Origin: Teretinema zuelzerae
Lineage (GTDB): Bacteria; Spirochaetota; Spirochaetia; Treponematales; Treponemataceae
Assembly: GCF_021021555.1 (NCBI RefSeq)
Contig: NZ_JAINWA010000003.1
Coordinates: 372,001 to 436,000 of the forward strand
Length of the DNA stretch: 64,000 nucleotides
Direction: 5' to 3'
A model generated the notes under the pieces. The model was not told the DNA's origin. It saw only the letters and a program-made list of their open reading frames with translations, and did not search any database. A program made the translations under genes and the position numbers. This document shows positions 1 through 64,000 of this stretch, piece by piece. Each line of letters begins with the position of its first letter. Positions within the stretch are counted from its first letter, which is position 1.

Positions 1-62
1 TCGTTCCGGAAACCCGAAAAAGAACTGTCCTTTTGGAAAAATGAAACAACGCCCCCTATTTA

Positions 63-110
63 TTGACACTTTCCGCCTCTTTCGTTAACCTGTTTTCATA
101 AATGGTTAAC
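63..110 (+). promoter_or_regulatory. birA-bioY promoter with BirA-like operator
   Basis: A TTGACA -35 (63-68) lies 17 bases before a weak -10 TAACCT (86-91). A perfect 7-base inverted repeat, GTTAACC (84-90) and GGTTAAC (104-110) separated by 13 bases, covers the -10 and the ATG at 102. It resembles biotin operators, which have AACC...GGTT half-sites, although the known spacer is a few bases longer. The first gene encodes a biotin ligase with an N-terminal winged helix, so autorepression of the operon is the simplest reading. The operator assignment is inference; the repeat and hexamers are visible. Confidence 0.65.
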
Positions 111-1118
111 AACAACTATTCCGACACTTCTGTATCCCAGCCGATGAAACACGGCTCGTCTGAAAGCGCGGCCGAAGGCCGCGGAAAGAACACCCGGGCG
201 AAGGTCCTGGACATGCTGAGAAGCGCCGCGGGTGGCATCTCAGGCGAAGCAATGGCGGCCCAAATCGGAGTCAGCCGCGTAGCAGTGTGGAAGGCCGTCA
301 AGGGACTGTGCGAGGCGGGATACGAAATAGCGGGAAATCCCGAAGGCTATGCGCTGGTGCGCGATAAGACGGACAGCATCGACGAATGGGAGTTCGGAGC
401 GGACGCCCCGCGCTTTCGCCATCTTGAATCGACCGACTCGACGATGAACCGCGCGTTCGACGAGGCGCTCCGGGGAGCCGCGCACGGATTGGTGGTCACC
501 GCCGACAGACAGCTCACCGGGCGGGGCATGTCCGGGAAAGCCTGGAATTCTGCCGCGGGCGGGCTTTTTTTCACGATTGTTACGCGGCCCGGACTCGCCG
601 TATGGGATTCCCACCGCATGGTCATGGCGGCCCAGTGCGCCGCCGCAGAGGCTGTCCGCTCGGCGACGGGAGTCGAGTGTTCTCTGGATTGGCCGAACGA
701 TCTGCTTGTCGGATCAGGCAAAATCGGAGGAATTCTCGGAGAAGGACTGTTTTCAGGAACCACCCTGTCCTTCATGAATCTGGGGGTTGGCATCAATACC
801 GGCGAACGTCCGGACATGCCCGGCACAGGCGCCGTAAACGGCGGCAGAAAAGAAATTCTCGATTTCTTTTTGAAAAATTTCGATCGCATTGATCCCGAGT
901 CTCCCGGCCTCGCCTCGCGCTGGAATTCGAAGTGCCCGCGGATCGGACAGAGCATAATCGGGAAAACAGTCGGCGGCGCCCGGGTAGAAGGAGCTTTTCT
1001 CGGCATCGATGAAGCAGGACGCGCGCGGATACGGGAAGATAAAGACACAGGCGGTTATGGAGAACGGCTTTTTTCGCCGGGTTCCTTATCAATAGAAACA
1101 AAAGGATGGAGAAGATGA
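102..1118 (+). CDS. birA: Bifunctional biotin-protein ligase / biotin operon repressor
   Basis: The protein joins biotin to AMP and transfers it to biotin carboxyl carrier proteins, and probably represses biotin genes. Residues 32-85 form a winged helix-turn-helix (GVSRVAVWKAV). The catalytic domain follows, with STDST (110-114), the biotinyl-AMP loop GRGMSGKAW (140-148), DWPNDL (196-201), lysine 207 in GKIGGIL and NLGVGINT (226-233). At 338 aa it is close to the Escherichia coli length, so it is a group II, regulator-type enzyme. No Shine-Dalgarno sequence precedes the ATG at 102 or the alternative at 144; a -10-like hexamer 10 bases upstream suggests a leaderless start. It overlaps bioY by an ATGA. 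Confidence 0.93.
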   Translation: MVNNNYSDTSVSQPMKHGSSESAAEGRGKNTRAKVLDMLRSAAGGISGEAMAAQIGVSRVAVWKAVKGLCEAGYEIAGNPEGYALVRDKTDSIDEWEFGADAPRFRHLESTDSTMNRAFDEALRGAAHGLVVTADRQLTGRGMSGKAWNSAAGGLFFTIVTRPGLAVWDSHRMVMAAQCAAAEAVRSATGVECSLDWPNDLLVGSGKIGGILGEGLFSGTTLSFMNLGVGINTGERPDMPGTGAVNGGRKEILDFFLKNFDRIDPESPGLASRWNSKCPRIGQSIIGKTVGGARVEGAFLGIDEAGRARIREDKDTGGYGERLFSPGSLSIETKGWRR

Positions 1119-1681
1119 ATCAACTCAAGACCAGCACCCTCAAATCGGTGTTCACCGCGGTATTCGCGGCTCTCATTTGCGCAGGATCGATTATGGCCGT
1201 GCCGATAGGGCCTGTCCCGATAGTCCTGCAAAACGCCTTCGCGGTATTGGCGGGCCTCCTGCTCGGACCGGTCCAGGGAGCCGGGGCGGTGGGACTCTTC
1301 CTCATCGCGGGGATGATCGGGCTTCCGGTATTCTCAGGCGGTAAAAGCGGATTCGCCGTGATCGCAGGGCCTACGGGCGGATACCTCGCAGGATACTTCA
1401 TCGCCGCTCTTATCGGCGGCTACGCGGTGCAGCGCGCGTCCAAGGACAATCCGAAGCAAGCGCTTCCGATAATAATCAGCGCGTCGATAGCGGCCTTCGC
1501 CTGCATTTACATACCGGGAGTCCTCGTGCTGAAGAGGAGCCTCTCCTTGAGCCTCGCGGACGCGATCGCGAAGGGATTCATACCCTTTCTCATCGGCGAC
1601 GCCGTGAAGATCGTCGCAATCGTTCCGATAACCCTGAAGCTCCGGCCGATAGTGGCGAGATATTTGTCCCAGGATGATTAA
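1115..1681 (+). CDS. bioY: Biotin ECF transporter substrate-binding protein BioY
   Basis: This is the membrane S component that binds biotin for uptake. It has about six hydrophobic segments and the BioY-typical stretches GPVPIVLQNAFAVLAGLLLGP and GPTGGYLAGYF. The start chosen is ATG 1115, which overlaps the birA stop as ATGA and has AAGG nine bases upstream; an in-frame ATG at 1106 is the alternative. The gene is followed with an 8-base overlap by its ATPase and then by EcfT, so a full dedicated transporter sits behind the biotin ligase. No biotin synthesis gene is visible in the window. Confidence 0.93.
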   Translation: MNQLKTSTLKSVFTAVFAALICAGSIMAVPIGPVPIVLQNAFAVLAGLLLGPVQGAGAVGLFLIAGMIGLPVFSGGKSGFAVIAGPTGGYLAGYFIAALIGGYAVQRASKDNPKQALPIIISASIAAFACIYIPGVLVLKRSLSLSLADAIAKGFIPFLIGDAVKIVAIVPITLKLRPIVARYLSQDD

Positions 1682-2414
1682 GCTGGATAACCTCAGGCGA
1701 CGCTTTCCGGGGCAGGATAAGGACGCGCTGAAGGGCGCGACCTTCTCGGTACGGGACGGCGAGTTCGTCGTCATCGGCGGGGCGAACGGCTCCGGAAAAA
1801 GCGTGCTCATGCACCTGATAGCCTCCCTCGACAAGCCGACTTCAGGCATAGTCTCCTGCACGGACGCCGAAGGAAGGCCTGCTCGCGTGGGCCTCGTGTT
1901 CCAGGACGCGGACGCGCAGATTCTCGGCGACACCCCGCTTGAGGACGTTTCCGTGGGACCGAAGAACCTCGGCTTCTCCCGAACGGAAGCCGCCGCTATC
2001 GCGCGCGGGGCTCTCGCGCGTGCCGGTCTCGAAGGAAAGGAAGGCTTTCCCGCGAGAAGCCTTTCAGGAGGAGAAAAGAGGAGGCTCGCCGTCGCGGGGA
2101 TTCTCGCGCTAGACGCCCCGATAATCATCCTTGACGAGCCGTACGCGAATCTCGACTGGCCCGGAGTCGCCCAGGTAAACGGAATAATCAGGCAACTGAA
2201 AAACGAAGGACGGACAGTCATCGTGCTTACCCACGAGCTTGAAAAGGTGCTGGCTCTCGCCGACCGGCTGATGGTTCTCTATCAGGGAGAAATCGTGTGG
2301 GACGGGGAACCCCGGGAGGGACTGCGGAGCGCTCCGCTTGAAAAGTGGGGAATACGAAATCCGCTTGCCTCGTATTCGGGCGTCCAGGATCTTCTGTGGG
2401 AGTCCGGCGTATGA
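1674..2414 (+). CDS. bioM: ECF transporter ATPase, biotin module
   Basis: This is the ATP-binding subunit of an energy-coupling-factor transporter, on the cytoplasmic face of the membrane. Visible motifs are Walker A GGANGSGKS (residues 35-43), Q-loop Q77, signature SGGEKRRLAV (131-140), Walker B IIILDEP (150-156) and the LTHELE histidine switch. Only one ATPase gene is present, as in biotin-specific BioMNY systems, rather than the EcfA/EcfA' pair of shared modules. It overlaps bioY by 8 bases and ecfT by 4 bases, so translation is probably coupled. The assignment to biotin comes from its neighbours. Confidence 0.9.
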   Translation: MIKLDNLRRRFPGQDKDALKGATFSVRDGEFVVIGGANGSGKSVLMHLIASLDKPTSGIVSCTDAEGRPARVGLVFQDADAQILGDTPLEDVSVGPKNLGFSRTEAAAIARGALARAGLEGKEGFPARSLSGGEKRRLAVAGILALDAPIIILDEPYANLDWPGVAQVNGIIRQLKNEGRTVIVLTHELEKVLALADRLMVLYQGEIVWDGEPREGLRSAPLEKWGIRNPLASYSGVQDLLWESGV

Positions 2415-3076
2415 AATCCGGCCATCTTTTTTCCTATAATACAGCCGAAACTCCCATCCACCGCCTGCCCGCGCTTTTAAAGCTCGCCTGCGTTACCGCT
2501 TTAACGGCGGGGGTGTTCTTTTTTCCCGCGGCAGCTCTCGCGGGAGCGACCGTTTTTCTGGCCGTTTCGGCCGTTATCGCGATGATCGGCCTTGATCGCG
2601 CCGCTGCCCTGGCAAAAACGTTCGCCGGATACAGCCTCTTTATCGTTCTGGTCCGCTTCCTTAAAATCCCGGAGAGCACTGAAACCCTCGTCCCGGAATT
2701 GCGGGATACCCTGCTCTATCTGTGGCGCCTCTTCCTCGCCCTCGGCTTTGGAACGATTCTCTACGCCACCACTTCCGCGCTCGAATTGCGCAACGCCCTG
2801 GAAGACCTGCAGAATTCGATATACTCGCGTCTGAAATGTTCCGCCTTTTTGCCGGACATCGCGTTTTCGCTCTCGCTCACGATCGCCTTCATCCCGAGAA
2901 TTTTCGATCTTTGGCAGGAAATCAATCTCGCCTGGAACGCCCGGGGAGGCGGCCGTTCGCGAAGCCCGGCAGCCGTATACAGGCGTATTGCTTCCCTTGT
3001 GCCCCTGCTGCTCATTCGCCTCCTCGACGCGGCAGCCCGCACCGAGCGCGCCATCCGCAACCGCAAGCCTCTGTAG
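2411..3076 (+). CDS. bioN: ECF transporter transmembrane protein EcfT/BioN
   Basis: This is the integral-membrane coupling subunit that links the ATPase to BioY. The 221-residue protein has several hydrophobic segments and a cytoplasmic part ending in AWNARGGGR, which carries the Ala-Arg-Gly motif by which EcfT proteins contact the ATPase. The start is ATG 2411, overlapping the upstream stop as ATGA; an upstream in-frame ATG at 2345 would lie deep inside the ATPase gene and adds no family sequence. It is the last gene of the biotin operon. No clear hairpin terminator follows before the nrdR promoter. Confidence 0.87.
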   Translation: MKSGHLFSYNTAETPIHRLPALLKLACVTALTAGVFFFPAAALAGATVFLAVSAVIAMIGLDRAAALAKTFAGYSLFIVLVRFLKIPESTETLVPELRDTLLYLWRLFLALGFGTILYATTSALELRNALEDLQNSIYSRLKCSAFLPDIAFSLSLTIAFIPRIFDLWQEINLAWNARGGGRSRSPAAVYRRIASLVPLLLIRLLDAAARTERAIRNRKPL

Positions 3077-3141
3077 CGAGAAACCGTTTCTTCAGGAAGA
3101 GTCAAGCTCTCTTCACCACAAAAAATTCCCTATAAATCTCA

Positions 3142-3204
3142 TTGTCAAACACCAGCAATGGTGTTATAGTGAGTCTTGTTGTTCAGATACACCATATCTG
3201 GCAC
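3142..3204 (+). promoter_or_regulatory. nrd operon promoter with two NrdR-box-like palindromes
   Basis: A -35 TTGTCA (3142-3147), a 17-base spacer and a -10 TATAGT (3165-3170) form a good sigma-70 promoter. Box 1 (3149-3164) has perfect arms AACACCA/TGGTGTT and fills the spacer. Box 2 (3189-3204, ACACCATATCTGGCAC) starts 40 bases downstream, just short of four helical turns. Each matches 11 of 16 positions of the NrdR consensus acaCwAtATaTwGtgt. The first gene is nrdR, so this is probably autoregulation plus control of the anaerobic reductase. Confidence 0.72.
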
Positions 3205-3226
3205 ACTACAGATAGAGGTAATAAAG

Positions 3227-3697
3227 ATGAGATGTCCCCACTGCGGGAGTTTTGACGACAAGGTCATAGAATCGAGAACCCTTGCAAACGGAGACAGCAT
3301 ACGGCGCAGACGGGAATGCATCGGCTGCGGCTACCGTTTCACCAGCTATGAACGGATAGAAGAAAAACAGTTCATGGTGGTAAAACGGGACGGAAGACGC
3401 CAGCCCTTCGACCGGAAAAAACTGGAGCATGGAATCCAGCGGGCCCTGGAAAAAAGACCCGTCTCCGGCATGACGATAGAAAACATCGTTAACGAGATAG
3501 AGGACCAGGCGGTGATGGCGGGCAAGGCCATCCACGAAATCCCGACCTCCGATCTTGGAGAAATGGTGCTCGCGAAGCTCTCGGCGGTCGATAAGGTGGC
3601 CTATATCAGGTTCGCCTCGGTATACCGGCATTTTGAAAATATGGATGAATTCATAGCGGAAGTTAATAAAGTGGGAGGCGAACATGGCAGCATCTGA
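3227..3697 (+). CDS. nrdR: Transcriptional repressor NrdR
   Basis: NrdR is a zinc-ribbon/ATP-cone repressor of ribonucleotide reductase genes that senses dATP and ATP. The 156-aa protein has the full zinc ribbon (CPHC at residues 3-6 and CIGCGYR about 28 residues later) followed by an ATP-cone beginning near VVKRDGRRQPFDR. The start is ATG 3227 with a GAGG Shine-Dalgarno sequence; earlier in-frame ATGs precede the conserved MRCPHC start and overlap the operator. The 3' end overlaps nrdD by 14 bases. The two palindromes at its own promoter are the likely binding sites. Confidence 0.95.
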   Translation: MRCPHCGSFDDKVIESRTLANGDSIRRRRECIGCGYRFTSYERIEEKQFMVVKRDGRRQPFDRKKLEHGIQRALEKRPVSGMTIENIVNEIEDQAVMAGKAIHEIPTSDLGEMVLAKLSAVDKVAYIRFASVYRHFENMDEFIAEVNKVGGEHGSI

Positions 3698-5813
3698 ATC
3701 TACGGAACAAACTCAGGGAGTTTTCCCCGAATGGAAGCATTTTCTCGGCACCTCGAAGGACCCGGAGACGCAATCGTTCATCCGCAACGTTGTAAAACGA
3801 TCCGGAGAAATCACCTCCTACGATAGATCAAAGATAGAAAACGCCGTCGGGAAGGCCCTGGCCGCCGTAAAAGGCGCGGCTGATCCCGACCGCGCGAAGG
3901 AACTCACCGACAGAGTCGAGGAGCGCCTTCGCGTCATGATGGCCGGCAGGCACTCCCACTCCATCCCCGCGATCGAGGAAATTCAGGATATTGTAGAAAG
4001 CGTATTGATCGAAGAGAAGGAAGTCCAGGTTGCGAAAGCCTACATCCTCTATCGAGCGCGACACGACGCAATCCGCGACGCGGAAAAACTCCTCCTCGAC
4101 ATCGACGAGACGATGGACGGATACCTCAGCCAGGCGGATTGGCGCGTAAAGGAAAACGCGAACGTCAATTATTCGCTCGGAGGCCTCATACTCCACAACT
4201 CGGGAACGATAACCGCGAACTATTGGCTCAAGAACATATACCCCGAAGAAGTGGCCGAGGCTCATAAAAGCGCGGCCTTCCACATCCACGATCTATCGAT
4301 GTTCTCGGGATATTGCGCGGGATGGTCGATCCGCCAGCTCATCGCGGAAGGCCTCGGCGGTGTTCCCGACAAAATCACCTCGAAACCGGCTCGGCATCTT
4401 TCGACCCTCATACAGCAGATAGTCAACTTTCTGGGCATCATGCAGAACGAATGGGCGGGAGCCCAGGCATTCAGCTCCTTCGACACCTATCTCGCTCCCT
4501 TCGTTAAAAAGGACAGCCTTACGGACAAGGAAGTAAAGCAGTGTCTGCAGAGCTTCATTTACGGAGTCAATACGCCGAGCAGATGGGGAAGCCAGGCGCC
4601 GTTCACGAACATCACGCTCGACTGGAACTGCCCGCTTGATCTGGCTTCCAAGCCCGCTGTGGTCGCCGGCGAGGACATGCCCTTCACCTACGGCGAATGC
4701 CAGACTGAAATGGACCGAATCAACCGCGTGTTCATCGAGCTTATGCTCGAAGGAGACGCGGCGGGACGCGGTTTCCAGTATCCCATTCCGACCTATAACA
4801 TCACGGCCGACTTCGACTGGTCGAGCCCGAACGCTCAGCTTCTGTTCGAGATGACGGCCCGATACGGAACCCCGTATTTCCAGAACTTCCTCAATTCGGA
4901 TTTGAACCCCAGCGATGTGCGCTCCATGTGCTGCAGGCTCCAGCTCGATAAGCGGGAGCTCCGCAAGCGAGGAGGAGGACTGTTCGGCTCGGACGAGTTC
5001 ACCGGCTCGATCGGCGTAGTCACCATAAACATGCCGCAAATCGCCTATCTTTCACGCACAGAGTCCGAGTACTTCTCGAGGCTCGACTTTTTGATGGAAC
5101 AGGCGAAGATCAGCCTTCAGCTCAAGCGCAAAGTAATCGAACGCCTGCTCGAGGGAGGTCTTTTTCCCTACACCCGGCGATACCTTACCCATCTCAACAA
5201 CCACTTCTCTACCATCGGAATCTGCGGCATGAACGAGTCGTGCCTCAATTTCCTGGGCGTCGACATCGTCAACCCGCGAGGCAAGGCTTTCGCCGAAAAG
5301 GTGTTGATGCACATGAGGCAGAAACTGGCCGATTTCCAGGAACAAACCGGAGACCTGTTCAATCTCGAGGCGACTCCCGCAGAAAGCACCTCGTACCGCC
5401 TCGCGCGCCACGACAAGAAAAAATATCCGGACATCATCGTCTCGGGAGACGCCGATCCCTTCTATACGAATTCGAGCCAGTTGCCGGTGCAGTACACCAG
5501 CGACATATTCGAAGCCCTGGATCACCAGGAATCGCTTCAAACGAAGTATACCGGCGGAACCGTGTTCCACATCTATCTCGGCGAAGCGGTCAAGGACTGG
5601 GAATCATGCCGGGACTTGGTCAAATCGGTCGCGGCGAACTACCGGATACCCTATTTCTCGGTATCCCCGACTTTCTCGGTATGCCCCATACACGGCTATA
5701 TCAACGGGGAGCATTTCGAGTGCCCGACCTGCAAGGCCGAGCGCGAGGAAGTGCTGGCGATGCGGCTTTCCGAGCTTGAACTCGAACGAAAAACCGCGGA
5801 AAAAAGCGTATAA
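3684..5813 (+). CDS. nrdD: Anaerobic ribonucleoside-triphosphate reductase, catalytic chain without its glycyl-radical segment
   Basis: This is a class III reductase that makes deoxyribonucleotides anaerobically. An ATP-cone occupies roughly residues 33-130, followed by the large barrel domain. A tandem cysteine, Cys416-Cys417 in SMCCRLQLD, lies before RKRGGGLFGS. Near the C-terminus the zinc site appears as CPIHGYINGEHFECPTC. In ordinary homologues the radical loop (EVYxRIVGYYR) follows the zinc site at once. Here the chain instead ends in a charged, probably helical tail (KAEREEVLAMRLSELE...) and a TAA. The missing segment is the start of the next gene. The sequence is otherwise full length and shows no decay. 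Confidence 0.93.
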   Translation: MAASESTEQTQGVFPEWKHFLGTSKDPETQSFIRNVVKRSGEITSYDRSKIENAVGKALAAVKGAADPDRAKELTDRVEERLRVMMAGRHSHSIPAIEEIQDIVESVLIEEKEVQVAKAYILYRARHDAIRDAEKLLLDIDETMDGYLSQADWRVKENANVNYSLGGLILHNSGTITANYWLKNIYPEEVAEAHKSAAFHIHDLSMFSGYCAGWSIRQLIAEGLGGVPDKITSKPARHLSTLIQQIVNFLGIMQNEWAGAQAFSSFDTYLAPFVKKDSLTDKEVKQCLQSFIYGVNTPSRWGSQAPFTNITLDWNCPLDLASKPAVVAGEDMPFTYGECQTEMDRINRVFIELMLEGDAAGRGFQYPIPTYNITADFDWSSPNAQLLFEMTARYGTPYFQNFLNSDLNPSDVRSMCCRLQLDKRELRKRGGGLFGSDEFTGSIGVVTINMPQIAYLSRTESEYFSRLDFLMEQAKISLQLKRKVIERLLEGGLFPYTRRYLTHLNNHFSTIGICGMNESCLNFLGVDIVNPRGKAFAEKVLMHMRQKLADFQEQTGDLFNLEATPAESTSYRLARHDKKKYPDIIVSGDADPFYTNSSQLPVQYTSDIFEALDHQESLQTKYTGGTVFHIYLGEAVKDWESCRDLVKSVAANYRIPYFSVSPTFSVCPIHGYINGEHFECPTCKAEREEVLAMRLSELELERKTAEKSV

Positions 5814-5900
5814 GCGCGCAATGAAAACACGCAGATTCTGTTCGGGCTGTCAGCAAGCGAACAGGATCGAAAAAATAAAAACGTCCCGGGAGGGGAAAGT

Positions 5901-6458
5901 ATGAGAACAGTAACAGAGATCGACGCCGACATCGCGAGGGTCAGGGCAGAGATGCAGAACGTGCATGGAACCACGACGGAAGTCTATGCGCGGATCGTCG
6001 GATACTATCGATCGGTGCGGAACTGGAACCGCGGAAAACGTGAAGAATATAATCACAGGAAATTGTTCATCGCCGATGAACAAAGAATTGAAGAACATAT
6101 GGGCGCTTTCGACCTCGTCCAGGTTCCCGGAAAGAACAGCAACGCCGTAATTTCGGAAACCTGCGCTATTGAAACTGCTCAGGCGGAAGGCGAGGCGCGC
6201 TACGAACTGTATGTGCGGAAAACCTGTCCGAACTGCCCCCCGGTAAAAGAATGCTGTACATCCCTGCCCCTCTCCGGCGAACAGATCGACGTGGACACTC
6301 CCGAAGGATTCGCCCGCGCGTCTGCGCTGGGGGTGTTTTCGGCGCCGACGGTGATCTTCTTCGATCAGTCGGGGCATGAAACCGGCAGGGCCCATTCCGT
6401 TAAAGAAATCCGTTCGCTGTCGAACGCGTACGCGGGCGAACCGGTTCTCTCCTTTTAA
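5901..6458 (+). CDS. Glycyl-radical domain of anaerobic ribonucleotide reductase fused to a redoxin
   Basis: This 185-aa protein looks like the detached C-terminus of NrdD joined to a reductant. Residues 1-23 are a charged helix; residues 26-54 (TEVYARIVGYYRSVRNWNRGK) match the glycyl-radical loop, with Gly34 as the expected radical site. After a linker, residues 99-185 form a glutaredoxin/thioredoxin-like fold with CPNC (109-112) and a cis-proline region (SAPTV). A strong GGGAGGGG Shine-Dalgarno sequence precedes ATG 5901. The gene is in the same frame as nrdD, 87 bases after its stop, and just before the activase nrdG. The function is inferred from motif and context; I know of no established gene name. 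Confidence 0.82.
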   Translation: MRTVTEIDADIARVRAEMQNVHGTTTEVYARIVGYYRSVRNWNRGKREEYNHRKLFIADEQRIEEHMGAFDLVQVPGKNSNAVISETCAIETAQAEGEARYELYVRKTCPNCPPVKECCTSLPLSGEQIDVDTPEGFARASALGVFSAPTVIFFDQSGHETGRAHSVKEIRSLSNAYAGEPVLSF

Positions 6459-6470
6459 GGCGACTGCGCT

Positions 6471-7232
6471 ATGAAAGTCGGGCTTTTAAAAACAAGCCTG
6501 GTAAATTTTCCGGGCCGCGTTTGCGCGGCCGTTTTTTTACCCGGATGCAATCTTCGCTGTCCATTCTGCCACAACGGCGAGCTCGCTTGCGCCCCGGTCG
6601 CTACAGGACCGTCCGGCGGAACCGGGGAAACGGAATCCTATGTGGAGATTGAGGAAGCGTATGCCCATCTTGAAAAGAGATCCAGGGTTTTAGGCGGTCT
6701 TGCGATCTCGGGCGGCGAGCCCTTTTTATCCCCCGCCCTGCCGGATCTGATACGAAAAGCCCGCAATCTCGGCCTGCAAGTCAAAATCGATACGAACGGT
6801 ACGCTCACGGACAGGCTGAAAACCTTTCTCGCGGACCCTGAACTGAGGCCGGATATGATAGCGGTGGATGTGAAAACCTCTCTCAGCCGATACGGAGAAT
6901 TAGCTATCGAAGAACGCGCAGGACCGCGGTTGGCCGAAGAATTGCAGAAAACGCTTCAAATACTGAAGGACGAAGCGTTGCGCGGCGGCAACGCCTCTCG
7001 CCCGCTTCGCGTAGAATACCGCACGGTATTGGTACCCGGTCTTGTCGGAGAAAAAGAATTAAGGGAAATAGCGTCTCTGCTTCCCGAATCGGCCGACTGG
7101 GAACTGGCGGGCTTTATAAGCGGAGTCTGCCTCGATCCGGCATGGAACGAGAAAACGCCGTACGGACCGGAAGAAACCCGCCGCCTCGCCTCCCTTGCCC
7201 AAAGCCTCATTCCCGGAGCAAAACTGAGATAA
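6471..7232 (+). CDS. nrdG: Anaerobic ribonucleotide reductase activating protein (radical SAM)
   Basis: This is a radical SAM activase that installs the glycyl radical using S-adenosylmethionine and a [4Fe-4S] cluster. The cluster motif is CNLRCPFC (Cys26, Cys30, Cys33), followed by the SAM-binding ISGGEPF. At 253 aa it is longer than the E. coli enzyme and belongs to the larger NrdG group found in anaerobes. It starts 12 bases after the radical-domain gene. Its physical substrate here would be the small glycyl-radical/redoxin protein docked on NrdD, not a single NrdD chain. Confidence 0.9.
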   Translation: MKVGLLKTSLVNFPGRVCAAVFLPGCNLRCPFCHNGELACAPVATGPSGGTGETESYVEIEEAYAHLEKRSRVLGGLAISGGEPFLSPALPDLIRKARNLGLQVKIDTNGTLTDRLKTFLADPELRPDMIAVDVKTSLSRYGELAIEERAGPRLAEELQKTLQILKDEALRGGNASRPLRVEYRTVLVPGLVGEKELREIASLLPESADWELAGFISGVCLDPAWNEKTPYGPEETRRLASLAQSLIPGAKLR

Positions 7233-7305
7233 TCAGTTCTTCCCGTAGAATGGATCGACGCAATCCGCTCCCGGCGTATGCTCCCCGAGAGCGGACTTAC
7301 CGGTT

Positions 7306-8226
7306 TTATTTCAGCAACATTTTCGCGGCTTTCGACGTAACCTCGGAGAAATCAGTCAAATCGGCGCTGAGCACAACTTTCGAACCTTCCACCGCGATTC
7401 CGCCCATGGCGTCTATCCAGTTTTCGGAAAGGCGCAGATTGGCCGCTTCTTTTCCCCCGCTCATGCTGACGGCGGCCGCTACCTTTCTGATTCCTTCTGC
7501 GGTTGCCCGCGCGACAGCGACAATCTCGGAAGCCTCGCCTTCCGCTTCATTGATCATCCGCTCCTTTTGGCCTTCGCTCAAGTTTACGGCTTCCTCATAG
7601 GCGCCCTTTGAAAGATTGATTTTCGTTTCCATCTCTCCGAGCGAACGGGCTATTTCAGCGCGCTTTTCTCGTTCGGCCTTCATCTGAGCTTCCATCGCAT
7701 CCATAATCGAATCCGAAACTTTAATATTCTGTATTTCGTACCGGTTCACCTTGACGCCCCAGGGATCAGAGGCCTCGTCGACTGCCTTCACCACAGAAGC
7801 GTTGATCATCTCGCGGGCTTCGAAGGTGTTGTCGAGTTCGAGCTGGCCGATCACCGAGCGCATCGTCGTCTGCGCGAGGAGCACGGTGGCTACTCCGTAG
7901 TTCTTGATGCCGTAGCTCGCCTTCTTAGGATCCATTACCTGAACATAAAGCACGCCGTCAACCCGCACCTGCACGTTATCCTTCGTAAAGCAATCCTGGG
8001 CCGGAACGTCGATGGACTGTTCCTTCAGAGTCTGGCGATACCTGACCTTGTCGAGGAAGGGAAAAAGCACGTGAAAACCAGCTTCCAGCGTTCTGCTGTA
8101 GCGTCCGAGCCGCTCCACGATGAGGGCGGTCCGGTTCGGTACGACGCGTACGCTCCGGAACAGCGTGACCACAAAAATAAAAGCGAAAACAGCCAAAAAG
8201 ACTAACAAGGGCATAAACGGATTCAT
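7306..8226 (-). CDS. SPFH/Band 7 membrane protein, second copy
   Basis: This is a stomatin/prohibitin-type protein with an N-terminal membrane anchor (MPLLVFLAVFAFIFVVTLFRSV) and an SPFH domain beginning at VVPNRTALIVERLGRY. A long alpha-helical C-terminal half follows (RAEREKRAEIARSLGEMETKI...), typical of proteins that form large membrane rings. It is a paralogue of the upstream SPFH gene, overlapping it by one base (TGATG), with GGAGG 9 bases upstream. With nfeD it forms the common NfeD-SPFH partnership. The role is probably membrane-domain organisation or quality control; no substrate can be named. Confidence 0.88.
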   Translation of the reverse strand: MNPFMPLLVFLAVFAFIFVVTLFRSVRVVPNRTALIVERLGRYSRTLEAGFHVLFPFLDKVRYRQTLKEQSIDVPAQDCFTKDNVQVRVDGVLYVQVMDPKKASYGIKNYGVATVLLAQTTMRSVIGQLELDNTFEAREMINASVVKAVDEASDPWGVKVNRYEIQNIKVSDSIMDAMEAQMKAEREKRAEIARSLGEMETKINLSKGAYEEAVNLSEGQKERMINEAEGEASEIVAVARATAEGIRKVAAAVSMSGGKEAANLRLSENWIDAMGGIAVEGSKVVLSADLTDFSEVTSKAAKMLLK

Positions 8227-9143
8227 CAGGATTTACCTCCACGCGCAACGGTGTTTTTCACGAGATCGGCGACTACGGCCAGGCCGGCAAGTTCTTCCGG
8301 ATAGACGGAAACGTCGCAGCGTTCAAGCACGGATCTGAAACGCTTGATGTAGCCTTCCGCAAGACGGATTCCCATGGCGGTTTGTCCGCCGGGAACCGAG
8401 AGCGCTTCGGCCACAAGGGACAAGCCTTCAGCCGTGGCGGTGCTCGTGATTTCGATCGATTTGGCCTGTCCTTCGGCTATGTTGATTTTGCGCTGGCGCT
8501 CTCCCATGGAGCGGTTGATCGCGTCCTGCTTGTTTCCCCGGGAAACGTTGATGAGGGCTTCGCGCTTGCCCTCGGATTCCAGGATGTTCGCGCGCTTGAT
8601 TCGCTCAGCCCGCATCTGGCTTTCCATCGCTTCAAGGATAGTATCGGTCGGGGTGATGTCCCTAATTTCGTAGCGGGTAACCTTGATGCCCCAGTTGTCG
8701 GATGCTTCGTCGAGGGCCCTGACGATGTTGTCGTTTATCGAGTCTCGTCCGCAGAAGGTTTTATCCAGCTCGAGCTTGCCGATTTCGCTGCGCATCGTGG
8801 TCTTCGCGAGCTGCGCGACCGCGTAGCGGTAATTGTCGATGCCGTAGCTCGCCTTGACCGGGTCGTACACTTTCAGATACAGAATTCCGTCGACCTCGAC
8901 CTGCACGTTGTCCGAGGTGATGCACACCTGCGGATCGACGTCGACCGCTTCCTCTTTCAGGTTCTGGCGGTAGGCGATCCGGTCGATAAAAGGAAACAGC
9001 AAATGAAAGCCTGCCTCGAGGGTTTTCGTGTATTTTCCCAGGCGTTCCACGACAAAGGCTTCCTGTTCGGGAACCACGACTGCGATCTTGAACAACACGA
9101 TAACGAAGATCGCCGCAATCAGGTAGACTAAAAACACATCCAT
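8226..9143 (-). CDS. SPFH/Band 7 membrane protein, first copy
   Basis: This 305-aa stomatin-like protein has a single N-terminal transmembrane helix (residues about 3-22), an SPFH domain (VVPEQEAFVVERLGKYTKTLEAGFH) and a helical repeat region rich in Ala, Glu and Arg. It is closest to the QmcA/stomatin-like branch that goes with NfeD, rather than to HflK/HflC, which have a protease partner. An AAGGAG Shine-Dalgarno sequence precedes the ATG. The gene lies 30 bases after nfeD and one base before its paralogue ends, so the three are probably one transcript. Confidence 0.88.
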   Translation of the reverse strand: MDVFLVYLIAAIFVIVLFKIAVVVPEQEAFVVERLGKYTKTLEAGFHLLFPFIDRIAYRQNLKEEAVDVDPQVCITSDNVQVEVDGILYLKVYDPVKASYGIDNYRYAVAQLAKTTMRSEIGKLELDKTFCGRDSINDNIVRALDEASDNWGIKVTRYEIRDITPTDTILEAMESQMRAERIKRANILESEGKREALINVSRGNKQDAINRSMGERQRKINIAEGQAKSIEITSTATAEGLSLVAEALSVPGGQTAMGIRLAEGYIKRFRSVLERCDVSVYPEELAGLAVVADLVKNTVARGGKS

Positions 9144-9173
9144 TTCAACACTCCTTTTTCAACATACAGACTT

Positions 9174-9620
9174 TCAGGATTTTTCTACAATATAAGTCAC
9201 GTTGTCTCGCGCTACGATGCGGGCATGGCTTCCCGCCGCGATTGATTCGCCGGTCGTCCGCGCTTTCCATGTTGTACCCCTGAAGCGTATCCTGCCTTCC
9301 GCGGGAGGCTCGATGGCATCGACTACATCCACCACTTCTCCGACCCCGTCTTCCGGAGAAGTCCCCGAAGCACCGTTGAAAACAGTCCCTTCGAAAATTT
9401 TCGCGAACTTTTTCCGCATGAAAACAAGAGAAACGATGGAAAAAAGGACGAATAACATAATTTGAAGCCATACTGCGGCCCCTACGAAGGGAATCAGCGT
9501 GCATAATGCGGTCGCCAGGGCTCCAAGGCCGAAAAAGAAAATAACGAATCCCGGAATCAGCATTTCAAGGCCGATGCAGCCGACGCCGATCAGAGCCCAT
9601 ATAAACCATGATCCTATCAT
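9174..9620 (-). CDS. NfeD-like membrane protein
   Basis: This 148-aa protein has three or four hydrophobic segments in the first 75 residues, then a soluble C-terminal part that fits the OB-fold of NfeD proteins (GEVVDVVDAIEPPAEGRIRFRGTTWKART). It is the short NfeD form that lacks a serine-protease domain. NfeD proteins accompany SPFH proteins and are thought to assist their assembly. It is the first gene of the - strand nfeD-SPFH-SPFH set, with a GGAGG Shine-Dalgarno sequence and a promoter region shared divergently with the histidine kinase gene. Confidence 0.88.
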   Translation of the reverse strand: MIGSWFIWALIGVGCIGLEMLIPGFVIFFFGLGALATALCTLIPFVGAAVWLQIMLFVLFSIVSLVFMRKKFAKIFEGTVFNGASGTSPEDGVGEVVDVVDAIEPPAEGRIRFRGTTWKARTTGESIAAGSHARIVARDNVTYIVEKS

Positions 9621-9672
9621 GAAAACCTCCGAATGTACCTTTAGTATAACACGCGGCCGGCCGATCCTGACC

Positions 9673-9701
9673 TTGACTTTTATACTTTCCCGGAAAATAC
9701 T
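9673..9701 (+). promoter_or_regulatory. Promoter of the histidine kinase operon
   Basis: TTGACT (9673-9678), a 17-base spacer and AATACT (9696-9701) lie 33 bases before the kinase ATG. The divergent nfeD promoter probably uses TATACT on the - strand near 9638-9643. An eight-base GGCCGGCC palindrome lies between the two. Confidence 0.5.
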
Positions 9702-9733
9702 TAAGAAACAGCGATAATCCCAGGGGAAGGCCG

Positions 9734-11470
9734 ATGATCAATACAAAAATAGCGATGCGCCGACTGACCGACGAAATACAATATCTTACGCTTTTAATAT
9801 CGAGCCTAATAATCATAGTGGTGCTGGTATCCTTGATCGGCCTCATCACGCTGAATATGTTGAAATCCCATCAGGAACAATCCCTTGTGACCGCAGATGA
9901 AACTGCGGCGATTCTCAGGGAGCCGCTGTACAATCTGGACGAGGTGCAGGCAGTCAGAATCGGAGAAGCGCTTCTCTCGTCGGGAAGAATTTCGGGCATT
10001 ACGATTTCCTCTACCGCCACCGGCTTGATTCTCTCCACCAAAATCGCAGAATCGTCGCCTCTCATTCCGTCGATACAGAAACAGATTTATTACAACGACC
10101 TCGAATTGGGCATTATTACCCTCGAATTTTCGGACAAGGACATCAGAACCACCGTGATGCCGCTCTTGCTGTTCGCGGTCATCGTCATCCTCGCCGTAAT
10201 CATCGCGAATACGCTCGCTCACCGGTGGCTTCTTACCCGGCGCATCGCGGCGCCGCTGAAAGCGATTCTCAACGGACTGAACGACATAGCAGCGGGAAAC
10301 TACGAATGCGTTATACCGGAAACGCCCTACAAAGACGTTAATCTTCTGGTAAGCGTCATCAACGATATGGGCGCAAAAATCCGCGCTAAAAATCTGGAAC
10401 TCGTTGAGGTGAACAACTCCCTGGAGCTTCGGGTGCAGGAACGGACGGTCGAGCTGCAGAATTCGATTCAAGAATTCCACCTTGCGCAAGATAAGCTGAT
10501 CGAGTCCGGGAAACTGTCCGCGCTCGGACACCTGTCCGCCGGCATCGCGCACGAGCTCAATACCCCGCTCGGAGCCATCCTTTCCTCGAATAATCTCATC
10601 ATGAATTACTTCGACCGGCTGGAGCTCAAGCTCGCCGAGTTCCTCATCGAACTGGAGCCTCACGAAAGAGAGCTCTACCAGCAGATGCTCGAGCAGGGTT
10701 TCAAAGCTTCCCATAACCTTGAAATCGTCCGCCAGGATAGACAGAAGCTGCGGCAAATGGAAGCTGATCTGGAATGGAACGAAATTCCGAATCAAAAGAG
10801 AGTCGCCGAACTTCTTTCAGATATCGGAATCAATCAGCTCGTCCCCGATACCTTGTTCCTCCTTAAAACAGAGAGAAACGCGGCAATACTCGAGCGGGCC
10901 TCGGAAGCGGTGCAATCGCGAAAAATGTCGGAGATAATCAACGTTGCCGGGCAGAAGGCGTCGACCGTGGTTTCGGCGCTTCGCTCGTATCTTTCCTCCG
11001 AACAGAATGATGAAAACACTGAAATCGACTTGAACGACAACATAGACCGCATACTGACCCTCATGAACAACATGCTGAAATACGGCATAAAAATTGAACG
11101 CAAATACGGACTCGCCCGCACCATGGGATCGGCCGACAAGCTCGGCCAGGTATGGATGAACATCATTCGAAACGCGGCGGAAGCAATGAATTTCCGCGGC
11201 GAATTGACCATCACGACCGGTAAAAAAGGAGACGCGGTATTCGTAACATTCGAAGACGACGGGCCGGGCATTCCGGAAGAGCATATAGATAAAATTTTCA
11301 CCCCTTTTTTTTCCACAAAGAAACAGGGAGAAGGCATGGGTTTGGGACTGGATATTTGCAAACGCATCATCGAGAATCATGGGGGGACAATAGAAGTGCA
11401 AAGCAGGCCGGGCTCGACGATCTTTACGATAACTCTCCATACCCTGCAGGAGGAAACGGCCAATGGATAA
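9734..11470 (+). CDS. Membrane sensor histidine kinase
   Basis: This is a two-component kinase. It has a first transmembrane helix near residues 17-42, a periplasmic sensor of about 100 residues, a second helix near 137-160, and a HAMP region (APLKAILNGLNDIAAGNY). A coiled coil is followed by the phospho-acceptor motif GHLSAGIAHELNTPLGAI. The ATPase domain has MNIIRNAAEAM (N box), EDDGPGIPEEHIDKIFTPFF and GEGMGLGLDICKRI. Between the dimerisation helix and the ATPase domain lies an unusually long helical insert of about 170 residues. ATG 9734 has a good GGGGAAGG. It overlaps the receiver gene by 8 bases. Confidence 0.9.
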   Translation: MINTKIAMRRLTDEIQYLTLLISSLIIIVVLVSLIGLITLNMLKSHQEQSLVTADETAAILREPLYNLDEVQAVRIGEALLSSGRISGITISSTATGLILSTKIAESSPLIPSIQKQIYYNDLELGIITLEFSDKDIRTTVMPLLLFAVIVILAVIIANTLAHRWLLTRRIAAPLKAILNGLNDIAAGNYECVIPETPYKDVNLLVSVINDMGAKIRAKNLELVEVNNSLELRVQERTVELQNSIQEFHLAQDKLIESGKLSALGHLSAGIAHELNTPLGAILSSNNLIMNYFDRLELKLAEFLIELEPHERELYQQMLEQGFKASHNLEIVRQDRQKLRQMEADLEWNEIPNQKRVAELLSDIGINQLVPDTLFLLKTERNAAILERASEAVQSRKMSEIINVAGQKASTVVSALRSYLSSEQNDENTEIDLNDNIDRILTLMNNMLKYGIKIERKYGLARTMGSADKLGQVWMNIIRNAAEAMNFRGELTITTGKKGDAVFVTFEDDGPGIPEEHIDKIFTPFFSTKKQGEGMGLGLDICKRIIENHGGTIEVQSRPGSTIFTITLHTLQEETANG

Positions 11471-11870
11471 GAAAAAAGCCATCCTCTGCGTAGACGACGA
11501 GGCTATCATACTCCATGCTCTTGTTCATGAACTTAAAAGCAGTTTCGGCGACGAGTTCATCTATGAAAAAGCGACGGACGCGATTTCAGCTTTCGACATA
11601 ATCGATGATTTATCGAAAGAAGGAGTCAAGCTCATACTCATCATCTCCGATTGGCTCATGCCGGGAATACGCGGAGACGAATTTCTGGAAACGGTAGCGA
11701 AAACGCATCCGGACGTAAAAGCGATAATGATAACCGGACAGGCGGACGAAGAGGCAATGAAGAAAGTAAGAGGCAACTCTGCCGTTTATGCCGTCCTCCG
11801 CAAACCGTGGAACAGCGAAGAATTGCGGAGCATCGTGCGGTTCTGCTGCACAGGAGATCGACATGAATAA
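11463..11870 (+). CDS. Single-domain response regulator
   Basis: This stand-alone receiver domain of 135 aa has an acidic pair Asp11-Asp12, phospho-acceptor Asp63 (IISDWLMPG), Thr in MITGQ and Lys in LRKPW. It has no output domain, so it acts by protein contact, perhaps as a phosphate relay between the kinase and the HD-GYP regulator. It overlaps the kinase by 8 bases and the next gene by 8 bases. Confidence 0.9.
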   Translation: MDKKKAILCVDDEAIILHALVHELKSSFGDEFIYEKATDAISAFDIIDDLSKEGVKLILIISDWLMPGIRGDEFLETVAKTHPDVKAIMITGQADEEAMKKVRGNSAVYAVLRKPWNSEELRSIVRFCCTGDRHE

Positions 11871-12891
11871 GCCCCGCATCATTTGCGTGGACGATGAGGC
11901 CATTATCCTTCAAAGCCTGAAGCAGGAACTGAAAAGCGATCCGTTTTTTCAGGATTACGCCATCGAAGTCGCCGACAGCGGTCCGCGCGCGCTGCAGCTG
12001 ATCGAAGAACTCTTACAGGAAGACATTGAAATCCCTATCATAATCTCGGACCAGCGCATGCCGTCGATGAAGGGAGACGCATTTCTCGTCGCCGCGCACA
12101 ATATAGTTCCCGACGCATATAAAATCCTGCTGACAGGCTATTCCGATCTTGAGGCCGTCGTTCATCTCGTAAATCATGACATACTCTACCGATACATCTC
12201 AAAGCCCTGGGATAGAAACGATCTGTCCCTTACGCTCAGAACGGCCTGCAAAGCATGGAACCAGAAAAGGTTGATCGCAGCTCAACAGAATAAAATTGAA
12301 AACTTGACGATGGCCATGGTCACCACCCTTGAAAGCGCGAATTTCTTTTTCGACGAAGAAACGGGAAACCACATCCGGCGCATTTCACGAATCTCAGCCT
12401 TCATCGCGGTAAAAGCGGGTTGCGACGAAGAATTCGTCAAAAACATCAGGATGTACGCTCCGCTCCACGACATCGGCAAAGTCGGCGTGGGCAAGGAAAT
12501 TCTCTTGAAGCCCGCAAGTTTGACGCCGGAAGAATTCGAACAGATCAAAACTCATGTCGTCATCGGCCATCAAATCATCAATAGCGAAGCCATAGATTCC
12601 ATCGCGAAGAACATCGTCCTCTATCATCATGAAAAATGGGCAGGGTCCGGCTACGTCAACGCACTTCAGGGGAAAGATATCCCCCTGGAAGCGCGCATCG
12701 TCTCCATCGCGGACGTATTCGACGCCTTGGTGAACAAACGCGTCTATAAGCCGGCGTTCAGCCTGGAGAAAGCTTTGGAGATTATCGAAAGCGAACGCGG
12801 AAAAAGCTTCGATCCGCATCTCGTCGAAACATTCCTCCATGCCGTCGCTCAGCTCGATGATCCTCTATCCTACTTTGAAGAAGACCACTGA
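11863..12891 (+). CDS. Response regulator with HD-GYP domain
   Basis: Residues 1-130 form a receiver with Asp63 (IISDQRMPS) and Lys in ISKPW. Residues 150-340 form an HD-GYP domain, a class that hydrolyses cyclic di-GMP. The metal motif HDIGK (202-206) and HHEKW (255-259) are present, but the signature that gives the family its name reads GSGYV (261-265) rather than GxGYP. Activity is therefore likely but not certain. The start is ATG 11863, overlapping the upstream receiver gene; the earlier in-frame ATG lies inside that gene. The operon suggests that the kinase controls cyclic di-GMP breakdown. Confidence 0.88.
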   Translation: MNKPRIICVDDEAIILQSLKQELKSDPFFQDYAIEVADSGPRALQLIEELLQEDIEIPIIISDQRMPSMKGDAFLVAAHNIVPDAYKILLTGYSDLEAVVHLVNHDILYRYISKPWDRNDLSLTLRTACKAWNQKRLIAAQQNKIENLTMAMVTTLESANFFFDEETGNHIRRISRISAFIAVKAGCDEEFVKNIRMYAPLHDIGKVGVGKEILLKPASLTPEEFEQIKTHVVIGHQIINSEAIDSIAKNIVLYHHEKWAGSGYVNALQGKDIPLEARIVSIADVFDALVNKRVYKPAFSLEKALEIIESERGKSFDPHLVETFLHAVAQLDDPLSYFEEDH

Positions 12892-12901
12892 GCGAGACGT
12901 T

Positions 12902-13903
12902 TCATTTTTTCGAGTACTGCGCAGAATAGCGGGCCGCCAGGCGAATAGCCTCTACCATGCTCGTTTCGCGTGCTATGCCCTTCCCCGCGATATCCATTGC
13001 CGTACCGTGATCCACGGAAGTCCGCAGAATCGGCATTCCGCCGGTCACCGCTATGGTGCGGTCGAAATCCACCGTCTTCGTGGCGATATGCCCCTGGTCG
13101 TGATAGAGGGAGAGCACGCAGTTATACCTTCCGGACAACGCAAGATGAAACACAGAATCCGCGCCTATCGGACCTTCTATCCGATATCCCATTGCCTGCA
13201 ATTCCTTGACAGCGGGCTCGACCTCCTCGACCTCCTCCGTTCCGAAAAGTCCATGCTCCCCGGAATGCGGATTCAAACCCGCCACAGCCATCGTCCCTTC
13301 GGTTACGCCCAGCATCCGCAACGCTTCGAAGCACCGAACCGCGTACTCGATAATCCGGTCCTTCTTCACCAGATCGCACGCTCTTCGGAGCGAAACATGG
13401 CGCGACAAAAAAAACACGCGCATTCCCCTCACCTCGAACATCGTGAGGGGATCTTTTGTTCCGGTCAACGAGGCGAATATCTCGGTGTGGCCGATAAAAT
13501 CGACCCCGCCCGCCTTCAAGGCTTCCTTGTTGATCGGCGTCGTCGCAACTGCGTCTATCCGGCCGCTCATAGCGAGCTCCACCGTCTTTTCAATATATTC
13601 GTAAGCGGCGCGACCGCACATTCCCGAAACCTCGCCTTTTTTGAATACCGAAAAATCGACATTGGCGAGGTTCAACAGATTAAGAACATCCGGCTCCCAA
13701 AGAGCCTCCGCCGGAGTCGAAACCTCCCGTATAACGAACGCAACTCCGGTCGAATTCATCGCGTCTTCAATCACCCGGCGATCGCCTACCACAAGCACGC
13801 GAGCAGAAGCCGCGACTTCTGCCGATTTCAACGCCTTTACAATAATCTCCGGCCCGATTCCCGCAGGATCGCCCAGAGGAACTCCAATAATCGGTAGAGC
13901 CAC
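12902..13903 (-). CDS. pdxA: 4-hydroxythreonine-4-phosphate dehydrogenase PdxA
   Basis: PdxA is an NAD-dependent enzyme of pyridoxal phosphate synthesis by the DXP-dependent route; some homologues act in other four-carbon acid pathways. The N-terminus [17 protein letters not shown] is diagnostic. Metal-binding histidines appear in [17 protein letters not shown] and [12 protein letters not shown]. The start is GTG 13903 with AAAAGGAG seven bases upstream, giving 333 aa; the open frame further upstream has no family sequence. The gene converges on the HD-GYP gene with 10 bases between them. No pdxJ is visible; dxs, which supplies DXP, lies at 60-62 kb. Confidence 0.93.
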
Positions 13904-14002
13904 TCGTTTCTCCTTTTGATAGCCTCGTATAACATTTTTCTTCTTTTTCTTTCCCGACTGCCGTATATTATAAATATAACTGAATTTTGGGAGGACGTTT
14001 AT

Positions 14003-14158
14003 ATGGAAAAGAAAAAACCTGAAGCCGTAGAGGCAACACCTGAAAAAGACTCGAAATCCGCCGCTCTGGAAGATGCACCCGTGTGCACAAAATCCTTCGA
14101 TCCGGAAAACTCGCGCTACGCCGACGACGACGATGCATGTAAAAACGGAGAAGGATAA
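14003..14158 (+). CDS. Small charged hypothetical protein
   Basis: This is a possible 51-aa protein, very acidic at its end ([16 protein letters not shown]) and lysine-rich at its start ([15 protein letters not shown]). It has two cysteines and no hydrophobic segment. ATG 14003 has a strong GGGAGG seven bases upstream, and an AT-rich TATATTATAAATATA lies before that, which could be a promoter. I do not recognise a family. The good ribosome site supports translation; the low-complexity sequence and lack of homology leave doubt. Confidence 0.5.
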
Positions 14159-14283
14159 TTCATATCGAGGCAGGGAGCGATACGAAGGGAGCACAACCAA
14201 CCGCGCAGCCGGCGCGTTCGCTAGTCGATGCAGGGGCGCGATCGTCATCGCTGAACTGTTAGGTGATTTCGCATAAGATGGTG

Positions 14284-14289
14284 TATACT
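14284..14289 (+). promoter_or_regulatory. -10 hexamer of the binding-protein gene
   Basis: TATACT lies eight bases before ATG 14298. No convincing -35 and no Shine-Dalgarno sequence are seen, which fits a leaderless or near-leaderless transcript. Confidence 0.45.
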
Positions 14290-14297
14290 ATTGCATA

Positions 14298-15119
14298 ATG
14301 ATGCAGAATGTCGAACGTACTTTCATACGAGAGATACTCACGGCTATGCTATTCTTGCTCCCGTTTCACTATCTCGCAGGACAACCGCTTACACTTCTTG
14401 CCTTTGAGTATCCACCGATATATCAGAATGAGGAAAACCCGGGAGTAGCGTGTGAAATAGCTCTTGCCGCTTTTAAGGAAGCGGATATAGAAGCTGTATT
14501 GTCTTTTTTACCGGTAAAACGCATGATAGCGTCGCTCTCTGCCGGCGAAGCCCATGCTGCGATCGGAGGAAGGATCCTTTTTAAACACGAGCTAACCTCG
14601 GGAACTGTTGCGCCTTCGAACACAATCATGCATGTCCTTCAAACATTTATCTACGATACCCGAAGATTTCCCGAAGGTTTGAACTATTCGTCATTAACTG
14701 AGCTATCACCTTACCGAATCGGAGTATTGAACGGAAGCGGAATAATGGAGTTTCTAAAAAAAGAATCAGCCCTTACATTGATTCCCAACACAATACACGA
14801 AGGATCGGCAAGGCAGTTATATCATGGATGGATAGATTTGTGGGCGATTGTAGACCTGACGGGATTAGCGTATATTCGAAACCTCTACCCGGCCGAAAAT
14901 AAATCGTTTAAAGCATATTCCCTGCCGTATGAAATCGGAGATATAACTGTTTTTTTCTCGGCAAAACAAGATCCCGAAGGAATATTGAATGCAAGTTTCA
15001 CAGAAGGATTCAAGAAGATTCTCTCAAACGGAACCTATTTAAAAATCCTCCAGTCGTATTACGGCGAAACATCGAGTATCCCTGAAGAAGCATTAGCTCC
15101 CGAATTAATACTTCATTAA
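14298..15119 (+). CDS. Periplasmic substrate-binding protein (family 3 type)
   Basis: This 273-aa protein has a hydrophobic N-terminal segment (MLFLLPFHYLAG) that fits a signal peptide, then a fold like bacterial extracellular solute-binding proteins family 3 (TLLAFEYPPIYQNEENPGVACEIALAAFKEADI; YRIGVLNGSGIMEFL). Such stand-alone proteins bind amino acids or similar polar ligands, as transport or sensor parts. No permease or ATPase gene is next to it. The start may be ATG 14298 or ATG 14346 at the signal peptide. The insertion sequence begins 17 bases after its stop and does not interrupt it. Confidence 0.72.
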   Translation: MMQNVERTFIREILTAMLFLLPFHYLAGQPLTLLAFEYPPIYQNEENPGVACEIALAAFKEADIEAVLSFLPVKRMIASLSAGEAHAAIGGRILFKHELTSGTVAPSNTIMHVLQTFIYDTRRFPEGLNYSSLTELSPYRIGVLNGSGIMEFLKKESALTLIPNTIHEGSARQLYHGWIDLWAIVDLTGLAYIRNLYPAENKSFKAYSLPYEIGDITVFFSAKQDPEGILNASFTEGFKKILSNGTYLKILQSYYGETSSIPEEALAPELILH

Positions 15120-15127
15120 ATTGTTAT

Positions 15128-15136
15128 AAAACATTA
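15128..15136 (+). repeat. Target-site duplication, left copy
   Basis: AAAACATTA directly abuts the left inverted repeat of the insertion sequence and matches 16415-16423 exactly. Nine bases fits IS4-family targets. Confidence 0.88.
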
Positions 15137-16414
15137 CACTGCTGTCCAAGATAAATAGAACTATTTTAAAAACCCGATTTCCGTGATACAGTTTTGTTAC
15201 CACACAAACCTTTACCACAAAAGGAAATCGGGTATGAATAACTATAACACACTTTTTGGACAGCTTCTATCACAAGTTAAGAGACCTGAATTTGATAAAC
15301 TGTGCAAAACGATGGAATCAGACAAATTCCGAAAAGATTTCAATACATGGGATCAATTCGTTGTCATGGCCTTTGCGCAAATAACTAGACAAAACGGCCT
15401 GCGTAGTATTCAAAATGCAATGAATTGCCAAAAAAAATCTTTTTACCATCTCGGCCTGAACAAAGAAATAAAACGATCAACGATTTCATACGCAAATAAA
15501 AATCACGGCTCCGAGTTTTTCGAGTCCTTGTATTATCAATTATTTTCAACGCTTGAGCGCGGCGCACGTAAGTTGACGGAAAAGAAACTGTATGCCGTAG
15601 ATGCAACCACAATCGGATTTTCTCTGAATGATTTCCCATGGGCGAAATTCAGATCGACAAAAAGCGGTGTTAAGATCCATGTGAAATATGACGTTGGCGA
15701 ATCAGTTCCGGAATATTTGTTCATTACTAATGCAGAAGAGCATGAGAACAATACGCTTGGAAAAATGAATCTTAAGAAAGGCGATATTGTTACCTTTGAT
15801 AAGGGATACAATAACTACGCTCAGTTTTCTGATTTTTGTGATAACGGTGTCTATTTCGTTACCAGACTTAAAGATAATGCCTCTTACAAAGTAATTAAAC
15901 GAAGAAAAACGCATACCACAAAGATATCGAGCGACCATATCATTCAGTTTACCGGCCAGGTTGCAAAAAGCAAATGCCCAAATGAACTCAGGCGTATTCG
16001 GACCGTTGATAATGAGACTGGAAGCGCAATTATTTTACTTACGAACATGATAAGCTGCAGCGCGGAAAAGGTTGCTGAAATATACCGAAAGCGTTGGCAC
16101 ATAGAACTCTTTTTCAAAACTATTAAGCAAAACCTGAAAATAAAACGTTTTTATGGAACCTCTGAGAATGCGGTAAAAACGCAGATTTGGATTGCTATGA
16201 TCGTTTACCTTTTGTATATAATGCTCAAAAAATCGACAGGCAGTATAACGAAATGCTTCACACATTTTATTTCGGAAATCTCTGTTTCATTATTCCAACG
16301 TATTGATTTGAACCTTTGGTTTGCCGGGTCGTCGCCGCCAGTTTCTGTTCACGCTCCAGATGTCAGTTGTATGCAATTTGAGCTTTGTCTATGAAATTAT
16401 CTTGGACAGCAGTG
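15137..16414 (+). mobile_element. Intact IS4-family insertion sequence, 1278 bp
   Basis: Perfect 18-base terminal inverted repeats (CACTGCTGTCCAAGATAA at 15137-15154, and its reverse complement at 16397-16414) flank one transposase gene. Nine-base direct repeats, AAAACATTA, lie outside both ends. Everything needed for mobility is intact, so insertion was probably recent. It landed between the binding-protein gene and the ferritin promoter, breaking neither. Its codon use and base composition are more AT-rich than the surroundings. Confidence 0.93.
15234..16394 (+). CDS. IS4-family transposase
   Basis: This DDE transposase of 386 aa catalyses cut-and-paste movement of the surrounding element. 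The N-terminal domain (MNNYNTLFGQLLSQVKRPEF) resembles the DUF4372 region found in this IS4 subgroup. Catalytic residues can be placed in YAVDATTIG (first Asp), VTFDKGYNN (second Asp) and the Y-R-E-K signature YRKRWHIELFFKTIKQNL (Glu). The start is ATG 15234 with an AAAGGAAA ribosome site; an earlier in-frame ATG at 15183 lacks one. The frame is intact, with no internal stop. The stop codon lies just inside the right inverted repeat. Confidence 0.92.
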   Translation: MNNYNTLFGQLLSQVKRPEFDKLCKTMESDKFRKDFNTWDQFVVMAFAQITRQNGLRSIQNAMNCQKKSFYHLGLNKEIKRSTISYANKNHGSEFFESLYYQLFSTLERGARKLTEKKLYAVDATTIGFSLNDFPWAKFRSTKSGVKIHVKYDVGESVPEYLFITNAEEHENNTLGKMNLKKGDIVTFDKGYNNYAQFSDFCDNGVYFVTRLKDNASYKVIKRRKTHTTKISSDHIIQFTGQVAKSKCPNELRRIRTVDNETGSAIILLTNMISCSAEKVAEIYRKRWHIELFFKTIKQNLKIKRFYGTSENAVKTQIWIAMIVYLLYIMLKKSTGSITKCFTHFISEISVSLFQRIDLNLWFAGSSPPVSVHAPDVSCMQFELCL

Positions 16415-16423
16415 AAAACATTA
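16415..16423 (+). repeat. Target-site duplication, right copy
   Basis: AAAACATTA follows the right inverted repeat and is identical to 15128-15136. Confidence 0.88.
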
Positions 16424-16430
16424 ACAAAAT

Positions 16431-16459
16431 TTGACCTTGCTAGCCCAATAATGTATCTT
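16431..16459 (+). promoter_or_regulatory. Ferritin promoter
   Basis: TTGACC (16431-16436), 17 bases and TATCTT (16454-16459) precede the ferritin gene by 21 bases. The insertion sequence ends 16 bases upstream of the -35, so the core promoter survives but any upstream operator may have been moved away. Confidence 0.55.
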
Positions 16460-16480
16460 TACTACACAAGGAGAACAACA

Positions 16481-16978
16481 ATGTTGTCGGAAAAACTGAA
16501 AAAAGCGTTAAACGAGCAAATTAACAAGGAATTCTATTCATCGTATCTGTATCTTTCCATGGCGTCTCATTTCGACGCTAATGCACTTCCAGGATTTGCG
16601 AGCTGGATGAAGATGCAAGCGCGCGAAGAATGGGAACACGGAATGAAGTTCTATGAGTATCTGTACGAAGCAGGTTCTGAAGTACAGCTGGAAGCGATAG
16701 CGAAACCGCCCGTAAAATTCGGAACGCCGAAGCAGATATTCGAAGAAACATACAAACATGAACAGGGAGTGACGGCTTCGATAAACGCTCTCTTTGAATT
16801 GGCGAAGGCGGAAAAAGACCCCAAAACAGAAGTAATGCTCCACTGGTTCATCAACGAACAGGTTGAAGAAGAAAAGAACGACAGAGATATTCTGGACATG
16901 CTTGATAAAGTTGGCGACAGCCATTTCGGACTGCTGCAGCTCGACCAGCAGGTCATGGCCCGGCGCGCCGCAGACTGA
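16481..16978 (+). CDS. ftn: Non-haem ferritin
   Basis: This iron-storage protein oxidises Fe(II) and stores it as a mineral core in a 24-subunit shell. The 165-aa sequence is the standard bacterial ferritin length. It has the ferroxidase region NKEFYSSYLYLSMASHFDANALPGFASWMK, the EEWEHGMKFYEYL metal helix and FINEQVEEEKN. The start is ATG 16481 with AAGGAG; upstream ATGs lie in the promoter and insertion sequence. It is a single-gene unit closed by a hairpin at 16987-17017. Confidence 0.95.
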   Translation: MLSEKLKKALNEQINKEFYSSYLYLSMASHFDANALPGFASWMKMQAREEWEHGMKFYEYLYEAGSEVQLEAIAKPPVKFGTPKQIFEETYKHEQGVTASINALFELAKAEKDPKTEVMLHWFINEQVEEEKNDRDILDMLDKVGDSHFGLLQLDQQVMARRAAD

Positions 16979-16986
16979 AATAGTTA

Positions 16987-17017
16987 GTCCCTCTGATGAA
17001 TGAATCATCGGAGGGAC
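16987..17017 (+). terminator. Hairpin after ferritin
   Basis: A 13-base stem (GTCCCTCTGATGA with TCATCGGAGGGAC, one wobble pair) and a 5-base loop lie 8 bases after the stop. The following GTATTTTGC is only weakly T-rich. Confidence 0.7.
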
Positions 17018-17039
17018 GTATTTTGCAAGTAATTATATA

Positions 17040-17075
17040 CAAAAAAAGGTACTTACCGCGATGCAGTAAGTACCT
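17040..17075 (-). terminator. Terminator of the CAT-anticodon tRNA
   Basis: On the - strand a perfect 10-base stem (AGGTACTTAC and GTAAGTACCT) with a 9-base loop is followed by a run of seven or eight Ts. It ends 9 bases after the tRNA. Confidence 0.85.
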
Positions 17076-17084
17076 TTCTAATCT

Positions 17085-17157
17085 TAGCGGCAATAGGGCT
17101 TGAACCTATGACCTAACGGATATGAGCCGTTTGCTCTACCGACTGAGCTATACCGCC
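17085..17157 (-). tRNA. tRNA with CAT anticodon, probably elongator Met
   Basis: The 73-base cloverleaf reads GGCGGTA-TA-GCTC... on the - strand. The anticodon arm is AACGG-CTCATAT-CCGTT and the T arm is ATAGG-TTCAAGC-CCTAT. The anticodon stem lacks the three G-C pairs of initiator tRNA. Isoleucine tRNA with a modified CAT anticodon cannot be excluded. The first acceptor pair is G-T (GU wobble), which is uncommon. CCA is not encoded. Confidence 0.9.
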
Positions 17158-17205
17158 GTGATGTAGCGACACAGTATCAAATCGTAAAAAAAAAGTCAAG
17201 CAGAC

Positions 17206-19620
17206 TCATATAAGCATATTTTCGCGCGCCGCCCTCCATAACCGGGAATTGAACGTTGGCGTCTGCATAAATTCTTCCCTCATGCCGTTGTCCGATATAT
17301 AATTCGCGCGCTTCTGCATATACTTGAACGCCATGCTCAGCCATACGGACATATCCGCCGCAGGAACCGTGCCCGCTCTGAGGCCGTAGTCCCAGGCGAA
17401 ATAAAAATATACGGCCGCCCAGGGATCCTTGGCGTCCAGCGCTTCGCGGGAAAGCACGGCGAGTTTGGAAATATCCGGGGAAGAATTAAAACGGACATCC
17501 CATACTGCCTGATAGAAAGAATACATTCTTTCCAGAACGGAAGGTTCACCGGAAGCGCAATAACATCGGTCTTCGGCAAGCGCGAATCCGCTCGACCAGT
17601 CGAAGGTTGCTGGAGTAAACAGTCGCCGCTTCGAATCGACGGCTTCCTGAAAGAGCGGATGCTTGGCCGGAGAAAACCCGGCCAGAGGGCGGCCGGACAA
17701 TAAAGCGGACTCGGCAAGAAACACAGCGGCTTCGGGAATCGCGCCAAGATGAGAAGATAATATGCTTTCCGCCGAGGCGAAGCGATTTTGATGCATGATG
17801 GAACGCGCATACCAGACGCGGCAGAGCGGATCGGCCCCGGGGATTCCATGCGCATCGGCAAGCGCTGAGGCTGTCTGGAAAAGCAGTTCGGCCTGCCTGT
17901 AGGCTCCCAGTTCGAATTGAACGCGGCCCTTCATGAACACATGCAGAATTTCTCTATCCTTGGCGTAATACTCCCCGACAGGCTTATCAAGAGAATCGAG
18001 CACGCATAATGAAAAATGATAATTCCCCATCACGAAATAGACCATCGCCATGTCGAATCTGGTCGCGATAACGGCCGAAGGATCATGCATCTTTTCGGCG
18101 TTTTCAAGCGCATACTCCAGATACACGATGGAATCGTCGGCTTTCTTTTGCACCAATGACAGAAAGGCTATCAGGGAAAGAGAGCGATATTCGCCGGAGA
18201 GCGCGCCCGCTTTTTGAAATCTGTGAAGGGAGCGGCGGACGAGCGCGGCGGACTCGTCGATTTTCCTGTCCTGATACGCCGCTAACGCTTTTAGGAATTC
18301 CGTAAGAGATTCCCGCACTTCCGGCGAAGAAAACGAACACGAGTCGTCTGAACAAGACTCTAATGTTTCCGTACCGCGTAAAAGACAATTTAGTTTAAAA
18401 TCGTCGGGAATCGAAAACGAAAGAGTTTCCAAAACCTTGGACAACGATGAAACGGGCTGAAGCTCGCCCTTCTCGTATTTTTTCCACAAATATCCGGCAA
18501 ACGTCTTGTCGAGTTTAAATACCCGTTCGCCTAAGCGCTTTCGAAGACTCTCGATTAAAAGCCGGTTGAAGGTCCGGAATTCACGAGAATCGGAGAGCAT
18601 CCCTTCGGAATAAAGCAAGGTGCCGAGTGGAATCAAAAAAGGGGAATCCTTTCCCAAGTACTTAAAAAACGCAGGCAGTTCGTCAGTAAAAAGACAAGAT
18701 AAGGCGCGGTACATAAGCCATGCCAGTTCAGCCAGGTCTTCAGGCATATTCGCGGCGTTACCGGGAAGATATACGCCCTTAGCACCGGATTCCACAGCGC
18801 AAAACCCGGATATCGAATCGAAGAACGCATGCAGGGCGGCTGTGCTTTCCGGCTTCCCGTATAAAACAAAAACCGGCGGAGCTCCGCAGGCTGCCGTTAT
18901 CATTTGAATACGGTAAGTAAACCATTCATGGCAGGCTGAAATCAGATAATCGGGCATGGAATCTTCATATCGTCTTGAGCAAAAAGCGTTCATCGCCGCC
19001 TGCGCATCGAAAAACTTCACAGAATCTTCCGGAGAAAGCAATGACGAGTCGGCATCCGGAAACGTAGCGCTCACGTCTCTCAACGCGAACAGCGGATGAA
19101 GATTTTCTTGCGCGAACAGGGAAAAACGGGAAGCAGCGCCGGCCGATTCATCTTTATTCGGTTCAACATATTCCGTTAACCGCAAGCCGGCAAAAAATGA
19201 AAACTGCGAATCCTGGTGGGAAACGACGGATATATACGGATTCAATACTGCAAGCGCGTGCGGCGATATTAAAATTCCCAGATCGGGAAAGAGGGTGTTT
19301 TCGTATTTTGCAAGATGCTCGTTCAAAGAATCCGGCGTGCAGTCGTCGGAACATATATCAACAATTACCAGGCACTCTCTGACTCGCTCGCGATGCTCTT
19401 CCAACAGGCTTCGGATATCCGATAAAAATCGGGATGCGGAAAAAGCATATCCCACGGAGCGGTCTTCGAAAAACCAGGCGGATCCGCCCGAAAGCCGGAT
19501 GAGACGTCCGCCGTTGCCCGAGGCATATGCTCCCGCGTCGCGGAAGAAGGCAGCGGGTACATCCGGACAGATCAAATTCAGCTGGCGTTGATAGCGCATA
19601 TCTACATAGACAAAGAGCAT
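17206..19620 (-). CDS. Large uncharacterised protein with helical-repeat C-terminus
   Basis: This 804-aa protein was not assigned to a named family. It has no signal peptide or membrane helix, so it is probably cytoplasmic. The first 250 residues look globular and mixed alpha/beta (CLVIVDICSDDCT; LGILISPHALAVL). Residues about 440-700 contain repeated paired helices with TPR-like spacing (AAYQDRKIDESAALVRRSL; LSLVQKKADDSIVYLEYALENAEKM; GRVQFELGAYRQAELLFQTASALAD). Such proteins often act as regulatory or scaffold proteins. ATG 19620 has GAGGTACGA before it. It is a single-gene unit, divergent from argF. Confidence 0.75.
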   Translation of the reverse strand: MLFVYVDMRYQRQLNLICPDVPAAFFRDAGAYASGNGGRLIRLSGGSAWFFEDRSVGYAFSASRFLSDIRSLLEEHRERVRECLVIVDICSDDCTPDSLNEHLAKYENTLFPDLGILISPHALAVLNPYISVVSHQDSQFSFFAGLRLTEYVEPNKDESAGAASRFSLFAQENLHPLFALRDVSATFPDADSSLLSPEDSVKFFDAQAAMNAFCSRRYEDSMPDYLISACHEWFTYRIQMITAACGAPPVFVLYGKPESTAALHAFFDSISGFCAVESGAKGVYLPGNAANMPEDLAELAWLMYRALSCLFTDELPAFFKYLGKDSPFLIPLGTLLYSEGMLSDSREFRTFNRLLIESLRKRLGERVFKLDKTFAGYLWKKYEKGELQPVSSLSKVLETLSFSIPDDFKLNCLLRGTETLESCSDDSCSFSSPEVRESLTEFLKALAAYQDRKIDESAALVRRSLHRFQKAGALSGEYRSLSLIAFLSLVQKKADDSIVYLEYALENAEKMHDPSAVIATRFDMAMVYFVMGNYHFSLCVLDSLDKPVGEYYAKDREILHVFMKGRVQFELGAYRQAELLFQTASALADAHGIPGADPLCRVWYARSIMHQNRFASAESILSSHLGAIPEAAVFLAESALLSGRPLAGFSPAKHPLFQEAVDSKRRLFTPATFDWSSGFALAEDRCYCASGEPSVLERMYSFYQAVWDVRFNSSPDISKLAVLSREALDAKDPWAAVYFYFAWDYGLRAGTVPAADMSVWLSMAFKYMQKRANYISDNGMREEFMQTPTFNSRLWRAARENMLI

Positions 19621-19737
19621 TCGTACCTCAAATGCAAAACGCGCTCTGATTGACAGCGTTTCTACAGGTAGTTATTATAAACCGAAAGGTCGAATTTGCA
19701 AAGTCCGCCATTGTACGGTTTAAAAAGGAGCGAACAC

Positions 19738-20676
19738 ATGAACCCGGCAACACTGAAGGGAAGATCACTGGTGACTTTTAAAAACTGGACTCCTGAGGAA
19801 ATTCAATATCTGCTTGAATTGTCTCATGAAGTCAAGAAAGCGTCCCGTACCGGCGACATTCATCAGCGTTTCCAGGGAAAAACGATCGCGCTCATTTTTG
19901 AAAAAAGATCGACAAGGACGCGTTGCGCCTTCGAAACGGCTTTCGGCGAGGAAGGCGGCCATCCGGTCTTTCTTTCCACCCAGGACATTCAGCTGGGAGC
20001 GAAGGAATCCGTTGAAGACACGGCGAGGGTTCTCGGCAGAATGTTTTCTGCAATCGAATTCCGCGGCTATAAACAGGAAACCGTGGAGATTCTTGCCCGG
20101 GAAGCCGGCGTGCCGGTGTATAACGGATTGACGGATCAATTCCACCCTACTCAAGCCCTTGCGGACATCATGACGCTGCAGGAGATTTTCGGAAAACTCT
20201 CTGGATTGAAGCTGTGCTTCGTCGGAGACGGAAGAAACAATGTTGCCCGTTCTCTGCTCATCGTCTGCGCTAAACTCGGAATACATTTCACGGTGGTTTC
20301 GCCGAAAGAGCTCCAGATGGATGCTCAGATTCTGGCAGAAGCCGCGCCCTGGGCGGCGTCATCGGGAGCATCCATCCAGGTAACGGAATCGCTCGAAGCG
20401 GTTGCCGGGGCTCATGCAGTGTACACGGACGTCTGGGTCTCCATGGGCGAAGAAGCCTCGCGCGATGAAAAAATCGCGATGCTCAGGCCCTACCAGGTTA
20501 ACGCCGGGCTAATGAAGAAAACCGCAAACGATTCGTGCGTGTTTCTGCACTGCCTTCCTGCGGTAAAAGGCGAAGAGGTAACCTTCGATGTGATAGAAGG
20601 ACAGGCAAGCAGGGTATGGGATCAAGCCGAGAATCGCAAGCACACCATCAAAGCGATAATGCTTGCAACTTTGTAA
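19738..20676 (+). CDS. argF: Ornithine carbamoyltransferase
   Basis: The enzyme converts ornithine and carbamoyl phosphate to citrulline, in arginine synthesis, or runs in reverse in the arginine deiminase pathway, where the gene is called arcB. The carbamoyl-phosphate loop STRTR appears in EKRSTRTRCAFETA, with FHPTQALADI and the ornithine-site FLHCLPA. It has 312 aa from ATG 19738, with AAAAGGAG upstream. No other arginine gene is nearby, so the direction of use cannot be decided from context. Confidence 0.93.
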   Translation: MNPATLKGRSLVTFKNWTPEEIQYLLELSHEVKKASRTGDIHQRFQGKTIALIFEKRSTRTRCAFETAFGEEGGHPVFLSTQDIQLGAKESVEDTARVLGRMFSAIEFRGYKQETVEILAREAGVPVYNGLTDQFHPTQALADIMTLQEIFGKLSGLKLCFVGDGRNNVARSLLIVCAKLGIHFTVVSPKELQMDAQILAEAAPWAASSGASIQVTESLEAVAGAHAVYTDVWVSMGEEASRDEKIAMLRPYQVNAGLMKKTANDSCVFLHCLPAVKGEEVTFDVIEGQASRVWDQAENRKHTIKAIMLATL

Positions 20677-20714
20677 ATCGTAACACTATAATTGGGTATA
20701 CACGGAGGTTACTA

Positions 20715-21122
20715 ATGAAAAAGGCCATGATTATAATGCTGGCGGTTCTATTAGCCGGGACTGCACTCATCGCATCTCCGGCCGTCGCCGCTGAATCCGA
20801 GATGTATTATACCAACGCTCAAATTATAAAGATTTTCCCGCATCAGTTGGGATATTATATCATCTATAAACGAACCAAACTGAAAACGGGCGAAGCGTTC
20901 ATACCCAAGGAATGGTTCGATAGACGCAATTCGAAGGCTGTGATGAACAGATATACCGGAGATATTGCTCCTTATTTCAGCTACATGACGAAAAACGGCG
21001 AATTCGACCATATTCGTATCTATGTGCCGGAAGATATTTTTCATCCGGTTTGGGGAACTCTTCAAAGCGGCGCCAAGTATAACGATAAATTTAATGTGGA
21101 AACCTTTGAAATGCAGTATTGA
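20715..21122 (+). CDS. Small secreted protein of unknown function
   Basis: This 135-aa protein has a clear signal peptide (KKAMIIMLAVLLAGTALIASPAVAA, cleavage probably after AVAA), so the mature part of about 110 residues is periplasmic. It is rich in tyrosine and lysine (YYTNAQIIKIFPHQLGYYIIYKRTKL) and has no cysteine or recognisable domain. ATG 20715 has GGAGG eight bases upstream. It follows argF by 38 bases and is closed by a strong terminator, so it may be co-transcribed with argF, though no functional link is apparent. Confidence 0.75.
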   Translation: MKKAMIIMLAVLLAGTALIASPAVAAESEMYYTNAQIIKIFPHQLGYYIIYKRTKLKTGEAFIPKEWFDRRNSKAVMNRYTGDIAPYFSYMTKNGEFDHIRIYVPEDIFHPVWGTLQSGAKYNDKFNVETFEMQY

Positions 21123-21167
21123 CGCAGTGCATTCTGCCTAGTTTTTTTTATTGCTTTGCTTACTTGG

Positions 21168-21206
21168 AAAAACCATCCGGAGTCGATGTCAACGGATGGT
21201 TTTTTT
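21168..21206 (+). terminator. Rho-independent terminator
   Basis: The stem AAAAACCATCCG with CGGATGGTTTTT, a 13-base loop and a T run end the argF/secreted-protein unit 46 bases after the stop codon. Confidence 0.9.
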
Positions 21207-21254
21207 GTTATTATGTGTCATTGAACTGATTTTCAAAGAAAAGCAAGGATGAAG

Positions 21255-22226
21255 ATGAAAACAATACCCCCTGCATATGCCGATTTTTTCCAACGGTACG
21301 ATGCGTATATTCTGGCAAGCCACAAAGAACCCGACGGAGATTCGATTTCAAGCACGCTCGCGTTAGGTTCATGGCTGAACCGCATGGGAAAAAAAACGAT
21401 ACTTCTGTCCGCAGGCCCCTTTAAGAGACCCGAAATTCAAGAATATGAACCATTGTTCATTCCGAATATCAGCGCAACAGCTGTTCCGGAAAATACCGCA
21501 GTGGTAATTCTTGATTGTTCAGGAATCGAGCGCATCGGCGACGCTGCACAAGGTTTGGAGATCTTTCCTATGGCGGTGATCGACCATCACGCAACCAATG
21601 AACATTCGGGAGATCTTGCCTATGTGGACGGCTCTGTTCCCGCGACTACCGTGCTTGTTCAAAACATCATCGAAACCTTCGGAAACTCCCTGTCCAGGGA
21701 CGAAGCCGAGATGCTGTTGTTCGGTTTATGCACGGATACCGGATTTTTCCGACATCTCGACGAGCGAAGCGCTGAAACATTCGCTTTCGCGTCACGCCTT
21801 ATTGCTGCCGGAGCAAACCCGAAGAGTGTATTCGCCCATATGAACGGAGGAAAATCCTGGGGCTCGCGTATACTCATCTCCCGGATTCTCTCTCGCATGC
21901 GGCCGTATTACGACGGTAAACTGATTGTATCCTGGGAATCGAAGGAAGACACAGACGAATACGGCCTGGAAGGAAGGGATTCCGACAGCCTCTATCAGCT
22001 GATACAAAGCATCCGCGGAGTAGAAGCGATAGTCATCGTTCGACAGGAAACAGAAGACCGCTGCTCCGTGGGATTCAGATCGCTGAATAAAATCGATGTA
22101 AGCATAGTCGCAGCGTCCTTCGGCGGAGGAGGACACCGCCAGGCGTCGGGACTCAGCATCGAAGGAAAAATCGAAGACCTCATCCCCCGCTTCATCGAAG
22201 CATTCAAACCGCAATTCCAAAACTGA
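21255..22226 (+). CDS. nrnA: DHH-family phosphoesterase, NrnA-like
   Basis: This 323-aa protein of the DHH-DHHA1 family contains HKEPDGDSISS, VILDCSG, IDHHATNEHSG (the DHH motif), FGLCTDTGFFRH and the C-terminal GGGGHRQASG. NrnA enzymes degrade very short RNAs and dephosphorylate pAp; relatives hydrolyse linear products of cyclic di-AMP or di-GMP. This is notable because the window also encodes CdaA and two HD-GYP proteins. The start chosen is ATG 21255, five bases after AAGGA; ATG 21249 overlaps that site. Confidence 0.88.
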   Translation: MKTIPPAYADFFQRYDAYILASHKEPDGDSISSTLALGSWLNRMGKKTILLSAGPFKRPEIQEYEPLFIPNISATAVPENTAVVILDCSGIERIGDAAQGLEIFPMAVIDHHATNEHSGDLAYVDGSVPATTVLVQNIIETFGNSLSRDEAEMLLFGLCTDTGFFRHLDERSAETFAFASRLIAAGANPKSVFAHMNGGKSWGSRILISRILSRMRPYYDGKLIVSWESKEDTDEYGLEGRDSDSLYQLIQSIRGVEAIVIVRQETEDRCSVGFRSLNKIDVSIVAASFGGGGHRQASGLSIEGKIEDLIPRFIEAFKPQFQN

Positions 22227-22429
22227 CAGAGGCTGTTCAACCGGTTGAATGTTTTTTTAAGACCGTTTATCCTGTTATTCATTCAACCGTTCATCCTCCC
22301 ATACACTGTTTTACCTCAAAAAAAATTCGGCAATTACTCTTTATATTATAAAGATTTCCAACCTCTTTCCCGCAGCTGATCACCAAAATATTTTTCACTT
22401 TCTGCCGTATCGCATTTTCACTATTCGCC

Positions 22430-22445
22430 TGGCATGATTTCTGCT
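22430..22445 (+). promoter_or_regulatory. Sigma-54-type promoter
   Basis: TGGCATGATTTCTGCT matches the -24/-12 consensus TGGCAC-N5-TTGCW with GG and GC exactly ten bases apart; two consensus positions differ. No sigma-70 hexamers with good spacing are seen between it and the gene. Its expected start lies about 85 bases before the coding region, leaving room for two leader hairpins. Confidence 0.62.
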
Positions 22446-22461
22446 TACAAGATAACGACGA

Positions 22462-22515
22462 AATCTGTAAAACAGATTGGTTTTTTAACCGACGGCTCGC
22501 ATTTTAATGAGCCGT
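22462..22515 (+). promoter_or_regulatory. Two leader hairpins before the sigma-like gene
   Basis: The first, AATCTGT-AAA-ACAGATT (22462-22478), is followed by GG and six Ts and looks like a weak intrinsic terminator. The second, ACGGCTC-N10-GAGCCGT (22492-22515), ends 16 bases before the TAAGGAGG ribosome site. Attenuation is possible but unproven. Confidence 0.5.
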
Positions 22516-22540
22516 TTCGCGTAATGTAAGGAGGAATACA

Positions 22541-23422
22541 ATGACGGCAGACGATTTAGAAAGGCACTTGCAGAATACGAGAGAGAACAGTTGCGAACAA
22601 TCTAAACAACAGGCCGCAGACGCGGCTGCGGTGTATGTGTATGAAAGGCTTTCCTACTTTGTAAGCTCTAATCGGGACGAAGACGAGGGCGGCGATTTTT
22701 TTCTCTGGCTCTATCCGCGAATCAAGAGGCTCATTCTCTCCTTTAATCCTTCTAAAGCTTCGCTGTCGACATATATGACCAAGTATGTTCAGTTCTATTA
22801 CCGATCGTTTCTGCGGATCAGATGCGCTCAGGCGGCTCACCGAAACGCTTTGGAACAGGAAGAATGCGTTCGTGTGTTATCGGAAACCGATGAATCCCAT
22901 GATGCATCGTCGGCTTTGGAGTTTCTGCGCGATCCGGAGGAAACATACGGCGGGAAGCTGGATCTATCGACCAGGGAAGGGCAAATATACGCGAGAAAAA
23001 TACTTCTGCTCGCCTGCAAATCAAGCCTGTTCATCGATGACCAGGCAATACGCAAAGTTGCGTATCTTACAGGCTGCGATGAAGCATGGCTAATGGAAAA
23101 ATGCGACGCGCTGAGGAGGCACTGCAAAGAAAAGGAAGAACGATTCAAAATAGAACGCGAGCGGATGAACGGTTATTACATCCGGGCCCGCAGGTGCGAA
23201 CTGGAATTGCGCAGCCTTGACCGTTCCTCCGGACGCTTTGCACAATTGGAAAAAGAACGCAGTTATTGCTTGCTGCAATGGAAAAGACTCGAATCGGAAC
23301 AGTCCAGGCACATCAGAGCTCCCAGTAATCGATGCCTCGCGGCGACCCTTGGAATCAGCAGGGGAACGATAGATTCGACGCTTGCATATACAAATAAACA
23401 TGCGTATTCTGGTGCGATATGA
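22541..23422 (+). CDS. Sigma-factor-like protein of unknown function
   Basis: This 293-aa protein has two regions that recall sigma-70 factors. Residues 46-95 (GGDFFLWLYPRIKRLILSFNPSKASLSTYMTKYVQFYYR) resemble region 2, where a core-binding helix is followed by a start of the type F(D)P...FSTY. Residues about 262-285 (SNRCLAATLGISRGTIDSTL) resemble a region 4-type helix-turn-helix. The centre is a charged coiled coil. Clear conserved promoter-contact residues are not seen, so DNA-directed sigma activity is a hypothesis. A strong TAAGGAGG precedes ATG 22541. It overlaps rdgB by ATGA, and its promoter is sigma-54-like. Confidence 0.6.
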   Translation: MTADDLERHLQNTRENSCEQSKQQAADAAAVYVYERLSYFVSSNRDEDEGGDFFLWLYPRIKRLILSFNPSKASLSTYMTKYVQFYYRSFLRIRCAQAAHRNALEQEECVRVLSETDESHDASSALEFLRDPEETYGGKLDLSTREGQIYARKILLLACKSSLFIDDQAIRKVAYLTGCDEAWLMEKCDALRRHCKEKEERFKIERERMNGYYIRARRCELELRSLDRSSGRFAQLEKERSYCLLQWKRLESEQSRHIRAPSNRCLAATLGISRGTIDSTLAYTNKHAYSGAI

Positions 23423-24000
23423 AGATCTATTTTGCATCGGGAAACGCCCATAAAAGGGAAGAACTTTCCAGAATACTTGCGCCCCACTCAATCGTTATTC
23501 CGCCCGACGAAGGAATTGCTTTCGACCCCGAAGAAACCGCGGCAGACTTTTTCGGAAACGCGCTGATAAAAGCGAAAGCCCTGTTCGACCTGGTCGGCAA
23601 ACCGGTATTGGCCGACGATTCCGGAATTTGCGTCGACGCTCTCGGCGGAGCCCCCGGTGTGTTATCGGCAAGATACGGTTCGGACAATGGAATAAAGCTC
23701 ACCGATTACGAACGAAACCAGCTGCTGCTTTCGAATATGAAAGGAATCAAGGAGAGAAGCTGCAGATTCGTCTGCAATATGATTCTCTACCTTGGAAAAG
23801 ACCGCTTCTATTCGGTACAGGAAACTCTCGAAGGCACGCTTATCGATGAACTCAGGGGATCGGGAGGATTCGGCTACGACCCGCTTGTGCTGGTCGAGGA
23901 ACGCGGACTTACGGTAGCTGAATTGCCGGCGGGTGAAAAAGATGCAGTGTCCCACCGGGGAAAGGCCGCGAGACGTATTCTACAATTACTGGATGAGTAA
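23419..24000 (+). CDS. rdgB: Non-canonical purine NTP pyrophosphatase
   Basis: This Ham1/RdgB house-cleaning enzyme hydrolyses dITP, dXTP and ITP to monophosphates so that they are not built into nucleic acid. The N-terminal substrate loop IYFASGNAHKREEL, the catalytic VLADDSGICVDALGGAPGVLSARYG and the C-terminal SHRGKAARRIL are all present. Its 193 aa is the usual size. It is translationally coupled (ATGA) to the sigma-like gene. It ends 46 bases before the convergent methyltransferase stop. Confidence 0.94.
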   Translation: MKIYFASGNAHKREELSRILAPHSIVIPPDEGIAFDPEETAADFFGNALIKAKALFDLVGKPVLADDSGICVDALGGAPGVLSARYGSDNGIKLTDYERNQLLLSNMKGIKERSCRFVCNMILYLGKDRFYSVQETLEGTLIDELRGSGGFGYDPLVLVEERGLTVAELPAGEKDAVSHRGKAARRILQLLDE

Positions 24001-24010
24001 TCGAATCCAA

Positions 24011-24058
24011 GCCTCCTCCGAGAGAATAAAAAGGATGGAGGAGGCCTTATCCTTTTTT
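24011..24058. terminator. Convergent terminator region between rdgB and a methyltransferase
   Basis: AAAAAGGAT (24028-24036) pairs with ATCCTTTTT (24049-24057), giving T runs on both strands. A competing 9-base stem, GCCTCCTCC (24011-24019) with GGAGGAGGC (24037-24045), uses bases of the first loop, so the two structures exclude each other. Confidence 0.65.
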
Positions 24059-24712
24059 CTGAAATACATATTCGAATTGACCGATCTTTCCCCGAAAAAC
24101 GAGGTCTGCGGATGCTCCGACAATCTCAAGGGATTTTTCAGAATAAAATGAAACATGAGTAATGTCGCTCCTGTACCACCATTTCTCGAAATCGCATGAC
24201 ATCGATTCAGCAGGATGCGTTCCTACGACGAGATAGCCCGATGGCAGAAGAAAATCTGCCATGCGCCGAAATTCGTCTCTCGGCGACAAAAAGTGCTCCG
24301 CAACTTCCAGGCAAACTATCGTTTCGAAACGGACAGCCGCGTCGGGAAGAACAGGCTGATAATGCAAATCATACGGATACGCCTCGAATCCCTGCTCCTG
24401 CAAGAGTGTCGTCAAGGAAGGAACGGGGCCGCTTCCCCAATCGAGAATAGAAGCAGGCCTAGAACGAAGCCCTGCGTCCGTACGAAAAAAATCTAGAAAC
24501 GTGTCGATGAAATTCTGCAAGTAATTTCTGTACCCCGGATCGGAGAGCTCATTATTATGATGCTCATACCGTTCGCGGGACTTCTGCGATGAAGGAAAAT
24601 AGCGAGAAAATAAAAAAAATCCTCCGCAAACTTCGCAATTGCCGTATACTAGAGAGGAGCATTCTATTTTCCTGATTCGCTGAGAAAGGCAAAAGGGACA
24701 ATCAGTTTTCAT
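24047..24712 (-). CDS. Class I SAM-dependent methyltransferase with N-terminal zinc ribbon
   Basis: This 221-aa protein starts with two Cys-X2-Cys pairs (CPFC at residues 5-8 and CEVC later), a probable zinc ribbon. A methyltransferase domain follows, whose SAM motif is ILDWGSGPVPSL, with the post-motif FETIVCLEVAEHF. The order zinc ribbon then methyltransferase is found in enzymes that modify small molecules or sugars; no substrate can be named. No Shine-Dalgarno sequence is seen before ATG 24712. Transcription starts in the region divergent from the first flagellin gene. Confidence 0.8.
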   Translation of the reverse strand: MKTDCPFCLSQRIRKIECSSLVYGNCEVCGGFFLFSRYFPSSQKSRERYEHHNNELSDPGYRNYLQNFIDTFLDFFRTDAGLRSRPASILDWGSGPVPSLTTLLQEQGFEAYPYDLHYQPVLPDAAVRFETIVCLEVAEHFLSPRDEFRRMADFLLPSGYLVVGTHPAESMSCDFEKWWYRSDITHVSFYSEKSLEIVGASADLVFRGKIGQFEYVFQKKG

Positions 24713-24733
24713 TAAAAAAAATAAAAAAAAGTT

Positions 24734-24760
24734 TAAGCTTCAGGCAGAAGCTGCCGACAT
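24734..24760 (+). promoter_or_regulatory. Sigma-28-type promoter of the first flagellin
   Basis: TAAG (24734-24737), 15 bases and GCCGACAT (24753-24760) match the flagellar consensus TAAA-N15-GCCGATAA at nine of twelve positions. The leader to ATG 24951 would be about 180 bases. Confidence 0.65.
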
Positions 24761-24902
24761 ACATAAGGTAAAGGTGTCTGTTTAAGCGTTTACCCCTAGC
24801 AAGGTTACGTAAAAACAGATTTCTTTGCAAGTCCTGATTGAAGGCGTCCGACAGAGGCAGTGTCCGATGGATGTTGCGCGGGAGGGTGCCTGAAATGAGG
24901 CC

Positions 24903-24944
24903 GGGAAGCAAGGATGCATCCCGAAAAGACTATTCCATGGAGGA
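24903..24944 (+). promoter_or_regulatory. Probable CsrA target in the first flagellin leader
   Basis: GGGAAGCAAGGATGCATCCC (24903-24922) folds into a short imperfect hairpin with AAGGAT in the loop; CAAGGATG matches the CsrA SELEX core. A second GGA lies in the ribosome site ATGGAGGA (24937-24944), 27 bases downstream. The two-site arrangement resembles the Bacillus hag leader. Confidence 0.62.
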
Positions 24945-24950
24945 ATAACT

Positions 24951-25811
24951 ATGGTTATCAACCACAATCTCTCTGCAATGTTCGCACAGCGAACTCTCGG
25001 CGTCACCAATGGTGCCATCGGCAACGACATTTCCAAACTGTCGAGCGGTATGCGCATCAACAAAGCAGGCGACGATGCTTCCGGTCTTGCCGTTTCCGAA
25101 AAAATGCGCAGCCAGATTCGAGGCCTCAACCAGGCTTCGCAGAACGCGGCGAACGGAATCAGCTTCATCCAGGCTACCGAGGGTTACTTGCAGGAAACTT
25201 CCGACATTCTCCAGCGCATCCGCGAACTCGCGGTACAGTCTTCGAACGGAATCTATTCATCCGAAGACCGCATGCAGATCCAGGTTGAAGTTTCTCAGCT
25301 CGTGGCGGAAGTGGACAGAATTGCGAGCGCCGCTCAGTTCAACGGCATGAACATGCTCACCGGCCGTTTCGCGCGGGAAACCGGCGAAAACACCATCACC
25401 GGATCCATGTGGTTCCACATCGGCGCCAACATGGACCAGCGAGTGCGCGTGTACATCGGTACGATGACCGCTACCGCTCTGGGAGTACGCAATGTGGGAG
25501 ATGGTTCGATCATGACTCTTGAGAATGCTGATTCTGCTAACCGCAGCATCGGAACTATCGATGAAGCTCTGAAGACCATCAACAAGCAGCGCGCGGACTT
25601 GGGCGCATATCAAAACCGGTTGACCCACACGATCTCCGGCTTGAATATCGCTGCCGAAAACATGACCGCCGCCGAATCACGCATCCGCGATACCGACATG
25701 GCGTCTGCGATGGTCGAGTACACCAAGAATCAGGTGCTCTCGCAGTCTGGAACAGCGATGCTTGCGCAGGCTAACAGCAACAGCCAGCAAGTATTGTCTC
25801 TTCTGAGATAA
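24951..25811 (+). CDS. flaB: Flagellar core filament protein FlaB, first copy
   Basis: This is a core flagellin of the periplasmic flagellum. At 286 aa it has only the conserved N-terminal ([17 protein letters not shown]...[30 protein letters not shown]) and C-terminal ([36 protein letters not shown]) coiled-coil domains and a short centre, typical of spirochaetal FlaB, which lacks D2/D3 domains. The GGAGG site is seven bases before the ATG. Expression probably uses sigma-28 transcription and CsrA translational control. About 60-65% of residues appear shared with the second copy. Confidence 0.95.
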
Positions 25812-26158
25812 CGTAGTATACTGAGATATGGGGGTTTCCGGTTTTCCGGGAACCCTCTATCCAGTTCCTTTAACGACAGCGGGAAAATCCGGCTATCGAG
25901 TTAAGGAAAAACAAAAAAAGCAGCTTATCAGCCGTTTTTTTTACTTCGATCTTTGAAAAACACCTTCCTTTTAGGAAGCTTGTCGCGGCACAGACGGTTT
26001 TGTTACCCCCTTATTTCAGGGCGGCAGCGAAACCATCCGTGCCGGTACGTATTCATGCCGGATGGGAGAGGCGCTTTCGTCTTCCAATGGAATGAAAGAC
26101 AGGCATATCGAGGTCTGGCAAGGATTGCCGGACCACTAAGACTTCAAGGAGGGTCATA
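25812..26158 (+). other. Region between the two flagellin genes
   Basis: These 347 bases hold no coding sequence. A hairpin just after flaB (GGGTTTCCGG, TTTT, CCGGGAACCC at about 25831-25854) lacks a T run. AGCCGTTTTTTTT near 25931-25941 may mark an end of transcription. A long imperfect stem (GCACAGACGGTTTTG...CGAAACCATCCGTGC, about 25987-26044) lies in the probable leader of the second flagellin. No convincing sigma-28 promoter was found here. Confidence 0.6.
26112..26153 (+). promoter_or_regulatory. Probable CsrA target in the second flagellin leader
   Basis: GGTCTGGCAA (26112-26121) and TTGCCGGACC (26125-26134) form a 10-base stem with one GU pair, whose three-base loop is exactly GGA. 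A second GGA is in the ribosome site AAGGAGGG (26146-26153), 26 bases downstream, nearly the same spacing as in the first flagellin leader. Confidence 0.68.
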
Positions 26159-27013
26159 ATGGTCATCAACCACAACATGAGTGCTATGTATGCTCAGCGG
26201 CAGTCAGGCGTATTGAACGCCAACCTGCAACAGAACATAGAGAAGCTCTCAAGCGGTCAACGCATCAACAAAGCCGGAGACGATGCTTCGGGATTGGCTG
26301 TATCTGAAAAGATGCGAAGCCAGATCCGCGGCCTCAATCAGGCGGGAAAAAACATCCAGAACGGTGTTTCGTTCATCCAGGCAACCGAAGGTTATCTGGC
26401 GGAAACCACCGACATCGTTCAGCGTCTGCGCGAACTTTCCATTCAGTCTGCGAACGGAGTCTACTCCGCTGAAGACAGAATGCAGATTCAGGTAGAAGTT
26501 TCCCAGCTTGTTGACGAAGTTAACCGCATCGCTAGCCATGCGCAGTTCAACGGCATGAACATCCTTACCGGACGTTTCGCCAAGGACTCCGCGACAGGGC
26601 CCATGCAGATTCAGGTCGGCGCGAACGTCGACCAGAGCGAAACGGTGTTTATCGGGACCATGACCGCACAGGCTCTTGGTCTTAGCGGAACCCAGGGAAC
26701 GGAAAACTCCATGATTTCACTTTCATCTGTTGACGGCGCCAATATGGCTATTGCATCCCTCGACTCAGCCCTGAAGACCCTGAACAAGCAGCGCGCCGAC
26801 CTCGGCGCCTACCAGAACAGGTTCGAAATGGCCGCCAAGGGAATCGGAATCGCGGCGGAAAATATGCAAGCCGCCGAATCTCGCATTCGCGACACCGACA
26901 TGGCACAGGAAATGGTGGATTTCACCAAAAACCAGATCCTCAGCCAGGCAGGAAACGCGATGCTCGCTCAGGCCAACACCCAACCTCAATCAGTCATGAG
27001 ACTGATCCAGTAG
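26159..27013 (+). CDS. flaB: Flagellar core filament protein FlaB, second copy
   Basis: This second core flagellin of 284 aa has the same compact layout: [42 protein letters not shown] at the start and [35 protein letters not shown] at the end. Spirochaetes commonly have two to three FlaB proteins in one filament. It differs from the first copy mainly in the short central segment ([20 protein letters not shown]). The strong AAGGAGGG site is five bases before the ATG and is part of the predicted CsrA target. A nested terminator follows. Confidence 0.95.
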
Positions 27014-27023
27014 ATGGGCGGCA

Positions 27024-27070
27024 GGGTATAAAAGAGAATTCTGGACGTCATCTCTTTTTTCTTTATACCC
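27024..27070 (+). terminator. Nested terminator after the second flagellin
   Basis: The outer stem GGGTATAAA/TTTATACCC (27024-27032 and 27062-27070) encloses an inner AGAGA/TCTCT stem followed by TTTTT. The inner hairpin with its T run fits intrinsic termination. Confidence 0.72.
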
Positions 27071-27122
27071 TAATTTCGGAGGGGGAAGAAGCGCCCTTCC
27101 TCCTTCGTTTTTTTGAAAATAG

Positions 27123-27139
27123 CTGTAGCTTTGCTACAG
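27123..27139 (+). repeat. Inverted repeat before flaG
   Basis: CTGTAGC-TTT-GCTACAG is a perfect 7-base inverted repeat directly before a TATATATA sequence that could be the -10 of flaG. It may be an operator or a hairpin; no T run follows. Confidence 0.4.
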
Positions 27140-27198
27140 TGTATATATAGTTGTATCAGGGACGATACAGAAAGACCTTTCTTTCAAGGAGGTTGTCG

Positions 27199-27576
27199 AT
27201 GAGCTTAGAAGTATCAGGCATCGGACAGCAGCTCGCGGCGATGGATCGCCGGCTTGAAGGTTCTGTTAATTCAACTTTGCGTACCACATCAGCAGCCTTG
27301 CAAACCTCGGCTCAAAGCCAGGAAATCGAAAACGAACAACAAGCAGCTTCGGATAAAACCAAAGCGTCTGAATTTGTTCAACAAATGCAGACCATTTCCA
27401 GCATGTTTGATCGAAAACTGCAGTTCAGGATTAACGATGATCTGAACCGTGTTGTAGTCAAGGTGATAGACTCAAGCACCGATAAGGTAATAAGGGAAAT
27501 TCCCTCTGCCGAGATACAGCGTTTGCAGATAAGGATCAAAGAGGCTCTTGGTCTCCTTTTCGACGAATCAATTTAG
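27199..27576 (+). CDS. flaG: FlaG family flagellar protein
   Basis: This 125-aa protein has the FlaG C-terminal core (LQFRINDDLNRVVVKVIDSSTDKVIREIPSAEIQRLQIRIKEALGLLFDESI), preceded by a glutamine/serine-rich helix. FlaG affects filament length or cap function in other bacteria, and it normally lies between flagellin and fliD, as here. The start is ATG 27199 with AAGGAGG upstream; earlier in-frame starts lie before the ribosome site. The ribosome site CAAGGAGG resembles those of the flagellins and may also be CsrA-sensitive. Confidence 0.88.
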   Translation: MSLEVSGIGQQLAAMDRRLEGSVNSTLRTTSAALQTSAQSQEIENEQQAASDKTKASEFVQQMQTISSMFDRKLQFRINDDLNRVVVKVIDSSTDKVIREIPSAEIQRLQIRIKEALGLLFDESI

Positions 27577-27633
27577 ACACTGATTCTGCTCAGCCGCGGT
27601 ACCTCTGCAACTTATTCATGAGGAGGTCAGGTT

Positions 27634-29589
27634 GTGTCCGATATCAGCATTCCCGGCGTAACAGCCAGCAAATACAAGACCGACCAACTCATTGAAGGCC
27701 TTATGAAGGTCGAGAGAATTCCTCGCAACCGCGAAGAGGAACAGCTTAAGACATATAAGGCCCAGCAGTCTGCATGGAGGGATTTAACCCGGCTCAGCAC
27801 GACTTTGCGCGATACGGCAAAAAACCTCTTCTCTTTTAATAATCCTTTTACAGAAAAAAACGGCGAAAGCACAAACGACAGGGCTGTCAGCGTTTCCGCC
27901 ACCCGCGAAGCGAGAGAGCAAAGCTTTAAGCTAAAAATCAATCAGGTAGCGGCCGCCGACAGTTTTCTGTCTTCCGAAATTCCTCGGGACGGAAAAGTAC
28001 CTCCGGGGAGCTACAGTTTCGCCGTGGGCGATAAAACGCTCCAGTTTCAATGGAAGGGCGGAACCTATCAGGATTTTTCCGATGCGCTCAATAGACGAGG
28101 AACAGGAATGCTCCGGTCCTCGCTCATTCAAGTTACGCCGAACACACGAGCTCTGTTGATTGAATCTCTGAAAACTGGTGAGAAGCATCGACTAAGCTTC
28201 GAAGACGACGCGAAAACATTCGCGTTAGACGTGGGACTCATCAAAAAAGACGAAGCGAACGCGATTGAAACATCACTTTCTGACGTGTACGCGCCGCCGG
28301 TCTCGAATTCACTGGTTGAGTTTTCCTCTACCGCTCGAGCTAAAGACGGACTTGTGCTCGAATACCGGATATCATGGGAAACCACTGAAGCAGGGGAAAC
28401 AGAAGTCTCTCCCGGAGCTTCAGGGCCCGTCATCGGCACGCCGCCTGTTCTCGAATGGAAGGGAATCACGATTCAAAACACGCCGTCGGAAACGGCTTTG
28501 ACTCAGACTGCCCCTCCCCAGCCGAAAGTTCCAGTGACTGATCCCTCGGTTGTATCGCTTCGTTCTTCTCGCGGCCAGGCCATGCCGCTCCCCCCTCCTC
28601 CGGAAGGAGAGTTATCAAGCGACGTATCAATCAATCTTTCGGAATTCGGAGATGTGAACGCCCTGGTGATTCATAACAGAAATACCGAACGAAGCTATAA
28701 AATCGAGAATATTATAATCAAGGATCCAAAGGCGTCTAACGGGTATGTCCCGGTCAATCCTGTGTCGGTCGCCCAGGATGCGCGCTTTACCTATGAAGGA
28801 ATTCAGATCGTTCGAAGCACGAATTCGATCGACGATCTCATTCCCGGCGTCACCCTGACGCTGCAGGAACCCACTGAAAATCAGGAAACGATCACCATCA
28901 AGCCGGATACGGAAGTAGCGAAAGAAGCTATTATTTCGCTCGTGGGCGGCTACAACCGTCTCATGGCTGAAATCAATATATTAACTCAATTAAAGCCTGA
29001 AATCATCTCAGAAATTCAATACTTCACCGAGGAAGAACGCAAAAGCTCGGAAGAAAAACTCGGAATGATGCAGGGAGACACTACGTTAAACGGCATCAAG
29101 TCGTCTCTTCAAAGAATTACGAGCGGTTCTTATCCAGCGATTGAAGGCAGCGCATTGCGTCTCTTGTCGGATTTGGGCATATCCACAAAATCGAACGCCG
29201 GAGGAGGGGTGGACTCAGCCCGATTAAGGGGATACCTGGAAATCGACGAGAAAAAACTGGATGAGGCATTAAAAAACAGAATGCCGGAAATAAAAAGCCT
29301 GTTCGGATTGGATACCGATGGAGATCTCATCATCGACGCAGGAGTAGCTTTTTCGATCGATTCCCAGCTAACGCCCTATGTACAGACCGGCGGAATCTTC
29401 TCGACCAGAACAAACGGTCTTGCGTCCAGAATTACGAATTCCGAAAAAAAGATAACTCAATTAGACAAACAGCTTGAAGACAAAGAAGATGAACTGCGAA
29501 ATAAGTACGGAAAAATGGAAGGAACGCTGAATAATCTTCAGAATCAATCTAATTCGATTTCCAATTTCAATAAGCAAAACAGCAATTAG
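27634..29589 (+). CDS. fliD: Flagellar filament cap protein FliD
   Basis: FliD (HAP2) forms the cap under which flagellin subunits assemble, here in the periplasm. The N-terminus SDISIPGVTASKYKTDQLIEGLMKVERIP and the C-terminal half (SLVGGYNRLMAEINILTQL, LGMMQGDTTLNGIKSSLQRI, LSDLGIST) are typical. The C-terminus ends in a coiled coil (SEKKITQLDKQLEDKEDELRNKYGKMEGTLNNLQNQ). At 651 aa it is longer than many FliDs, with a proline-rich centre near residues 285-330. The start is GTG 27634 with AGGAGG upstream. Confidence 0.93.
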   Translation: MSDISIPGVTASKYKTDQLIEGLMKVERIPRNREEEQLKTYKAQQSAWRDLTRLSTTLRDTAKNLFSFNNPFTEKNGESTNDRAVSVSATREAREQSFKLKINQVAAADSFLSSEIPRDGKVPPGSYSFAVGDKTLQFQWKGGTYQDFSDALNRRGTGMLRSSLIQVTPNTRALLIESLKTGEKHRLSFEDDAKTFALDVGLIKKDEANAIETSLSDVYAPPVSNSLVEFSSTARAKDGLVLEYRISWETTEAGETEVSPGASGPVIGTPPVLEWKGITIQNTPSETALTQTAPPQPKVPVTDPSVVSLRSSRGQAMPLPPPPEGELSSDVSINLSEFGDVNALVIHNRNTERSYKIENIIIKDPKASNGYVPVNPVSVAQDARFTYEGIQIVRSTNSIDDLIPGVTLTLQEPTENQETITIKPDTEVAKEAIISLVGGYNRLMAEINILTQLKPEIISEIQYFTEEERKSSEEKLGMMQGDTTLNGIKSSLQRITSGSYPAIEGSALRLLSDLGISTKSNAGGGVDSARLRGYLEIDEKKLDEALKNRMPEIKSLFGLDTDGDLIIDAGVAFSIDSQLTPYVQTGGIFSTRTNGLASRITNSEKKITQLDKQLEDKEDELRNKYGKMEGTLNNLQNQSNSISNFNKQNSN

Positions 29590-29605
29590 CGCAAAGGAGC
29601 ACGCG

Positions 29606-30205
29606 ATGATTTTACGAATAAACGGAGAAATGATAGATTTCACCCCTGAAAACGAGGCTACGCTCGGAGAAGTTCTAGGATCGCTCGAATCTGAATGCGA
29701 ACGTTCGTGCCAGACTATCACAAATATAAAAATCGACGGAAATATCATACCGGCGGAACATCTCGACGAGGTTTTTTCCCGCAAACCGGAAAGCGTACAA
29801 TCGATCGAGCTTGAAACGATTAACGGAGATCATATCAGAACACTGCTGGCGGAATCAGGCGCAACTCTTTTGGCCTTCATTCCGCGGCTTGAGCAAATAC
29901 CGGTTGAACTTCAAACCGGCAAGGATATGGAAGTAATGGAAAGCATCAACGCGTTCTCGCTGGAGCTGCAGAATCTCTACCGTCTGCTTCCGCTCATGCC
30001 GTTGACGGGGATTCAATACGAGGAGGTGTTGTTTGAAGACCGCCCCATCCATGAATGCCCTAACCTTTTATCTCCTCTTTTAGAGGATTTGCTCTCAGCT
30101 CTTAAAGAAAACGATACTATAATGATAGGCGATATTTCAGAGTACGAACTTGCGCCTCGCATATCCCGGCTGGGCGAAACTCTCTCGCAGTTACGGCAAA
30201 AGTAA
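29606..30205 (+). CDS. Uncharacterised protein in the flagellar operon
   Basis: This 199-aa, strongly acidic protein was not assigned to a family. The first 75 residues look beta-rich (MILRINGEMIDFTPENEATLGEVL...IKIDGNIIP), and the rest is mostly helical (LEQIPVELQTGKDMEVMESINAFSLELQNLYRLLPLM). It lies 16 bases after fliD and just before a PilZ gene. The helical half and the position would fit an export chaperone of the FliS/FliT type, but no motif confirms this. The AAAGGAG site is seven bases before the ATG. Confidence 0.72.
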   Translation: MILRINGEMIDFTPENEATLGEVLGSLESECERSCQTITNIKIDGNIIPAEHLDEVFSRKPESVQSIELETINGDHIRTLLAESGATLLAFIPRLEQIPVELQTGKDMEVMESINAFSLELQNLYRLLPLMPLTGIQYEEVLFEDRPIHECPNLLSPLLEDLLSALKENDTIMIGDISEYELAPRISRLGETLSQLRQK

Positions 30206-30216
30206 GGAAAAAAAAC

Positions 30217-31356
30217 ATGAACGGACCGATGCCTTTTTTACAGGTACTCCCCTACCAGACGAGCATGAACCCGAAATATGTGGCGCCCATTGCCGTTCTT
30301 ATCGGCATGGTCGTCGTTCTCAGGATCTATCTCACCTGGAAGGAAACCCGCAAGACTGCTACAAAAAAGCAGAAAGCGCCGGTTCGCGGAGAAGTTCCGC
30401 ATAGTACGCAGGTACAGGAGACCGTGTCTTCGAAGGAATTGAAGGCTGTCTCGAAGCTTTTTTCGTTCACTGCAGAGCAGTCTGAGTTTTTCGCGAAAAT
30501 ATGCAAAAAAAAGAACATCATCCATCCGGCCCAGTTCATCCAGGATAAAGCCGCTGTAGACGCTCTATTTACAAGTTTGCTCCACGAACTAGAGGTTGCC
30601 GCCGCAAGCAGAGAATCGGAACGCCAGAAAACCCTCGTTTTTTTTATAAGGGAAGCCATAGACAACCGTAGAAAAGCCGGCGAGCTGATTTCCTCCACGA
30701 GAGCGCTCAAAACGGGGATAGGCTTTTCCATGACGGTAGAATCAGGCGAGCAGTATCAGTCGGCGGTAACAGAGAACAGCACCGAGGGGATCCAATGCCT
30801 CATTCCCAGAGATCTTTTCGGCAATGAACTGCGCCTCCCGATCAGATCCCAGTTAGAACTGTTCTTTACCGGGGCTGGAGGACAATCCTACCGCTGCAAA
30901 ACCAAAATTCTGCAATACAGATCGCATCGAACCGGAACTCATTTTCTGCTTGCCCATACCGATTCGGTAACAGCATTGCCTAATCGGAAACATGACAGAA
31001 AAAGCATTCAGGTTGAATGTACGTTCTGCCATGTAACGGTCGCTAATGTGGTCAACGGAAAAAAAACAGAACATAAATTCTTTCCTTCCAAGAAAACATA
31101 TCCCGGCCTGATCCATGATATTTCAGCCGGAGGGTGCAGCATATCCGTCTCGGAGCAGCTTCCCATTGGCGAATATCTGCAAATACAGTGTATACTTATG
31201 CCAGGAAACACGGATACGATCATCGGCAAGGTTGTCCGGATTACCGGCGAGGTCGGGACAGGAGACTTGAACATGCATATCCAATTCGCGAAAATGCCCC
31301 GGGTGACGATGAACAGGATATATTCGATAATTTACCACAGAGAAGGAACTCGATGA
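30217..31356 (+). CDS. Membrane-anchored PilZ domain protein
   Basis: This 379-aa protein has one N-terminal transmembrane helix (YVAPIAVLIGMVVVLRIYLTW). A helical middle domain follows, and then a C-terminal PilZ domain, the cyclic di-GMP receptor fold, in residues about 250-370. The ligand motif is visible as RKHDRKSIQVECT (the RxxxR part) and HDISAGGCSISV (the D/NxSxxG part). YcgR-like regulators of this kind adjust flagellar function. It lies between flagellar genes and an HD-GYP gene that would lower its ligand. ATG 30217 has AAGGA upstream; the gene overlaps the next by ATGA. Confidence 0.83.
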   Translation: MNGPMPFLQVLPYQTSMNPKYVAPIAVLIGMVVVLRIYLTWKETRKTATKKQKAPVRGEVPHSTQVQETVSSKELKAVSKLFSFTAEQSEFFAKICKKKNIIHPAQFIQDKAAVDALFTSLLHELEVAAASRESERQKTLVFFIREAIDNRRKAGELISSTRALKTGIGFSMTVESGEQYQSAVTENSTEGIQCLIPRDLFGNELRLPIRSQLELFFTGAGGQSYRCKTKILQYRSHRTGTHFLLAHTDSVTALPNRKHDRKSIQVECTFCHVTVANVVNGKKTEHKFFPSKKTYPGLIHDISAGGCSISVSEQLPIGEYLQIQCILMPGNTDTIIGKVVRITGEVGTGDLNMHIQFAKMPRVTMNRIYSIIYHREGTR

Positions 31357-31613
31357 CACTATTGAACATATCCGACATAATCCGCAAAGAGAACTATATT
31401 TATTACCGCAGAGAATTCACGGCTACGGTAGTATTTCAGTTGGGAACCGGAAATTTGAGCGGAAAAATCGAATTCACCATAGAAACCGCTCCGACCGGAA
31501 AAAAAGATATACAAATAAAGCTTATCGACTCTATCGATTACCCCCTGCTCCCCCTTCTGCGAAGCATTAAGGATGCAGTGACGGAGCTGGAAAAAGAAGG
31601 GAAACTGCCTTAA
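31353..31613 (+). CDS. Small uncharacterised protein
   Basis: This 86-aa protein starts with ATG 31353 overlapping the PilZ stop as ATGA, so it is translationally coupled. The sequence (TLLNISDIIRKENYIYYRREFTATVVFQLGTGNLSGKIEFTIE) predicts a beta-rich fold with a helical C-terminus (PLLRSIKDAVTELEKEGKLP). It has no signal peptide or cysteine. I do not recognise a family. The coupling suggests a role with the PilZ protein. Confidence 0.7.
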   Translation: MTLLNISDIIRKENYIYYRREFTATVVFQLGTGNLSGKIEFTIETAPTGKKDIQIKLIDSIDYPLLPLLRSIKDAVTELEKEGKLP

Positions 31614-31624
31614 AAGTCATCGCC

Positions 31625-31653
31625 TTGACCCGAAACTTAGGATGCGGTAATTT
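31625..31653 (+). promoter_or_regulatory. tsaE promoter placed for a leaderless transcript
   Basis: TTGACC (31625-31630), exactly 17 bases and TAATTT (31648-31653) end six bases before ATG 31660. Transcription would start at or within a base or two of the start codon. Confidence 0.65.
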
Positions 31654-31659
31654 CAAGGT

Positions 31660-32091
31660 ATGATTCTTGAATCCCATTCACGCGAAGAAACGCTGAAAAT
31701 CGGCTTTGAAATTGGAAAACGTCTGCAAAAAGGCGACGTGATCGCGCTGCAGGGAACCTTGGCCGCGGGAAAAACGACGCTAACCCAGGGAATTGCCTTG
31801 GGCATGGGGATTGACGAACAGATTACAAGTCCTACGTTCACGTTGATTTCCGAATACCCGAATAGAATTCCCCTATATCATATGGACGCCTATAGACTCG
31901 ACTCTGTACAGGATTTTCTTGATCTGGGCGTCGAGGAACTGTTATGGGGAGACGGCGCGTGCGTCGTTGAATGGAGCGAAAAAGTCATGGAAGCCATGCC
32001 GAAAAACGCTATCGTTATTCGATTAAGCGTCGACCAATCGGGAGTTCATCGAATCGAATCGGAAAATTGGCCTTGGGGAGATGCATTCTAA
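31660..32091 (+). CDS. tsaE: tRNA t6A threonylcarbamoyladenosine synthesis ATPase TsaE
   Basis: This small ATPase is needed with TsaB and TsaD to make the universal t6A37 modification in tRNAs that read ANN codons. The 143-aa protein has Walker A LQGTLAAGKTTL, ITSPTFTLISEY, HMDAYRLDS and VVEWSEK, all typical. A promoter ends six bases before ATG 31660 and AAGG lies too close to act as a normal ribosome site, so the message is probably leaderless. tsaB follows with a one-base gap. Confidence 0.95.
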   Translation: MILESHSREETLKIGFEIGKRLQKGDVIALQGTLAAGKTTLTQGIALGMGIDEQITSPTFTLISEYPNRIPLYHMDAYRLDSVQDFLDLGVEELLWGDGACVVEWSEKVMEAMPKNAIVIRLSVDQSGVHRIESENWPWGDAF

Positions 32092-32092
32092 G

Positions 32093-32758
32093 ATGAACAT
32101 CATCGCGATAGACACTATTACCCCTGCACTTTCTGTATCCGCGAAGGGACCGAAAGGTACGGCGACTATAGAGCTTGAAGAGTCGGGACAGCACGCCCAA
32201 TCGATAATCCAGATTTTGGATACGGCAGTCTCCCTCGCAGGTTTCTCCGCGAAAGAGACCGAATTGGTCGTCTGTCCGTCGGGACCGGGGTCGTTCACCG
32301 GACTGCGATTAGCCTGGTCCGCGGCCAAGGCGATTCAGCTGAGCGCAGGCTGCCCGATGAGAGTTATTCAAGCTCTGGATTGCTATGCGCGACCTGTGCT
32401 CCATTTCCCCGGATTAGTCGCGTCGGTTCTCGACGCAAAAAAGAACAGATTCTACGCTCGCTTGTACAGACAGGGAAGCCCCTGCTCAGAGCCTCTCGAT
32501 ATTTCGCCGGAAACTTTTTCCGGCTATGCCGACCCCGAAGAGCAGATTCTCGTCGCGGGACCGGATTCCCGGGAATTCTCGGACAAACTGAGGGATTTTT
32601 CGCCGTTGCTCTCGGTCCAGTATGTAAAAACAGGCCATATTGGAATCGCTCGCGAGCTGCTATTAATTGCGGATTCCAATCAATTACAGTATACTGAATA
32701 CGTGACCGAGGATTCAGGTCCCTTATATGTGAGGAAAAGTGACGCAGAAAACGGATAA
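32093..32758 (+). CDS. tsaB: tRNA t6A synthesis protein TsaB
   Basis: TsaB is a 221-aa ASKHA-fold protein that dimerises with TsaD in t6A synthesis. Typical features are the N-terminus MNIIAIDTITPALSVSA, HAQSIIQILDTAV and the signature CPSGPGSFTGLRLAWSAAKAIQLS. The start is ATG 32093, one base after the tsaE stop; an upstream in-frame ATG lies inside tsaE. It overlaps the HD-GYP gene by 20 bases. Confidence 0.94.
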   Translation: MNIIAIDTITPALSVSAKGPKGTATIELEESGQHAQSIIQILDTAVSLAGFSAKETELVVCPSGPGSFTGLRLAWSAAKAIQLSAGCPMRVIQALDCYARPVLHFPGLVASVLDAKKNRFYARLYRQGSPCSEPLDISPETFSGYADPEEQILVAGPDSREFSDKLRDFSPLLSVQYVKTGHIGIARELLLIADSNQLQYTEYVTEDSGPLYVRKSDAENG

Positions 32759-33902
32759 GACTGACGAAGGAATATTGGAAGAACTACCGGAACTCCTCGA
32801 GGAATGCGCGTTATACGATGAACACGACGCTCTTGTTCCCGAGCCTTTAGAGGAACGCACGCACCGCAGAACGAAAGAAACCGTCGGAATCATCCAGCTT
32901 TTAAACAATCCGAACATTCCGTTGATGATACTGGATAAGAATTTAAGCGTCATTCATACGACGCCGAAGACTCATCAGCTTTTTTCAGATTATTATCGCA
33001 TTACTGAACGCCCTTTTTTCAATATATTCCTCAATACGCTTGAACTGAAAGAAATGCAGGATTTCCTGGTTGCATTGAAATCCTTCGAGCGGGGCTACAC
33101 TTGGTCCGGAACTTTGCGGCATAAAACTCCGACGACAAAAACACTGTATACTCATACGATAATCAGCCCGCTGTTTTCAGCATCCGGAAGCCTTGCCGGC
33201 TATCAGGTATTCTTCGAGGACATCTCGCACGATCATTTCAAGCAATTGCAGTCTACTTTTAAGAGCATCCTTGAAGCGGCAAAGCTCAAGGATAACGATA
33301 CGGGAATGCACGATGAACGCGTCGGCTATTATTGCCGAAAGATGGCCGAATATTTATATGCCATAAAAAAATACCCCCAAATCGATCCGGACTTTATCGA
33401 CAATATCGGATTTCTCGCATGCATGCACGATGTGGGCAAAATCGGTACGCCCGATTACATTTTGCAAAAACCGGGAAAGCTGAACGAGCAGGAATGGGAG
33501 ATTATGAGGGAGCATACGATCAACGGAACGTTTATACTATCGTCCTATCCCATTCCCATGGCCAAGGAAATAGCGCTGAGCCACCATGAGTGGTGGAACG
33601 GCAACGGTTACCCGTTCAAGCTCGACGGAGAGATGATCCCTCTTTCAGCAAGAATAGTAACCATTGCGGACGTATACGACGCGCTGAGAATGAAACGAAC
33701 ATATAAAAACGAATGCACGCACGAAGAAACAGTAGCGAAAATCCTGGAAGGGAAAGGGACACAGTTCGACCCGAATCTGGTGGATGTATTCACCAGAATA
33801 CATCAGGACTTCGACGACATATGGCTGCTTTTAAGGGATAACGGCAATCCCGGAGCGGTCATGAGAGACCGATCTCCGGAATACGGATCATTGATCCAAT
33901 AA
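32739..33902 (+). CDS. PAS-like and HD-GYP cyclic di-GMP phosphodiesterase
   Basis: This 387-aa protein has an acidic N-terminus, a PAS-like sensor (residues about 50-165, [22 protein letters not shown]...[10 protein letters not shown]) and a complete HD-GYP domain. The domain has HDERVGYY, the metal motif HDVGKIG, HTINGT and the full signature [12 protein letters not shown], so it is predicted to hydrolyse cyclic di-GMP. The start is GTG 32739 with GAGG upstream. It lies near the PilZ receptor gene. Its 3' end overlaps the convergent csrA by 15 bases. Confidence 0.88.
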
Positions 33903-34115
33903 GATTCCGGACAAGCCTGAAAGATCCGGCTGCGAAACGGCGGCGGCCTGGTTTTCGCTCTTGATCGCTTCAAATACTTCATGTCTGAAAACTTTCACCG
34001 ATTTAGGGGCTTCCACTCCGATTTTAACCTGATCTCCGCGGATTTCTATGATAGTCACGGAAATATCGTCTCCGATCATTATCTTTTCATTAATTTTTCT
34101 CGATAGTATCAGCAT
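33888..34115 (-). CDS. csrA: Carbon storage regulator CsrA
   Basis: CsrA is an RNA-binding dimer that blocks translation by binding GGA motifs. The core [51 protein letters not shown] is complete, with the RNA-binding ends at Leu4-Ser5-Arg6 and the VFRHEV segment. A 25-residue extension follows. It is the last gene of flgN-flgK-flgL-fliW-csrA, sharing one base with fliW. Its 3' end overlaps the HD-GYP gene on the other strand. Likely targets are the two flagellin leaders. Confidence 0.96.
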
Positions 34116-34558
34116 CAGCGGCCCCGCTTCGAAGCCGATTCGGCGGCGATATCGTGTTTAGTCTGCCAACGCGGATCGCTTAAGACAGCCTGCAACGCCT
34201 TGTTGTTTTTCTTGTTTACGATCAAGGGACCCTGCAGATTGGCGGTTATAGGAGATCCGTTACCGGGGATCGTTACGAGGACAAACACCAGAACGTCCGA
34301 AGGAGAATCGATTTCAAGGGACGAAAGAAGGGAGTCGTCGACATCGATTTCATAATCGGGGCGGAAAATGAAGGGATCGAGGACTAAAAAGGCCAAATCT
34401 TCTTTTTCAAGGGATTGAACCCAGATGAAAGGTTTTTGCTCGGCGTCCAGCAGAGCAAATCGCTTGAATTGCGCAAAGCCGTAGAAACCTAGTTCAAGAG
34501 TAATTATCTGTTTTTCCACGATGGAAACGGTTCCCATCGCTTTAGTCCGAATATCCAT
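34115..34558 (-). CDS. fliW: Flagellar assembly factor FliW
   Basis: FliW binds either flagellin or CsrA; when flagellin is exported, free FliW removes CsrA from flagellin mRNA. The 147-aa sequence has the family blocks [38 protein letters not shown] and [21 protein letters not shown]. It overlaps csrA by one base, which supports coordinated dosage. AAGGTG precedes the ATG. The neighbouring flgL is 11 bases upstream. Confidence 0.95.
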
Positions 34559-34569
34559 TACAAATCACC

Positions 34570-35814
34570 TTATCTCATGTAGTTCAGCAATGTATTTGAG
34601 TACAGCTTGCCGGCAGTGCTGAGAGTAGCCTGCTGAGCGAGTTCGTACATCTTAAGGTCTGTGACGGCTTTTGTAAAGTCGATATCGGCTTCCCGAGACT
34701 CCGCCGCTGTCGTATTAATCTGCTGGACTTCCAGCCGCGCAATGGTCGCCTTCGTCCGTTCGTATCGCGAGCCGATGTCGGAAAGGCGCGTTGCAAGATT
34801 TCCGATTCCCGCATCGAGAGAGCCGAGAACCCTGCTTCCTACGGCCTCCTGGTCGCCCTGCATAAGGGCGTCGCGGAGAGCTATGACCGTGTCGAAAAGC
34901 GAACCTCCGGAAATCTTCGTCGAGGGGGACAGATTGTATGGAGGACGCTGGTTTGTCTTGATAATTCCGAGCGACGAAAGCGTGTCTCCGCCGGGAGAAT
35001 CGGAAAGCCATAGCTGATGGGCGTCCGTCGTCTCCATATTGAGACCGTTCGTCACGGGATCAAGGTACGCTTTCACCGCGGCGCCCGAATCGTTAATCTT
35101 GGCGATTATTGAATGCACATTGTCTCCGGCGGACACAGGAACCCGGATTCCGTCTACGTCGAAGGACGAATCTGTCTTAGCAATGAATGCAGAGGCATCG
35201 ACTTCCGAGAACAGCGTTTGCTGCTCAGCCCAGAAGGTTTGATTGCCGGGAAAGCCTGCTTCAAGAAATCCGAGTTCGTCGATTTCAAGCTCGGAACCCT
35301 GGACTGAGCCGTTGTAGCGAACTTCCCTTATGAGAGGATTTCCTGCACCGTCGACATCGCCGAGCACGGTCTCGAAGGGCTCGGTGAAAGATTTAGTTCC
35401 GGCAAACACGCGCGATCCGTCAGGACCCTGCACGTTCGCGTTCTGAACCAGTTCCTGCAGCAGCTGATCCACCTCGACGGCAATATTCTTCATGTCTTCG
35501 GGCGTGAAGGTTCCGTGGGCGCCAGTAAGAGCCAGCTCGCGGACCCGGTGCATGATCTGAAGAGATTGATTGACATTTCCTTCCGCGAAGGAAAACCGGT
35601 CAATAGCGGTTTTACCGTTGGTTTCGAACCGTTCCAGACGGGCGAGATAGGACTGATACCGCACCGCGTGACCCGCAGCGAGCGGATCGTCCCGGAGATT
35701 CTGAATTTTACGGTGATTTGAAATCTGGTTATTCAGATTTCCTGTCCGCGCCTCTTGTCGGCGCAGGGCGGCCTGAATATCGTCATGCTGTAAATTTGAA
35801 CTGATTCGTCTCAT
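34570..35814 (-). CDS. flgL: Flagellar hook-filament junction protein FlgL
   Basis: FlgL (HAP3) joins the hook to the filament. The 414-aa protein has flagellin-like ends: MRRISSNLQHDDIQAALRRQEARTGNLNNQISNHRKIQNLRDDPLAAGHA at the start and ADIDFTKAVTDLKMYELAQQATLSTAGKLYSNTLLNYMR at the end. The central domain is variable. GGGAG lies before the ATG. It is 10 bases downstream of flgK. Confidence 0.94.
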   Translation of the reverse strand: MRRISSNLQHDDIQAALRRQEARTGNLNNQISNHRKIQNLRDDPLAAGHAVRYQSYLARLERFETNGKTAIDRFSFAEGNVNQSLQIMHRVRELALTGAHGTFTPEDMKNIAVEVDQLLQELVQNANVQGPDGSRVFAGTKSFTEPFETVLGDVDGAGNPLIREVRYNGSVQGSELEIDELGFLEAGFPGNQTFWAEQQTLFSEVDASAFIAKTDSSFDVDGIRVPVSAGDNVHSIIAKINDSGAAVKAYLDPVTNGLNMETTDAHQLWLSDSPGGDTLSSLGIIKTNQRPPYNLSPSTKISGGSLFDTVIALRDALMQGDQEAVGSRVLGSLDAGIGNLATRLSDIGSRYERTKATIARLEVQQINTTAAESREADIDFTKAVTDLKMYELAQQATLSTAGKLYSNTLLNYMR

Positions 35815-35824
35815 CGGCTACTCC

Positions 35825-37702
35825 CTACACCTTCAACCGGTTGATTACGGTATCCAGCATTTCGTCTATAGTGGTGATGAATTTCGCCGCAGCGTTGTAT
35901 CCATGCTGAAATTTGATGATATCCGCCAATTCCTCATCTACGTTCACGCCCGAGATCGAGTCTCGAAGCCCGTGGAGTTCGCCGAGGATCGCAAGCTGCG
36001 TGTCGAGAGACCTGCTCGCCTGTTCTCCCTTCAACCCGGCGCGGGTAACCGCCTCGGCGAAGTAATCGTCGAAAGTTCTGCTGTCGCCGACCATGACGGG
36101 CGTATTCCTGATCGAGGATATCGCCAAAGCGACCCGGTTGTCGCCGGGGTGCAAAGTTCCGTCGCTTTCCGCTATGCCCGCCGCGATGCTCTGCACGTCC
36201 TGCTTCATCAACGGATTGATTTCCATCCAACCGGCAGGATGAGCGATCGGAGAGACGGATCGGGAGGGATTTCGTTGCGACAAGGCATCAACGGCGTCTG
36301 CTCGATCCCAGGAATACGCGCCTTCCGCTCCCCGTTGGTCAAGGACTCCCGCATAGCCTGTCAAGAAATGACCGGAGTCCTCCATATAGCGGATGACGAA
36401 GTCGGGATTATCCGGCGATGATGATGTCGTCGCCTTCATCACCAGGCGGCCCGAATCGTCGAGGGACGAAACGACCTCTGCGCCGGAATCATTGATTCGC
36501 CGGACGACGTCCGCGACCATATCGGTAGGGAAGTAGGGAACATCGACAGTGCCCGACGAGGAGGATAGACGGATCGATCCGCTCAAGCCGATTTGCTCGC
36601 GAGGATTAAGAACGTTGGCTCCCGTAATGCGGTAAATGTATGAAGAATCATAGGCTCCATCGCCGTCGCGGTCGTAATTGCCCGCGACGTTATTGATGAA
36701 ATCCTGTTCGGTGAAAAAATCCAACCCGGTTTTGCCGTTCGCTCCGGTTCCGTCGCGGTGAATATCGTTCACCAAATCCACGAAGGTCATGGTCATGGTG
36801 TCGAGATTTTGAACTTCTTCGCGGAGATCTCCGTCGCGCAAACCGATGAGCGCTCCCAGCTTGCCGCCTGAAAAACTCGCGGTTTCGCCGGAATCGCCCC
36901 AGACAACGGCGGCGTACCCGTCGTTCGTTACGCCGGATTTAAGCTCGAACACTCTTCGGGATCGCCCCTGGACAAGCTCCTGTCCGTCGACATGGATAAC
37001 GTATTCTTCGTCGACATCCCTCTTATCTACTGTTATGTTGATGAGATTCGACAGTTTTTCAGTGAGAAGATCGCGGGAATCCATAAGATCGTTCGGATTG
37101 TCTCCCATTGCTTTCACTTTTACGATTTCTTCGTTCAATGCCGTTATTTGTCGGGTAATATCGTTTACCTGGGTGGTGACGGCTTCGATGTCGCCGTTAA
37201 GCATATCCCTTATACCCTGCAAGCCCCTGTACTGTTGATGAATCGAATCCACCAGGGTTTCGCCGCGGCTTAGAACGGCTTGCCTGGCGCTGCGGGAATC
37301 GGGATACAGAGAAAGTTCCTGCCATGAGTCCCAGAATTGATCCATACGAGTGCGCACGGACTGATCGGCAGGCTCGTTAAAAACCTGCTCCATCTGCAGT
37401 ACATAGGAATCTCTGGTTTCCCAATATCCTTTCTGGTTCGTCTGCGCGACGATTCTCGTATCCAACAGTTCGTCGCGGAGCCGATTTATGGATTCCACCG
37501 AGACTCCCTGCCCTATCTGACCGGGGGTTTCGGCCCGGGACAGGTCGGGGCGGTATAACGGATCAGTAGCCTTCAGCTGAACCCGTTGCCGGGTATATCC
37601 TTCCGTGGAGGAATTCGACAGGTTGTGGCCTGCGGTTTGAATCGACTGGCTATGAGCGAAGAGGCTTCGCTTTCCCATCTCTATTCCGGAGAAAGTTGAC
37701 AT
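35825..37702 (-). CDS. flgK: Flagellar hook-associated protein FlgK
   Basis: FlgK (HAP1) is the first junction protein on the hook. The 625-aa sequence starts with FSGIEMGKRSLFAHSQSIQTAGHNLSNSSTEGYTRQRV, the rod/hook-type N-terminal motif. It ends with VNVDEELADIIKFQHGYNAAAKFITTIDEMLDTVINRL, the matching C-terminal helix. The length fits spirochaetal FlgK. AAGGAGG lies seven bases before the ATG. It lies between flgN (its probable chaperone) and flgL. Confidence 0.95.
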   Translation of the reverse strand: MSTFSGIEMGKRSLFAHSQSIQTAGHNLSNSSTEGYTRQRVQLKATDPLYRPDLSRAETPGQIGQGVSVESINRLRDELLDTRIVAQTNQKGYWETRDSYVLQMEQVFNEPADQSVRTRMDQFWDSWQELSLYPDSRSARQAVLSRGETLVDSIHQQYRGLQGIRDMLNGDIEAVTTQVNDITRQITALNEEIVKVKAMGDNPNDLMDSRDLLTEKLSNLINITVDKRDVDEEYVIHVDGQELVQGRSRRVFELKSGVTNDGYAAVVWGDSGETASFSGGKLGALIGLRDGDLREEVQNLDTMTMTFVDLVNDIHRDGTGANGKTGLDFFTEQDFINNVAGNYDRDGDGAYDSSYIYRITGANVLNPREQIGLSGSIRLSSSSGTVDVPYFPTDMVADVVRRINDSGAEVVSSLDDSGRLVMKATTSSSPDNPDFVIRYMEDSGHFLTGYAGVLDQRGAEGAYSWDRADAVDALSQRNPSRSVSPIAHPAGWMEINPLMKQDVQSIAAGIAESDGTLHPGDNRVALAISSIRNTPVMVGDSRTFDDYFAEAVTRAGLKGEQASRSLDTQLAILGELHGLRDSISGVNVDEELADIIKFQHGYNAAAKFITTIDEMLDTVINRLKV

Positions 37703-37712
37703 TCGGCCCTCC

Positions 37713-38189
37713 TTACATGGACTGGTTCAGCACGAGGCTGTCCAGATTCGGAGAGGCGATGCTCCCCCTTTTCGTGTATACCTTGCTGTTTCTGACGGGA
37801 ACCAGAGTGTCCACGATTCCGGAAACGACAGCTCGAGCGTTCGTAACATAGACTCGAAGCACCTCGTTTTCGGCCCGGGATAGAAGCAGAAGCTTCCGCA
37901 GCTCTCTGAAAAGAGAGTTCACCTTTTCACGCTTCTGCGGCGGAAGCGAGGAAGTTAAACGATAAAATTCGGTATTCACATCTATATCTGCAGACTCCCC
38001 GGTCATTTCCCGGGATTTCATCTGTTCAAGATCGAGAAAGGCGTCGCCGATCCGGCTTGAAAGCATCAATTCTTTTTGAAAAGCAATCCAATCGCGGTTT
38101 CGCACAAAAGCATACATCCGCTTTTGGCAGGCGAGCAGGTTTGTTATCGTCTGAATTTCCTTAACGAGCAATTCTTCCAGATGTTTCAT
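37713..38189 (-). CDS. flgN: FlgN-like flagellar export chaperone
   Basis: This 158-aa, mostly helical protein belongs to the FlgN type, which guards FlgK and FlgL before export. It has a typical N-terminal helix (MKHLEELLVKEIQTITNLLACQKRMYAFVRNRDWIAFQKEL) and a second long helical region with basic residues. The position directly before flgK is the strongest support, since FlgN sequences diverge widely. AAGGAG lies before the ATG. It is the first gene of the - strand junction operon. Confidence 0.8.
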   Translation of the reverse strand: MKHLEELLVKEIQTITNLLACQKRMYAFVRNRDWIAFQKELMLSSRIGDAFLDLEQMKSREMTGESADIDVNTEFYRLTSSLPPQKREKVNSLFRELRKLLLLSRAENEVLRVYVTNARAVVSGIVDTLVPVRNSKVYTKRGSIASPNLDSLVLNQSM

Positions 38190-38309
38190 GAAAAAACTCC
38201 TTCATTTGAGTATCGGAAGCTGAGAATGAAACTGAACCTGAAAAAGTCTAAATCGGTTATTGACTTTTTCCGCCCGCTCTGGCACTATACTTTTCGTCAC
38301 ATCAGTGAT

Positions 38310-38382
38310 GGTGGGTGTAGTTCAGGGGTAGAGCACCAGATTGTGGATCTGGCTGTCGTGGGTTCGAAACCCATCACCCACC
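38310..38382 (+). tRNA. tRNA-His (GTG)
   Basis: The anticodon arm is CCAGA-TTGTGGA-TCTGG, giving anticodon GTG. The extra G at 38310 faces discriminator C at 38382, the histidine identity pair. The acceptor stem GTGGGTG/CACCCAC is perfect. TATACT at 38286-38291 lies 19 bases upstream. A GCGGCCGGC/GCCGGCTGC hairpin follows at about 38395-38420. Confidence 0.95.
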
Positions 38383-38446
38383 CTACGAACGCGTCGGCGG
38401 CCGGCGATCAGCCGGCTGCCTGCGTTTTCATGAAATCGGAAAACTT

Positions 38447-38520
38447 GCGTTCGTAGCTCAGTTGGATAGAGCGACGGACTTCGAATCCGTAGGTCGGGGG
38501 TTCGAGACCCTCCGGACGCA
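38447..38520 (+). tRNA. tRNA-Arg (TCG)
   Basis: The acceptor stem GCGTTCG/CGGACGC, anticodon arm ACGGA-CTTCGAA-TCCGT (anticodon TCG) and T arm GGGGG-TTCGAGA-CCCTC form a full cloverleaf. The discriminator is A; CCA is not encoded. An imperfect 11-base hairpin without a T run follows at 38525-38547. Confidence 0.95.
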
Positions 38521-38553
38521 TAAACAACTCTTTACAATGTAAGGAGTTAGCAA

Positions 38554-38610
38554 ATGTTGAAGGATTTAATGTTCTTCGACACCGCAAATTGTGAGCAACT
38601 TTGTGAGTAA
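38554..38610 (+). other. Possible 18-codon ORF after tRNA-Arg
   Basis: AAGGAG lies seven bases before ATG 38554, and the frame reads MLKDLMFFDTANCEQLCE. The length and lack of any family make a real gene doubtful. The rest of 38521-38734 shows nothing I can support. Confidence 0.2.
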
Positions 38611-38734
38611 CTCTGGCTATCCTCTTTGAGAATGTGCGGATGAGTTTAAGCGGTTGAGTACAGATAATCTATGGTTTCGCGTAGCGGAACCGGTACTTTC
38701 CCCTATCGACGGGCGGTACCCGAGGTCCCGTACT

Positions 38735-40741
38735 CTACCAGAAGGACACGCGCTTCTCAGGAGCCGCATACAGCCGATCCCCCTCGGCGATGCCATAGGT
38801 TTCCAAAAATTTCCCGAAGTTTGAAAGAGTTCTATTCACTCGAATAACCGGAAGGCTATGGGGATCCCTGGTAGCGATCAATTTTCTCATCTTTCGAGTC
38901 TCTATCTGTCTATGAAATTGAGCAAAACCCTGAAAAAACTCGCGATAGTCGGGATTTTCCGTTCTTTCAAGAACCTTTAACGCGCATTGAACTCCGTTCA
39001 AGTCTGCTATATTCTCGTTAAGCGTCAGCGCTCCGTTATTTTTAAGCCCGAAGCCGAAACCGGACTCGATGGGCAAACCGTCAAAAAATTCCATGCATGA
39101 AACGCATCGATTGTCGTATTCGGAGCGATCGCGCTGGGTCCACCAATAGCGCTGCGCGCCGTTCGCGTCGTAATTCGCCCCGACAGAGTCGAATGCGTGG
39201 CTGATTTCGTGGCCGATAACGCTGCCGAGCATCCCGAGTTTTTTTGATTCGGAGTCATCGCTTACATATATGGGAGGCTGAAGAAAGCCCGCAGGGAAGA
39301 TGATTTCGTTCCTGGACGGGTTGTAGTAGGCATTGACGGTAAAGACTGGAATCTGCCATGCGCGTCTATCAGCGTTTACAAGCAGCATTTTACGGCCCTT
39401 TTCCGTTAGAGCGAGATTGAGCACGGCAATGTTCTTACAAAGATCAGTTCCCAACGCCGCGCCGTCCTCCGCGGAATTCCACTCTTCCGGATACCCTACC
39501 TTTACATCAAGCTTATCGAGCTTTTCAATCGCGCGGGTTTTCGTTCTTTCGCTCATCCAGCCGCATGACGCAATGTCGGTTTTGTATTGTTCGACAATGC
39601 GGGCGATTAAACCCTCGACATCCCGTTTCGACTCCTGAGTAAAACTGCGCTCGACAAAGGCTTTTCCCAGATCGTTCGGAAGCCAGAAGCACGCCGCGTC
39701 GAGAGCATATTCTCTGAGCCAGTCCGGTTTGGAGGTAATATCTTTGCCTCCGTACAGCTTAGCTATAAAAGCCGCGTTCGATCGAACAAAGTTTTCCGAA
39801 AGCCATCTGCTATAACTATGAAGAAGTCTCGCCTCAGCGTAAAGCGAAAGCTCTTCCCGGTGTTCTTCCGTAAAGAAGGAAGCGCCTTTTTCAAGCATTC
39901 CCTGATCGCTAACATTAACATATTCGGGGATCCTGAATCCCATCGTCGTAAAAATATCCGCAAAATCCACAGAGCCGTACAACGTGCGGAACAAATAAAA
40001 CGGATAGCTTATCCAGCTTGAATCTTTTTGAGCTTCTACCGCAGATTGCGCCGATGCCGCGATTTGAGATTCGAAAGCGTACACCGCGCGGGCCTTTTGT
40101 TTTGCGTCTGCAGGGGAACTGCCTGAAAGAGCGAACAGTTCGGAGAGATAGACGAAATAGGGATCAGAATAATTTCCCGTCCGGTAAGAAACGTGCTCCA
40201 TGGGGAGAGGACCGGTGTGAGTTAAAGTCGGAACGCCGCCGCTCATCGGGTTTACCGAGAATACGAGAAGGAACGAACGTCCGAGGCCTTTGAAGCAGTT
40301 CATATCCGCTTCTATAAGATCTTTGATGCTTTGGGCGTTCCGATACTCGTCGAGGTAGGGCCGAACCGGCTCGCAACCGAGCGCGTTGCGATCTTCCATC
40401 CGGAGTACCGAAGAGTACAAATCTGAAAGACGCTGTTCCGAAGAACCCTCGCGTTGCGGAGATGAAGCGAACTCTTCGAGCATTGCAATCTGCATCTTGC
40501 GATTGTTCGAGGAGATCTCTGTAAACTGATTCCAAACCGCGTATCCCCGGGGAATGTTGCGGTTTTCCGCGAACCAGGCAGCGTTGGCCGCACGGTAATA
40601 ATCTTCGCTAATGGAAGGCTTCGGCGCGAACTGTGCTGGTATCCCGCATGCAATCGGCAGAGACAATGCGAGCAAAAGAAGCAAAGACGCCGCGGAAATA
40701 GATTCCCGGCGGCGTATATCCGTTTTTATTATTTCAAGCAT
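38735..40741 (-). CDS. pepO: M13-family zinc endopeptidase, probable lipoprotein
   Basis: This neprilysin/PepO-type metallopeptidase of 668 aa cleaves short peptides. The zinc motif HExxH appears in VIGHEISHAFDSVGANYD and the third ligand in NENIADLNGV. The family's C-terminal basic motif and final aromatic residues (KRVSFW) are also seen. The start is ATG 40741 with GAGG seven bases upstream. The N-terminus has a hydrophobic stretch ending LSLPIAC, a plausible spirochaetal lipobox, so the enzyme probably faces the periplasm on a lipid anchor. It is a single-gene unit. Confidence 0.92.
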   Translation of the reverse strand: MLEIIKTDIRRRESISAASLLLLLALSLPIACGIPAQFAPKPSISEDYYRAANAAWFAENRNIPRGYAVWNQFTEISSNNRKMQIAMLEEFASSPQREGSSEQRLSDLYSSVLRMEDRNALGCEPVRPYLDEYRNAQSIKDLIEADMNCFKGLGRSFLLVFSVNPMSGGVPTLTHTGPLPMEHVSYRTGNYSDPYFVYLSELFALSGSSPADAKQKARAVYAFESQIAASAQSAVEAQKDSSWISYPFYLFRTLYGSVDFADIFTTMGFRIPEYVNVSDQGMLEKGASFFTEEHREELSLYAEARLLHSYSRWLSENFVRSNAAFIAKLYGGKDITSKPDWLREYALDAACFWLPNDLGKAFVERSFTQESKRDVEGLIARIVEQYKTDIASCGWMSERTKTRAIEKLDKLDVKVGYPEEWNSAEDGAALGTDLCKNIAVLNLALTEKGRKMLLVNADRRAWQIPVFTVNAYYNPSRNEIIFPAGFLQPPIYVSDDSESKKLGMLGSVIGHEISHAFDSVGANYDANGAQRYWWTQRDRSEYDNRCVSCMEFFDGLPIESGFGFGLKNNGALTLNENIADLNGVQCALKVLERTENPDYREFFQGFAQFHRQIETRKMRKLIATRDPHSLPVIRVNRTLSNFGKFLETYGIAEGDRLYAAPEKRVSFW

Positions 40742-40939
40742 GAGCAGACCTCTTTTTTTATTTTTTAGTGTAAAGCCGCTACCCTCCCCCGTCAATCATT
40801 GTTTTTGCGCGATACGCTTATAGCTGGACGGACAGATTCCGCCCTTGCATGGACCCGCGTACGCGGGGGCTCCGCGCTGAGTCTTTCGCCCGGCGTAAAA
40901 CGTTCTGCCTCGTCCTTGAGAAAAAAACTTCCGGCATAA

Positions 40940-40968
40940 TTGACACTTTTTTGTATTTGGGATAATAA
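40940..40968 (+). promoter_or_regulatory. Orphan promoter
   Basis: TTGACA (40940-40945), 17 bases and TAATAA (40963-40968). No ORF follows for 190 bases until tRNA-Lys, which has its own promoter. Confidence 0.45.
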
Positions 40969-41069
40969 TATCGAGCGTTGATTGACCGCGCAGGTTGATT
41001 GATGGCAGAAGCCGAGCGGGATTGAAAAACCGCGTGACGCGAAAAAGTCAAGTTGGTTCGAAAGACTGC

Positions 41070-41098
41070 TTGACAAAAAAAATGGTTTCCGGTATAAC
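41070..41098 (+). promoter_or_regulatory. tRNA-Lys promoter
   Basis: TTGACA (41070-41075), 17 bases and TATAAC (41093-41098), close to consensus, 59 bases before the tRNA. Confidence 0.75.
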
Positions 41099-41157
41099 GG
41101 ATAACCGTAAAGGATGCAAGAGAAGCCGTAAAACAGCATCAAATGCGTCGAATACCA

Positions 41158-41230
41158 GGGCCATTAGCTCAGCTGGTAGAGCAACAGACTCTTAATCTGT
41201 GGGTCGAAGGTTCGATCCCTTCATGGCTCA
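41158..41230 (+). tRNA. tRNA-Lys (CTT)
   Basis: The acceptor stem GGGCCAT/ATGGCTC has one GU pair. The anticodon arm ACAGA-CTCTTAA-TCTGT gives CTT. The T arm is GAAGG-TTCGATC-CCTTC and the discriminator is A. Confidence 0.95.
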
Positions 41231-41250
41231 AAGAACTGTACAGAAGGTGC

Positions 41251-41279
41251 TTGACACAGTCTTTCCGGTTCGGTAGTAT
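41251..41279 (+). promoter_or_regulatory. tRNA-Leu promoter
   Basis: TTGACA (41251-41256), 17 bases and TAGTAT (41274-41279), 32 bases before tRNA-Leu. Confidence 0.7.
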
Positions 41280-41311
41280 GTTGAAACTCTTAAGTAGGAT
41301 TCCGAACAAGA

Positions 41312-41391
41312 GCGAGAGTGGTGGAATTGGCAGACACGCCAGACTTAGGATCTGGTGCTTAGGCGTGAGGGTTCAAGTCCCTCCTCTCGCA
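41312..41391 (+). tRNA. tRNA-Leu (TAG)
   Basis: The acceptor stem GCGAGAG/CTCTCGC is perfect. The anticodon arm CCAGA-CTTAGGA-TCTGG gives TAG. A variable arm of intermediate length and T arm GAGGG-TTCAAGT-CCCTC fit a class II leucine tRNA. The discriminator is A. Confidence 0.95.
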
Positions 41392-41432
41392 GATTCCGCC
41401 GATCGTTTTAACGTGCTGCAACATTTGATTTT

Positions 41433-41504
41433 GCGGGAATAGCTCAGTGGTAGAGCGCCACCTTGCCAAGGTGGATGTCGCGGGTCCGACTCCCGTTTCC
41501 CGCT
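41433..41504 (+). tRNA. tRNA-Gly (GCC)
   Basis: The acceptor stem GCGGGAA/TTCCCGC is perfect, and the anticodon arm CCACC-TTGCCAA-GGTGG gives GCC. The T loop reads TCCGACT, so position 55, normally T, is C. The discriminator is T. A terminator follows within 12 bases. Confidence 0.93.
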
Positions 41505-41515
41505 CTTACTCGGAA

Positions 41516-41548
41516 GGCGATTCGGTGAAATCCGGATCGCCTTTTTTT
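41516..41548 (+). terminator. Terminator of the Lys-Leu-Gly tRNA cluster
   Basis: GGCGATTCGG pairs with CCGGATCGCC (one GU pair) around a 6-base loop, followed by seven Ts. Confidence 0.92.
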
Positions 41549-41606
41549 ATTATGCAAAATAACCGGTTAAGCCGGTACAACTTAATCAATGCAAGAGGAC
41601 ACCACA

Positions 41607-42968
41607 ATGAATTTGAACAAGCAGTTCACAAAGCTCGAGAAATCGCGCGTACAGCTTGATGTTACCATCGGCAAGGAAGAAATCGCCAAAGGCTATTCCG
41701 ATCTGTTGCAGAAATATTCCCGCACCATGCAACTTCCCGGATTCAGAAAGGGAAAGGTGCCCGTCGCGGTTCTTGAAAAAAAATACGGCGAAGCGCTCAA
41801 GGGCGACGTAGCCGGAGACATCATGGAGAAGGCTCTGGGAGAGATCTTCGAGGCTTCCAATGAGCACGAGCGCCCCCTCCCCTATTCCCAGCCCGTGCTG
41901 GACAAGGCCCCCGAATTCGATCTTGAAAAAGACCTTTCATTCTCCGTCACCTACGATGTATTCCCCGAGGTAAAGCTCGGCAAGGTAGACGGATTCAAGC
42001 TCGCTCTTCCGGTCGTCGCGATCGGAGACGCCGAAATGAAGGAAGAGCTTGAAGCCATTCGCGAACGGAACGCGATCGTCGTAGACTGCAACGACGGCGA
42101 CAAGGCGAAAAAAGATTTCATCGCCACGGTCAATTATTCGGAACTCGACGATTCGGGAGCCGAGATCGCCGGAACCCAGCGCCAGGATTTCGTGTTCACC
42201 ATCGGAACCGGCTACAACATCTTCAAGTTCGACGATGAAGTCGTCGGCATGAAAAAAGGACAGACCAAGGACTTCACGAAGTCCTTTCCGGCCGATTTCG
42301 AGGATAAGGATCTTGCGGGAACTACGAAGAAGCTCCGCGTGACCCTTACGGCTCTGAAGGCGAGAAATCTTCCCGCCCTCGACGACGAACTCGCCCAGGA
42401 CGTGAACGAGAAGTTCAAAACCCTCGACGATCTGAAAGCGGACATCAAGAAGAATATGGAAACCGCTCTTGAGAACAAGATGAAAGAGCTCAGAAGCAAC
42501 GCGCTTCTGGAGAAAATCGTCGAAGAGAACTCGTTCGAGCTTCCCGAGTCCATGATCGGAGCCGAGCTTGAATCAAGATGGCAGATGCTCGCCCAGCGCT
42601 TCCGCACCGACGCCGCCCAGCTCGAAAAGCTGATGATCGCCTCCGGACAGTCGAAGGCTTCCATGCTCGAATCATGGCGGAGCGAGGCTGAAAAGCTGCT
42701 GAAGAGCCGCGTTGTCGTAGAACTCCTTCTCAAGGACCGTGAGATTGCCGTTACGCCGGAAGACGTCGAAGCGGAATTCGCCAAGATCGCCGAGGGCGCC
42801 GCTATTTCCGTGGAAGAAGTGAAAAAACACTATGCGGATCCCCGCCGAAAAGAGTATCTTATCGATGACATCAAGGAACAGCGCCTGTACGCGCAGCTCC
42901 TCGAGAAGTGCACTATAACCAAGGGCGCTAAAACAGCCTTTGCTGATCTTTTCAAGAACGAGCAGTAA
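41607..42968 (+). CDS. tig: Trigger factor
   Basis: This ribosome-bound folding chaperone and peptidyl-prolyl isomerase has 453 aa. The N-terminal ribosome-docking loop appears as [20 protein letters not shown]. An FKBP-like domain follows ([35 protein letters not shown]), then a helical C-terminal chaperone domain. The start is ATG 41607 with AGAGGA upstream. It heads tig-clpP-clpX, the classic order; clpP begins two bases after its stop. Confidence 0.95.
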
Positions 42969-42970
42969 AC

Positions 42971-43588
42971 ATGAATGAACAAATGAACAACCTGGTACCC
43001 TACGTAGTCGAACAAACCGGAAACGGCGAGCGTTCGTACGATATTTTCTCCCGGCTTCTCAAGGACAGGATTGTTTTCATTGACGGCGAAATAAACGACG
43101 CAACGGCCGATCTGGTCGTCGCCCAGCTTCTTTTTCTGGATTCGCAGAATCCGGAAAAAGACATCAACCTGTACATCAACAGTCCCGGAGGCTCGGTAAC
43201 CGCCGGCCTCGCGATCTACGACACGATGCAGCAGATCAGGTCCGATATCCAGACTTATTGCCTCGGCCAGGCGGCCAGCATGGCGGCGATTCTTCTCGCG
43301 GGCGGAAGCGCCGGCAAGCGGAACGCCCTTCCCTCTTCCCGGGTGCTCATACATCAGCCCTGGGGCGGAGTGCAGGGCCAGGCCGTAGACATCGGCATTC
43401 AGGCTCGCGAGATTATCAGGTTGAAAAAACTGACTATCGAGTACTTTTCATACCACACCGGCAAGGCGCCGGAGGTGATAGCACAGGACATGGAGAGAGA
43501 TTTTTTCATGTCCGCCGAAGAAGCCAGGGACTACGGAGTGGTAGACCAGGTGATGACCCGGAGGAAGCATGGCGCGGTTCAAAAATGA
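42971..43588 (+). CDS. clpP: ATP-dependent Clp protease proteolytic subunit
   Basis: This serine peptidase forms the tetradecameric chamber of ClpXP. The catalytic serine is in [15 protein letters not shown] and the histidine in [13 protein letters not shown], and the acidic residue follows in the [15 protein letters not shown] handle region. The N-terminus ([33 protein letters not shown]) is canonical, and its 205 aa is the usual size. It overlaps clpX by 20 bases. Confidence 0.97.
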
Positions 43589-44813
43589 AAAAGAGCAGAT
43601 CTGCTCTTTTTGCGGAAAAGCAGCGGACAATTCGCGTAAGATCATAGCCGGTCCCGGAGTATTCATTTGCGATCACTGCATCGACGTATGCAAGGGAATT
43701 CTTGAAGAAGAAAACCAGCAGCTGTCCACCGAGTTCACCGGCGATATTCCCACGCCCAAAGAAATGAAGGCTCATCTCGACCAGTTCATCATCGGGCAGG
43801 AGAAAGCGAAGAAAACCCTTTCGGTGGCCATATACAACCACTACAAGCGCATAGCGAATCCGAGCAAAACGCCCGACGACGTGGTGATCGAAAAATCGAA
43901 CGTCCTCCTCATCGGTCCGACCGGATCGGGAAAGACCCTTCTCGCGCGGACTATCGCGCAAAAGATGAAGGTACCCTTCGCCATTGCCGACGCGACCACT
44001 CTCACCGAGGCCGGCTACGTCGGAGAAGACGTAGAGAATATTCTTCTCAAGCTGATTCAGAACTCGGGCGGGAACGTAGCCGCCGCCGAGAGGGGAATCA
44101 TTTATATCGATGAAATTGACAAGATCGCGCGCAAGGGCGAGAACGTCTCCATCACCCGGGATGTTTCCGGAGAGGGCGTTCAACAGGCCTTGCTGAAGAT
44201 CATCGAAGGAACGACGGCTTCCGTGCCTCCCCAGGGAGGCAGAAAGCATCCTAATCAGGAAATGATCAAGATCGATACGACGAACATCCTTTTCATTTGC
44301 GGAGGGGCCTTCGTCGGACTGGACAAGATGGTTGAAACCCGCGTTGCGCAGCATCCCATGGGTTTCGGAGCGGACATCAAGATTCAAAAGGAGCGAAGCC
44401 TCGAAGAACTGATGGCCCAGCTTTCCCCGGACGATCTGATCAAGTTCGGCTTGATTCCTGAATTCATCGGGCGGCTTCCGATAACTGTATCGCTCAACGA
44501 ACTGGTGCGAGAAGATCTCAGGCGCATACTCACCGAGCCGAAGAACGCCATAATCAAGCAGTTCCAGGCGTCGATGGACATCGACAAGGTTGAACTTGTG
44601 TTCGAAGAGCCGGCGATAGACGCGATAGCCGATCTGGCAATCAAGCAGAACACGGGAGCACGCGGTTTGCGCGCGATCGTGGAAAACATCATGATGGAAA
44701 TCATGTTCGACATTCCTTCTATTGAAGGACAAAAACGTGTCGTGATAACGCGAGAAGTTGTCGAGAAAACGGTTAAACCTGAAATTAAGGTGCTGTCGCA
44801 AAAAACAGCATAA
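43569..44813 (+). CDS. clpX: ATP-dependent Clp protease ATP-binding subunit ClpX
   Basis: This AAA+ unfoldase recognises tagged proteins and feeds ClpP. The N-terminal zinc-binding domain has [26 protein letters not shown]. The AAA+ core shows Walker [22 protein letters not shown] (Walker B) and the pore loop region GYVGEDV. The ClpP-contact IGF-type loop reads [10 protein letters not shown]. It ends the operon, with a shared terminator after its stop. Confidence 0.97.
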
Positions 44814-44821
44814 TATGAAGA

Positions 44822-44859
44822 GGCTGTCTTGCACGAAGGTGCCGGACAGCCTTTTTTTT
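44822..44859. terminator. Terminator after clpX, also overlapping the convergent gene's end
   Basis: GGCTGTC/GACAGCC (44822-44828 and 44845-44851) is followed by eight Ts on the + strand. The T run contains the TAA stop of the convergent glycosyltransferase. Confidence 0.88.
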
Positions 44860-45994
44860 ATAGCGTTCGAAGAGCTGATTCGATGCAGTCGACCGTTTCC
44901 CGCGCGCAGTTCTCCCAACTGAAAGAAGACACCCAGCCGGAAGCTTTCTGAACAAGGGAAGAGCGAAGGTTGTCGTTCTCGCCGTTCTGTTTGCGGACGA
45001 GCTGTTCGATGCAGGCGGCGATTTCCTCCGGATTCGTATGATCGAAGTACAGGGCGCAGTCTCCCGCGATTTCCGGAAGCGCTCCGGAGCGCGCGCAGGC
45101 GACCGGAATGGAACAGGCCATCGCTTCCAGAACGGGCATTCCTACGCCCTCAGCGGAAGAAGGGAATATGCACGCGTCCGCGGCAGAATATAATTCAGGC
45201 AGATTTTGATGAGGAAAATAGCCGGTAAGAAGAATATCCGACGACACGGGCGAATTGAGCACTTCGCGATGAACCACCTCGGCGTTGACTCCGTCGGCTC
45301 CTGCCAAAACGAGGCGATGAGGTGCGCCGGTTTTTTGTTTGAACAACGCGAAGGCCTTTATAAGCTCGACATGATTTTTCGAGGGATACGCCACTCTTGA
45401 GGCGTAAATGATGTACGGTCGTCTGATGGAAAAAGGATGTATGAGTATCGCTTCCGAGTCCGAGGTCTCTCTCGGATAGAACAGAGAAGTATCGATTCCG
45501 TGATGGATGACGGTGATTTTTTCCGCAGGGATTTTTTCGTTTACCAGGTCGTCGCGGACGCTCCGGCTGGCGGCGATGATTCGGGAGGCTTTTTTGAGCT
45601 GTCTGCGGTAGATGCCGAAAATCGCGCCGTCGTCGGAATTTCGGTGAAGATCGGATACGAGGTCTTGAACTACTACGAAAGAAGGAACATCGAACGAGAG
45701 GGGAAGAAGCTTTGTTCCGGAGGGAAACAGGACCGCGTCGTATTTTCGTTTTCGAACGAAGGAGCCGTAGGAAGCGGCGTGCCACAGACGCTCGGCAAAG
45801 AGGGAATCGCCCGTTGATACTCCGAAATAACTGATTGAATCCATTCCGGAAGTATAGGTGTACCGATCCAGCTCTGGTCCGAATAGTTCTATTTCATGGG
45901 GTATGTCGCCCAGATTCTTGATCAGGGACGACAGATAGGAGCCTGTCCCGGATCTTCCATGATCGCAACCGAAGGCATTTATGCCGATTCTCAA
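44858..45994 (-). CDS. Glycosyltransferase, GT4 family
   Basis: This 378-aa GT-B enzyme transfers a sugar from a nucleotide donor. The C-terminal donor site is clear: PSSAEGVGMPVLEAMACSIPVACARSGALPEIAGD, with the E-X7-E spacing of family GT4. The N-terminus RIGINAFGCDHGRSGTGSYLSSLIKNL is the acceptor-side loop. The start TTG 45994 is eight bases after GGAGG; a TTG at 46009 overlaps that site and is less likely. The acceptor is unknown; cell-surface glycan synthesis is probable. It stands alone. Confidence 0.85.
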   Translation of the reverse strand: MRIGINAFGCDHGRSGTGSYLSSLIKNLGDIPHEIELFGPELDRYTYTSGMDSISYFGVSTGDSLFAERLWHAASYGSFVRKRKYDAVLFPSGTKLLPLSFDVPSFVVVQDLVSDLHRNSDDGAIFGIYRRQLKKASRIIAASRSVRDDLVNEKIPAEKITVIHHGIDTSLFYPRETSDSEAILIHPFSIRRPYIIYASRVAYPSKNHVELIKAFALFKQKTGAPHRLVLAGADGVNAEVVHREVLNSPVSSDILLTGYFPHQNLPELYSAADACIFPSSAEGVGMPVLEAMACSIPVACARSGALPEIAGDCALYFDHTNPEEIAACIEQLVRKQNGENDNLRSSLVQKASGWVSSFSWENCARETVDCIESALRTL

Positions 45995-46057
45995 TCCGTA
46001 ATCCTCCAATCCAGCCCTTCGTATTTACCTATCATAGCACTTTTGTCCCCTTTATGC

Positions 46058-46063
46058 TATCCT
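46058..46063 (+). promoter_or_regulatory. -10 hexamer of the DEAD-box helicase gene
   Basis: TATCCT ends seven bases before ATG 46071. There is no Shine-Dalgarno sequence and only a poor -35. Confidence 0.4.
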
Positions 46064-46070
46064 CTGTCGT

Positions 46071-47327
46071 ATGAATACTTTTTCCGGTCTTTCCGTGCGC
46101 ACGGAACTTTGCGCAGCTCTTGAATCAAAAAAAATAACCGAACCGACCCCTGTCCAGGAGCAGGTCATACCCCGCATCATCGCCGGGGAAAATATACTTT
46201 TCCAGTCTGAAACAGGCACGGGCAAGACATTTTGCTATCTGCTGCCCGCTTTTATGAAAGCCCTTGAAATGGAAGGAAACGTTACGCCGAAAATTCTGGT
46301 GTTGGCGCCGACCCATGAACTCGCTTCTCAAATCAAGGGAGAAGCAATGTCTCTGGCAAAAGATTCGGGGCTTCCGGTTACCGCGGCGCTTTGCATCGGA
46401 GGCGCTCCGTTGAAGCGCCAGATCGAGATGCTCAAGGCGAAACCGACTATTCTGGTGGGAGGCCCCGCCAGGATAATCGAGCTTATCAGGCTGAAAAAAC
46501 TCAAGGTTCACGGAATCGGCATGGTAGTGCTCGATGAAAGCGACCGGATGCTGGCTCCCGAGATGCGCGATCTTATCTCGGAAATTCTGTCTCTCATGCC
46601 CGCGTCCGCCCAGTATATTGCATGTTCGGCCACTTTGAGCACGCATCACGCCAGTTTGCTGGAAAACATGATACCCCAGGTTGAAGCGCATCAACAAGCC
46701 GAAGAGCCGGCCGAGGGCGGAGAAGAGATTGCCAAAACATCCAAAAAGGCCAAGAAACCGTACAAACTCACCCTTCTCACGCTTCCCCCGGAAGACGTGC
46801 TGAAGCGGAAAATTTCGCACTGGGCTTTTTACGCGGAAGGCCGCGATAAAATCGACACCCTGCGCAGATTTCTGCTCGCGGCGAAACAGGAAAAGGTTCT
46901 CGTATTCACCGCGGTAGCCGGACAGGTCGATATGATTGTTTCGAAGCTACAATGGAGCAAAATAGAATGCGCCGGGCTGCACGCTAAAATGGACAAAATA
47001 TCGAGAAAAAAAAGCATCGACGATTTCAGGAGCGGAAGAAGCAAGGTGCTGGTCACGAGCGATTTATCCGCGCGCGGACTGGACATTCCGGACGTAACCT
47101 GCGTGGTGCAGCTCGATGTGAACGAAAACAAGGACTTCTTTATCCACCGGGCTGGAAGAACAGCCCGCGCGGGAAAATCCGGAATCAACGCGATATTCGG
47201 CGACGAAAAAGAGCTCAGATCCCTGTCGCGGATAGAAAAGAGCCTCGGCATCGTCATCTATCCCAAGGTCATTTACAGCGGCCGGATTCTCGCCGCCGAC
47301 GAAGACGGCGAGCAGACCCGCGAATAA
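46071..47327 (+). CDS. DEAD-box RNA helicase
   Basis: This ATP-dependent RNA helicase of 418 aa, close to the RhlE/CshA group, has PTPVQEQVIP (Q motif), SETGTGKTF (Walker A), LAPTHELASQ, GGPARIIELI, a DESD variant of the DEAD box in VVLDESDRML, CSATLS, VLVTSDLSARGLDIP and HRAGRTARAG. A lysine- and glutamate-rich insert (residues about 200-230) separates the two domains. No ribosome site precedes the ATG. The role is probably RNA decay or ribosome assembly. It converges on the outer-membrane protein gene with a 17-base gap. Confidence 0.92.
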   Translation: MNTFSGLSVRTELCAALESKKITEPTPVQEQVIPRIIAGENILFQSETGTGKTFCYLLPAFMKALEMEGNVTPKILVLAPTHELASQIKGEAMSLAKDSGLPVTAALCIGGAPLKRQIEMLKAKPTILVGGPARIIELIRLKKLKVHGIGMVVLDESDRMLAPEMRDLISEILSLMPASAQYIACSATLSTHHASLLENMIPQVEAHQQAEEPAEGGEEIAKTSKKAKKPYKLTLLTLPPEDVLKRKISHWAFYAEGRDKIDTLRRFLLAAKQEKVLVFTAVAGQVDMIVSKLQWSKIECAGLHAKMDKISRKKSIDDFRSGRSKVLVTSDLSARGLDIPDVTCVVQLDVNENKDFFIHRAGRTARAGKSGINAIFGDEKELRSLSRIEKSLGIVIYPKVIYSGRILAADEDGEQTRE

Positions 47328-47344
47328 CTGTACGAAACGGCTTA

Positions 47345-49063
47345 CTAGTAATAGTACTCGAAGCCGACTGTGATGATGTTGTCGATTTCCCTTCCGCCCG
47401 CGTTTGCCTTCCATTCGGCGAGCTGCGCGGCTGCGGCGGCATCGACTGCGGCGGTATCGTCCGGATCAAGCGACGAGTCACTGGCATACACATTGCTGTT
47501 GATGCCGTCGTTCAAATTCAATTCAAAACGGTATCCAAGCTTAAAGAGCATGTATCCGCCCGTCTTCAACACGGGCAGGCGGCATTTTACGTCGAAACCG
47601 GTCTGCCAGATGTATTGCAGGGTATCCTGCGTGAGGAAGGGCGTACCATGGTTATAGGCATGTCCGGTTTTCGTATACGATGAGTTGTTCACCGAACCGT
47701 CGGTGACGTAATCGAGCGAGCCTGCCACATATTCGCGAACCCAGTCTTGTTGGATGTTCTCGTTGACATTGCCGTGTCTGATGAGCGTGCCGACAATATC
47801 TACGTCGAGCTTCTCCAGAGGGGTAACGGTTACGGAAAGATTCAAGCGGTCGGAGTTCGGCTCAAGCGACGCTCCGAGAGCCTGTCCCGCATGGGTGTAA
47901 TTCTGATAGTTCGGCGCTGAGGAATCGAGAGAGTCGCTTTCCTTATGCGAATAGGTGTACGGAGTGACCATGGTGTAATCCGCTTTGAGGAAGCGAAGCA
48001 TCGGATGGATTTTAGGCGCCCAAGAAGCCGCGAGCTGGCCCGCGATGCGCCATTTCTGGTCTTTGTTGAACCGGATGACGTCGTTGAAGCCGATATCGTC
48101 GGTGTACAGCACTCCGTCGATCTTGACGCCCTTTGCGGGAAGCACCGAAAAGGTTCCGCCGATCATGCTGTTGTCCGCAAATCCGACGAGCCCCTGGCTG
48201 GTGAAGTAGACGGAAAACGGAAGAAGATAGAGGGGCTCGATCCTGTTCCCGTACACGACCGATTCGACAAGGCTGAACGAGAGCCACCTATACGGCCTCC
48301 AGTCGATGGAGTGTACTGCCAGGAATTTCTCGGGATTAAATTCGACTGGATTATCGATCGAGGTTGCGACCAGGGAATACAGGGCTGTATCGAACCCCCA
48401 TTTTTCCTTGTTGATCGCTACTGTGTACTGACCGGTGTGAAACGCGCTTGAAGGGAGAATGACTCCGTTCGAATGAATGGGTCCCCAGGAACCCCTCATT
48501 AAACCAGCCTGGGCGTAATATTCCGTGTTTCCGACAGAAAAAGATGAATTAATTGAAGGCAGTATGTAGAACGGCCCGGCCTTTACCTGATCTTCGATAA
48601 GGTCCTTCGATGATAGCGTATTAGAGGGCAACAGTTCGTTGTTCGGAAGGCGGTTGATCGCCCATCCGTCTATGGACGCGCTGACGGAGAAGAAATCTTC
48701 AATCTGATAATTCGCGTCGAGGGCCATCGCGACGCCGAGCTGTTTCGAGCTGTCGGCTAGGTTGTATGCGGCTTCAGTTCTGACGCCGGGAGACATTACC
48801 CTTCCGAAGATGCGATCAAGATGTTCACGGGCGATTGCGCGGTCCGAATTATCGCCTTTTTCGAGCACGATCTGAAGGATTTCCTTAACCATCTGCATGG
48901 GATACGGACGGGATGAAGGAAGATTCGTAACCAGGCCGAGCGTTTCCCACCTATTCAAATCCGTATAAAAAAAATCGTCCGGATCCGCGGAAACTTGCGA
49001 AAACACAGAAGAGGAAAAAACAATAAAAAGCAGCGCAATCACGGCTGTATTTCGAATTCTCAT
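47345..49063 (-). CDS. Outer-membrane beta-barrel protein, Wzi-like
   Basis: This 572-aa protein has a signal peptide (MRIRNTAVIALLFIVFSSSVFS, cleavage near FSQVSA) and many alternating beta segments (TEYYAQAGLMRGSWG; KWGFDTALYSLVATS; YMLFKLGYRFELNL), ending in the aromatic FEYYY typical of barrel proteins. The order, with an N-terminal helical region and a barrel that includes RGSWGPIHSNGVILPSSAFH, recalls Wzi/capsule-assembly porins. The AGGAG site precedes the ATG. It is 32 bases downstream of the glycolipid genes and may share their transcript. Confidence 0.7.
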   Translation of the reverse strand: MRIRNTAVIALLFIVFSSSVFSQVSADPDDFFYTDLNRWETLGLVTNLPSSRPYPMQMVKEILQIVLEKGDNSDRAIAREHLDRIFGRVMSPGVRTEAAYNLADSSKQLGVAMALDANYQIEDFFSVSASIDGWAINRLPNNELLPSNTLSSKDLIEDQVKAGPFYILPSINSSFSVGNTEYYAQAGLMRGSWGPIHSNGVILPSSAFHTGQYTVAINKEKWGFDTALYSLVATSIDNPVEFNPEKFLAVHSIDWRPYRWLSFSLVESVVYGNRIEPLYLLPFSVYFTSQGLVGFADNSMIGGTFSVLPAKGVKIDGVLYTDDIGFNDVIRFNKDQKWRIAGQLAASWAPKIHPMLRFLKADYTMVTPYTYSHKESDSLDSSAPNYQNYTHAGQALGASLEPNSDRLNLSVTVTPLEKLDVDIVGTLIRHGNVNENIQQDWVREYVAGSLDYVTDGSVNNSSYTKTGHAYNHGTPFLTQDTLQYIWQTGFDVKCRLPVLKTGGYMLFKLGYRFELNLNDGINSNVYASDSSLDPDDTAAVDAAAAAQLAEWKANAGGREIDNIITVGFEYYY

Positions 49064-49094
49064 AACGATCCACTCCTGCTAATAAAGGTTCGAT

Positions 49095-50237
49095 TTAATA
49101 ATCATGAATGAAACGGACGATGTCGTCGATGCCGTTTCGTATCTGCAAGGCGTCTATCTTCTCGAGAACAGACGAGTTCAATCCGGAATTTTCAAGAACG
49201 TTTCTCGCCTGCGCGACTACTTTCGCAGGATCCGAATAATACCAGCCGACCTTGTTTTCTACTATAAAAAGCATGTTGCCCCGTTCCTGAGGCCTGATAA
49301 AGGTGCTCAGAATAACCGGTTTTCGAACTGCCAGGGCTTCCATCACGGTGGAAGGGCCGCCCTTGGTGACGATGCAATCCGAAACGTTCATCAGATCGCT
49401 CATAAAATCGACGAAGCCGTACACCGACAGGCGTCCGGGAGGAAGGCGCGAAGAGAGGGAGTCGAGAGACTTCTTTAAAAGCCTGTTTTTCCCGCAAACT
49501 ACTGCGATATGGACTCCTAAATCCTGCTTCAGGAAGGCCTTCACTAAGTTCCCTGCGCCTTTCAAGCCCTCTCCGCCTCCGGCGATGAGAATAATTTTCG
49601 TATCGGGGGAAAACCCGAGGCGCTTGCGGGCGGCTTGTTTTTCTTCTTCTGTAAACGGCTTGGAGAAGCGGGGGGAAAGCATAAACGGGAACAAATGAAT
49701 TTTATCCGCCGGGAAGGAGTATCGGTCGGTCGCCTCGCGAAGCAGCTTGCGGGAAAATACGATAAGTTCGGTGCGTTTTTCATAAAACCATCCGTAGTGC
49801 GCAGAAAACGGATCCATCACCACCGTGATCAGGGGAATCGACGGGTCGACGGAGTCTATCGCGTCGCGGGCCATGGTCACCAGAAGGGAATGGAGAACGA
49901 CAACCTTGGTGATGCCTTCCCTGCGAATGAATCTGGCCAGGTTTGTCGAGATCTGGCTCGACATGACCGGCTTGAGAAGGCGAACTAAAAAGGTATTGCG
50001 CGTCAGATAGTAAAAAAGGACGTAAAACGATTCGAAATAATTCGTGGAAAACTGGTAGCCGAATTCGAAAAAGAACCGATGATGGCGCATCCTGCCGGTG
50101 AAGCCGTCATGAAGAACGGGGACCGAGGTATCGCTATAGGATTCGCTCAGCACCCGGGAAATGGCTTTTGCGCCTGAAAGATGGCCTCCTCCTGTTTTAA
50201 GATACAGGAGCGCAATTTTCTGTTTCATGTGTGCCAC
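49095..50237 (-). CDS. Processive diacylglycerol-type glycosyltransferase, GT28-like, copy A
   Basis: This 380-aa protein is similar to monogalactosyl- and monoglucosyl-diacylglycerol synthases. The N-terminal acceptor loop is LLYLKTGGGHLSGAKAISRVL, and the C-terminal donor site is VYGFVDFMSDLMNVSDCIVTKGGPSTVMEALAVRKPVI. It would build glycolipids at the inner membrane. The start chosen is GTG 50237, seven bases after AGGG; ATG 50228 is the alternative. It is a tandem paralogue of the next upstream gene. Confidence 0.82.
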   Translation of the reverse strand: MAHMKQKIALLYLKTGGGHLSGAKAISRVLSESYSDTSVPVLHDGFTGRMRHHRFFFEFGYQFSTNYFESFYVLFYYLTRNTFLVRLLKPVMSSQISTNLARFIRREGITKVVVLHSLLVTMARDAIDSVDPSIPLITVVMDPFSAHYGWFYEKRTELIVFSRKLLREATDRYSFPADKIHLFPFMLSPRFSKPFTEEEKQAARKRLGFSPDTKIILIAGGGEGLKGAGNLVKAFLKQDLGVHIAVVCGKNRLLKKSLDSLSSRLPPGRLSVYGFVDFMSDLMNVSDCIVTKGGPSTVMEALAVRKPVILSTFIRPQERGNMLFIVENKVGWYYSDPAKVVAQARNVLENSGLNSSVLEKIDALQIRNGIDDIVRFIHDY

Positions 50238-50300
50238 AATATACCCTGAAATAAGGGCATGAACAAGGGTGATTCAGAATTGCTTGAAATCACTTGTCCC

Positions 50301-51443
50301 CTACCCTTTTTTGAATGAATGAATAAAGCGGGCTACTTCTTCAAGTCCGTTGCGGAGAGCGAGACGGTCGATTCGGGATCGTATTTTCTCCCGAAGGGAA
50401 GAATCTTCAAGTATTTCATAAGCTTTATCCAATATCTGCCGGGGCTTGGTCAGATGCCAGCCTGCGCCGGAGTTTACGGCGAAAAGAACGTTTCCCCATT
50501 CCTGGCCGCGTATAAACGTCGAAAATATGACCGGCTTCTTTGCCGCAAGGACTTCCATTACGGTCGAGGCGCCGCCCTTCGTTATAACGCAATCGGCGAT
50601 ATTCACCAGATCGCACATGAACGGAACGAAGCCGTACACCCTTATGTTTTTTGCGCGTTTCGACTCTGCGATGGCTTCAACCCGCCGGCGGAGGATCGAG
50701 TTTTTCCCGCAAACGACGACCAGGGTTTCGGATCGTTCGTCGTCTGCGAAGCGCGAAACAAGGCGATCGGCCTTTTTCAGCCCCTCCCCGCCTCCCGCGA
50801 CGAGAAGGATCTTCCCGTCCTGCGGAAATCCGAGGCGTTCTCGGGCGAGACGTTTTTCTTCTTCGGTATAAGGCTGGTCGAATTTTCTCGAGAGGATGAA
50901 GGGAAATACATGCAGGCGGTCTTCGGGGAATCCGTGCTTTTCGATCGCTTCCGCTCTGAGTTTCTCTGAAAAAACGACGAGGTTATTCCGTTTTTCGTAA
51001 AACCAGAGGCCGTGAGCGGTGTAAGGATCAGTTACGACGGTTATAAGGGGTATAGACGGATCGACGGCGTCGAGGGCGGCTCTGGTGATCAGGATCAACA
51101 CTTCGTGAAGGCATACGACCTTCGTGATGTTGTTCGACCGGAAAAATCTGATGAGATCGGTGATGCCGTGGACGGAAATCAGGTAGTTTCCGAAATGAAT
51201 CGCGATCGGCCAGGCAGTCATTCTATAAAAAAGGACGTAGCCCGACTCGAAATAATTCGTGGTGAGCCTATACCCGTCTTCGAAAAAAAACCGGGACGCC
51301 TTCATGCGCTCGCTGAATCCGTGATGCAGGACAGTCCCGCAATCGTCGGGAAACAGGCGGTTTATTTCTTTTTCCAGCGCGCGCGCGGGAGCGATATGTC
51401 CGCCTCCGGTATTCATGTACAAAAAGGCGATCTGTTCCTTCAT
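50301..51443 (-). CDS. Processive diacylglycerol-type glycosyltransferase, GT28-like, copy B
   Basis: This 380-aa protein has the same length and layout as copy A: AFLYMNTGGGHIAPARALEKEI and VYGFVPFMCDLVNIADCVITKGGASTVMEVLAAKKPVI. The start is ATG 51443, overlapping the upstream gene's stop as ATGA; the frame extends further upstream but without a ribosome site or family sequence. Two such enzymes next to a GT4 lipid glucosyltransferase suggest stepwise synthesis of mono- and diglycosyl-diacylglycerols, the major lipids of treponemes. Confidence 0.83.
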   Translation of the reverse strand: MKEQIAFLYMNTGGGHIAPARALEKEINRLFPDDCGTVLHHGFSERMKASRFFFEDGYRLTTNYFESGYVLFYRMTAWPIAIHFGNYLISVHGITDLIRFFRSNNITKVVCLHEVLILITRAALDAVDPSIPLITVVTDPYTAHGLWFYEKRNNLVVFSEKLRAEAIEKHGFPEDRLHVFPFILSRKFDQPYTEEEKRLARERLGFPQDGKILLVAGGGEGLKKADRLVSRFADDERSETLVVVCGKNSILRRRVEAIAESKRAKNIRVYGFVPFMCDLVNIADCVITKGGASTVMEVLAAKKPVIFSTFIRGQEWGNVLFAVNSGAGWHLTKPRQILDKAYEILEDSSLREKIRSRIDRLALRNGLEEVARFIHSFKKG

Positions 51444-52672
51444 TTTCGGAAACCTTTCGGATGGTCCGAGATGAGACCGCGATAGATGCGTTCCAGACGC
51501 TTCGCCATGGTTCCGATAGTCCATGATTGGGCGTGGACGCGCGCTTCTTCGACCTTGCGCTCGTACAAGGCGGGATCTCCGAGGAGGTCGCATACGCGCG
51601 ATGAAAACTCCGCCGGATCGTTTTTCACCATGAAGCCGCCGTTGTCGCCGCCCATTACGGTTACAGTTCCCATCTCGCCTATCGCGACGACGGGAATGCC
51701 GGAAAGCATCGCTTCGATCGTGACGAGACCCTGTGTTTCGGTGCGAGAGGGAAACACGAACAGTTCAGACATCGCGTAAACGAGAGCAAGGTCTGATCGA
51801 TCGAGATAGCCTGAAAAAACGCAATGCTCGGCTACTCCAAGATGTTCCGATTCTTCGACGAACCGGGGAAGATCGGGACCATTTCCCGCGATGAACAAGA
51901 GGACGTCGGGATGCTTCTCTACGATTCCGGGCAATATGCGCAGGAGAAAGGAAAGGTTTTTTTCGTTGCCGACCCTTCCGGCGAAGAGAAGGAGGCGTTT
52001 CCCCGCGATCAGCGGATATTTTTCCTCCATCCTGCGCCTGAAATCTTCTACTTCGCTGGGGTGCTTGTTGAAAAGGAGCGGATCGATGCCGGTAGGCAAC
52101 AGATGCGTTTCCTGTTTGATTTTATACCGCTTCAATACTTCAAGAATTTCCGCCGAGGGAGCGATGATCGCGTCCGCGCGCTTTGCCATGTTCCGGATGA
52201 TATGCCTGGCGACGCGCCTGAGCAGGATTTCCGGCACATAGGGGATGTAATTTGCGGCGTAGTCCTCCCAGAGCGTATGAAAGGTATATACGACGGGGAG
52301 ATTATGCAATTTCGCGTAGTAAAAACCGAATTCCCCTATCACGAATTCGGAGTTGACATGGATAATATCGGGATTAAAGGCGTTGAGCTGTTTGGACACC
52401 CAAAACCATTTATGGAACTTAGCCAGACGGTCTTCCCGGGATATCGGCAAGGGATAGGAAGGGACCCGGATGACGACGGGATCCATCTCGTTTTCGCGCT
52501 TGTCCATGGTGGGGGTCGACATGCGTTCGACAGCCTGCGATTCGGGATAAAAAGAACAAATGATGACCACTTCATGGCCGAGGCGGATGAGCTCTTTCGA
52601 GAAAGAATCCACGGAGACGGTGACGCCGTTGACGCGCGGCCAATATGCGTCGGAAAACATGACTATTTTCAA
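51440..52672 (-). CDS. GT4 glycosyltransferase, 1,2-diacylglycerol 3-glucosyltransferase-like
   Basis: This 410-aa enzyme starts with KIVMFSDAYWPRVNGVTVSVDSFSKEL, the hallmark of glycolipid-forming GT4 enzymes such as monoglucosyl-diacylglycerol synthase. YTFHTLWEDYAANYIPY, LLPTGIDPLLF, LLFAGRVGNEKNLSFLL and FPSRTETQGLVTIEAMLSGIPVVA follow; the last is the donor E-X7-E site. TTG 52672 lies six bases after AAGGGG; a TTG three bases earlier is also possible. It heads the three-gene glycolipid operon. Confidence 0.85.
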   Translation of the reverse strand: MKIVMFSDAYWPRVNGVTVSVDSFSKELIRLGHEVVIICSFYPESQAVERMSTPTMDKRENEMDPVVIRVPSYPLPISREDRLAKFHKWFWVSKQLNAFNPDIIHVNSEFVIGEFGFYYAKLHNLPVVYTFHTLWEDYAANYIPYVPEILLRRVARHIIRNMAKRADAIIAPSAEILEVLKRYKIKQETHLLPTGIDPLLFNKHPSEVEDFRRRMEEKYPLIAGKRLLLFAGRVGNEKNLSFLLRILPGIVEKHPDVLLFIAGNGPDLPRFVEESEHLGVAEHCVFSGYLDRSDLALVYAMSELFVFPSRTETQGLVTIEAMLSGIPVVAIGEMGTVTVMGGDNGGFMVKNDPAEFSSRVCDLLGDPALYERKVEEARVHAQSWTIGTMAKRLERIYRGLISDHPKGFRK

Positions 52673-52743
52673 CAAAAGCCCCTTTTTTCCGAGTATATCA
52701 TATTATTGCGCCCCGGGGAATTCAGGATATAGTGGGGACACTC

Positions 52744-53421
52744 ATGAAAGCTCAGGAAAAATCAGACATATACGACTTTTTAACGCTCGCACAGGGTTGG
52801 GTCGAAGGCAGGAAAATCGAAGCGAACCCGCCGGTTTTCCGGGATTCGCCGGACCCGGTTCCGTTCTGCCCGACGCATCGGGACTTCGCCGAGGCGCTTG
52901 AAAGCTGCCGCCGATGCGAAGATCAAAGCGGGAAGCCGCATCCGGGATGCGGAACCTTCGAACCGGGCGCCGTTGAGGTGCTGGTAGTATCCGAGCGTCC
53001 GCTGAACACTGACGAAAGCTCTCCCGAATATGCGCTCCTTTTAAAAATGCTTTCAGCAATAGCTCTCGATCCGGGTACGAATTGCAGAATCACCGCGTTG
53101 ATCAAATGCGCAGACTCGCAGGAGTCTAATACCGGAAGATTCGGCGCGGACGGTTGCGCGCCCTGGTTCGAAAGCGAGCTTCGTCTGATTTCGCCTCTGG
53201 CGGTTCTGTCGCTCGGAGAAGGCGCGGCGAGGCTTCTGGCAGGAAGCTCCGAACCCGGAGAAATGATGTTCGGCAGGAAGACCCTCTGGAAAGGAACCCC
53301 TGTTATCGGAACCTACCATCCGGCCGATCTGCTCGCCGATCCCCAGCTGAAAAGACCGGCTTGGGAACATTTGAAGACGCTGAAAACAATACTCGATTCG
53401 GCCGGCAGGAGAGACTTCTGA
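52744..53421 (+). CDS. Uracil-DNA glycosylase superfamily protein, family 4-like
   Basis: This 225-aa protein is like the iron-sulfur uracil-DNA glycosylases that remove uracil or related bases. Four cysteines fit the [4Fe-4S] set: Cys55 and Cys58 (CRRC), Cys122 (IKC) and Cys138. The C-terminal motif is intact: PVIGTYHPADLLADPQLK. The first catalytic motif, normally GEAPG, reads SERPL, so activity may be lost or altered. ATG 52744 has GGGGA upstream. Its stop shares one base with the priA start, so the two repair genes are coupled. Confidence 0.72.
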   Translation: MKAQEKSDIYDFLTLAQGWVEGRKIEANPPVFRDSPDPVPFCPTHRDFAEALESCRRCEDQSGKPHPGCGTFEPGAVEVLVVSERPLNTDESSPEYALLLKMLSAIALDPGTNCRITALIKCADSQESNTGRFGADGCAPWFESELRLISPLAVLSLGEGAARLLAGSSEPGEMMFGRKTLWKGTPVIGTYHPADLLADPQLKRPAWEHLKTLKTILDSAGRRDF

Positions 53422-55391
53422 TGCCCGCCTGGGTTGAAGTCGTTTTGAATGTTCCGGTCTATCAATCGTTCACCTATAAAAATCCGGCTCCCGGGGAAAG
53501 CCTTCTGGGGAAACGGGTAGAAGTCAGATTCGGTTCGCGGATCCTGATCGGCTTCGTTATAGCCGACAGGGAAGAGCTTCCAGAGAATTTTCCGCTTGAA
53601 AGCTCCGCGGTCAAGCCGATTCTGCGGGTCGTCGACAAGGAATGCCTCTACGGTCAAAACGAGGCCGACCTATCAGCATGGATCTCCTCGTTCTACCTCT
53701 GCGCTCAAGGAGAGGCGCTTTCGGCGATGCTGCCCTCCGGTAAGCGCGAATCCTCGGGTCCCGGATTTTCCTTCGAGGACGAAGAGTTCGCGGACCTCGC
53801 GGTCTCGCTGTCGGAAGAACAGACGCAGGCCGTGCGCGGGATTCTCGACGCGGAAAGCGGAACGCCCTCCTACATCTACGGTTTGACCGGGACAGGCAAA
53901 ACAGAGGTATTCCTCCAGGCCGCGGAAGAGATACTCAAACAGGGGAAAGGGGTCATCTACCTCGTTCCGGAAATCGCGCTTACCCATCAGGTGATAGAGG
54001 CAGTCGCGAAACGGTTCGGAAAGACCGCCGCGGTGCTGCATTCGGGGCTTACCGGCAGCCAGAAGCTGACCGAATGGATGCGCCTGCGCCGTGGAGAGGC
54101 CCGCGTCGCCGTGGGCGCCCGAAGCGCGGTATTCGCTCCCATCGAGAACCTCGGGCTCGTCATCATCGACGAGGAACACGATAACTCATACAAGTCGGGC
54201 ACGACTCCCCGCTATCACGCGCGGCAGGTCGCCATGCACCGCTGCGCCCGCGCGGGGTGCGCCCTGGTTATGGGAAGCGCGACGCCCTCGCTCGAAGCGT
54301 GGCATCAGATGAAAAACGGACGTATCCGCACCTTCACGCTCACCAAGCGTTTATCCGGCGGAGCCCCGCCGGAAATCAAAATCGTCAATCTGGGAGGAGC
54401 CGACGGAGCCCTCTCGGATGAACTTGTAACAGAAATTCAGGCGACGAAAGAAGCGGGACGCCAGACGATACTCTTCCTTAACCGCAGAGGTTTTACGCAT
54501 TTTTTCCGCTGCAATACCTGCAGCTATGAAATGAAATGCAAAAACTGTTCGGTTCCCCTCACCTGGCACAAGGCTCAGGGAGTCATGAAATGCCATTATT
54601 GCGGCCTTCAGCTCGCGCCTCCGAGGTCGTGCCCGGAATGCGGATCGCTCGACGTCGGATACGCGGGATTCGGAACCGAATTCATCGAAGACGAGGTGGC
54701 TCGAACCTTTCCGAATCTCTCCGTAAAGCGTCTCGATACCGACTCGCTCGGCGAGAAGGGAGCGCTGAAAAGCGTGCTTGACGAATTCAGATCGGGAAAA
54801 ATCGACGTTCTGCTGGGTACGCAAATGATCGCGAAAGGCCTCAATTTCCCCGGAGTTCGCCTCGTGGGAATCGCGCTCGCCGATACGGGCCTGCATATGC
54901 CCGATTTCAGGGCGGCCGAGCGGACGTTCGCGCTCATCGTACAGGTCGCAGGAAGGGCCGGCAGATTTTTTCCGGACGGAAGAGTCCTCATTCAAACATG
55001 GAATCCAAGGCATCCGGCCATCGTCCATGCGTCGAAAATCGATGTGGAAGGCTTTTACGATTGGGAGCTCGAGCAGCGCGAAGAGCTCGGGTTTCCGCCC
55101 TTCTCGCGGCTTATCAGGCTCGTATTCCGGAGCAAGGATCAGGGAAAAGCCGAGGCCGCGGCCGAGGGCGCGGCGAAAATAATGGAGAAGCTGCTGCCGG
55201 GCGAATGCGAGCTGATGGGCCCTTCAGAGTGCCCGCTCGCGCAGGTTTCGGGGAACTGGCGCCATCATTTGATTCTGCGGGGAAAAACGCTGGGGCCGCT
55301 TCTGAAGGCTGCCCGTTCCTTCCAGACAGGTTATAAGCCCCTGCCGGGGATTCATCTCGAAATAGACGTAGATCCGGCTGCTCTTCTGTAG
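53421..55391 (+). CDS. priA: Primosomal helicase PriA
   Basis: PriA is a 3'-5' helicase that reloads the replisome at stalled forks. The 656-aa protein has an N-terminal 3'-binding domain (AWVEVVLNVPVYQSFTYKNP), Walker A YGLTGTGKTEV, DEEH in LVIIDEEHDNSYKSG and GSATPSLEAW. The zinc-binding insert follows: CNTCSYEMKCKNC and CHYCGLQLAPPRSCPECGS. Motifs VLLGTQMIAKGLNFP and QVAGRAGR come after it. The start is ATG 53421, sharing a base with the upstream stop (TGATG). Confidence 0.95.
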   Translation: MPAWVEVVLNVPVYQSFTYKNPAPGESLLGKRVEVRFGSRILIGFVIADREELPENFPLESSAVKPILRVVDKECLYGQNEADLSAWISSFYLCAQGEALSAMLPSGKRESSGPGFSFEDEEFADLAVSLSEEQTQAVRGILDAESGTPSYIYGLTGTGKTEVFLQAAEEILKQGKGVIYLVPEIALTHQVIEAVAKRFGKTAAVLHSGLTGSQKLTEWMRLRRGEARVAVGARSAVFAPIENLGLVIIDEEHDNSYKSGTTPRYHARQVAMHRCARAGCALVMGSATPSLEAWHQMKNGRIRTFTLTKRLSGGAPPEIKIVNLGGADGALSDELVTEIQATKEAGRQTILFLNRRGFTHFFRCNTCSYEMKCKNCSVPLTWHKAQGVMKCHYCGLQLAPPRSCPECGSLDVGYAGFGTEFIEDEVARTFPNLSVKRLDTDSLGEKGALKSVLDEFRSGKIDVLLGTQMIAKGLNFPGVRLVGIALADTGLHMPDFRAAERTFALIVQVAGRAGRFFPDGRVLIQTWNPRHPAIVHASKIDVEGFYDWELEQREELGFPPFSRLIRLVFRSKDQGKAEAAAEGAAKIMEKLLPGECELMGPSECPLAQVSGNWRHHLILRGKTLGPLLKAARSFQTGYKPLPGIHLEIDVDPAALL

Positions 55392-55419
55392 GACGGACGG
55401 AGATGCCGGACTCGGTACA

Positions 55420-56202
55420 TCAGTATCGGACATCCCAGAGAAAGAGTCCCGTACCGGGGGCTGTCGGGCCCGCGCGCGAACGGTCGCGGGATTCGAGGAT
55501 GGCCGAGAACTCTCCCGCCTGTGCGCCGCGCCGCTCCAAATCAATCAGCGTTCCCAGAATCGAGCGGACCATCTTCCAGAGAAACGCGTTCGCGGAGATT
55601 TCGAAAACAAGCTTTTCGCCTTCCGGAAAAAAGCGCGCCCCGTACAAATAGCGGGTGCGGGTTTTGCTCTGATCGCCCGAGGCGGTGAAGGCCGAACAAT
55701 CAATTTCGCCGCGAAGACAGGAAGCCATCCGGTTCAAGAGACGGACATCGGGCCATCTGCCGAGAGCCCATACATAGGGCATTTCGTGGGCGCAGGGCCT
55801 CGATCCGCAGTACAGAAAAAAGCGATACGTCCTGGCCCTCGCGTCGAATCTCGCGTGGAAGGAAGGCGGAGCCTCGCAGGAATCCATGATGCGCACGTCG
55901 AGGGGAAGCAGGGAATTGAGAGCCGGGACGAAACGTTCCGGAGGAATGCGGGCGATATCGGTATGGAAATTCGCGGCTTGCCCCGCGGCGTGGACGCCCG
56001 AGTCCGTGCGTCCGGAGCCGATGAGGGGAACCGGGTGGCCGTGCATCTTTTCCAGCGCCTTTTCAATCTCTTCCTGCACGGTTCTGCCCTTTCCGGCGGC
56101 CTGTTCGCTTTGGCGCTGCCAGCCGAGAAAACGGGAGCCGTCGTAAGAAATTTTGAGCTTTATGTTTCTCAAGGGGAGCGATTCTGTTTCCGGGCCTTTC
56201 AT
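55420..56202 (-). CDS. truA: tRNA pseudouridine synthase A
   Basis: TruA makes pseudouridine at positions 38-40 of tRNA. The catalytic aspartate is in GSGRTDSGVHAAGQ. ISYDGSRFLGWQRQ, the end of the RxYRF strand as ARTYRFFLYCG, and FLWKMVRSILGTLIDLERR are all present, in 260 aa. It is the last gene of the dxs operon and overlaps the DUF2225 gene by ATGA. Confidence 0.95.
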   Translation of the reverse strand: MKGPETESLPLRNIKLKISYDGSRFLGWQRQSEQAAGKGRTVQEEIEKALEKMHGHPVPLIGSGRTDSGVHAAGQAANFHTDIARIPPERFVPALNSLLPLDVRIMDSCEAPPSFHARFDARARTYRFFLYCGSRPCAHEMPYVWALGRWPDVRLLNRMASCLRGEIDCSAFTASGDQSKTRTRYLYGARFFPEGEKLVFEISANAFLWKMVRSILGTLIDLERRGAQAGEFSAILESRDRSRAGPTAPGTGLFLWDVRY

Positions 56203-57068
56203 TCGTCTTCGGCGTCCTCGTTGATTTCTGCAACGATCGAATCGTAGAGATTCCGCGCGTGTTCGAGCAGCGGCCCCGGCTTATTGCGGGACGATCTTCC
56301 CAGCCCGAACATCTTCGCGAGCGATCTGCGATGATAGGCGAGAAGCTCGCGCCTTTTTTCAGGGTCGGTGCGGGACCCGTATTTTACTTCGAGCAGAGCA
56401 GCCAGATACAGAACGCCGTCGAATCCGTAGTTCTTGTCGAGATCAGGCCCGAAGGATTTTAAATTCGCTATCATCTCCTGCCCGGAGGTTTCGAGCTCGA
56501 CCGCCCTGCGGTAATAGAAGAGGGATTTCCGGTACAATAGATCGGCGATATAGGAATAATTCTCTTCAGGAAATTTTCTCCCCATATCGGAAAACAGCCA
56601 GGCGCCCCTGAGGGCGCACAAGCCCTGCTTGATATGCGGCGAGTACTTCGTGTCTACGCTTTCGTAGCACAGAAGCGCGAGATAGTAGGAAGCGGCACCC
56701 TCGTTGAGAGTACGGGACCCGGCATAATCGATTTTAGAAAAAAGCTGTTTGACGGAGGTAAACCGGTCCTGCATGCCGTCGTATATTTTGTTGAGGCTTT
56801 CCTTGTCGAGGACGCAGAAATCCTGGGGAAAGGCGGCGTACAGGCATTTAGGGCAGACGGTCATCGCGTATACGAGGGGCAGAACCTCGCCGAATTTGGC
56901 TGAAGGTTCGTACAGACGCCTCAATTCGTCGGTAAGGCTTCCGGCGATGAGCCGGCCTCCGCCGGACATCACTTTCTCCTGCTTGAACTTCGCGTTGCAG
57001 ATGGGGCACTGGGTCTGTTCTTTCGTATAAAAGGTAATGGAAGGCGCTTTATCATCCTTGGACGCCAT
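56199..57068 (-). CDS. DUF2225 family protein
   Basis: This 289-aa cytoplasmic protein has two Cys-X2-Cys pairs (CPICNAKFKQEKV and CPKCLYAAFPQDF), which suggests a zinc ribbon, followed by a helical region of TPR type (LALLCYESVDTKYSPHIKQGLCALRGAWLF; DLLYRKSLFYYRRAVELE). DUF2225 is widespread but uncharacterised. GGAGG precedes the ATG. It overlaps acpS by 17 bases and truA by 4. Confidence 0.85.
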   Translation of the reverse strand: MASKDDKAPSITFYTKEQTQCPICNAKFKQEKVMSGGGRLIAGSLTDELRRLYEPSAKFGEVLPLVYAMTVCPKCLYAAFPQDFCVLDKESLNKIYDGMQDRFTSVKQLFSKIDYAGSRTLNEGAASYYLALLCYESVDTKYSPHIKQGLCALRGAWLFSDMGRKFPEENYSYIADLLYRKSLFYYRRAVELETSGQEMIANLKSFGPDLDKNYGFDGVLYLAALLEVKYGSRTDPEKRRELLAYHRRSLAKMFGLGRSSRNKPGPLLEHARNLYDSIVAEINEDAEDE

Positions 57069-57444
57069 GCAAGCCTCCTTCGACGACGACCATCGCGAGG
57101 GCGTTGTCCCGTTCGTGGGTGAGGCTCAGATGCACCTGTTCTCCACCCGATTTTTCGAATGCTTCCAATGCGTTGCCGAACAGGTGAATGCACGGCTTTC
57201 CGTTGTGATTGTTCAGCACGAGGATGTTTTTCAGCGTGATGCCGCTCAGCCCCGTTCCGATGGCCTTGCCGAAGGCCTCCTTCGCGGCGAAACGGGCGGC
57301 GAGGGAAAGAGTCGCGCCGCTTCCCCGGCTCATGGCGGCCGCTAATTCTTCCGGGTGGAAATACCGATCGAGCAAGCCGGGGATTTTTTCCCAGCGCTCG
57401 AGCCTTGAGACATGCACTACATCGAGGCCTATTCCGACGATCAT
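57052..57444 (-). CDS. acpS: Holo-[acyl-carrier-protein] synthase
   Basis: AcpS transfers the phosphopantetheine arm of CoA to acyl carrier protein. The 130-aa protein has GIGLDVVHVSRLERW, FHPEEL, RFAAKEAFGKAIGTG and SLTHERDNALAMVVVE. Catalytic Asp8 and Glu in KEAF fit the family. It is in the dxs-truA operon, overlapping the genes on both sides. Confidence 0.95.
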   Translation of the reverse strand: MIVGIGLDVVHVSRLERWEKIPGLLDRYFHPEELAAAMSRGSGATLSLAARFAAKEAFGKAIGTGLSGITLKNILVLNNHNGKPCIHLFGNALEAFEKSGGEQVHLSLTHERDNALAMVVVEGGLHGVQG

Positions 57445-58388
57445 TCCTGTTTTTTCCTCACTGTCAGCTGTATTTCGGACGGAGTGCTCCGCAGAACTTC
57501 GAAACGCTGCGGAACAAGGGCGTGCACGGGAAGGCTATAGACTCCCGGAGAAACCACGTTTCCGCACAGAACCGTCAACGCGTTTTCGGGAAGCGTCCAT
57601 TCGGACAACTCGTTCTGCGTTCCCTTCAGCTGGATCGAGCCGACGAGCTGGTCCGCTTCGATTTCGAAATCCGAATCGAGGTTCTCGAAAAAGAGGGGCA
57701 CGTCTTCGAATGTGCGCAGCAGGGTCGTCTCGTTGATCGTTACCCGGTACGAGATTTTTCCGCCGCCGGATAATCGGACGAGGGGGGAACCCGAACCGAC
57801 CGTTACAGATCCCTCGAAGGAACGGTTCACGCCTGAAAGGTCGATGCTGTCTGTCACGAGATCCGTAATCGATTCGACGGCCGAACGGGGGCCGTCGATT
57901 TCGAGCAAGGTAGGATTCAAGCTGTAGCCGGAAAATTCGAATCCCGCTTCCGGATATCCGCGGAAGGCAGGAGTAACGGCAACCTTGCGGGAGAGGCGAT
58001 GCTCGACCTTCATGACGATTTCCGCCGGATCGAGGGTGATCTCGAGGGGCACGACGTTCATGGCCGTCCCCGAAAGACGGGCGCGGACAGGCACCCGGTA
58101 TTCGCCTTCCCGTTGAATGCCGGATAGATCGATATAGGTTTCGATGTCTGATTCGAGGATCGGAAAGATGCTCGTGGATTCTCCGCGCAAATGCACCTTG
58201 ATCATGCGCGGGTATGCCGATGCCGGCAGCATCAGCGCGTCTCCTTCTATTTTCAGGGGCGCGGAGAAAAAGCGCTCCTCCAGCGTGCTCATCCGATAAA
58301 AGAGAAACAGAAGGAGAGAAAGCGTGAGGCAGATTATCTTAGCCGGCCAGTTATCAAGAGACCGTTCAATCAAATTCCGGGCGTTCAT
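57441..58388 (-). CDS. cdaR: CdaA regulator, YbbR domain protein
   Basis: This 315-aa protein has one N-terminal transmembrane helix (WPAKIICLTLSLLLFLFYRM) and YbbR-type beta domains outside the membrane. CdaR proteins bind and modulate the membrane diadenylate cyclase CdaA, whose gene overlaps this one by 23 bases. The start is ATG 58388 with GGAGG upstream; an earlier ATG at 58424 lies inside cdaA without a ribosome site. YbbR sequences diverge, so the pairing with cdaA is a main part of the evidence. Confidence 0.85.
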   Translation of the reverse strand: MNARNLIERSLDNWPAKIICLTLSLLLFLFYRMSTLEERFFSAPLKIEGDALMLPASAYPRMIKVHLRGESTSIFPILESDIETYIDLSGIQREGEYRVPVRARLSGTAMNVVPLEITLDPAEIVMKVEHRLSRKVAVTPAFRGYPEAGFEFSGYSLNPTLLEIDGPRSAVESITDLVTDSIDLSGVNRSFEGSVTVGSGSPLVRLSGGGKISYRVTINETTLLRTFEDVPLFFENLDSDFEIEADQLVGSIQLKGTQNELSEWTLPENALTVLCGNVVSPGVYSLPVHALVPQRFEVLRSTPSEIQLTVRKKQE

Positions 58389-59181
58389 TGCCGCTATCCT
58401 CCATTGCGGAGGAGTCTCCTCCAAGATCCAGGAGGCCCTCCAGCTGGCGGGTGATTTCCGCAGACGTTAAATCGTAATACAGCTTCGAATCGTAGGCCAG
58501 ACTGATGGCGCCGGTCTCCTCGGATACGATCATGACGACGGAGTCGGTTTCCTCCGACAAGCCCAGAGCCGCGCGGTGGCGGGTTCCGAAGGACTTTCTG
58601 ATGTCCTGCTGTTCCGAAAGGGGAAGAAAGCATCCGGCGGCGACGACCCGGCCGCCCTGAATGATGACGGCTCCGTCGTGAAGGGGTGTGTCATGGCCGA
58701 AAATAGTCACGAGGAGGCTTGAAGAAAGCTCGGCGTTCAGCCGGGTCCCCGTTTCAACGATATCGCGCAATCCGTTTTTTCGGGTAAAGACGGCAAGCAT
58801 TCCCCTTCTCCGCTTGGACAGGATTTCCGCGGAGGTAAGGACGGAATCGAGATGGCTGTGAGTGGACCGCTTGCCCATTCGGAACCAGTCGCTTTGTCCT
58901 ATCTTCAAGAAGATTTTCCGCAATTCCGGCTGAAACACGATCGCCACGCCGATCAAAAGACCGGGAGCGAGGGTGTTCAAGAGCCATAACAGCGTATTAA
59001 GCCGGAGGATGAAGGCGACGGCATAGATGATGAGAAGCGATACCGCTCCCTTCAGCAGCTGAACCGCCTGGGTTTTTATCAGGATTCCGTATACCTGGTA
59101 CAAGAGAAACGATAAAACCAGGATGTCCAGAACCGGTTGCACAGTCGTGTACAGCCCGGCGAGGCGTTTAATGAATTCCAT
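58366..59181 (-). CDS. cdaA: Diadenylate cyclase CdaA
   Basis: CdaA makes cyclic di-AMP from two ATP. The 271-aa protein has three hydrophobic helices in the first 95 residues, then a DAC domain with the catalytic DGAVIIQGGRVVAAGCFLPLS and the RHR motif in FGTRHRAALGLSEETDSVVMIVSEETG. The start is ATG 59181 (MEFIKRLAGLY); the upstream frame lies within folP. It lies between folP and cdaR, not next to glmM as in Firmicutes. Confidence 0.94.
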   Translation of the reverse strand: MEFIKRLAGLYTTVQPVLDILVLSFLLYQVYGILIKTQAVQLLKGAVSLLIIYAVAFILRLNTLLWLLNTLAPGLLIGVAIVFQPELRKIFLKIGQSDWFRMGKRSTHSHLDSVLTSAEILSKRRRGMLAVFTRKNGLRDIVETGTRLNAELSSSLLVTIFGHDTPLHDGAVIIQGGRVVAAGCFLPLSEQQDIRKSFGTRHRAALGLSEETDSVVMIVSEETGAISLAYDSKLYYDLTSAEITRQLEGLLDLGGDSSAMEDSGNERPEFD

Positions 59182-60016
59182 AAGTCTGCAACTCCTGTAC
59201 GACTGCCAGCATATCCCGCGTTTCGCCCACATCGTGCACCCGAAGCCATTGCGCGCCCAAGCCGACGGCGATCTGATTCGCGGCGAGCGTTCCCGCCAAC
59301 CGGTGCGAAACGGGCTTTCCGGTCATGTCGCCGATGCAGGTTTTCCGGGACAGGGCCATGAGCACCGGATAGCCCGCGGCGGTGAAACGGCGGGTTGCCG
59401 CGATGAGAGCGAGGTTGTCCTGTTTTCGTTTGCCGAATCCGATTCCCGGGTCGAGGATTATCATGTCTTTGCGGATTCCGCGCGTTTGAGCGTATTCGGC
59501 TCTCTCCAGAAGATAAGAAAGCACCTCCGCGGCTGGATCGGCGTACCGGGGATCGAGCTGCATAGTATCGGGAGTCCCTTTTTTGTGCATCAACACGACC
59601 GGAGCCCCGGCCGCAGCCAATAGATCGGCAAGAGCGTGATCGTCTTCCAGGGCGGAGATATCGTTGCACATGTCTGCTCCCGCATCGAGAGCGGCCTTCA
59701 TGACAGCGGCTTTTCGGGTATCGACGGAAATGGGGACGGCGGAACGCGAACGTATTCCTTCTATCACCGGCAGGACGCGGGAAAGCTCCTCCTCGGCGGA
59801 AACGTAGGCGCCGCCGGGCCGGCTCGATTCGCCGCCGATATCCACTATGTCTGCGCCTTCCGCTTCCATTTGCAAGGCGCGCTCGACCGCGTCCTCGACG
59901 CTCCCTGCCCTGCTTCCCGGATAAAAGGAGTCGGGGGTGGCATTGACTATGCCCATGATAAAAGCCGGAGCCGAGGTGTAAAGGATTCTGTCTCGCAGGG
60001 GAAAGGATAGACTCAT
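59168..60016 (-). CDS. folP: Dihydropteroate synthase
   Basis: FolP condenses p-aminobenzoate with dihydropterin pyrophosphate in folate synthesis. Family motifs are FIMGIVNATPDSFYPGSR, DIVDIGGESSRPGG, VPISVDTRKAAVMKAAL, ILDPGIGFGKRKQDN and the C-terminal LRVHDVGETRDML. The 282 aa is the usual length. It overlaps dxs by ATGA and cdaA by 14 bases. No other folate gene is in the window. Confidence 0.95.
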   Translation of the reverse strand: MSLSFPLRDRILYTSAPAFIMGIVNATPDSFYPGSRAGSVEDAVERALQMEAEGADIVDIGGESSRPGGAYVSAEEELSRVLPVIEGIRSRSAVPISVDTRKAAVMKAALDAGADMCNDISALEDDHALADLLAAAGAPVVLMHKKGTPDTMQLDPRYADPAAEVLSYLLERAEYAQTRGIRKDMIILDPGIGFGKRKQDNLALIAATRRFTAAGYPVLMALSRKTCIGDMTGKPVSHRLAGTLAANQIAVGLGAQWLRVHDVGETRDMLAVVQELQTYGIH

Positions 60017-61905
60017 CGGCTCTGACCCGCCGCGATATACGAGCGGAGCTTTAAGGCTTCGTCGTAGATATGGACCGCGGACAACCCGGCAAACGAGAGA
60101 ATTTCCTGGCGGGTTCCCTGGGGGTAGAAAATATCCGGGAAGGCCATGGAGGCAGCCAGTACATGGGGAAGCCGTTCGCGTACGATAGACGCGAGATCGG
60201 AAGCGATGCCGCCGGTTTCGGAGCCGTCTTCCACGAACAGGACGGCGCGATAGCCGGAAGCGCAGGAAACAAGAAAGTCTTCGTCCAGGGGCTTGATGAA
60301 TCGCAGGTTGTACGTATCGACCGGAAGGCTTGAACGCGCGAGCATGTTCGCGGCTTCATGCACTTCGGCGTATATGCCGCCGGTGCAGGCGATGAGGATG
60401 TCCGCGCCGTCCCTCTGGGTGAATACGCCTTTTCCCGTTTCCAGGGGAAGGTCGAAGGCGCTCTGTTCGGTGGGACAGGCGGCCTTGGGATAGCGGATGA
60501 TCACCGGTTCGTCGCGGCCAAGAGCCCACGAGAGCATAAGAGACATCTCCCGGGCGGAGGCCGGAGCGAGTATCGAAACTCCGGGAACCGGCCGGAAAAG
60601 AGCAATATCGAAGAGTCCCTGATGAGTTTCCCCGTCGTCCGGAACGGCTCCGGAGCGGTCGAGGGCGAAGACGACCGGGAGCTTTTGAAGTGCGGCGTCG
60701 TGGACGAGCTGGTCGACCGCGCGCTGCATGAAGGTGCTGTAAATCGCGACTACCGGACGCATTCCGCCTGCGGCAAGGCCTCCGGCGAAGGTGACCGCGT
60801 GCTGCTCGGCGATGCCGACATCGAAAAAACGGTCGGGATATCGATGCTGAAAAGCGGCAAGTCCGGTGCCCTTCGCCATCGCGGCGGTGATCGCGACGAT
60901 GCGGGGATCGTGCGAAGCTTCTTCAAGCAATGAGCGGGAAAAGGCTTCGGTGAAGCTGGTGGTATCGAATTTTTCTACCTTTCCGTCGCTGATGCAGAAC
61001 GGGCCGATGCCGTGAAAGGTCGACGGATCGTTTTCTGCGAGGCTGTAGCCCTTCCCTTTGCGGGTCAGCACGTGAACGACAACCGGGCGCTTCAGGGCGC
61101 GGACGTCGCGGAGAACCTTTTCCAGCTCTTCGATATTGTGGCCGTTGAGAGGCCCGACGTATTCAAACCCCAGATCGACGAACAGGTTGTCCTTGAATAC
61201 CAGGCCTTTCAAGCCTCGTTTCATCCTGTGGACGATTTTTGCGAGAAAGACGCCGATCAGGGGAATCGAACGAACCACGCGGTCCACCCGGTAACGGAAG
61301 CGCTGGTACGAGGCTCCCATCGTGAGGCGGCTGAGGTATTCGGAAAGGGCGCCCGTATTGGGGCTGATGGACATCTTGTTGTCGTTGAGGATCACCACGA
61401 GATCGTTCTGGCCCTGCCCGGCGTGGGACAGCGCCTCGAGGGCCATTCCCCCGGTCAGAGCTCCGTCGCCGATGACTGCCACGACCTTTCCCGGTTCGCC
61501 GCGAAGCTTTTTCGCGGTCAACAGGCCGTAAGCGGCCGAAATCGAGGTCGAAGAATGGCCGGTATCGAAGGAATCGTGCGGACTTTCTTCGCGCTTGGGG
61601 AAGCCGGAAAGACCGTCTTTTTTGCGTATCGTGGAAAACCGTTCAAAACGGCCGGTGAGCATTTTGTGCGTATAGCACTGATGACCAACGTCCCAGACGA
61701 ACTGATCCTGCGGGCTTTCGAAAACGCGGTGAAGGGCGATGGTCAGCTCGACAACGCCGAGATTGCTGGAAAGATGGCCGCCGTTTGTGCCGACGACCTC
61801 TATTATCTGTTTTCTGAGCTCATTGGAAAGATTTTTCAATTCTATATTCGACAGAGAGCGTAAATCCTGCGGAGAGCGAATTCCTGAAAGGATTGAATGA
61901 TTCAT
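60013..61905 (-). CDS. dxs: 1-deoxy-D-xylulose-5-phosphate synthase
   Basis: Dxs makes DXP from pyruvate and glyceraldehyde 3-phosphate, entering the MEP isoprenoid route and also vitamin B6 and thiamine synthesis. The thiamine-diphosphate motif is VIGDGALTGGMALEALSHAGQGQNDLVVILNDNKMSIS. RSLSNIELKNLSNELR, GGHLSSNLGVVELTIALHRVF and the transketolase-like DVGIAEQHAVTFAGGLA are clear. No Shine-Dalgarno sequence is visible; TATGGT lies 13 bases before the ATG. It heads the seven-gene overlapping operon. Confidence 0.96.
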   Translation of the reverse strand: MNHSILSGIRSPQDLRSLSNIELKNLSNELRKQIIEVVGTNGGHLSSNLGVVELTIALHRVFESPQDQFVWDVGHQCYTHKMLTGRFERFSTIRKKDGLSGFPKREESPHDSFDTGHSSTSISAAYGLLTAKKLRGEPGKVVAVIGDGALTGGMALEALSHAGQGQNDLVVILNDNKMSISPNTGALSEYLSRLTMGASYQRFRYRVDRVVRSIPLIGVFLAKIVHRMKRGLKGLVFKDNLFVDLGFEYVGPLNGHNIEELEKVLRDVRALKRPVVVHVLTRKGKGYSLAENDPSTFHGIGPFCISDGKVEKFDTTSFTEAFSRSLLEEASHDPRIVAITAAMAKGTGLAAFQHRYPDRFFDVGIAEQHAVTFAGGLAAGGMRPVVAIYSTFMQRAVDQLVHDAALQKLPVVFALDRSGAVPDDGETHQGLFDIALFRPVPGVSILAPASAREMSLMLSWALGRDEPVIIRYPKAACPTEQSAFDLPLETGKGVFTQRDGADILIACTGGIYAEVHEAANMLARSSLPVDTYNLRFIKPLDEDFLVSCASGYRAVLFVEDGSETGGIASDLASIVRERLPHVLAASMAFPDIFYPQGTRQEILSFAGLSAVHIYDEALKLRSYIAAGQSR

Positions 61906-61933
61906 AAGTCAGAAGTGTACCATACCGTACCGT

Positions 61934-61967
61934 AAAAAAAAAGACCGCAAACACGAGGTTTGCGGTC
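61934..61967 (-). terminator. Terminator of the miaA/ribosomal-protein transcript
   Basis: On the - strand GACCGCAAAC and GTTTGCGGTC form a perfect 10-base stem with a short loop, followed by nine Ts. It separates the upstream - strand genes from dxs. Confidence 0.92.
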
Positions 61968-62001
61968 TCTTATGCGTATAAGCGCGCTCGAGACAGTTGC
62001 G

Positions 62002-62070
62002 CTCCGGCTAGCCGGAGGCATACCGCTAGAAGCTGTTACCCGAAAAGAACAATTCCCGGCAGCGCTGCCG
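62002..62070. repeat. Two perfect palindromes after the small ribosomal gene
   Basis: CTCCGGCTAGCCGGAG (62002-62017, 16 bases) and CGGCAGCGCTGCCG (62057-62070, 14 bases) lie between the small gene's stop and the terminator. Both are GC-rich and self-complementary without a loop. Confidence 0.55.
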
Positions 62071-62097
62071 TCGGGCCGCCCTAGCACGGGATTCGGA

Positions 62098-62187
62098 TTA
62101 TTTCTTCTTGTGCCGGTTCTTTCTGAGTTTTTTCTTCCGCTTATGCGTCGCGATTTTCTGGCGTTTTCTTTTTTTTCCGCAGGGCAC
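62098..62187 (-). CDS. Tiny basic ribosomal-type protein (AURKAIP1/COX24 domain, bS22-like)
   Basis: This 29-residue protein reads VPCGKKRKRQKIATHKRKKK then LRKNRHKKK, with GTG as start. It matches the short lysine/arginine-rich AURKAIP1/COX24-type proteins that sit in small ribosomal subunits of several phyla (bS22 and mitochondrial mS38 are relatives). GTG 62187 has AAGGAG seven bases upstream. It follows miaA by 25 bases and is closed by the terminator at 61934-61967. Its size makes it easy to miss. Confidence 0.78.
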   Translation of the reverse strand: MPCGKKRKRQKIATHKRKKKLRKNRHKKK

Positions 62188-62212
62188 GGCCGCACTCCTT
62201 ATCAAATAAACT

Positions 62213-63196
62213 TTACGAAGTATGCACAGAATCCCTAAAGGCGTCAAGTACCGCGTTATAAATTGACGGGAGATCTTCGGGATTCCAGCGCTCCACGCCG
62301 GGAATAGAGGACATGAACACCTCCTGCCGCTTGGCGTATTTTCTGCTGTTCCGGGCGATTTCCTCACGGATGCGCGAAGGGTCGGCGCCGGGCGGATCCG
62401 TGAGGAAAAACTCGCGGTAGCCGATCGCCTGCATGCCGGGCTCAGCCTTATCGTGCCCCGCTTCCAAAAGCCGCGCGAATTCTTCCGGCAAGCCCTGTTC
62501 GAACATCTCGGCGACGCGGAGATTAATCCGGTCGTAGAGCTGCGCGCGCGGACGGTCAAGAAAGATCACCTTGAACCGATATCCCGGGCGCAGACGCGAT
62601 GACAGATCGTGAGCGCTGCGGGGCTTGCCCGATTGCAGGAACACCTCAAGGGCGCGAAGTATGCGGTATTCGTCGTTGGGATGGATTTTAGCCGCGCTTT
62701 CGGGATCGACCGCCGACAGCTCGCGGTGCATAGCCGCCGTCCCCTCTATTTCGGCCCTGTCCTGAAGATTCTTTCTGAGGATCGGGTCCGATTCGGGAGT
62801 GGAAGGCAGGCCGCAGAGAAAATTTCTGATGTAAAAGCCGGTTCCGCCGAGAATTACGGGAAGACGGCCTCTCCCGGAGATCGAACGGCACAGTTCGTCG
62901 GCTAAGCGAACGAAGTCGCCGGCGGAAAACTGTTCGCGGGGATCGCGGATATCGAAGAGATGATGGGGGAGACGCTCGAGAAGGGAGCGCGGCGGCTTTG
63001 CCGTTCCGATATCCATGCCGCGGTATACTTGCATGGAGTCGGCGCTGACGATTTCGGCCCGGCCTTTAAAAAAAGAAAAATCTTCTCCCGGGCAGGGAGA
63101 AGAGCTCTGTGAAAAAAGGGTGTCCGCAAGAGAGGTTTTTCCGGATGCGGTCGCGCCGAAAACGACGAGAACAGGAATATCCCGCGCATCGGTCAT
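62213..63196 (-). CDS. miaA: tRNA dimethylallyltransferase
   Basis: MiaA adds a dimethylallyl group to A37 of tRNAs reading UNN codons. The P-loop is GATASGKTSL, followed by IVSADSMQVYRGMDIGTAKP, HHLFDIRDPREQFSAGDFVRLA, ILGGTGFYIRNFLCGLP and AIGYREF. At 327 aa it is a usual size. No clear Shine-Dalgarno sequence precedes ATG 63196. It lies 15 bases after rpoZ and probably shares its transcript. Its prenyl donor comes from the pathway that dxs feeds. Confidence 0.95.
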   Translation of the reverse strand: MTDARDIPVLVVFGATASGKTSLADTLFSQSSSPCPGEDFSFFKGRAEIVSADSMQVYRGMDIGTAKPPRSLLERLPHHLFDIRDPREQFSAGDFVRLADELCRSISGRGRLPVILGGTGFYIRNFLCGLPSTPESDPILRKNLQDRAEIEGTAAMHRELSAVDPESAAKIHPNDEYRILRALEVFLQSGKPRSAHDLSSRLRPGYRFKVIFLDRPRAQLYDRINLRVAEMFEQGLPEEFARLLEAGHDKAEPGMQAIGYREFFLTDPPGADPSRIREEIARNSRKYAKRQEVFMSSIPGVERWNPEDLPSIYNAVLDAFRDSVHTS

Positions 63197-63211
63197 ATGG
63201 AAGAAAAAGCC

Positions 63212-63406
63212 TTATTTGTCTTCGATCTGGTACTCGACGTTGCGGGTAAAAACCTGCCGCGCGGCGAGAGAAACGACTTTTCCGTCATTTTCTTCGATCT
63301 CGGGATCGCGAACCATGGAAAGCTGATAGGCGCGCCTGATCGAAGCGCAGGTGATTTCGTATACGTTGCCCGTAAATTCTACAAGATGTTCCAATGGAAA
63401 TATCAT
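63212..63406 (-). CDS. rpoZ: RNA polymerase omega subunit
   Basis: This 64-aa protein has the omega pattern: PLEHLVEFTGNVYEITCASIRRAYQL followed by KVVSLAARQVFTRNVEYQ. Omega helps assemble beta' into RNA polymerase. The spirochaetal omega is short and divergent, so it is easily overlooked. ATG 63406 has no ribosome site; a promoter with 17-base spacing ends six bases before it. miaA follows. Confidence 0.82.
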   Translation of the reverse strand: MIFPLEHLVEFTGNVYEITCASIRRAYQLSMVRDPEIEENDGKVVSLAARQVFTRNVEYQIEDK

Positions 63407-63412
63407 AGTTCG

Positions 63413-63441
63413 ACTATACCCAAATTACGGCGATTATTCAA
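63413..63441 (-). promoter_or_regulatory. rpoZ promoter placed for a leaderless transcript
   Basis: On the - strand TTGAAT (63441-63436), exactly 17 bases and TATAGT (63418-63413) end six bases before the rpoZ ATG. Confidence 0.7.
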
Positions 63442-63448
63442 GAGAAAC

Positions 63449-63477
63449 TTGCCCTGGACCCGTAAAATGGATAAATT
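63449..63477 (+). promoter_or_regulatory. hflK promoter
   Basis: TTGCCC (63449-63454), 17 bases and TAAATT (63472-63477), 24 bases before the ATG; divergent from rpoZ. Confidence 0.45.
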
Positions 63478-63501
63478 AGAATGATGTTTCAAGGAGGATC
63501 T

Positions 63502-64000
63502 ATGGAAAATAATGCCCGACGGCCTGAATGGTTGAGTCCGACCTTAGTGCTGACGCTGGGAGTATTGATTGCTGTTCTGGCGGTAGGCTTCACCGGCTTC
63601 ATCGTCGTCGATCAGACGGAAGAGGCGGTCATTACGAGATTTGGAAAATATAACCGGACGGCAGGACCCGGACTGCATTTCAAAGTTCCGTTGGGAATTG
63701 AAAAAAGCTGGAATGTTCCGACAAAACGGATTCAAACCGAACAATTCGGCTTCCGCACCGTAAAGGGCGGCATCAACAACACCTACGAAAACAATCTGAC
63801 CCGAGAGTCGACGATGCTGACCGGCGACTTGAACATAGTAGACGTTGAATGGATTATCCAATACCGGATACACGATCCGCGCGCCTGGCTTTTCAACGTG
63901 CACGAAAGCGTGCGGAACTCGACCATCAGGGACATTTCCCAATCGGTCATCAACATGCTCGTGGGAGACCGCGCGATCCTCGACGTAATCGGACCGGAAA
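63502..64000 (+). CDS. hflK: HflK-like SPFH protein, truncated by the window end
   Basis: The first 166 residues are visible. They show a transmembrane helix (LSPTLVLTLGVLIAVLAVGFTGFIVV) and an SPFH domain starting VDQTEEAVITRFGKYNRTAGPGLHFKVPLGIEKSWNVPTKRIQTEQFG. STMLTGDLNIVDVEWIIQYRIHDPRAWLFNV is the HflK-specific segment. HflK and HflC form a periplasm-facing ring that controls the FtsH protease. AAGGAGG lies six bases before the ATG. hflC is expected just beyond the window. It is distinct from the two QmcA-like SPFH proteins at 7-9 kb. Confidence 0.9.
   Translation, partial: MENNARRPEWLSPTLVLTLGVLIAVLAVGFTGFIVVDQTEEAVITRFGKYNRTAGPGLHFKVPLGIEKSWNVPTKRIQTEQFGFRTVKGGINNTYENNLTRESTMLTGDLNIVDVEWIIQYRIHDPRAWLFNVHESVRNSTIRDISQSVINMLVGDRAILDVIGPE

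Follow-up and report, generated by a model that had tools for sequence, protein, structure and literature searches.

A divergent sigma-70-family gene preceded by a conserved sigma-54 promoter box in Teretinema zuelzerae and other Spirochaetia

The analysed stretch of DNA (hereafter the window) is a 64-kb segment of contig C3 in the 3.62 Mb genome of Teretinema zuelzerae (G000), and the gene considered here encodes a divergent protein of the sigma-70 family, referred to below as the sigma-like protein. The features of the locus are given in Table 1. The stop codon of the sigma-like gene overlaps the start codon of rdgB in the sequence ATGA (23419-23422), and the two genes are probably carried on the same transcript. 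Among 104 homologous loci, rdgB was found directly downstream of the sigma-like gene in 83, and a DHH phosphoesterase gene was found upstream, on the same strand and within 2 kb, in 70. The coupling to rdgB proposed in an initial annotation of this DNA is supported by both the overlap and the neighbourhood. The order DHH phosphoesterase gene, sigma-like gene, rdgB is conserved, and is followed in much of the Treponemataceae by flaB, flaB, flaG and fliD. Elsewhere in the window, positions 15183-16394 hold a complete-looking transposase ORF that appears IS4-like by eye.

Table 1. Coordinates of the features at the sigma-like locus (window positions)
Feature	Position	Strand	Evidence
DHH/DHHA1 phosphoesterase gene, conserved upstream neighbour	21249..22226	+	PF01368 and PF02272
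Sigma-54 promoter box TGGCATGATTTCTGCT	22430..22445	+	Exact pattern match; position and sequence conserved in 79/104 loci
Leader of about 85 nt with two hairpins	22456..22540	+	RNAfold z -2.67
Ribosome-binding sequence AAGGAGG	22528..22534	+	Sequence
Divergent sigma-70-family protein ORF, 293 aa	22541..23422	+	TIGR02937, Pfam r2/r4 and hhalign at family level; AlphaFold2 pLDDT 91
Region-2-like domain, residues about 1-100	22541..22840	+	VIA-align to sigmaE 1or7; hhalign
Middle part: HTH-like helices (about 145-190) and long helical hairpin (181-255)	22952..23305	+	AlphaFold2
Region-4-type helix-turn-helix, residues 261-289	23321..23407	+	hhalign; conservation; consensus PSNxxIAxVLGIPKGTVDSxL
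rdgB (Ham1/ITPase)	23419..24000	+	PF01725, E 2.8e-53

The promoter box carries its -24 GG at 22431-22432 and its -12 GC at 22443-22444, which gives a predicted transcription start, derived from the sequence, at about 22456. The box therefore has the exact GG-N10-GC spacing that the initial annotation had stated, together with the TGGCAY...TTGCW consensus of sigma-54 promoters. In homologous loci, a box was called when, no more than 150 nt upstream of the homologue, a GG-N10-GC site agreed with the consensus at 9 or more of 12 positions. Such a box (TGGCAYR-N4-YTGCW) precedes the homologues in 79 of 104 loci. The corresponding control counts are 3/104 for the reverse strand, 1-3/104 for shuffled sequences and 100/2080 for random windows of the same loci. 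This conservation is partly circular, since GG and GC were required by the definition, so that the evidence lies solely in the remaining positions and in the controls. The sequence logo of the boxes is that of a standard sigma-54 promoter, with flanks that lack conservation. Two copies of the pattern TGGCAYN5YTGCW were counted in the 64-kb window, where 0.09 would be expected, and 16 in the whole 3.6-Mb genome, for which the reversed control pattern gave 10. A good part of the 16 genomic sites may consequently be due to chance, and the promoter argument rests on conservation and not on a single match.

The box is unevenly kept. A degenerate version, TTGCAC-N5-TTGCT, occupies the same place in T. 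denticola-type genomes; several loci lacking a strict box carry a degenerate one at this place, and others have none. No recognisable box was found in some lineages (most of family f5, f15 and others), nor upstream of the homologues from outside the class. RpoN was detected in 56 of 59 related genomes and in all 40 genomes of a class sample, and T. zuelzerae itself encodes RpoN together with seven clear (strong) enhancer-binding proteins. In this genome, the genes that have a sigma-54 box of this kind in front of them include nifH, hsp20, a NifX-like gene, the sigma-like gene and two ordinary sigma-70 genes. The boxed nifH-type gene (C3:734551, locus L202) suggests nitrogen fixation in T. zuelzerae.

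The leader between the predicted start and the coding sequence folds better than its shuffled versions, although the first of its two hairpins is a weak A/T-rich stem. The initial annotation had read the leader as holding a terminator-like hairpin and possibly an anti-termination switch, of which only the presence of two folded hairpins stood. A terminator scan reported none on the + strand, and an Rfam search of positions 22200-25000 returned no match. The distance from box to start codon in relatives is 27-105 nt, with a median of about 50, so that most of their leaders are much shorter and mostly leave no room for two hairpins, and the two-hairpin leader is apparently specific to this species. 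Given the missing terminator and the short leaders of relatives, control of the sigma-like gene by a leader switch is not supported and is regarded as highly improbable, even though two hairpins do fold there.

The sigma-like protein used as query matched 48 of 59 related genomes, almost always in single copy. In the larger genome collection, a first search with the single protein returned no relatives, while a profile built from close genera succeeded; a profile of all 41 homologues was too divergent as a seed for the collection search. With the 41-sequence profile, 199 of the 248 Spirochaetia genomes sampled contained the family, as a rule in single copy, many of the matches in family f12 being weak. 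Named records among the matches include Treponema vincentii and Brucepastera parasyntrophica. The class-wide profile search found no member in Borreliaceae-type genomes (f22), and the gene is also absent from a genome of 1.1 Mb (G030, T. pallidum-sized) that has kept RpoN and flagellin. A gene remnant was sought beside rdgB in the genomes lacking the sigma-like gene, including G030, and none was found. A literature search among openly accessible papers retrieved nothing on the protein.

The place of the gene next to rdgB-flaB-flaB-flaG-fliD in much of the Treponemataceae raises the question of whether it regulates the neighbouring flaB genes. Its distribution argues against such a flagellar regulator: the gene persists in genomes without flagellin (for example G065, G146, G214, G068, G091 and G073), three flagellin-less genomes of family f12 also keep a full or weaker sigma-54 box, and flagellated genomes without the gene exist, such as G030. 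For this reason adjacency to flaB is no proof of a flagellar role. Moreover, in other families the gene lies away from flaB, and flaB has, by eye, a sigma-28-like promoter of its own. A strict flagellar link was rejected in a co-occurrence test, gene and flagellin each occurring without the other, and a role as regulator of the neighbouring flaB genes is considered quite improbable. The sigma-28-like promoter upstream of flaB reads TAAG-N15-GCCGACAT (window 24734-24760) and would leave a leader of about 190 nt.

Homology to sigma factors was examined with curated models and by profile-profile alignment. In single-sequence scans the window copy matched no curated model. TIGR02937 was matched weakly by 45 of 70 family members, below its cut-off of 42.9 bits in the class members tested, and the Pfam region 2 model by 7 of 70 (best E 2.3e-5). 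Scans with sigma models were therefore positive for the family and negative for the window copy taken alone. As the curated NCBIfam and Pfam models remain below their cut-offs on the members tested, class members are likely annotated as hypothetical proteins. Full-length homologues from elsewhere in the phylum, beyond the class, reach 89-115 bits with TIGR02937 and align to the class profile from position 3 to 288 or from 8 to 280, which ties the family to recognised sigma factors. With hhalign, the family aligned to ECF region 4 (Prob 95, E 3.5e-8) and to ECF region 2 (Prob 58, E 1e-4), the two regions being collinear in the profile-profile alignment. Sigma region 2.3 is matched by the segment FNPSKASLSTYM of the window protein; the family consensus of the C-terminal helix-turn-helix is IAxVLGIPKGTVDSxL. 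Resemblance to sigma region 2 and to a region-4-type helix-turn-helix at the end of the protein, as claimed initially, was accordingly confirmed.

AlphaFold2 modelled the whole protein with a pLDDT of 91 and residues 138-293 with a pLDDT of 96; the model runs from region 2 through an HTH-like segment and a long helical hairpin to the region-4-type HTH. None of the structural matches was strong by itself. Residues 2-97 overlay region 2 of sigmaE (1or7) over 90 residues at 3.1 A in VIA-align, with a Z of 7.7 that for a helical protein is supportive only, such values being reachable by chance. Foldseek returned no match at E <= 0.001 for either the full model or its C-terminal part, the C-terminal matches being mostly unrelated coiled coils.

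A rival reading is a sigma-54-dependent DNA-binding regulator of sigma descent, which would have kept its HTHs, would dimerise through the hairpin and would not bind core polymerase. In ordinary sigma factors the Q-E residues of region 2.2 contact beta-prime; in the alignment of region 2.2 the D-F positions of the family align but the canonical Q-E positions are not conserved, which is consistent with such a regulator, as are the second HTH-like segment, the long hairpin and the fact that the curated sigma model puts all tested class members below its cut-off. However, few parts of the protein are as well conserved as the region-2 motif F-x-x-Y-L (F75 90%, Y78 85%), as expected if -10 recognition has been kept, and the homologues found beyond the class, which share this architecture, clearly belong to the sigma-70 family. 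A regulator of this kind is thus judged unlikely, and a divergent alternative sigma factor is preferred.

Membership in known groups was then considered. Region 2 homology, detected at family level, and the C-terminal region 4 helix-turn-helix place the protein in the sigma-70 family. Its motifs of regions 2 and 4 follow each other as they do in TIGR02937/ECF sigma factors, but ECF factors have only a short linker between the two regions, whereas this family has about 100-130 extra helical residues, including the hairpin, and its class members score below threshold. No anti-sigma gene of the kind that accompanies ECF factors was recognised next to it, the conserved neighbours being the DHH phosphoesterase gene and rdgB. 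The hairpin insert is also lacking in HrpL.

Two characterised systems offer the closest parallels. In Borrelia burgdorferi, sigma-54 directly transcribes a sigma-70-family gene in the RpoN-RpoS pathway (PMC3037356), and the same relation in a spirochete is what we infer here from sequence; the Teretinema protein differs in that it is not RpoS, is missing from Borreliaceae-type genomes, is encoded next to rdgB and carries a long helical insertion. In Pseudomonas syringae, HrpR/S and sigma-54 control the ECF sigma factor HrpL (PMC8657755), likewise a small sigma-70-family factor whose gene depends on sigma-54 and enhancer-binding proteins, but in other organisms and with no sequence relation to HrpL shown here. 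The best reading is that the Teretinema protein would function like these two systems while being a member of neither.

An RpoS-like sigma gene of T. zuelzerae (C3:833881-834705, locus L213) is about 41% identical to its best Borreliaceae-type match, and a sigma-54 box lies just upstream of it and its class homologues in 29 of 30 cases (L213 and L242-L270), these 30 being the best-scoring matches and not a random draw. The RpoN-RpoS link of Borrelia may thus be a class-wide arrangement. A second ordinary RpoD/RpoS-like sigma gene (C3:946367-946564, minus strand, L211) carries a sigma-54 box at -55, and boxed sigma genes similar to it were observed in relatives (L222, L224-L227).

Taken together, the sigma-like protein is likely an alternative sigma factor, a divergent one within the sigma-70 family, whose gene is transcribed together with rdgB by sigma-54 (RpoN) polymerase. 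The promoter and the sigma ancestry are well supported; activity as a sigma factor, the activator and the targets are inferred. A sigma cascade had been suggested in the initial annotation, whose interpretation as a whole is supported in part: the cascade has good comparative support from the class-wide sigma-54 box, the sigma-70-family homology, the presence of RpoN and the likewise boxed second sigma gene. It appears that one sigma factor switches on another, in a cascade that is largely unstudied. An NtrC-type activator would respond to a signal and open the sigma-54 promoter, from which RpoN polymerase would transcribe the sigma-like gene and rdgB. The region-2-like domain of the product would bind core RNA polymerase, region 2 and the C-terminal HTH would read a private -10/-35 pair, and the helical hairpin would be a lineage-specific insert. 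The protein would then add a second arm, next to that of the RpoS-like factor, to a cascade headed by sigma-54 and of long standing in the Spirochaetia. More tentatively, and with the odds rather against it, the family may form a new group within the sigma-70 proteins, in which regions 2 and 4 are separated by a coiled-coil insert (perhaps a built-in sensor or dimerisation module). Together with the RpoS-like factor it would make up a two-armed, sigma-54-headed cascade that the ancestor of the Spirochaetia already possessed and that is devoted to non-flagellar regulation.

The role of sigma-54 in spirochetes outside Borrelia is little known. A boxed sigma-like gene conserved across the class, oral treponemes included, provides a direct handle on the sigma-54 regulon, and suggests that the RpoN-RpoS pathway of Borrelia is a variant of an arrangement that is older and extends through the class.
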